Origin: a virus
IMG/VR virus record: IMGVR_UViG_3300020021_000052
Coordinates: 1-21,494 of that record
DNA: 21,494 nt
Reading direction: 5' to 3' (one strand)
In this document: positions 1 to 21,494 of the stretch, piece by piece
How the letters are laid out: each line of letters starts with the position of its first letter
How positions within the stretch are numbered: position 1 is the first letter of the stretch
Notes under the pieces: generated by a model
The model's input: the letters and a program-made list of their open reading frames with translations, nothing else
What the model was told of the DNA's origin: nothing
Database searches by the model: none
Translations under genes and position numbers: made by a program

Positions 1-829
1 GTTTTCCTTCTGCCTTTCGGAATCCTGCAAGATCGACGGTGACGAAGTACGAAGCTGTACGACTATTGAAGGATTTAACAATCGGGAAGTTATCGGGACG
101 GAGGATTTTAGAGCCGCCAGATATAAAGTCGGCTTCAATTTCTTGCCTGTTTCTGTCTCGTGGATCAAGCCCTTCTGCTCCTTTAGTTCTACTTACAATT
201 CGCCGTAATTCTCGTTCTTTAATGAACGGATTATCAAGGGATTTGAAGTGGAATGCCTCCCAGTCGCTCCAGTAGGCTTCTGGCTTCGTTAGAGCATCCA
301 TGAATAAACGATAGAAGTGATTCTTACCCTTTGGCGTTCCTATGAAAAGGGCTTCGCCTTCGACATCCATAAGAGTAGGTTCAAGAATCTCAGACCATAC
401 ATGTGGAGCCATGGAAGCGTATTCATCCAGGACCACCAGGCGATTGCCTTCGCCGCGGAGCGCGTCATCGTTTTCTGCCCCTTTGAGGTAGATTTTGACG
501 CCGTTGATTAACTCTAACCATCCGCTATTGATATTCTCATTTACAATGAAACCGCCCTGCTTCTGCCATCCCAATAAGGATAGAAGCTTAGGACGCATTG
601 TACGTACAGCCTGATCGAAAGTCGGCGCTACGTAGTAGCATGGCTGACTTGCAGTCAGCTTATGCCCCATAGCATTTGTCTCGCTAAGAGCCGCGACCCC
701 GAGCTTGGCCGCGGCGAAGTGAGTCTTGCCGAATCTGCGACCCGCCGCACACACTTTGAACCGTGCTGGAGAATTCCAAATTGCCGCCTGCGCGTCGTGC
801 AGACTTATCTTTAACGTCGGCTGCGGCAT
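1..829 (-). CDS. terL: Terminase large subunit, N-terminal part (runs off left edge)
   Basis: This is the ATPase motor that pumps phage DNA into the prohead and cuts it. About 276 codons are present; the C-terminal nuclease lies outside the window. Reading the minus strand from ATG 829 gives MPQPTLKISLHDAQAAI, a typical terminase start. Walker A is AAGRRFGKT near residues 28-36, Walker B is RLVVLDEYA, and the coupling motif is IGTPKGKNHFY. The last residues (VTVDLAGF) look like the first acidic strand of the nuclease domain. The start is set by an in-frame stop seven codons upstream. GGAGAGG lies unusually close to the ATG. It is the last gene of the leftward block in this window, after a 41-base gap. 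Family assignment is secure; which phage group is not known. Confidence 0.95.
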   Translation of the reverse strand, partial: MPQPTLKISLHDAQAAIWNSPARFKVCAAGRRFGKTHFAAAKLGVAALSETNAMGHKLTASQPCYYVAPTFDQAVRTMRPKLLSLLGWQKQGGFIVNENINSGWLELINGVKIYLKGAENDDALRGEGNRLVVLDEYASMAPHVWSEILEPTLMDVEGEALFIGTPKGKNHFYRLFMDALTKPEAYWSDWEAFHFKSLDNPFIKERELRRIVSRTKGAEGLDPRDRNRQEIEADFISGGSKILRPDNFPIVKSFNSRTASYFVTVDLAGFRKAEGK

Positions 830-870
830 ACCTCTCCGGTTGCTTAATCAGCGTTTTCATCTCAAATCAA

Positions 871-1080
871 TTAATAACCGTTTGCGTGATCGGTAGATTG
901 ATTACTGCGCGGAGGTGACTCACCAGACATACGATCTACTGCTTCGTCCGTAGACTCCACTTCCCCGGTTTCCGGATTGGTTCCACCAGGAGCAACAGGT
1001 TGGCGCTTCGGTTCGTCATCGACATCGATGGTTTCCCCTTTGCGCTCACCAGTGGCGAATGTAATTTTACGCCCTGCCAT
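871..1080 (-). CDS. Small acidic hypothetical protein, 69 aa
   Basis: I do not recognise a family. The 69 residues are hydrophilic and rich in Glu, Asp, Gly, Pro and Ser, with no membrane segment or signal peptide, and look largely disordered. The ATG follows the stop of the preceding gene by two bases, with no clear Shine-Dalgarno, so translation is probably coupled. It sits just upstream of the large terminase in the same transcript. A virion-associated or packaging accessory role is possible from context only. Confidence 0.6.
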   Translation of the reverse strand: MAGRKITFATGERKGETIDVDDEPKRQPVAPGGTNPETGEVESTDEAVDRMSGESPPRSNQSTDHANGY

Positions 1081-1082
1081 GA

Positions 1083-1427
1083 TTACACTACGTCAGCGCG
1101 AAAGCGCTTAGCGATGATTTTATACGACGTAGCGGCTGTCGGTGTGATTGATCCGCCCGTTTGATTCTGGAAATATACTTGTGCAGTGCCTGCCGTAGCA
1201 GTGGGTGTTGCTGAGATCAATAGACCATTGGATGCTGCGCTGACTGGCACGATGACTTCTAAGCTATCGCCTAGACCGAAGGTCGCTGCACTCGTAGTAC
1301 CTTGCAGCGTACAGGCCGCCGTGACGCTTACTGTCGTACCATTGCCCACGGCGCCAGGAGAAAGCGCTGCTGTGTTACTGACTTCAAGGAAGCCATACAC
1401 ATCATTATATTGTCGTTGCTGTAGCAT
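1083..1427 (-). CDS. Ala/Thr-rich small putative virion protein, 114 aa
   Basis: The protein is rich in Ala, Thr, Val and Gly with alternating hydrophobic residues, suggesting a beta-sandwich. Its end, VYFQNQTGGSITPTAATSY, resembles a recurrent short tailed-phage protein type (pattern V-x-F-x-N-x-T-x-x-x-I-T-P) found near structural genes; this is recollection, not a search. The start shares TAATG with the stop of the upstream gene and has GGGAG about seven bases ahead. Composition matches the 119-residue and 276-residue proteins upstream, so all three may be virion surface or decoration proteins. That role is inferred. Confidence 0.7.
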   Translation of the reverse strand: MLQQRQYNDVYGFLEVSNTAALSPGAVGNGTTVSVTAACTLQGTTSAATFGLGDSLEVIVPVSAASNGLLISATPTATAGTAQVYFQNQTGGSITPTAATSYKIIAKRFRADVV

Positions 1428-1669
1428 TAGGTGCTCCCAATGGGACGTTCAGTAGACTGGTTATTACCTTGTCCACTCATACCTTGGAAGTCAGGTACCA
1501 TATAGATATCCGCCGTAGGACCTGATTCAGGACCGGCAACGTTACCTGCGTCATACGACGCTGTTTCCGTGCCATGACCTGACCATTGGCGATCTTTAAT
1601 ATTGGCGGGATTGCCGAGATACTCGGAATCGCTAAAAGTTCCGCCGAACTTAGCTGTTGATATTTTCAT
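1427..1669 (-). CDS. Hypothetical protein, 80 aa
   Basis: No family recognised. The 80 residues are Gly/Ser/Asn-rich, with no long hydrophobic run; it starts MKISTAKFGGTFSDSEY. The ATG lies 20 bases inside the end of the DUF5681-type gene, and the stop overlaps the next start (TAATG), so it belongs to the packaging/virion transcript. No good Shine-Dalgarno is visible, which fits coupled translation. Function unknown. Confidence 0.6.
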   Translation of the reverse strand: MKISTAKFGGTFSDSEYLGNPANIKDRQWSGHGTETASYDAGNVAGPESGPTADIYMVPDFQGMSGQGNNQSTERPIGST

Positions 1670-2054
1670 ATTCTGCGTCTATTGCCTCTGATTTGACTTC
1701 CGGCTTGCTTTGCAGAGCCTGAAGTGTTGCATTCTCGATCACTATCGTAAAACCGGTTTTTCCACTAACTTGCTCTTGTACGTGCGGCTTACTAATAGCC
1801 ATACTCAAGACTACCTTACCTGCAGCTACCGCGTCCTTATTTTCACTCTTAGGATTTACTGCGATATCAATCATCCGATTGATTACCTGAGTAACTCGCG
1901 TAGGAGTCAGTTGTTGTCGTACGGCTAGCTCAAGATCATTCTTGAGCATAGCAACCGTACGAACATCTGGAGGCCGTCCCGCAGGGTTACCGGACTGACC
2001 AGGAACCCATTGGGACACTGCCTTCTTTTTAGCCACTGGTATGGTGGCCGCCAT
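1650..2054 (-). CDS. DUF5681-type protein, candidate small terminase subunit
   Basis: The N-terminus carries WVPGQSGNPAGRPP near residues 17-30, the hallmark of the DUF5681 domain, a basic DNA-binding-like segment often found in phage genes beside terminases. Helical sequence follows (LKNDLELAVRQQLTPTRVTQVINRMIDIAV), then a section resembling small terminase proteins. At 134 residues it fits a small terminase, which recognises the packaging site and stimulates the large subunit. It overlaps both neighbours (26 bases with the gene upstream, 20 with the gene downstream) and lies three genes before terL. The DUF5681 motif is clear; the terminase role is inferred from size, motif and position. 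Confidence 0.75.
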   Translation of the reverse strand: MAATIPVAKKKAVSQWVPGQSGNPAGRPPDVRTVAMLKNDLELAVRQQLTPTRVTQVINRMIDIAVNPKSENKDAVAAGKVVLSMAISKPHVQEQVSGKTGFTIVIENATLQALQSKPEVKSEAIDAEYENINS

Positions 2055-2211
2055 GGTAATGAGCTTGACCAGGAGCGGCGTGTTTAGCGCGAGCTATCGC
2101 ACCAATCACGCCACCAGGTACGCCTTGAGCTTTAAGCTGTGCAGCGCGCCCGCCATGTCCAAGTTCATTGGACTTGCCTTGGAATGAGCCTGTTTTATTA
2201 GTATCCGCCAT
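2029..2211 (-). CDS. Small Gly/His-rich hypothetical protein, 60 aa
   Basis: No family recognised. The protein starts MADTNKTGSFQGKSNELG and ends in a His/Gly tail (HYHGGHHTSG) that could bind metal, though no defined motif is present. A central helix with Ala and Lys is likely. The ATG follows the stop of the 276-residue gene by three bases. No Shine-Dalgarno is visible. Its 3' end overlaps the start of the DUF5681-type gene by 26 bases, so the three are probably co-translated. Confidence 0.6.
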   Translation of the reverse strand: MADTNKTGSFQGKSNELGHGGRAAQLKAQGVPGGVIGAIARAKHAAPGQAHYHGGHHTSG

Positions 2212-2214
2212 AAT

Positions 2215-3045
2215 TTAGTGAGACGAGTACGTGAATGAACCAGCCGCGGCACCGTTAGCCACGCCCGTAGTGAATGCACCCAAAGCTGCGCCATTGAGGA
2301 ACGTAAACGTTCCAGTTGACGTAGGAGTCGCACCAGCCGTGATCGTAACACCACCAAGGGCATTCGTACCGGACGTCTGGACCACCGCAGGAACAGTCTG
2401 CGTGGTGACATTGCACAGGAAGGACGGCACGCCTGACAGAACAGAAGTCGTACCAGCAGTAGCATTGGTTAGAGCAGCTGGGAAGCTGATCAGTACTTGG
2501 CCGTTGCTCGACACTTTGTAATTTACAGTGCCAACAGTCGGAGCACCGCCGTTGGTGATAGACCCTTGGAACGAGCCTTGCATGATATCTTCAGTGATAC
2601 CACCATCAATACCGGCTTGCGCACTGCCAGTGAAATTCGGATAGCGCTGTTGCTGCGCAGTAACCAGCGAGAGTAGACTCGGATTACTGTACACATTGGC
2701 CGTACCGGCTGCCAAATTGGTGAATGAACCAGTCGGCGTCGGGATAAGAGCAGGAATGAACGGAGCGACGTTATTCGCAACACCGGCGAAAATCACGAAG
2801 TCTCGTGTCAGCACAGTGGCAGACGTCAGCGTGCCGTACCCAGCTTCAATATTGCCAGAGGCGTCAATGACCGTATAGAACACGTTCGGAACGGGGAATA
2901 CCGCAGTCGGCGCAAAAGCCGCCGCAAAGGTCGTAGAGCCAGCAGGAGCGCTAGCAGGAACCGTATTTGCGATGGTTAGCGGACCAGTGCCAGTCGTAGT
3001 AGTCGTAGATTGTGCCGCAGCGGCAACGAGAGGGCCTGAAGCCAT
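2215..3045 (-). CDS. Putative tail-fibre or virion surface protein, 276 aa
   Basis: Strongly enriched in Ala, Thr, Gly, Ser and Val, as in phage fibres and decoration proteins. Near residues 58-85, TVIDASGNIEAGYGTLT followed by LTR matches a motif common in tailed-phage fibre or head proteins (usually xxxGNxWExGxGTYxxxxxxLxR). A polythreonine run (TTTTT, residues 14-18) sits near the N-terminus. No membrane segment, signal peptide or catalytic motif is visible. AAAGGA lies about nine bases before the ATG. It is the largest complete gene of the leftward block. A structural role is likely; whether fibre, spike or capsid decoration cannot be decided. Confidence 0.8.
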   Translation of the reverse strand: MASGPLVAAAAQSTTTTTGTGPLTIANTVPASAPAGSTTFAAAFAPTAVFPVPNVFYTVIDASGNIEAGYGTLTSATVLTRDFVIFAGVANNVAPFIPALIPTPTGSFTNLAAGTANVYSNPSLLSLVTAQQQRYPNFTGSAQAGIDGGITEDIMQGSFQGSITNGGAPTVGTVNYKVSSNGQVLISFPAALTNATAGTTSVLSGVPSFLCNVTTQTVPAVVQTSGTNALGGVTITAGATPTSTGTFTFLNGAALGAFTTGVANGAAAGSFTYSSH

Positions 3046-3064
3046 GATTAATGTCCTTTATTAG

Positions 3065-3352
3065 TTATTGTGTTTGTTTATTTGACAGGAGATAGTGAAG
3101 CTGTCCGTATATTAACACTGGATATACGCTTATCGCCTTGTCTAGCAGGGCGATCTCTTGAATACTGAAGTCAGTGTCACTGTCCGCAGTCTTCAACTTC
3201 AGGAAAAGCTCAAATAACTCTAGTTTTTTGTCTTTATCGTCAATTGCGAGCACGGCTCGCTTAAGTACTTTGGCAATAGAGACCGGAATTCCTTCCTCTT
3301 GTACCGGCGCATCCTCAGCATCGAGCAATACGTGCGTAAAATCAATTCTCAT
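3065..3352 (-). CDS. Conserved-looking phage protein, 95 aa
   Basis: The opening MRIDFTHVLLDAEDAPVQEE, followed by a helical region with charged KDKKLELFELFLKLK, resembles a short protein seen in many tailed phages (M-K-I-D-F-x-x-x-L-x-x-x-D-G-x-P-I). I recall that family only as unassigned. The second half is amphipathic helix, so a small helical bundle is likely. GGGAGGGG directly precedes the ATG, one of the best ribosome sites in this block. It lies among virion-type genes, so an assembly or structural accessory role is plausible but inferred. Confidence 0.7.
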   Translation of the reverse strand: MRIDFTHVLLDAEDAPVQEEGIPVSIAKVLKRAVLAIDDKDKKLELFELFLKLKTADSDTDFSIQEIALLDKAISVYPVLIYGQLHYLLSNKQTQ

Positions 3353-3370
3353 AGCCCCTCCCAGGGTGAT

Positions 3371-3730
3371 TTAATACAAACCGATGCAGCAGAGCGATCC
3401 TGTGGTGCTGGCAGCATCCAAAAATGCAGTATATTGAGTCGTTCCAGGCGGAGGTACAAAATCAAGCACCATACCTACCGTAATGAGATATTGATTAGCG
3501 CCATTTGCTGTAGCCGGACCTGATCCGAAGCCAAATGAGATGCTTCCAGAGGCTGTGAACCTATACGCAGCATAGGCATTGCCAGCTTGATCTACTGGCA
3601 GGTTAGCCGTAGTGGAGGCAGTAGGCGTAGAGGCAAAGGTAGAATTACCCGGGCGTACAGGCGCTACAGTAGTTGCACCATTAATTGGATAAGGAACTTG
3701 GCCGCGGTTGGCACCTTGAGAAATAGCCAT
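3371..3730 (-). CDS. Ala/Thr/Gly-rich putative virion protein, 119 aa
   Basis: The protein starts MAISQGANRGQVPYPINGAT and has a low-complexity middle (TFASTPTASTTANLP), then a predicted beta-rich end containing GFGSGPATANGANQYLITVG. No family recognised. The composition matches the 276- and 114-residue proteins in the same transcript. The start overlaps the upstream stop (TGATG). There is no strong Shine-Dalgarno, suggesting coupled translation. A decoration or fibre-associated role is inferred from composition and context only. Confidence 0.65.
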   Translation of the reverse strand: MAISQGANRGQVPYPINGATTVAPVRPGNSTFASTPTASTTANLPVDQAGNAYAAYRFTASGSISFGFGSGPATANGANQYLITVGMVLDFVPPPGTTQYTAFLDAASTTGSLCCIGLY

Positions 3731-3978
3731 CAGATTTTACCCGGTTTCATTGAAATGTGAGGGACCGGGCCTTGCCTAGTCTCATGTTGAACGAAGCCGC
3801 CGAGCGCCTTCGGAGTGCTGCTAAAACTGGGAACGCCCTGCCTGGCATGCGGATTGCCTTGTATCTGCGCTCCAGTCTTAGGAATGCTCAACGGGGCACT
3901 ACCAGCAAGATTAGAGAAGTTGGTCTTTACAGGACTGGATGTGTTGGCCGATGCCTGCGTCGGCGTATACGCCTTCAC
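3730..3978 (-). CDS. Pro/Ser-rich hypothetical protein, 82 aa (GTG start)
   Basis: No family recognised. It has low-complexity Pro, Ser, Ala and Thr content with a basic C-terminus and probably little fixed structure. The start is GTG, chosen because it overlaps the upstream stop in a GTGA arrangement; no ATG exists near it. No Shine-Dalgarno is visible, so translation likely depends on the gene ahead. The C-terminus (HISMKPGKI) ends one base into the next start. Probably a virion or assembly accessory protein, from position only. Confidence 0.6.
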   Translation of the reverse strand: MKAYTPTQASANTSSPVKTNFSNLAGSAPLSIPKTGAQIQGNPHARQGVPSFSSTPKALGGFVQHETRQGPVPHISMKPGKI

Positions 3979-4244
3979 GGAGGCGACATATCCGCACGGC
4001 CCTGCCGCGCATTATGATCCATGAGACCTTTAGGCGGGTGATGCTCAGGAGCCTTATCCCTCTTAGGGTGGATCACTGAAAAGCCCTGAATACCATGATT
4101 AGTCTGGGAATCATGCTCATTGTCATAGCCTACGCTATGCGCCTGGTGCGGATGCGCATTACGCAGCATCACTCGATCATTGGTATGTTGTCCGGTCATA
4201 CCATCATCACTCAGCACATTAGGATCAATTCCGCGGTATGCCAT
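3975..4244 (-). CDS. His-rich hydrophilic protein, 89 aa
   Basis: No family recognised. The protein is unusually rich in His, Asp, Asn and Pro, including HPHQAHSVGYDNEHD and APEHHPP, with no hydrophobic core evident, so it may be disordered or bind metal. GAGGAG lies six to seven bases before the ATG, and the start overlaps the upstream stop (TAATG). It is the second gene of the leftward block. Function unknown. Confidence 0.65.
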   Translation of the reverse strand: MAYRGIDPNVLSDDGMTGQHTNDRVMLRNAHPHQAHSVGYDNEHDSQTNHGIQGFSVIHPKRDKAPEHHPPKGLMDHNARQGRADMSPP

Positions 4245-4681
4245 TAGATTCTCCTCATAATGACGCCACCTAGCGGATAAGCATTGCGGCTAAGAGACTC
4301 CTCAGTCTCGTCACGGTAAGGGCCATGTACACCATAGTCATGTCCCACAGCGGTCGGAATTCCGCCATTATCATCGTAATCGCCGTCACCCGGATCACAG
4401 ACCAGCATACCGTCACAGCCAATGCTATTTTCGAAATAGCGTCGGTAATCATCGTTCTCTCTCCAACCATCCATAGCGCCAGCTAGGAAGGTATAGCAAT
4501 CCTCAGTAGGCCTGTTACCGCTGATATTAGGATCCTGCGGAGGACCAACATCACTGAGTTCGTTATCACTCTGTGCGTTAATCGCAGGTGATATACTGCG
4601 CTCAGCAGAACTGTGATTAGTCTCTACTCCGAGCTGTGCTTTCGCAAATGCGGGATTCTTTCTGTCGTATTCTTTAGCCAT
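4244..4681 (-). CDS. Acidic hypothetical protein, 145 aa; first gene of leftward block
   Basis: No family recognised. The protein is acidic and Asn/Asp/Gly-rich. A central part with Cys and aromatics (TEDCYTFLAGAMDGWRENDD, then CDGMLVCDPGDGDYDD) may form a small fold; the rest looks flexible. It is the first gene after the control region, so it defines the start of the leftward transcript. The ribosome site is poor, and AGAG-TAAT-CTCT just before the start could fold over it. Stop and next start overlap by one base. Function unknown. Confidence 0.65.
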   Translation of the reverse strand: MAKEYDRKNPAFAKAQLGVETNHSSAERSISPAINAQSDNELSDVGPPQDPNISGNRPTEDCYTFLAGAMDGWRENDDYRRYFENSIGCDGMLVCDPGDGDYDDNGGIPTAVGHDYGVHGPYRDETEESLSRNAYPLGGVIMRRI

Positions 4682-4723
4682 TAAGAGATTACTCTGGAGA
4701 TGATACTCTGTGTATAGGAATTA

Positions 4724-5100
4724 TCACAGGAGACGTTTTAACGTCGAACTGTGCTGTGAAAGCCAGTTTCTTATTCTTAGCGATCCCACAAAGGATCGCG
4801 GATTTGTAATTCATTGATTCTTAGAAAGGCAATAAGACTTTATTGCCGGTTATTCTGTAGGTGACTCTTGTTGAGTCACCGGAAGAATAATTCTAATCTT
4901 CGGTTAACCGTAATCTCTTCGAGATTCCGGAGAAGAATATATATCCCTTAGGGACTCCGTATCAAAATGAAACAATCACTGATTTTAACTAACCCGGTTG
5001 GTCGATTTTTCAGTACCTTGCTGAGACAAGGTACCTCGTAAGTCATTGATATTTTCAAACCACTGTATATCCATACAGTAGTTGTTGAGAATCATTCTCA
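4724..5100. repeat. Array of stem-loops in the leader of the leftward genes
   Basis: At least nine inverted repeats are packed into about 380 gene-free bases. Arms: TCACAG/CTGTGA 4724-4759 enclosing GACGT/ACGTC; GCGATCC/GGATCGC 4780-4799; GGCAATAA/TTATTGCC 4828-4847; TTATTCT/AGAATAA 4850-4890 enclosing GGTGACTC/GAGTCACC 4860-4880; CGGTTAACCG palindrome 4901-4910; AATCTC/GAGATT 4912-4926; TCCC/GGGA 4934-4944; GTACCTTG/CAAGGTAC 5013-5034; ACTGTAT/ATACAGT 5062-5079; TGAGA/TCTCA 5086-5100. Arms are perfect, with 2-6 base loops for most. A leftward transcript starting near 5380 would carry them as a structured leader. No tRNA fold was found. The role is unknown; antitermination, RNA processing or translational control are possible. 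Confidence 0.8.
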
Positions 5101-5122
5101 TTTGGACTCTCGAGTTTGAAAC

Positions 5123-5137
5123 ATTACAAAAACTTAA
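5123..5137 (+). repeat. ATTACAAA-N3-TTAA element, copy 1
   Basis: Copy with N3 = AAC. With flanks it reads ACATTA-CAAAAACT-TAATGT, so six-base inverted arms surround an eight-base spacer. It lies just upstream of a promoter candidate ending in TATAAT at 5170. It shares 17 of 18 bases with copy 4 and 16 contiguous bases with copy 5. Confidence 0.75.
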
Positions 5138-5139
5138 TG

Positions 5140-5170
5140 TTCACACCTAAGAGCAATTATGTGGTATAAT
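5140..5170 (+). promoter_or_regulatory. Rightward sigma-70-type promoter candidate
   Basis: A perfect extended -10, TGGTATAAT, ends at 5170. A possible -35, TTCACA, starts at 5140 but leaves a long 19-base spacer. The likely start point falls at a perfect hairpin (5173-5189). No gene follows for 880 bases, so it might make a noncoding RNA or a long leader for the rightward genes. Judged from consensus only. Confidence 0.5.
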
Positions 5171-5172
5171 CG

Positions 5173-5189
5173 CGCGAGCCTGTCTCGCG
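5173..5189. other. GC-rich hairpin at promoter start region
   Basis: CGCGAG and CTCGCG form a perfect six-pair stem with a five-base loop, immediately after the TATAAT box. It would be the very 5' end of a rightward RNA and might protect it or pause the polymerase. There is no T-run, so it is not a standard terminator. Confidence 0.6.
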
Positions 5190-5328
5190 GCGTATCCTGG
5201 GTTTAGACTTATAATGGTACGGCAGCGCCACTTGAATGCGGCATAGCAACATAATTCCACTATCAGATCACTTATCAGGTAATATTTTTTTCTTCATATT
5301 TTACATTAACTTTTCGTCGTAAGTGAAC

Positions 5329-5382
5329 CTGTGGGTCGCTTCGCTCGGCGCGTCGGAGTCCCTTAAACCCCGGGTGCCCCTA
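5329..5382. other. GC-rich block inside the AT-rich control region
   Basis: About 50 bases stand out from the AT-rich surroundings (gtgggtcgcttcgctcggcg, then ccccgggtgcccc). It contains CGGAGTCCCT at 5354-5363, the inverted copy of AGGGACTCCG at 4940-4949, so the two could pair in a leftward RNA. No gene, tRNA or terminator was recognised. From 5190 to 5328 I see only AT-rich sequence. Confidence 0.5.
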
Positions 5383-5408
5383 CATTATGGTAAATAGAAA
5401 AAAGTCAA
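5380..5408 (-). promoter_or_regulatory. Leftward promoter candidate for the packaging/virion genes
   Basis: On the minus strand TTGACT (5408-5403) is followed by TAATGT after 15 bases or ATGTAG after 17, so the -10 is weak. It is supported by the upstream element copy 2: ATTACAAA-N3-TTAACTTGAC is shared, apart from the three N bases, with the rightward candidate at 5691-5712. Transcription would run through the stem-loop array into the gene at 4681. Confidence 0.45.
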
Positions 5409-5409
5409 G

Positions 5410-5424
5410 TTAAATATTTGTAAT
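5410..5424 (-). repeat. ATTACAAA-N3-TTAA element, copy 2
   Basis: Minus-strand copy with N3 = TAT, followed by CTTGACT. It overlaps a degraded plus-strand relative (GTAATCAAAACTTAATGT, 5420-5437). It abuts the leftward promoter candidate. Confidence 0.7.
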
Positions 5425-5690
5425 CAAAACTTAATGTTGTAAGTCGTTGATATTAGTACAACTTATAGTTGACAAGAGTAGAGCGGCTGTGCGACAGCAC
5501 TATAACCATAACTAATAGTAGCGCGACTAGGGTGATGGGGGTGGGATAGTGATGTGGTGTTGTATCATAGTAACACACATACGCACACTATGCGTGCACA
5601 CCACATGCCACATTGACATGAGCATATAACATATCATGAGTGAGATAATATACTGCATGATTACGCTTAGCGTATGTCAAGAGATATCAC

Positions 5691-5705
5691 ATTACAAAGG
5701 ATTAA
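5691..5705 (+). repeat. ATTACAAA-N3-TTAA element, copy 3
   Basis: Copy with N3 = GGA, running straight into CTTGACA, the -35 of the rightward promoter candidate. The ten-base sequence ACATTACAAA is shared with copy 1. It is 40 bases from the first DnaA box. Confidence 0.7.
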
Positions 5706-5706
5706 C

Positions 5707-5736
5707 TTGACACACAATACGAGTTAACAATATTGA
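5707..5736 (+). promoter_or_regulatory. Rightward promoter candidate upstream of the early genes
   Basis: TTGACA (5707-5712) is a perfect -35. The best -10 is TATTGA after 18 bases (5731-5736), only a moderate match. It would drive the rightward block whose first gene begins at 6056. The first DnaA box overlaps the expected transcribed start, so initiation of replication and transcription could affect each other. Other perfect TTGACA hexamers at 5469 and 5613 lack a well-spaced -10. Confidence 0.5.
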
Positions 5737-5743
5737 TATGATC

Positions 5744-5752
5744 TGTGGATAA
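5744..5752 (-). promoter_or_regulatory. DnaA box TTATCCACA
   Basis: The minus strand reads TTATCCACA, the exact consensus DnaA box of many bacteria. It lies in noncoding AT-rich DNA with a second box 57 bases away in the same orientation. Confidence 0.65.
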
Positions 5753-5800
5753 CCCATGACACTGTATATAATTACATGCAATACAATCATACACTTAGTG

Positions 5801-5809
5801 TGTGTATAA
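5801..5809 (-). promoter_or_regulatory. DnaA box TTATACACA
   Basis: The minus strand reads TTATACACA, which fits the general DnaA box TTWTNCACA. It has the same orientation as the 5744-5752 box and follows an ACAC-TTA-GTGT hairpin. Confidence 0.6.
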
Positions 5810-5952
5810 CCTGTGTACTAATATCTAATGGTGCGGCGATCGACATACAGCCAATGCACGGCTAGTGAGTATGAGGCTAGCGCAGGACACAGGGCATATG
5901 CATTCGATATCACGATTGATGCCATGCTGCGTTGCACATCAAATATATATTG

Positions 5953-5967
5953 ATTACAAATACTTAA
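5953..5967 (+). repeat. ATTACAAA-N3-TTAA element, copy 4
   Basis: Copy with N3 = TAC. The 18 bases 5953-5970 match 5123-5140 at 17 positions. It lies 86 bases before the first rightward gene. No convincing -10 follows, so it could be an operator or leader signal rather than a promoter part. Confidence 0.7.
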
Positions 5968-6055
5968 TGTGTACTAGCATTGCGTATCTGATACGCGCAT
6001 GTGCTGTGTGCTATTATGCAGTCTCGATTCAATCAGCAACCAGCGGAGATATCCC

Positions 6056-6262
6056 ATGCGATACAAGGCAATCATCACGCGAGTTAACTCAACGCAAATG
6101 GAATGCGACATCATTGCGGCGTCACTAACGCAAGCGACACACATCGCTGCGCAGTTCACTCGGGACGGCGAGACGCTAACAGTTGAGCCGCTTAGCGCGG
6201 CTGATGTGGAAGTGATCGACTATTCCGTTCACACACAACCACAGGGGAGTGATGCGTCATGA
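6056..6262 (+). CDS. Small hypothetical protein, 68 aa; first gene of rightward block
   Basis: No family recognised. MRYKAIITRVNSTQMECDIIAAS suggests a small alpha/beta fold, ending in an acidic stretch. The ATG at 6056 is preferred over an upstream in-frame ATG at 5999 because GGAG lies seven bases before it and the earlier codons look noncoding. The stop overlaps the next start (ATGA). As the first early gene it may act on the host, but that is speculation from position. Confidence 0.7.
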   Translation: MRYKAIITRVNSTQMECDIIAASLTQATHIAAQFTRDGETLTVEPLSAADVEVIDYSVHTQPQGSDAS

Positions 6263-6456
6263 AATCCCTTGCATACGTCACTATGAACCGTCTTACACAT
6301 AGCTGGCTGATAATGCAGCCTAATAAGAACGGCGGGTTCTCGCCGTGCGCTGCGTATGCTCGCCTGGTAGATGCCAGTAATGCGTGCGATACGCTGAATT
6401 ATCCCGGTTATTACAATCAATTCCGTTCCATCAATACATCACAAAAGGTAGCTTAA
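6259..6456 (+). CDS. Small hypothetical protein, 65 aa
   Basis: No family recognised. MKSLAYVTMNRLTHSWLI is followed by an aromatic-rich segment (DTLNYPGYYNQFRSI). No membrane span or signal peptide is clear. The ATG overlaps the upstream stop, and the stop lies two bases before the amidoligase start, so it is part of the same operon. Confidence 0.65.
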   Translation: MKSLAYVTMNRLTHSWLIMQPNKNGGFSPCAAYARLVDASNACDTLNYPGYYNQFRSINTSQKVA

Positions 6457-6458
6457 TC

Positions 6459-7730
6459 ATGCCTAATAACACTACGCCACAAGATACTATCGTGTCCCGC
6501 AACGCCACCATTACCGTTACCGATGGTTGCACTGCGCCTAATGAGATTCCTGAAATCACCTCCGAAGTTGCGCAGCAGATATGCGCGCATTGTCATGGTG
6601 ACATACCACGCGCAAATATATCGTGTACGCTTGAATCGGGCATTCTGATATGCGCTCGCTGCGCGGTACGGACTGGAAGTTTCTTCTACTCTGAACGGCA
6701 GAACTGCTACGTCAATACATGGTCACGGGTTATTCTCGCAGATACAGACGAAGCGGTGAGCATGAATTACGCTAGATCACGCTGCTATTACTCAGAGATA
6801 TGTGATGCCTATTACTCTGACTACGATAACGCGTATGACGATGAAATGCAGGCGAGGGACCGTGCAGACGACGAAGCGCGGAATGGCGTGTATGACTACC
6901 ACGCGACGAATCCAATTGAGATACATGGATGGGATAAGGAGACTCCCAAGACATCGCTGTGTTTCGGCGTTGAATTGGAAATGGAGCACAAAGATGACGA
7001 CGATGGCGGCGGTCAGACGGAAATCAGCGCAGCGCTTGGCGGTAAACGCGGCGTTCATGGTATGGAGAGCGCTAAGGGAAAATACATCCTTATGCGTGAT
7101 GGCTCGCTCAATGACTCCGGTGTTGAACTGATCACTGTCCCTTATACGCTTGAGGGACATCAAAAGGCGTTTGGCTGGAAAGCCGTACTTGGCAAAGTCA
7201 CTGGCATAGGCCGTAGCGGGCGATATACCAATGCGTGCGGTATGCACGTCCATGTTAATCGCAAGGCGCTTAGCGCGTTTACGCTTGGTAAGATGCTGGT
7301 TTTTGTGAATTCCCCGCAGAACACCGCACTCATTGAGAAGATTGCGCAGCGCGATCCTGAAGAATGGGCGCGGCGCTACAGCAAGTGCGTGTGTGATGGC
7401 CTGGTACGTGAGACAGATAAATACGAGGCAATGCACTTAAGCTCGCAAACCGTAGAGTTTCGTATATTCCGCGGCAATCTGCGATTTGATCGCGTACTTA
7501 AGAATATTGAGTTCTGTCATGCGGTAGTGATGTACGCCAAAGACACGTCTATGCAGGACTTGGAGCGTCCTACGCTGTTTGTCGCATGGCTTGCCCAGCA
7601 TAAGGGTACGTATCCGAATCTTGCCAAGTTCCTCTCCGAGACTGCATTTAATTCACGGCTCAGTGCCGCTGCTAATGCCAATAGCATCGCGCGGCCGTCC
7701 ACTACTGTTCGCTCATCGGAGGAAATTTAA
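6459..7730 (+). CDS. Putative amidoligase (glutamine-synthetase-like COOH-NH2 ligase), 423 aa
   Basis: Likely joins an amine or ammonia to a carboxyl group using ATP. Family marks: FGVELEME (169-176), MRDGSL (212-217), GVELITVP (221-228), CGMHVHV (260-266) and TVEFRIFRG (331-339); these acidic, His and Arg residues bind metal-ATP and substrate in this fold. A zinc-ribbon-like segment precedes it, CAHC (42-45) and CARC (65-68), then a Tyr/Asp-rich stretch to about 150. ATG 6459 is chosen because AAAGGT lies ahead; an in-frame upstream ATG (6384) would run back into the preceding gene. A class II glutamine amidotransferase follows by two bases, the classic partner supplying ammonia. The substrate is unknown. 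The family is fairly sure from the motif set. Confidence 0.85.
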   Translation: MPNNTTPQDTIVSRNATITVTDGCTAPNEIPEITSEVAQQICAHCHGDIPRANISCTLESGILICARCAVRTGSFFYSERQNCYVNTWSRVILADTDEAVSMNYARSRCYYSEICDAYYSDYDNAYDDEMQARDRADDEARNGVYDYHATNPIEIHGWDKETPKTSLCFGVELEMEHKDDDDGGGQTEISAALGGKRGVHGMESAKGKYILMRDGSLNDSGVELITVPYTLEGHQKAFGWKAVLGKVTGIGRSGRYTNACGMHVHVNRKALSAFTLGKMLVFVNSPQNTALIEKIAQRDPEEWARRYSKCVCDGLVRETDKYEAMHLSSQTVEFRIFRGNLRFDRVLKNIEFCHAVVMYAKDTSMQDLERPTLFVAWLAQHKGTYPNLAKFLSETAFNSRLSAAANANSIARPSTTVRSSEEI

Positions 7731-7731
7731 T

Positions 7732-8835
7732 ATGTGTCTCATAGCCTACGTAAAGCCTGGTAATAAGATTCCTGAGAGTTATTTTCGCGCCGCTGCGCAT
7801 GATAATGACGACGGTATTGGCATCATGTGGTCCGACGGAATTGAGAAATTCTTAGGCTCTAAAATGGTCAAGCGCGCGTGGCGCTTGGCTAAGCGTTTGC
7901 ATGAAGCCAATGCAGAGTTTGCAGTTCACTTCCGCTATGCGACGCATGGGCGCGTAGCGCTAGTGAATACGCACCCATTCCGCACGCCTGACGGTAACGC
8001 GTATGTAATGCACAATGGCATCCTGTCGCAATACACACCAAAGGATGCGGGCGGCGACGTTAGCGATACGCGCAATTTAGTAGATATTATGCGCGGCGTG
8101 GATGTAGCGGGTGACCTGCAATACTGGGAGAAAATGGAAGAACATATTGGTTGGGGTAATAAGCTGTGTGTGATGTCGCGAGACGGCGAATTCCGCATTG
8201 TGAATGAAACTGCCGGTGATTGGATAGATGGCGTTTGGTATAGCCAGACCTACTCATTGCCGGGTAAGTTCGGTGCGGGCTATTACGAGCGCAAGTATGG
8301 TGATTGGGGTACGCCAGCGAATGCCTACAGCAATGGCTACGCGGTAGGTGGCTGGCGCGGTCATGGCTACACAAGTACGGACATGCTTGACGAGACCGAA
8401 GTAGGCGCGCGTAGCTGTGTGATCAATACCAATGACAAGGGTACGGTAGCGACGGCGCTAATACCGTATGCGACACGTAGTGTGCTAGCAGCTATGAAAC
8501 GTCATGACCAAAAAGATAATTTGCTCTACCAGGCAGGCAAGGATTACGCCAATGGTTCCGGTACGCATTCGCTACCGGCAGATACGTACAATGTCTTACC
8601 GAACTACAAAGAACAGAATCGCGCAGAAGCTGCAGCACTGGATAGGGAATTGGATAAGCACTTTGCGCAAACGGACGACGGCGCGTTAGGGAATGACGAC
8701 GACGAGCTATGGGCTGACGAGGACCCTACAGACATCTGTCCGTCATGCGAGGCCCTGCACTGCAATGGCCCTATGTGTCTTACGTGCGGCCATTTTGATG
8801 AGCAGGCAGGTCTACTGGCTGCCGGTATGAGCTAA
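7732..8835 (+). CDS. Class II glutamine amidotransferase, 367 aa
   Basis: Releases ammonia from glutamine, probably for the amidoligase just upstream. Start is fixed by GGAGG nine bases ahead and by Cys2, which becomes the N-terminal nucleophile after Met removal. Other marks: RYATHG (68-73), NTHPF (79-83), HNGIL (94-98), SDTRNL (111-116) and a GNKLCVMSRDGEF strand (142-154). The catalytic domain ends near residue 180; the rest is unlike known synthase domains. The C-terminus carries CPSC (336-339), C344 and CLTC (349-352), a possible zinc ribbon after an acidic linker. No synthase domain is fused, so it likely works with the neighbouring ligase. Domain assignment is confident; partnership is inferred. 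Confidence 0.88.
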   Translation: MCLIAYVKPGNKIPESYFRAAAHDNDDGIGIMWSDGIEKFLGSKMVKRAWRLAKRLHEANAEFAVHFRYATHGRVALVNTHPFRTPDGNAYVMHNGILSQYTPKDAGGDVSDTRNLVDIMRGVDVAGDLQYWEKMEEHIGWGNKLCVMSRDGEFRIVNETAGDWIDGVWYSQTYSLPGKFGAGYYERKYGDWGTPANAYSNGYAVGGWRGHGYTSTDMLDETEVGARSCVINTNDKGTVATALIPYATRSVLAAMKRHDQKDNLLYQAGKDYANGSGTHSLPADTYNVLPNYKEQNRAEAAALDRELDKHFAQTDDGALGNDDDELWADEDPTDICPSCEALHCNGPMCLTCGHFDEQAGLLAAGMS

Positions 8836-8840
8836 GGGTC

Positions 8841-8875
8841 ATCCCCTGTTAGCTGTCGCAGCGGCTAATGGGGAT
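8841..8875 (+). terminator. Stem-loop after the amidotransferase gene, possible terminator
   Basis: ATCCCC pairs with GGGGAT, and inside it GCTG-TCG-CAGC or TTAGC/GCTAA pair. TGTCTTT follows, only partly T-rich. It could be a weak terminator or attenuator reducing expression of the small genes downstream, or just an RNA-stabilising hairpin. Confidence 0.45.
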
Positions 8876-8898
8876 TGTCTTTACATATGGAGTCTATT

Positions 8899-9021
8899 AT
8901 GTCAATTGGAATATGCTTATGCTTTATCAGTCTGTGCGTCTTAGTCGCCTGCGTTGTATTTGCACTACAACATGTGGCATCATTACAACACGGCGGTAGC
9001 AATAGGAGTATGAGAGCTTGA
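8899..9021 (+). CDS. Single-span membrane peptide, 40 aa
   Basis: A very short gene: MSIGICLCFISLCVLVACVV begins a hydrophobic span of about 20 residues with four Cys, then a polar basic tail (HGGSNRSMRA). GGAG lies six bases before the ATG, and the stop shares TTGA with the next gene's TTG start, both supporting real translation. It probably inserts in the inner membrane. A holin or host-interaction role cannot be judged; no lysis gene is next to it. Confidence 0.7.
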   Translation: MSIGICLCFISLCVLVACVVFALQHVASLQHGGSNRSMRA

Positions 9022-9302
9022 AAGTCTTTCAACTAAAAGTGAGCGGAACTGGAATTACCGGCGACGAATTTGTCTACGCGGATGTTGTTCTAAAGTCAGA
9101 CTATGATGCCCTCGCACTAGCTGCTGCGCGCGAGGCTATAGGCTCGGCATGCTCCTCTAGGACCGATATGGCGGCCAAGCTTGCGGCGTCATTGAGCGAC
9201 TGCGTCGAGATCCTGTCAGCCAATAGGACAACCGATCTGCGTGCCGGTCTCGACGTGGATAGGGTCATCGATGAATCTAACCGGTTGCTTGGCCGTGAGT
9301 AA
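9018..9302 (+). CDS. Hypothetical protein, 94 aa (TTG start)
   Basis: No family recognised. An N-terminal beta strand pair (KVFQLKVSGTGITGDEFVYA) is followed by mostly helical Ala-rich sequence, ending in DVDRVIDESNRLLG. The TTG start is chosen because AGGAG lies nine bases ahead and TTGA overlaps the upstream stop; no ATG is available at the right distance. Function unknown. Confidence 0.75.
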   Translation: MKVFQLKVSGTGITGDEFVYADVVLKSDYDALALAAAREAIGSACSSRTDMAAKLAASLSDCVEILSANRTTDLRAGLDVDRVIDESNRLLGRE

Positions 9303-9330
9303 GGAGCGAATCATGCCAACCGGCCTATTA

Positions 9331-9345
9331 TTAAGTTTTTGTAAT
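9331..9345 (-). repeat. ATTACAAA-N3-TTAA element, copy 5
   Basis: Minus-strand copy with N3 = AAC. Sixteen bases (9330-9345) are identical to 5123-5138, and its flanks make perfect arms: TTATTA-AGTTTTTG-TAATAA on the plus strand (9328-9347). It lies ten bases before a sigma-54-type promoter, in a gap of about 90 bases. Confidence 0.75.
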
Positions 9346-9355
9346 AATTGAAAGT

Positions 9356-9371
9356 TGGCACGATACTTGCA
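9356..9371 (+). promoter_or_regulatory. Sigma-54 (RpoN) consensus promoter TGGCACG-N4-TTGCA
   Basis: TGGCACG, four bases, TTGCA matches the -24/-12 consensus perfectly, with GG and GC exactly ten bases apart. Transcription would begin near 9382, just before the ribosome site and ATG (9396) of a 28-residue peptide. A competing reading is a sigma-70 promoter with TTGAAA (9348-9353) and ATGTAT after 17 bases. Sigma-54 needs an enhancer-binding activator; none is encoded in this window. Confidence 0.55.
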
Positions 9372-9395
9372 TGTATTTCACATAACGAGGATATT

Positions 9396-9482
9396 ATGTT
9401 CAACAGCAATCTTATGTTAATGGTCATATTCGTGTGCTGGATTGCAGCATGTTCTTACATATTCTGGAGTGAATTATGGTAA
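9396..9482 (+). CDS. Single-span membrane peptide, 28 aa
   Basis: MFNSNLMLMVIFVCWIAACS plus YIFWSELW is almost entirely one membrane helix. CGAGG lies five bases before the ATG, and the stop overlaps the next gene's start by seven bases. It is the first gene after the sigma-54-type promoter. Like the 40- and 51-residue peptides nearby, it probably sits in the inner membrane. Function unknown. Confidence 0.65.
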   Translation: MFNSNLMLMVIFVCWIAACSYIFWSELW

Positions 9483-9694
9483 ACAGACCAAAAAAGGCTA
9501 AGAGCCGCAATCGCGCGTCGTACCGCCAGCACTTTAAATACAACGTGCAATGGCTCATGGCTACAGCCGTGCGTGATTTCGAAGATCCCGTATGCTTCGC
9601 ATCATTTCGAAGTCTATCTGAGGCGCTAGTAATGCACGACTTTCTCAAAATTGAGGATAAGCTCGCCTATGGCGTGGAGGTAGTGCCGCTATGA
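9476..9694 (+). CDS. Basic hypothetical protein, 72 aa
   Basis: No family recognised. The N-terminus is strongly basic (MVNRPKKAKSRNRASYRQHF), suggesting nucleic-acid contact; the rest is mixed alpha/beta. GGAG lies six bases before the ATG, within the preceding peptide gene. The stop overlaps the next start (ATGA). Confidence 0.72.
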   Translation: MVNRPKKAKSRNRASYRQHFKYNVQWLMATAVRDFEDPVCFASFRSLSEALVMHDFLKIEDKLAYGVEVVPL

Positions 9695-9930
9695 CGCAGC
9701 GCAGAGGACCTGTAACAGATATGGACTACACACTCGAAACCGCAGCGGAGGTAGACTACTGCAATCGACGATGGTTCCAGGGCAGTCATAGCAGCCGCGT
9801 ATTAGGCAACACTAGCCGTGTCATGTATCCCTTTACCCGTGATTCATTGGCTGAGTTTAATCGCGCGATGGGCTACATCCGTCCTGTAAATGAATTCTAC
9901 ATTGTCGAGCCGCTACCGCTTCCATGTTGA
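9691..9930 (+). CDS. Hypothetical protein, 79 aa
   Basis: No family recognised. It is rich in Arg, Tyr and aromatic residues, soluble, with no membrane span. The end, VNEFYIVEPLPLPC, resembles the C-terminal strand of the preceding protein (YGVEVVPL), so the two may share a small fold. ATGA overlap with the gene upstream. Function unknown. Confidence 0.68.
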   Translation: MTQRRGPVTDMDYTLETAAEVDYCNRRWFQGSHSSRVLGNTSRVMYPFTRDSLAEFNRAMGYIRPVNEFYIVEPLPLPC

Positions 9931-9945
9931 CATAAGGAGATCATT

Positions 9946-10176
9946 ATGGTAAATATATATAAATGGCAGCCTATGAGCGCTGCCCCTATCAAGCCTTTGG
10001 ACGTGCACGGCTGGTTTACGCGCCACAGCATGTCGCTATTAGTATGGTCCGGCGCACATGTATACATTGCCTACTATGGATACACAAAGCGCGGCAAAGG
10101 TCGCTGGCTTATCGAAGGTACAAATCGAATAGTTGAACCAACACACTGGCAGTATCTGCCACGAGGCCCGAAGTGA
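9946..10176 (+). CDS. DUF551-like protein, 76 aa
   Basis: The pattern W-x-P-M-S-A-A-P near residues 7-14, LLVWSGAHVYIAYY in the middle, and EPTHWQYLPRGP at the end matches the short DUF551 family (typical ending THWMPLPEPP), common in phages and prophages of proteobacteria. Its biochemical role is not established. AAGGAG lies eight bases before the ATG. The stop overlaps the next gene's GTG start. Confidence 0.75.
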   Translation: MVNIYKWQPMSAAPIKPLDVHGWFTRHSMSLLVWSGAHVYIAYYGYTKRGKGRWLIEGTNRIVEPTHWQYLPRGPK

Positions 10177-10328
10177 GTAAACCGTGCCTCAGTCATCATC
10201 ATCCGCATAGCCTGCAAGATACTCCGCAGCATACGGTACGGGCTCCTGAAATCAACGGAGACGGCGCTGTAGCGGCGATACTAGTCCTGGTAATGGTCCT
10301 GGCTATCCTAACCGGTAGGAGGGCTTAG
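10173..10328 (+). CDS. Small membrane protein, 51 aa (GTG start)
   Basis: A soluble His-rich N-terminus (SKPCLSHHHPHS) is followed by a C-terminal membrane helix, AVAAILVLVMVLAILTG, and a short basic end. The GTG overlaps the preceding stop (GTGA) and has GAGG six bases ahead; its stop shares one base with the next gene's GTG. Topology suggests an N-out or N-in single-pass protein. Function unknown. Confidence 0.68.
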   Translation: MSKPCLSHHHPHSLQDTPQHTVRAPEINGDGAVAAILVLVMVLAILTGRRA

Positions 10329-10510
10329 TGTGGCTCCTAGTGTTCGTCATGTACATGCCGACAGGAGATGTACACATAAACAGTATTCATGGATACACTA
10401 CATTCGGCGCTTGCTCTTTCGAAGCAAAGCAATTTAGCAGGCGTTTCGACTGGATTAGCTGGCAATGCGTCTCCGATGATTTAACTAAACGAGTGACTTA
10501 TGACAAATGA
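10328..10510 (+). CDS. Small protein with hydrophobic N-terminus, 60 aa (GTG start)
   Basis: MWLLVFVMYMPTGDVH begins with a short hydrophobic segment that could be an anchor or buried strand, then a soluble part with two Cys (ACSFEAKQF and WQCVSDD) that could pair. This size and pattern recur in small phage proteins of unknown role. AGGAGG lies five bases before the GTG start. It overlaps the next gene by 11 bases. Confidence 0.68.
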   Translation: MWLLVFVMYMPTGDVHINSIHGYTTFGACSFEAKQFSRRFDWISWQCVSDDLTKRVTYDK

Positions 10511-11126
10511 ACTAACCTTTGAGAATTACGCAAAAGAGCTTACGGACGCGTCTAGCATCCTGCCAGATGATGCAATCATGGGGTTCCTAGCGCAGAATAA
10601 GCTACAGCCGATTATGTTATATACATATCGCATCGCAGCATACGCGGCGCAAGATATTCGAACATCCGGGAAAGCGCCGTCCGTAGTCGATGATAGCGAC
10701 TATATTGACGCAGTGCAAGAATGTATTACGCACGTACCGCAGATAGTGCAGAGTTGGTCGAATAATCCTAAACATAAGTTCTCAGCTTATATCAATCGCG
10801 CATGTAAGATTATCGCGCTTAATTATCTATGGGAGCAGGCTAAAGGAGGTACGGATTACGCCACTGGTAAAGGTCCGACTGTCGAACAATTACCGGAAGT
10901 AGCAGAGGAAGTAGATGACGACGAATTCTATTTAGATCAGGAACCGAGCTACGACTTCCCTCCACAGGGCTTTCGTGATCCTATGGAGGAGTTGATAGCG
11001 GCTGAGGACGAAGACCGCGCCTTGCGCGCCCTAATGCGTCCTGCGGCTACTCCTGAAGATACTCAACAACGTAATAGCCGAGTTTGGCGTACATTACGGC
11101 TAAAGGGCGCAAAACACCATGTATAA
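10500..11126 (+). CDS. Sigma-70 region 2-like protein, 208 aa
   Basis: Residues 68-110 (YIDAVQECITHVPQIVQSW, then KFSAYINRACKIIALNYL) look like sigma region 2.2-2.4: D-x-x-Q-E, then F-x-x-Y before a basic helix. That region grips the RNA polymerase clamp and reads the -10. After residue 115 comes an acidic, Pro-containing linker and a basic tail (SRVWRTLRLKGAKHHV); no region 4 helix-turn-helix is obvious. It could be a divergent phage sigma factor or polymerase-binding regulator redirecting transcription. It closes the first rightward block, before a 309-base gene-free stretch. The match is by eye and moderate. Confidence 0.5.
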   Translation: MTNELTFENYAKELTDASSILPDDAIMGFLAQNKLQPIMLYTYRIAAYAAQDIRTSGKAPSVVDDSDYIDAVQECITHVPQIVQSWSNNPKHKFSAYINRACKIIALNYLWEQAKGGTDYATGKGPTVEQLPEVAEEVDDDEFYLDQEPSYDFPPQGFRDPMEELIAAEDEDRALRALMRPAATPEDTQQRNSRVWRTLRLKGAKHHV

Positions 11127-11435
11127 CACATTGATTATACAAGTGAATATTTCTATTGATACTTAGTCCCTATGGGCGACCATATTTGTGATCGCTAAAC
11201 CGATAGACCTACTTAGCGCGGTTGTACTGGTAACGTGACGTAGGAAGTTCATACAACGAGAACTTTTATACCTAGGAACTAAGGAGCCTAGGCTTACTCC
11301 TAAGAATCAATGGGGGTAAGGGGGTCTATCTCGCGCTACTTTGGTAGTAGCGCTAAATCCTAATAAATATATTATATCCTGTTAAATATATATGAACTTC
11401 AAAATTACCCTCTGAGAATACATTACTTAACATAT
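11127..11435. other. Second gene-free stretch with stem-loops
   Basis: About 309 bases lie between the sigma-like gene and the primase block. They hold AACCG/CGGTT 11198-11223, AAGTTC/GAACTT 11245-11265, the palindrome AGCCTAGGCT 11285-11294 within AGGAG/CTCCT, and GCGCTACT/AGTAGCGC 11333-11353. CTAAGAATCAATG (11300-11312) is the exact inverted copy of 4812-4824 in the other stem-loop array. AT-rich DNA from 11355 to 11435 may hold a promoter, but no clear -35/-10 pair is visible. Confidence 0.6.
11333..11353 (+). terminator. Strong hairpin, possible terminator without a T-run
   Basis: GCGCTACT and AGTAGCGC form eight perfect pairs with a five-base loop. TAAATCCTAATAAA follows rather than a T-run, so intrinsic termination is uncertain. 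It could equally protect or punctuate RNA upstream of the primase block. Confidence 0.4.
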
Positions 11436-11741
11436 ATGAATCATTCTTACATCTATATGGAACATGAACTATTCGATATTCTGGATTGTTTGCCTAACTG
11501 GCAAACTCGGTTTAATACGCTAAGGGATGCTGCGGAATACGCCAAAGCACTGCCGGAATATTATGATTACATGACTACTGCGGAAGGTAGCCGCAGGCGC
11601 TTGCAATTCGAAACTATACCTGATATAGTGGCACAGAATAAAGCCGAGCGGCTTATGCGCACGCGGATGTCGAAGCGCCCTAGCAGGGCTGCTCCATACG
11701 CACAGGATGATACAGTCGATCAGCACGAGGATAGCGAATGA
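11436..11741 (+). CDS. Hypothetical protein, 101 aa
   Basis: No family recognised. It is a mostly helical soluble protein, aromatic at the start (MNHSYIYMEHELFDILD), with a basic Arg-rich segment (RRRLQF, RLMRTRMSKRPSR) and an acidic end. No Shine-Dalgarno precedes the ATG or the alternative ATG at 11457, so the start is uncertain and may be leaderless. The stop overlaps the primase start (ATGA), tying it to the replication operon. Possibly a nucleic-acid-binding accessory, inferred from charge. Confidence 0.68.
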   Translation: MNHSYIYMEHELFDILDCLPNWQTRFNTLRDAAEYAKALPEYYDYMTTAEGSRRRLQFETIPDIVAQNKAERLMRTRMSKRPSRAAPYAQDDTVDQHEDSE

Positions 11742-12658
11742 AGATTGGTAACGTCTTTGGCGGTAAAGAAGTTGGTAATGCAGAACTTCAGAGCCGCGCA
11801 GTCGTAGTTGCGCTAGCACAGCAATTGGGCGCAGGGCAGTATGGCAGTCAGCTATGCCCTGAGTGTGGGGGCGGCGCTTCGAAAGAGCGCAGTATGTCAC
11901 TCAACATCGAACAGAATGGAGTTATTAAGTTCTATTGTCACAGGGCTGCTTGTGGCTTCGCAGGACAGGCGTATACGACGCCGGGCACATTCTCCCCAGT
12001 ACCAACCAATGTAGCCGTACTGGCTAATGTAAGCCGACTTAGCCCCCTCAGTGCGGACCTTTATCAACTGTCGGATAAAGAAGTTGCCTTTTTCAAAAGC
12101 CGATACAATCTGGTGGACACGAGCGCAGTTCGCCGCAGCGCTAACCGCTACGCGCTTCCTATCAATGCGCCGGATGGGACTATCCGTGGATGGATTACTC
12201 GACGTGCTTATCCCGACAGTCCGGCTTACACAGACGCCACACCTAGCGAACCAAAGGCGCTGACATTCATGGAAAAGGATGAACCTGTCCTTTCATGGTA
12301 TACTCACGCTGCGCATAAAGCAGACGGACATACACGGGATAAAATCAATGCCACATACCTTGTCGAAGATCAACTGTCAGCAATGCGCCTTATCCAATAC
12401 TTCGAGACAATTAAAAGATACGGAGGAGCGCACGTGGTCGCACTACTTGGAACAGGGCTCAACGCTCAAAAGGTGGGCGAGATACAGCGAAATGCTAACA
12501 GCCGACGAGTTAATTTCTGTCTTGACGCTGATGCGACAGGGCACGCCTTCGCAATGGCGCGTAAATTTGGGCAAGCATTCCACGAATGCGGTGTAATTGT
12601 GCTTGATAAAGATTTGAAAGATTCTACGGATGATGAACTGAGTAAGCTGCCATTATGA
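11738..12658 (+). CDS. DNA primase, zinc finger plus Toprim, 306 aa
   Basis: Makes RNA primers for DNA synthesis. An N-terminal zinc finger (CPEC 40-43, then CHRAAC 67-72) would recognise the template. The Toprim catalytic part has E210 in YLVEDQLSAMR, LLGTGLN (236-242) and the D-x-D pair D263/D265 in NFCLDADATGHA; a further acidic stretch, KDLKD, follows at 291-295. The layout matches the primase half of T7 gp4, but here the helicase is a separate gene 2 kb downstream. The ATG overlaps the upstream stop. Function is confident from the paired zinc finger and Toprim motifs. Confidence 0.9.
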   Translation: MKIGNVFGGKEVGNAELQSRAVVVALAQQLGAGQYGSQLCPECGGGASKERSMSLNIEQNGVIKFYCHRAACGFAGQAYTTPGTFSPVPTNVAVLANVSRLSPLSADLYQLSDKEVAFFKSRYNLVDTSAVRRSANRYALPINAPDGTIRGWITRRAYPDSPAYTDATPSEPKALTFMEKDEPVLSWYTHAAHKADGHTRDKINATYLVEDQLSAMRLIQYFETIKRYGGAHVVALLGTGLNAQKVGEIQRNANSRRVNFCLDADATGHAFAMARKFGQAFHECGVIVLDKDLKDSTDDELSKLPL

Positions 12659-12852
12659 ACTATCAACGCTCAATATTCGATATCCCCGCAGCAGACGAAT
12701 GCCGCACTTGCGGGGGTCGCGGCTATACACAGCAGACGGCGCAGCGATCACAGGTAATAGGAAACAAATATGTTACAACCGAACTTGGATACGGATGCAC
12801 TACCTGTCGCGGAATTGGGCGACGCAATATTAGCGGAGTTACGCAAGGTTAA
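12655..12852 (+). CDS. DnaJ-type zinc-binding small protein, 65 aa
   Basis: Two Cys motifs, CRTCGGRG (16-23) and CTTCRGIG (48-55), follow the C-x-x-C-x-G-x-G pattern of the DnaJ central zinc domain, enough to hold one zinc ion. No J domain is present. Phages often carry such mini zinc proteins near replication genes, with unknown partners; binding to unfolded protein or to a replisome member is possible. ATGA overlap with the primase gene. Confidence 0.75.
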   Translation: MNYQRSIFDIPAADECRTCGGRGYTQQTAQRSQVIGNKYVTTELGYGCTTCRGIGRRNISGVTQG

Positions 12853-13214
12853 TGAAAACCTCACTCAACTATGCCTTGTTGTTCGCAGCAATTCAGGCAG
12901 TAAACCTGCCACTAATGCTGCTTGGGGTTCCCCTGGTAGCCCTATGCCTGGCGTTGAATATAGAACTTCCCTGGCTATGGAACAACTCCGACGACGCCCA
13001 GCTACTAGCGCAGATGACCAAGTGGAAGCGGTTCGTGTACCTAGCCCTACGGAACCCCGTGGCAAACCTGAGACACGTGCCTGGGGTCTCGAAATCGGGG
13101 AGACCGATCTGGTATTGGACGATCACCGTCAAGGAACGTGAATTCTACGCGAAGGCTGGCTGGATGTCGGACGGATATCCATGTTTGAGTGCAGGTAGCG
13201 GTAGAGGCTATTAA
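12852..13214 (+). CDS. Membrane-anchored hypothetical protein, 120 aa
   Basis: Residues 7-43 (ALLFAAIQAVNLPLMLLGVP and on to ALNIELPWLW) form one or two membrane spans. The rest is cytoplasmic, with ALRNPVANLRHVPG and IWYWTI, a W/Y-rich segment that recurs in small phage membrane proteins of unknown function (I recall DUF7338-like proteins). TAATG couples it to the DnaJ-type gene; its stop overlaps the phosphoesterase start. It could anchor replication at the membrane or act on the host envelope; neither is shown. Confidence 0.75.
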   Translation: MKTSLNYALLFAAIQAVNLPLMLLGVPLVALCLALNIELPWLWNNSDDAQLLAQMTKWKRFVYLALRNPVANLRHVPGVSKSGRPIWYWTITVKEREFYAKAGWMSDGYPCLSAGSGRGY

Positions 13215-13741
13215 TGAGCAAAGTTTATGTCGTTTCAGATACGCATTTTGGACATCGAAAAATCATAGAGTTCGAGCCGATCGCGCGGCCATTTACTACG
13301 ATCGAAGAACATGATAGTGTTCTAGTCGAGCGCTGGAATGCTGTAGTGACTAAATACGACACTGTGTGGCATCTCGGAGATGTATTCTTCGGGAAGAATG
13401 GGCATCATATATTAGCTGCGCTAAATGGTCACAAGAACCTTGTATTAGGTAATCATGACCATTATCCATTAGCTGTGTATCAGCAGTACTTTGGCAAGAT
13501 ATGCGGCGCAGCAGAATATGAGGGTTGTCTGCTAACTCACGTACCAGTACACCCTAATCAGATGTATCGGTACCGCAAGAACATCCACGGGCACATGCAC
13601 AGCAAGTGCGTAATGAAAACGCACGAGGCCTGCGATGACGAGCGGGACGAGCGCTACGTCTGCGTATCTATGGAGCGGATCGGCCTGGCGCCGGTCTTAA
13701 TGAGCACAGTGACAGCACGTGAAACAGAGGGAGAGTCATGA
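13214..13741 (+). CDS. Calcineurin-like metallophosphoesterase, 175 aa
   Basis: Hydrolyses phosphomono- or diesters using two metal ions. The full motif series is present: D9 and H11 in SDTHFGH, D56 in HLGDVFFG, N80 and H81 in GNHDHY, H109 in LTHVPVHP, and H127 and H129 in GHMH. At 175 residues it is a compact single-domain enzyme like many phage versions. TAATG couples it to the membrane protein upstream. The substrate is unknown; nucleotides, nucleic-acid ends or signalling nucleotides are all possible. Confidence 0.92.
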   Translation: MSKVYVVSDTHFGHRKIIEFEPIARPFTTIEEHDSVLVERWNAVVTKYDTVWHLGDVFFGKNGHHILAALNGHKNLVLGNHDHYPLAVYQQYFGKICGAAEYEGCLLTHVPVHPNQMYRYRKNIHGHMHSKCVMKTHEACDDERDERYVCVSMERIGLAPVLMSTVTARETEGES

Positions 13742-13848
13742 AAGACACAACGGTTGCCAGGTACAGCGTAAGCCAGTTGAAGGCCCGCAACGGGTTCGAC
13801 GTGCCGCCGGAATTTGCATCTCCTGCCAGCGGAGGCGCTGAGTCATGA
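13738..13848 (+). CDS. Small hypothetical protein, 36 aa
   Basis: A short gene (MKDTTVARYSVSQLKARNGF, ending ASGGAES) between two ATGA overlaps, with GAGGGAG just before its ATG, which supports real translation. The sequence could form one basic helix. No family recognised. Confidence 0.6.
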   Translation: MKDTTVARYSVSQLKARNGFDVPPEFASPASGGAES

Positions 13849-14075
13849 GCGATACTGAATGGGCTAACAAGTCACTGCGCATGGCCATCCAGAACGTGCA
13901 GGACGCAGCCACAAAACCGTTGCACGCCAGAATAGAGGCGCTTGAGGCCGCACTGCGTTGGGCTGTCGAAGTTCATACGGAGCCAGCCGGGGAGATTCAT
14001 GACTTCGCTTGGGTAAAAAATGCCCGATCCGTGCTCGCTGGCTCACAAGCTGATGCCAGCGCGGAGCGCGAATGA
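13845..14075 (+). CDS. Helical hypothetical protein, 76 aa
   Basis: No family recognised. Mostly helix with a likely coiled coil near residues 27-41 (RIEALEAALRWAVEV), suggesting self-association. Both ends overlap neighbours by ATGA. GGAGG lies some distance before the ATG. It sits in a run of very small genes between the phosphoesterase and helicase. Confidence 0.68.
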   Translation: MSDTEWANKSLRMAIQNVQDAATKPLHARIEALEAALRWAVEVHTEPAGEIHDFAWVKNARSVLAGSQADASAERE

Positions 14076-14281
14076 GTCCCTGTCACCATGTGTACAGCGT
14101 TATTGGCAAGTGCATCAAGTGCGGCGCGACGGAATTGCCGAGCGATAAGCGCTCGTACCGGCCTGAAGCTGTGAAACGGATCTTGGCAGCGAGCTATGCG
14201 CCACCAGATCCTAACGCACCAACCGATCCTGATGAGTTTTTGGAGTGGTTGAACACTACCAGCGGAGAAGTGAAGTCATGA
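14072..14281 (+). CDS. Small zinc-finger-like protein, 69 aa
   Basis: MSPCHHVYSVIGKCIKCGAT carries C4, H5, H6, C14 and C17, a possible zinc site of the kind seen in small phage proteins. A Pro/Asp-rich middle (DPNAPTDPDEF) follows. No family recognised. ATGA overlaps at both ends. A nucleic-acid or protein-contact role is inferred from the Cys pattern only. Confidence 0.68.
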   Translation: MSPCHHVYSVIGKCIKCGATELPSDKRSYRPEAVKRILAASYAPPDPNAPTDPDEFLEWLNTTSGEVKS

Positions 14282-14484
14282 GCACCTACATATCGGAAGT
14301 GACCGTTAGACGGCTAGACGCAGGCTACGTGGTGACATGGCTTGAGGATGGCGAACCGTGCGGCAGCGAGACTATCAGTGAAAAGCTCGCTACGGTCCTA
14401 GTCCGCAATGACGGCGGGGTATTGGGCATTAATGACGAGCGCACACAGTCTGATGCCAGCGTAGGAACTATAGCAATCCTATGA
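14278..14484 (+). CDS. Hypothetical protein, 68 aa
   Basis: No family recognised. Mainly beta sequence: MSTYISEVTVRRLDAGYVV, then TWLEDGEPCGSET, suggesting a small sheet. ATG 14278 overlaps the previous stop and is preferred over the in-frame ATG at 14245, which lies inside the upstream gene. The stop overlaps the Tat-signal gene's start. Confidence 0.65.
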   Translation: MSTYISEVTVRRLDAGYVVTWLEDGEPCGSETISEKLATVLVRNDGGVLGINDERTQSDASVGTIAIL

Positions 14485-14816
14485 ATCGCAGAGGTTTCTT
14501 ACAGCTATTAGGCGCGGCAGGAGCGATGGTAGCTACCGGATTGTCTCTTGAGGAGCTATTGGCTCCTGAAAAGACAATCTTTCTTCCTGCTCCACAGGAG
14601 CTTGTGCTAGCCCCCGCAGTTATAAAAATAGGGGCTCCTAATTTATTTATACCGTCGCCGTGGTCAAATGAAATACTTACAGTATATAAGAATAATTTAG
14701 TATTAGCTAATTTGCTTAACAGGAAATACACACGCAATGTTGGACAAAGAAATACTGGGAACTATCATATCTTCGAGGAAAGATTACGAGCGTATCAAGG
14801 ACTACATAAAGGATAA
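14481..14816 (+). CDS. Protein with twin-arginine (Tat) signal, 111 aa
   Basis: MNRRGFLQLLGAAGAMVATG matches a Tat signal: R3-R4 followed by G-F-L-Q, then a weakly hydrophobic Ala/Gly run. Residues 28-55 contain PEKTIFLPAPQELVLAPAV. I recall short phage proteins starting NRRxFLxxL with a following K-T-I-F-x-P strand, of unknown function. If exported, it would reach the periplasm folded; alternatively RR-x-FL may be chance. It overlaps the helicase gene by 80 bases, so its last 26 residues share DNA with the helicase start. No strong Shine-Dalgarno; ATGA coupling. Confidence 0.65.
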   Translation: MNRRGFLQLLGAAGAMVATGLSLEELLAPEKTIFLPAPQELVLAPAVIKIGAPNLFIPSPWSNEILTVYKNNLVLANLLNRKYTRNVGQRNTGNYHIFEERLRAYQGLHKG

Positions 14817-15957
14817 CGATGCAACACCGCAAGTGGCTTTTTGGATTAAACTCGTCCGCGAATACTATGGACGAGACAGCGCGACAGCATACATTAATAT
14901 TGCTACGCTCCGTGCCCTGGGTGAACGAGCAATCGCTAATCCTAAGCACGCCCCTGCCATTCTCGAAGCGCTGGATAACCTCCCATCTGTATCTGGGGCT
15001 AACATTGTTGAACTTGTCCTTAATCTACGCCGGTATAACCTGTCTGCTGAGTTTGCAAGTGCAAGCATGTCAGGCGATCGCAAGAAAGCTACGCAATTAC
15101 TTGCGGAATTAGAAGCTATATGGGATACTACGGAATTAGCAGTTAAAAGTGAGGTTGAATATGCGAAGGATTGGGCAGAACTTGATTCGGTTGTTGGTCG
15201 CAGTAGACGAATTCCTATTGGACCTAGCTCCTTGGATGATCGCATTGGCGGCGGCGTCCTGCCTGGTCATCATGTTCTTATCTTTGGGCGAACAGAAATA
15301 GGAAAATCATGTCTAACGCTAAGCACTACGGCAAATGTACTCCGTGCCGGTCAGACTGTGTTGTATGTCGGGAACGAGGACAATATAGACATACTCAAGG
15401 CCCGTATGAGGCTATCTCTGCTAAGGCAGAGCCAGCAGTGGGTGGACACGCATCCAAAGAAGTCAGCGCGGGCGCTGACGGATCTAGTAGGCGATCGTCT
15501 GACAATGGTACACGTACATCCAGGGTCTATGTCCGAAGTGGAGGACTTGGCGGTCAAACACTCACCCTCAGTTTTAGTCCTGGATCAGATCCGCGGTTTG
15601 AGTGGAGCGGAAGAAGGTATGACGCAGAAACTGGAGGCGAACGCTATACGCTTGAGATCTTTATTGGGCCGTCAAAAGATGATCGGCATCAGTGTGACAC
15701 AGGCAGGGGACCGCAGCCAGGGCCACAATCAGGGCGGTCCGATCTATTTAAGCGCAGGGGATGTGGATTCATCCCGAGTAGGACTACCCGGTACTGTGGA
15801 TCTACAGATAGGTGTAGGTGCCTCTCAGGAGATGTTGAGCAGAGGATTACGAATGCTATCCTTTGCGAAAAACAAGCTAGCGAGTGGGCCGCAAAGCAGG
15901 GAACCCCTGTGTGTTAGATTCGATTTAGAACGATCAATTGTGAGTGATGGAATCTAA
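14737..15957 (+). CDS. Replicative DNA helicase, RecA-type (DnaB/T7 gp4-like), 406 aa
   Basis: Unwinds DNA at the fork. Residues 1-140 are an N-terminal helical domain (MLDKEILGTIISSRKDYERI). The RecA core has Walker A GRTEIGKS (184-191), YVGNEDN with catalytic Glu (210-216), Walker B SVLVLDQ (278-284) and a polar TQAGDRSQ motif (321-328). Near the C-terminus RMLSFAKNK (372-380) is the usual basic strand. GRTEIGK is typical of phage helicases related to the helicase half of T7 gp4, encoded here apart from the primase. AGGAA lies 11 bases ahead of ATG 14737. The long overlap with the Tat-signal gene is unusual; the start could be slightly further in, but no better site is visible. Confidence 0.88.
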   Translation: MLDKEILGTIISSRKDYERIKDYIKDNDATPQVAFWIKLVREYYGRDSATAYINIATLRALGERAIANPKHAPAILEALDNLPSVSGANIVELVLNLRRYNLSAEFASASMSGDRKKATQLLAELEAIWDTTELAVKSEVEYAKDWAELDSVVGRSRRIPIGPSSLDDRIGGGVLPGHHVLIFGRTEIGKSCLTLSTTANVLRAGQTVLYVGNEDNIDILKARMRLSLLRQSQQWVDTHPKKSARALTDLVGDRLTMVHVHPGSMSEVEDLAVKHSPSVLVLDQIRGLSGAEEGMTQKLEANAIRLRSLLGRQKMIGISVTQAGDRSQGHNQGGPIYLSAGDVDSSRVGLPGTVDLQIGVGASQEMLSRGLRMLSFAKNKLASGPQSREPLCVRFDLERSIVSDGI

Positions 15958-15968
15958 TTAGAGGATTT

Positions 15969-16148
15969 ATGGAAATTAAAGTAATTAAAACACCAAAACC
16001 GTTGTCGCGCTTAGCTATTACGCTGAGCCGAGACGAACTGGTCCACCTGCTGAATGCCATACATGCATATGATGATTCTCATATAGGCTGGACGATGTAT
16101 GAGCAGCTCTATCGCGCATTAAATATTACCGCACAGGAGTTGATGTAA
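15969..16148 (+). CDS. Small hypothetical protein, 59 aa
   Basis: No family recognised. MEIKVIKTPKPLSRLAITLS, then a helical pair (RDELVHLLNAIHAYDD and MYEQLYRALNI), suggests a compact helical fold. AGAGGA lies just before the ATG, 11 bases after the helicase stop; the stop shares TAATG with the next gene. It sits between helicase and polymerase. Confidence 0.72.
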   Translation: MEIKVIKTPKPLSRLAITLSRDELVHLLNAIHAYDDSHIGWTMYEQLYRALNITAQELM

Positions 16149-16411
16149 TGGCTAAACAGACAATTGAACAAGCCGAAGCTATTGCAGTCAACTGCGCGCG
16201 CGCTCTGGCTATCGCCGGACAGCGGTACGTCAGCGTGCCGTATAGCGAAGCGCAGCTTTGCGAGGTGATTGCCACGCTGCTAGGGCATACTACCGTACTC
16301 AAGGATGCTGAGACCGTGGCTAACCGTCGATTCGCTGCGAGTAACGCTCGATACGCCAAGCTGGCGAAGAAAACGGGACAACATGTCGCAGAAGAAAACG
16401 AAGCCACCTAA
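16148..16411 (+). CDS. Helical Ala-rich hypothetical protein, 87 aa
   Basis: No family recognised. Almost entirely helical, Ala-rich (MAKQTIEQAEAIAVNCARAL; ANRRFAASNARYAKLAKKTG), and basic toward the end. The start overlaps the upstream stop; the end overlaps the polymerase start by 29 bases, suggesting translational coupling to the polymerase. Confidence 0.7.
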   Translation: MAKQTIEQAEAIAVNCARALAIAGQRYVSVPYSEAQLCEVIATLLGHTTVLKDAETVANRRFAASNARYAKLAKKTGQHVAEENEAT

Positions 16412-18341
16412 TGCTGTTACGCTGCCTGGATTTATTGACAATCCTCAGCCTGACATCTATCTTGGGGATAATTACGTCGTATTGGATTTTGAAACGGAAG
16501 TAAAGGATGGCCGTTACGGAAGTGCTATTGATAAGCGCAATCGCCTCGCTCTCGCTTGTTGGCGCGATAGCATGGGTAATCTGCATAGTCATTGGGGCGG
16601 CGAGCTTGATCAAGCGGCTCTTACTGAGGCCGTAATACATGCTGACTTCCTGGTCGCACACAATAGCAAGTACGAATTGGGCTGGCTTATCCGAGCCGGT
16701 GTGGACATTGGTAATGTCCTGTGCTTTGACACTAAGCTTGCTGAGTATGTATTACTTGGGAATCGCGCAGCGCCGGACAAGCATACTGGTCTGGCTCCTA
16801 TCAGCACTAGCTTGGATGATTGTTGTCGTCGTCGTGGGTGGCAGCCCAAGGATCCAATAGTTGACTTATGGATGCGACACGGAATCAGCGTATCAGAAAT
16901 GCCCAGGAAATGGGTAGAGGACAGGTGTAAATTAGATGTCATATCAACACACGCTTTATTTCTCGAACAACGGAAAAGACTTCATCGCACAAAGCGCCTC
17001 CCCGTTCTCTATACAAGGGCGATCCTCACGCCAGTATTGGCCGATATCGAGCGAGAAGGAGTCCATCTCGACAAAGAGCGAGTTGGAGCAACGACTACAG
17101 TTCATAGAGAACAGCTTAGAAAGCTTGAAGGTGAATTTTCACAACTTACGGGGGGAATTAACTTCCGTAGCCCTAAGCAAGTCGCCGGATATCTCTATGA
17201 CACGCTTGTATTCGTCGAGCCTCGCGGACGAGATGGTCAGCCTAAGCGAACGGCTACTGGACAGCGCGCAGCAGGAAAAAAAGTGTTGGACAAGCTTACC
17301 GCTACTACTGAAGCTCAGAAACGCTTCCTTGGACTTAAAAAGGCTATCGGTAAAGTTGCTGCAGCGCTGAGCAAGAACCTAGAATACTTTCAGGAGATAT
17401 GTAATGAACGTAATGGAACCTTCCGTGCTGAATTCAACCAAACAGTTACAGCAACTCATCGACTCTCATCTACTGGAATTAAAGAAGTTAGTGAGCGGTC
17501 CGTACAACTCACGAACATACCGAGAGATTTTAAGCATCTCTTCTCGGCAAAGCGAGATGGTTGGCTTATTGGTGAAGCTGATGGAGCACAGCTTGAGTTC
17601 AGAGCAGCCGCTCACCTTGGCGACGACCGTCAAGCTAAACGAGATATTGGAGACAGAAACTGGGATGCTCACTGCGTAACAGCAGCAGCAATGACAGGAA
17701 AGGAATATGAAACTATTAGACTGGCTCACAAGAATGGAGAGGCATGGGCAAGTAAGGCTCGACAAGATGCTAAACCCGAAACATTCAAGCCGCTTTACGG
17801 CGGTTCGAGTGGGACTCCAGCGCAAGTCCGGTGGTATACCGAATTTAAGCGCCGGTACCCGGATCTAGCACATGTCCAAGAGAACTGGGTACATGAAGTT
17901 TTGGCAACTAAGAAGCTCATCACCCCTTGGGGTCTGCGATACTACTTCCCACGTGTCAAAATGTCCTCTAGTGGATACGTTAATGTCGGCACTGCTGTAT
18001 ATAACTATCCCGTACAGGCTCTGGCAACTGCGGAAATCATCCCTATTGCATTGGCATACTTTTGGCATATCATACGGGCAAAGGGCTATAGCGATTACAT
18101 TATCCCCGTTAACACGATCCACGATTCATTAGTATGCGAGGTACATCCAGATTATGCTGACAAATTTAGAGCAGTGGCTTGTGAAGCATTTGGCGTACGT
18201 ACGTACGATTATCTTCGCAGCGTGTATGAGCTTGAGTATTCTGTGCCTCTTGGTATTGGCATCAAATTAGCCAGCCATTGGTCAGAAGGTGAAGAGGAAT
18301 TATATCAATTTTTTGATGGTAAACAGGAGAGGATTAAGTAA
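16383..18341 (+). CDS. Family A DNA polymerase with 3'-5' exonuclease, 652 aa
   Basis: Replicates phage DNA. Proofreading domain: D35-x-E37 in VVLDFETE, N94-x-x-x-E98 in VAHNSKYELGW (an Asp is usual at 98), and D185 in RCKLDVIST. Polymerase domain: TATHRLSST (356-364), motif A EADGAQLEFR with D400, motif B R460-x-x-x-K464 to LYG (471-473), and motif C VNTIHDSL with H580-D581. HDS replaces the common HDE. Length fits T7-like phage polymerases. ATG 16383 is chosen because upstream in-frame codons (from 16305) overlap the previous gene out of frame and lack polymerase-like sequence; the ribosome site is weak. Stop abuts the SSB start. Confidence 0.95.
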   Translation: MSQKKTKPPNAVTLPGFIDNPQPDIYLGDNYVVLDFETEVKDGRYGSAIDKRNRLALACWRDSMGNLHSHWGGELDQAALTEAVIHADFLVAHNSKYELGWLIRAGVDIGNVLCFDTKLAEYVLLGNRAAPDKHTGLAPISTSLDDCCRRRGWQPKDPIVDLWMRHGISVSEMPRKWVEDRCKLDVISTHALFLEQRKRLHRTKRLPVLYTRAILTPVLADIEREGVHLDKERVGATTTVHREQLRKLEGEFSQLTGGINFRSPKQVAGYLYDTLVFVEPRGRDGQPKRTATGQRAAGKKVLDKLTATTEAQKRFLGLKKAIGKVAAALSKNLEYFQEICNERNGTFRAEFNQTVTATHRLSSTGIKEVSERSVQLTNIPRDFKHLFSAKRDGWLIGEADGAQLEFRAAAHLGDDRQAKRDIGDRNWDAHCVTAAAMTGKEYETIRLAHKNGEAWASKARQDAKPETFKPLYGGSSGTPAQVRWYTEFKRRYPDLAHVQENWVHEVLATKKLITPWGLRYYFPRVKMSSSGYVNVGTAVYNYPVQALATAEIIPIALAYFWHIIRAKGYSDYIIPVNTIHDSLVCEVHPDYADKFRAVACEAFGVRTYDYLRSVYELEYSVPLGIGIKLASHWSEGEEELYQFFDGKQERIK

Positions 18342-18977
18342 ATGATTTTCAAAGGTTTCGTAACACAGATTGGTGAGAAGAGTGGCCGGTCCAGTAAGGG
18401 TAAGCCGTGGACTGCGTATAGTGCAAAGATTGAGAAGGACGATGGAACCGAGTATGACAAGTGGGTCAGCTTTGGCTTCGACAAGCCGGATATCAAGAAA
18501 GGCGACTATGTTAAGATCACCACCGAAGCGAACGACCGCGGCTATGAGCAGGCAACGGAAGTTAAGAAACTTAAGAATGCTCCGGCTCGTGCGGGCAATT
18601 CTGCGGGCCCCAGTGGAGGAAATGGATCTGCGCCCTCGACTACCCAAAAGTCGATTCATTACCAGAATAGCCGCAACCTGGCAGCTACGGTGCTAGGTAT
18701 TCTTAATGACAAGGATGCGCTGCCTCTTAGTGCGACTAAGGGTAAGGCTGGCGAAGTCAAGCGCTATGAAGAAATCATGGCACTGATTGATAAGCTCACT
18801 GTGCGGTTCTTCTATGACGCAGAGACATTGCGCATCCTGGAGACAGTCGTAGATGAAGGCAAGGCCGCGGTAGTCAATGAAGACCTTCCTGACGACGAAG
18901 ATGAGGGTGAGGATGACGAGGAGAGCTCTGATGATGAAGATGATTCGGACGATGAAGAGGAAACTGATGACGAATAA
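18342..18977 (+). CDS. Single-stranded DNA-binding protein, 211 aa
   Basis: Coats single-stranded DNA at the fork. The N-terminal 80 residues (MIFKGFVTQIGEKSGRSSKG; YDKWVSFGF; GDYVKITTE) look like an OB-fold strand series. A Gly/Ser/Pro linker follows near residue 85, then a helical part, then a long acidic tail from about residue 182 (DDEDEGEDDEESSDDEDDSD). Such tails are typical of T7-like SSBs and contact polymerase and helicase. AGGAGAGG lies ahead, and the ATG follows the polymerase stop directly. The next gene starts inside its final codons. The assignment rests on architecture and context. Confidence 0.8.
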   Translation: MIFKGFVTQIGEKSGRSSKGKPWTAYSAKIEKDDGTEYDKWVSFGFDKPDIKKGDYVKITTEANDRGYEQATEVKKLKNAPARAGNSAGPSGGNGSAPSTTQKSIHYQNSRNLAATVLGILNDKDALPLSATKGKAGEVKRYEEIMALIDKLTVRFFYDAETLRILETVVDEGKAAVVNEDLPDDEDEGEDDEESSDDEDDSDDEEETDDE

Positions 18978-19257
18978 GCAGATTCCTGTGAATCTGCCGT
19001 ACGCGTCATCTCGTGATTTTGAGTTGGTGCTGGAACAGGTCGTATCCCCGATGACACCATCGGGGTATGACACCATGTACGGTCTGCGGAATAAGATTAC
19101 GGGAGTCATAGAGTTGCGGGGACATTCATTAGCCTATAGCGTAATGGTGCTGCAGAATCAGCAGCAGACGTTTGAGAAGGTATTGAGTGGCGAAATGAAT
19201 GGCTTTATAGTGCCTTCGCAGAATACGTCCGTGGATGGCTCGCAGGATAGCCTGTAA
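18967..19257 (+). CDS. Hypothetical protein, 96 aa
   Basis: No family recognised. A mixed alpha/beta soluble protein (MTNKQIPVNLPYASSRDFEL; GVIELRGHSLAYSVMVLQNQ) with a Ser/Asp-rich end. ATG 18967 is preferred over 18877, because the upstream residues are read from the SSB's acidic-tail codons in another frame and give unlikely Met/Arg-rich sequence; GAGG lies seven bases ahead. TAATG couples it to the exonuclease, so it may assist recombination. Confidence 0.72.
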   Translation: MTNKQIPVNLPYASSRDFELVLEQVVSPMTPSGYDTMYGLRNKITGVIELRGHSLAYSVMVLQNQQQTFEKVLSGEMNGFIVPSQNTSVDGSQDSL

Positions 19258-20255
19258 TGCACCTAATCATAGATGCAGATCCGTGTATCTATCGCTGTGG
19301 ATTCTCCGCAGAGAGGACTGACTATCATATGGTAGTAGAGTCCCCTGCGGGGAGTATCCAAGAGTTGTACTTCACTCCTAAGCCTAAAATTCATGCTGGA
19401 GAACAGATGCGACTATGGGTTAAGGAGCATCCTAAATGGGAAATCCTATCTAAGACGCGTGAAGTGCATCCTGACAGTGAAGAGTCCGCAATTGATAACC
19501 TGCGTACACAAGTGCAGAGTATTGAGAAAGAGTGTCGCGAACATTACGGAGTAGATCAATTTGACGCAATCAGTATCATATTATCAGGACCAGGTAATTA
19601 TCGAGAGCGCATCGCAACAGTCTTCCCCTACAAGGGAAACCGAGATCCAGAACACAAACCCTACCACTACCAGGCCCTCCGAAACCATCTCACCCAGCAG
19701 TGGGGAGCAGTCGTTGTCCATGGCCGGGAGGCCGATGACGAATGTTCAATACTGGCCGGGAGGTGTGCCGCCAACCCCCTTCAATTCGAACGCCACGCCG
19801 AGCGCGTGTGGAGATCGAACGTGCGATCTGTGTTATCCTACATCATCGCCACAATCGATAAGGATCTCGACCAGATCCCAGGAGAGCACTACAACTACCT
19901 CCAGAAGGTATTCTATAACCAATCCGCCGCCTCCGCAAGACTATTCTTTTTTCAGCAATGCTTATCCGGGGATTCCACAGATGGCATCCCTGGGTGCTGG
20001 AAGATCGGCGCTGTCAAGGCGGAGGCGTTTATACGGGCTCACGCCGACTCTTCAGATAGACAACTATGGACTGCTATCGTCGGAGAATACGCCGCAAGCC
20101 AAGCGAAAGCCGATTGTCCGTACGTGGACCGTGACGCCGCTAGCATTGCCCTAGAAACGGCTAGGTTGGTCTATCTGCAAAAGTACGAAGGTGAGCTCTG
20201 GAATCCTCCAGGGACGCCACATGGACTATTAGAGGAATACAGCGATGATGAATGA
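19257..20255 (+). CDS. 5'-3' exonuclease (FEN/T7 gp6-like), 332 aa
   Basis: Degrades DNA from 5' ends, used in primer removal, host DNA breakdown and recombination. Metal-binding acids: IIDADPCIYR (D6, D8), GREADDECSI near 155, TIDKDLDQIPG near 198, and GDSTDGIPG near 238, the helix-hairpin-helix region. FPYKGNRD near 123 is the usual basic arch strand. Length 332 is close to T7 gp6 (about 300), with an extra acidic end. TAATG overlap upstream. Its last codons overlap the start of the next small gene. Family is confident. Confidence 0.9.
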   Translation: MHLIIDADPCIYRCGFSAERTDYHMVVESPAGSIQELYFTPKPKIHAGEQMRLWVKEHPKWEILSKTREVHPDSEESAIDNLRTQVQSIEKECREHYGVDQFDAISIILSGPGNYRERIATVFPYKGNRDPEHKPYHYQALRNHLTQQWGAVVVHGREADDECSILAGRCAANPLQFERHAERVWRSNVRSVLSYIIATIDKDLDQIPGEHYNYLQKVFYNQSAASARLFFFQQCLSGDSTDGIPGCWKIGAVKAEAFIRAHADSSDRQLWTAIVGEYAASQAKADCPYVDRDAASIALETARLVYLQKYEGELWNPPGTPHGLLEEYSDDE

Positions 20256-20412
20256 TACGCATGAGCAAGACTTCGAGGAATTGCTGGAAGACTATAGCTT
20301 CACTCTAAACATGCCATTAGAGGCGTGGACTACAGGTGATCTGGTTAGGCTGACGAATCTCATTGATATAGAATTGCAGCAGCGCGGGTACGCCGCGGAG
20401 CAGAGTATCTAA
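20245..20412 (+). CDS. Small acidic hypothetical protein, 55 aa
   Basis: No family recognised. MMNDTHEQDFEELLEDYSFT, then a helical half (DLVRLTNLIDIELQQRGY). Two ATGs stand in tandem; 20245 is used because GAGG is nine bases ahead (12 for 20248). It starts inside the exonuclease gene and ends on the next start (TAATG). Confidence 0.7.
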   Translation: MMNDTHEQDFEELLEDYSFTLNMPLEAWTTGDLVRLTNLIDIELQQRGYAAEQSI

Positions 20413-20666
20413 TGCCGTACATAACAAAAGACCGCCGTCAATTTCTAGCTAACGGCGACATAGCCGCGGGCTCCGGTGAGCTTAATTATGCAATCACTAC
20501 GCTGATCATTGCCTACGTGAGTCTGCATAATAATTACCAAGGCATGAATGATGTAATTGGCGCACTAGAAGGTGCTAAATTGGAGTTCTACGCACGGTGG
20601 GTTCGACCATATGAAGATTACAAGATTGCCGTCAACGGTGACGTATATCCCACAGGAGAGAGTTAA
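20412..20666 (+). CDS. Conserved phage protein (DUF6899-like), 84 aa
   Basis: MPYITKDRRQFLANGD, then SGELNYAITTLIIAYV and GALEGAKLEFYARWVRPYED, ending NGDVY, matches a widespread small phage protein I recall as DUF6899 (ELNYxIT and AKxEFYRRxxxPYEDxKIxxNGDVY). It is soluble and helical; its role is unknown, though it is usually found near replication and nucleotide-metabolism genes, as here. TAATG overlap at both ends. Confidence 0.82.
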   Translation: MPYITKDRRQFLANGDIAAGSGELNYAITTLIIAYVSLHNNYQGMNDVIGALEGAKLEFYARWVRPYEDYKIAVNGDVYPTGES

Positions 20667-21085
20667 TGTCTAAGCTCTATATAGCAGGTCCCATGACAGG
20701 GTACCCACAGTTTAACTTCCCTGCATTCTATGAAGCAGCCAAGACGCTGCGAGCGCAAGGTATTGAAATCATTTCCCCCGCGGAAGAGGACGAGAAGTAT
20801 GGAGTTGCCCAAGTCGCAATCACTAGCATTGACGGAAAACTCGACGCTAATGGAAAAGTTGCTGGAAATACGTGGGGAGATATGCTCGCAAGAGACGTTA
20901 AGATTGTGGCTGACCTGGTTGACGGAGTTGCAGTGCTCAAGAACTGGGAAAGAAGTAAGGGAGCAAAACTGGAAGTTACTACAGCTTTACTTGCAGGGAA
21001 AGCTATCTTTGCGTACCATGAAGGAGCTGGACTTACCGAACTGAGTAGGGATTGGGTGAAGGAAGTCCTTCATGCTAACCTATAA
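20666..21085 (+). CDS. DUF4406 protein, nucleoside deoxyribosyltransferase-like, 139 aa
   Basis: LYIAGPMTGYPQFNFPAFYE opens a Rossmann-like fold of the DUF4406 family, related to nucleoside 2-deoxyribosyltransferases. Further marks are W-G-D-M-L-A-R-D near 71-78, VDGVAVLKNWERSKGAKLEV near 86-105 and the C-terminal AIFAYHE. Phage members probably act on nucleotides or deoxyribose derivatives, but activity is not established. TAATG start. Confidence 0.88.
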   Translation: MSKLYIAGPMTGYPQFNFPAFYEAAKTLRAQGIEIISPAEEDEKYGVAQVAITSIDGKLDANGKVAGNTWGDMLARDVKIVADLVDGVAVLKNWERSKGAKLEVTTALLAGKAIFAYHEGAGLTELSRDWVKEVLHANL

Positions 21086-21090
21086 GACTG

Positions 21091-21494
21091 ATGGCTGCTA
21101 AACGTACTACTAGCAAACCATCTAAGCCGTACTACGGGCATAGAACAGGAACTAAGAGGAGCGATAGACATTGGACAGATCCAGAAGGTGGAACATGGGA
21201 TTCTCGCTATGAGTATCTCGTCTGGCGGGCATACAGGACCGCAGACGCGACCATACGTCGTACCACGAAAAGTGATACAATGGCCTTTGTGCTTCCAATT
21301 AAACGGGGTAAATGCGGAGCTTGTGGCTCAGATCAAGTTGGTCAACTCAGGACGTATACCCCGGATTTTCATGTTACTACCCATAATAGTAAACATGAAA
21401 CCGAGCTTTATTATATCGAAGCTAAGGGCTACTTACGACCTAAAGAACGTTCGCTTCTCCGCGCTTTCTACAAAACGAACCCGGATGCTCCTGT
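21091..21494 (+). CDS. Endonuclease I (T7 gp3-like junction resolvase), cut by window end
   Basis: Resolves branched DNA such as Holliday junctions. The visible 134 residues contain a PD-(D/E)XK site: Glu in YEYLVWR, TPDFHV, and ELYYIEAKGYLRPKER with E-x-K, followed by LLRAFYKTNPDAP as in T7 endonuclease I. An extra C-x-x-C (CGACG) before TPDF is not found in T7 itself. The N-terminal 30 residues are basic and probably flexible. No good Shine-Dalgarno; it starts five bases after DUF4406. The end is missing. Confidence 0.88.
   Translation, partial: MAAKRTTSKPSKPYYGHRTGTKRSDRHWTDPEGGTWDSRYEYLVWRAYRTADATIRRTTKSDTMAFVLPIKRGKCGACGSDQVGQLRTYTPDFHVTTHNSKHETELYYIEAKGYLRPKERSLLRAFYKTNPDAP

Follow-up and report, generated by a model that had tools for sequence, protein, structure and literature searches.

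A 22-bp dyad repeated in the early/late control region of a Zobellviridae-related phage matches the operator motif of bacterial heavy-metal/redox response regulators

Introduction

Activators of the OmpR/PhoB family commonly bind at a site that overlaps or replaces the -35 element of the promoter. The closest precedent for phage genes placed under a host two-component regulator of this family is the pho box of cyanophages: host PhoB boxes have been described for pstS of P-SSM2 and for several genes of S-PM2d, where predictions were partly wrong, or unreliable until gel shift (PMC10976474). Apart from these cyanophage Pho boxes, we found no example in the literature searched of a phage tied in this way to a host two-component regulator, nor any report of boxes of the metal-regulator class in phages, the coverage of that search being incomplete.

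The box of E. coli CusR/HprR reads CATTACAAAATTGTAATG (PMC9302797). Pseudomonas CopR/CzcR/CusR sites, given as CTGACA-N5-GTAAT and GAAAC-N6-GTAAT, have a GTAAT half-site in common (PMC11195947), and the PmrA/QseB box is CTTAAG-N5-NTTAAT (PMC3973317).

Here we analysed a 21,494-base viral fragment from IMG/VR (hereafter the window). An initial annotation had described a repeated noncoding element in it, ATTACAAA-N3-TTAA, beside divergent promoters, and had proposed that it was the binding site of a phage regulator controlling both arms or part of a phage-specific promoter. We defined the sequence unit of these repeats computationally and found it conserved in related phages and identical with the operator motif upstream of metal/redox response regulators.

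Results

The repeats in the window

An exact search for ATTACAAA-N3-TTAA on both strands of the 21,494-base record returned five matches, all noncoding, at 5123-5137 (+), 5410-5424 (-), 5691-5705 (+), 5953-5967 (+) and 9331-9345 (-), confirming the number, positions, strands and noncoding location given in the initial annotation. No sixth exact match was present in the whole record and the reversed control pattern had none, while the expected number from 300 second-order Markov simulations was 0.0 for the intergenic region and 0.02 for the window as a whole. The similarities described earlier among the copies were also correct: copies 1 and 4 are identical at 17/18 bases, copies 1 and 5 have the 16 contiguous bases ATTACAAAAACTTAAT in common as read from the sequence, and copies 2 and 3 have the extended form ATTACAAA-N3-TTAACTTGAC on opposite strands.

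The full unit is larger than this pattern and consists of a 22-bp dyad, AACATTA-N8-TAATGTT. Copy 1 (5120-5141, +; AACATTACAAAAACTTAATGTT) is a perfect dyad with 7-bp perfect arms. Copy 3 (5688-5709, +; CACATTACAAAGGATTAACTTG), which continues into TTGACA, and copy 4 (5950-5971, +; TTGATTACAAATACTTAATGTG) each have two mismatches to the inner arms ACATTA-N8-TAATGT. By reading of the sequence, copy 2 (5406-5427, -; TTGATTACAAATATTTAACTTG), oriented to the leftward late operon, and copy 5 (9327-9348, -; ATTATTACAAAAACTTAATAAT) keep the core and have poorer arms. Copies 3 and 5 are weak. An extra half-element, AAAACTTAATGTT (5426-5438, +), abuts copy 2. Copies 1-4 are located within a 1.37-kb divergent region (4682-6056), and copy 5 is found amid small early genes.

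Conservation in related phages

The DNA polymerase and helicase of the window are related to those of Zobellviridae (e.g. VpV262) and of Stenotrophomonas phage StenR_269, and the window had no match among phage records at the nucleotide level. Homologous divergent regions are present in three relatives, G001 (L006 1259-2212), G002 (L012 7246-8167) and G664 (L139 5233-6532). Both G002, with a site 91% identical to copy 1 over 22 bp, and G664, with an amidotransferase 50% identical, carry a perfect dyad in this region. The G664 site aligned with copy 4 in the same flanks (AAATATACTTGATTACAATACTGTAATGTA; positional homolog at L139 6448, TTGATTACAATACTGTAATGTA) reads ATTACAATACTGTAAT, which resembles the published E. 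coli CusR/HprR box. Because the DNA on the copy 1 side aligns poorly with L139, homology between copy 1 and a half-element at L139 5615 is no more than possible. The divergent region of G001 lacks a good dyad and has one direct repeat, CTTAATGAAATCTTAATG; a 2-mismatch dyad is located further into the early genes of this phage.

Across the three relatives, 6/10 dyads with at most two mismatches fall in the divergent region, which is 2.6% of the sequence (binomial P ~6e-8, before allowing for AT-richness), and composition-matched simulations predicted 0.42 dyads where six were seen. The idea of a regulatory element thus survived the comparison: the dyad is kept at the same place in G002 and G664, and within the 21,494-base fragment and its relatives the motif is enriched outside genes instead of being equally frequent inside them. 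Adjacent genes for an amidoligase and a class-II glutamine amidotransferase occupy window positions 6459-8835; the relatives have this pair as well, and it is also annotated in StenR_269.

The divergent control region

The divergent region at 4682-6056 lies between late genes on the minus strand and early genes on the plus strand, and holds predicted promoters, a DnaA box and IHF-consensus sites besides copies 1-4. Distances from copies to transcript starts were inferred from the predicted promoters and the sequence. An extended -10 element, TGGTATAAT (5165-5170, +), without a good -35, would place the centre of copy 1 at about -46. The predicted promoter TTAACT-18-CATAAT (5384-5413, -) is directed toward the late operon with the centre of copy 2 at about -40, and TTGACA-16-AATATT (5707-5734, +) has copy 3 centred at about -42. 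The predicted promoter CTGATA-18-TATTAT (5988-6017, +), with TG upstream of its -10, points toward the first early gene (6057) and would have copy 4 centred at about -63. Copy 5 has no promoter in its own orientation. Prediction based on consensus alone gave eight promoters against 4.5 expected, which is only weakly above chance.

A consensus DnaA box, TTATCCACA, is located at 5744-5752 (-), and IHF-consensus sites are found at 5039-5050 (-; ATCAATGACTTA) in the late-operon leader and at 5440-5451 (-; ATCAACGACTTA). The four divergent regions together contain seven consensus DnaA boxes, six of them in the relatives against 0.05 expected, and all four contain IHF-consensus sites. The divergent region is probably a target of the host's DnaA and IHF too, and since consensus DnaA boxes and IHF sites are far above chance in most relatives, the region may double as a replication origin. 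The 22-mer itself was rejected as an IHF site with two consensus core bases wrong, though true IHF-consensus sites lie nearby.

Several other features of this region were observed. IHF-consensus sites of the form ATCAAYRAYTTA (window 4807-4818, which differs by one base, 5039-5050 and 5440-5451) occur in the leftward late-operon leader of all four related phages, and a similar ATCAAYGACTTAC is present in the unrelated L019, L055 and L058. The block GGTRCCCCT (window 5373-5381), near the predicted leftward transcript start, is kept in 4/4 divergent regions, and noncoding ATAACCTGTGTA..AA.ATCTAATGGT.CGG.GATC (window 5800-5845) is strongly conserved in L139 at 6305-6345.

The 22-mer in other phages and in bacteria

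Searching viral contigs for AACATTACANAANCTTAATGTT gave five matches, namely G002 and the contigs L019, L055, L057 and L058, in which none of the eight window proteins tested had a homolog. By our reading of the translations, these four contigs have a terminase-small-subunit-like gene in common. In three of the four the 22-mer adjoins DnaA boxes and a TTGACA promoter, and the motif stands next to DnaA boxes in L055, L057 and L058. The sequence ATTACAAAAACTTAATRWT had 29 matches in viral contigs, and only the full 22-mer proved informative.

Among 84,980 species genomes, the 22-mer matched four times, on two contigs of one gammaproteobacterial MAG and on two Bacteroidota contigs. In the MAG, a cusCBA-type efflux operon adjoins the site, which is upstream of genes for a response regulator and a sensor kinase; the top NCBIfam matches of these two proteins are to heavy-metal models (TIGR01387 and TIGR01386), at scores below the curated cut-offs. 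L062 has two perfect dyads about 40 bp apart, the second being AACATTAAATATATTTAATGTT. The 18-mer CATTACANNNNCTTAATG was not enriched across 398 Pseudomonadota genomes (10 matches versus ~17 for the control), and we therefore rejected a Pseudomonadota-wide regulon of this 18-mer; the exact form belongs to a subset, not to Pseudomonadota at large.

Operator motif of metal/redox response regulators

The MAG regulator and its closest relatives provided 30 regulator loci from 274 genomes. For motif discovery we used the 200 bp upstream of 29 heavy-metal-type (CusR/CopR/CzcR/HprR) regulators, including no phage sequence and leaving the MAG out. Palindromic EM yielded aaCATTAa.aatt.tTAATGtt with a log-likelihood gain of 106.5 versus 33.0 for shuffled input, in a run that was not fully blind, as the palindromic model had been chosen with the phage dyad known. 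At width 22, this matrix placed copies 1, 4, 2, 5 and 3, in this order, at ranks 1-5 of ~21,000 window positions; at widths 18 and 20, copies 1-4 were the best four and copy 5 ranked 9 and 14, respectively. A QseB-like control matrix of width 22 ranked the five copies between ~2,550 and ~8,460, and QseB-trained motifs placed most copies low, the best single rank being 13 (copy 3, width 18). At the heavy-metal-type regulator loci, ACATTA-N8-TAATGT with at most one mismatch was ~74 times as dense within 200 bp upstream of the regulator gene as in the remaining sequence. Such dyads were absent at 30 QseB-like loci from the same class, which have TTAA-N7-TTAA upstream instead. A matrix built from sites picked with the phage pattern agreed with this: its best sites lay in the divergent regions of G002 and G664, and in the second phage lineage it returned single outliers scoring 26-29 bits.

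The five copies fit the palindrome upstream of CusR/CopR/CzcR/HprR-type regulator genes. Several paralogous regulators have this motif in common, so that the signal may be Cu, Zn, Ag or peroxide. By our own reading of the sequences, the heavy-metal-type regulators with the dyad in L079, L081 and L102 have as neighbours membrane proteins of cytochrome b561-like type and small secreted proteins, among them a PepSY-like one. These neighbours suggest a redox rather than a purely metal signal for part of the regulator family.

The published E. coli CusR/HprR box is identical at 15/18 positions to copy 1 and to the G664 (L139) homolog of copy 4. The phage copies resemble the CusR/HprR and CopR/CzcR/CusR sites in the ATTAC/GTAAT half-site, in length and in the dyad, which those regulators have at regulator-gene promoters. 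They differ from all these sites in being located in phage control regions, with several per genome, in the second half, usually TTAATG and not GTAATG, and in that the phage records yielded no regulator gene. The PmrA/QseB box is likewise an OmpR-family site, with TTAA halves, and G001 carries CTTAATGAAATCTTAAT. In contrast to this box, each window copy forms a dyad in which one half is ATTAC, and a motif trained on QseB-like loci ranks the copies poorly. We rejected the PmrA/QseB box for these ATTAC...TTAA dyads; it fits only the G001 direct repeat.

Candidate phage-encoded binders

Trans_reg_C had no match in seven phage records. An HMM made from 60 regulators, with which the positive control was found, detected no winged-helix match when six-frame ORFs from 11 phage sequences, G664 among them, were searched. 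Stand-alone HTH_8 (Fis/NtrC-type) proteins of 63-64 aa are encoded beside the divergent region in G002 (L012 8168-8356) and G001 (L006 2213-2404). No similar HTH_8 gene was found in the phages collection, and neither the window fragment nor G664 (43 kb) encodes HTH_8. The HTH_8 protein was rejected as a general binder of the dyad, since G664 has perfect dyads without it.

The protein encoded at 10500-11126 (+) has a predicted sigma-factor region-2-like fold. Residues 1-115 of the predicted structure match sigma region 2 with Z up to 9.1, a value that helical folds reach easily, and all the PDB entries among the matches listed are sigma factors or their holoenzymes. The protein is conserved in four phages and was assigned no family in PHROGs, Pfam and PDB-sequence searches. 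The predicted fold supports the sigma-like naming of this protein without explaining the 22-bp dyad. PF00940 (single-subunit RNA polymerase) had no match in G000-G002, nor in any control genome; promoters of a single-subunit (T7-type) RNA polymerase were provisionally set aside as the polymerase was not found, the controls being silent too.

A sigma54-type -24/-12 element, TTGGCACGATACTTGCA, is a perfect match at window 9355-9371 (+), beside copy 5. A related TTGGCA-N8-GCATATACT occurs in L006 at ~2556, at the same distance from the dyad core, and in L012 at 8363, and TTGGCACG-N4-TTGCA/GTGCA is found in L140 at 3166 and 3587.

Discussion

We consider it probable, judging from sequence, that the repeats are operators for a host-encoded OmpR/PhoB-family heavy-metal/redox regulator of the CusR/CopR/CzcR/HprR type (NCBIfam TIGR01387-like). 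The phage lineage, with replication genes related to Zobellviridae (VpV262), would have evolved or acquired several sites in the central divergent region. Under metal or periplasmic redox stress, the active sensor kinase would lead to phosphorylation of the regulator, which would bind the dyad as a dimer and recruit RNA polymerase at promoters in both directions. With centres ~40-47 bp (copies 1-3) and ~63 bp (copy 4) ahead of the predicted starts, the sites would be positioned like those of other OmpR/PhoB-family activators. Activation of both arms by the host metal/redox regulator thus seems most likely; repression instead of activation through these putative sites is conceivable, and the dyads could also be bound by a phage protein with a different fold. 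The earlier proposal of a regulator site controlling both arms is supported in that the sites are conserved in place in relatives and enriched outside genes, with three copies abutting predicted promoters. Its attribution to a phage regulator is not supported: the motif is that of a host two-component family, no Trans_reg_C-type winged-helix gene was found in the phage records searched, and G664, which has perfect sites, lacks HTH_8, the one HTH protein detected in the phages.

A phage usually provides the repressor or activator that binds operators in its control region, and this role could fall to the 63-aa HTH_8 protein (Fis/NtrC C-terminal type), whose gene adjoins the divergent region in G001 and G002, or to some other small early protein that escaped recognition. 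We regard this as unlikely, as neither the window fragment nor G664 with its perfect dyads has HTH_8, and the 22-mer recurs in phages of an unrelated lineage as well as at operators of bacterial response regulators. The seven DnaA boxes and the IHF sites of the four divergent regions, the AT-rich DNA between the divergent arms and the DnaA boxes next to the motif in L055, L057 and L058 could alternatively indicate that the repeats are bound by a replication-origin initiator, with DnaA and IHF as helpers, and are not transcriptional operators. However, helically phased iterons are tandem with ~20-22 bp spacing, whereas these copies are ~260-290 bp apart on both strands with one 3.4 kb away; G002 has dyads and no consensus DnaA box, and the motif matches a response-regulator operator, making an initiator repeat very unlikely.

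We give the least credence to a promoter class read by the sigma-like protein (10500-11126). The predicted fold of its residues 1-115 agrees with sigma region 2 in every listed match and copies abut -35-like hexamers, but a two-element promoter does not take the form of a 22-bp dyad with 7-bp arms, the distance to -10-like sites varies and copy 5 has no promoter in its own orientation. Moreover, bacterial operators have the motif too, as do phages from which the sigma-like protein is not known. The initial suggestion of a phage-specific promoter element is therefore not supported, despite the sigma region-2-like fold predicted for this protein.

Control by a host metal/redox regulator would resemble the cyanophage pho boxes in placing phage genes under an OmpR/PhoB-family two-component regulator of the host. 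The cyanophage boxes concern phosphate starvation and individual phage genes and were proven by gel shift, whereas the sites described here are of the metal/redox class, are located in the central early/late divergent region and are known from sequence. They are central, several per genome, kept in relatives down to ~50% marker-protein identity and found in two unrelated lineages. A broader picture, which we advance tentatively and hold to be possible rather than probable, is that the Zobellviridae-related lineage wires its early/late divergent promoters to the host metal/redox sensor and that a second, unrelated lineage converged on the same 22-bp operator beside DnaA and IHF sites, so that infection would read envelope stress, the replication initiator and architecture proteins at one hub.

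The proposed operators suggest that the virus lets the host's own stress sensor help control viral genes, and they provide a concrete prediction of one operator and one regulator family. If this is true, the timing of phage gene expression, or its yield, would depend on copper, zinc, silver or oxidants in the environment, or on envelope stress that the infection causes, and habitats contaminated with metal would exert selection on how phages behave.
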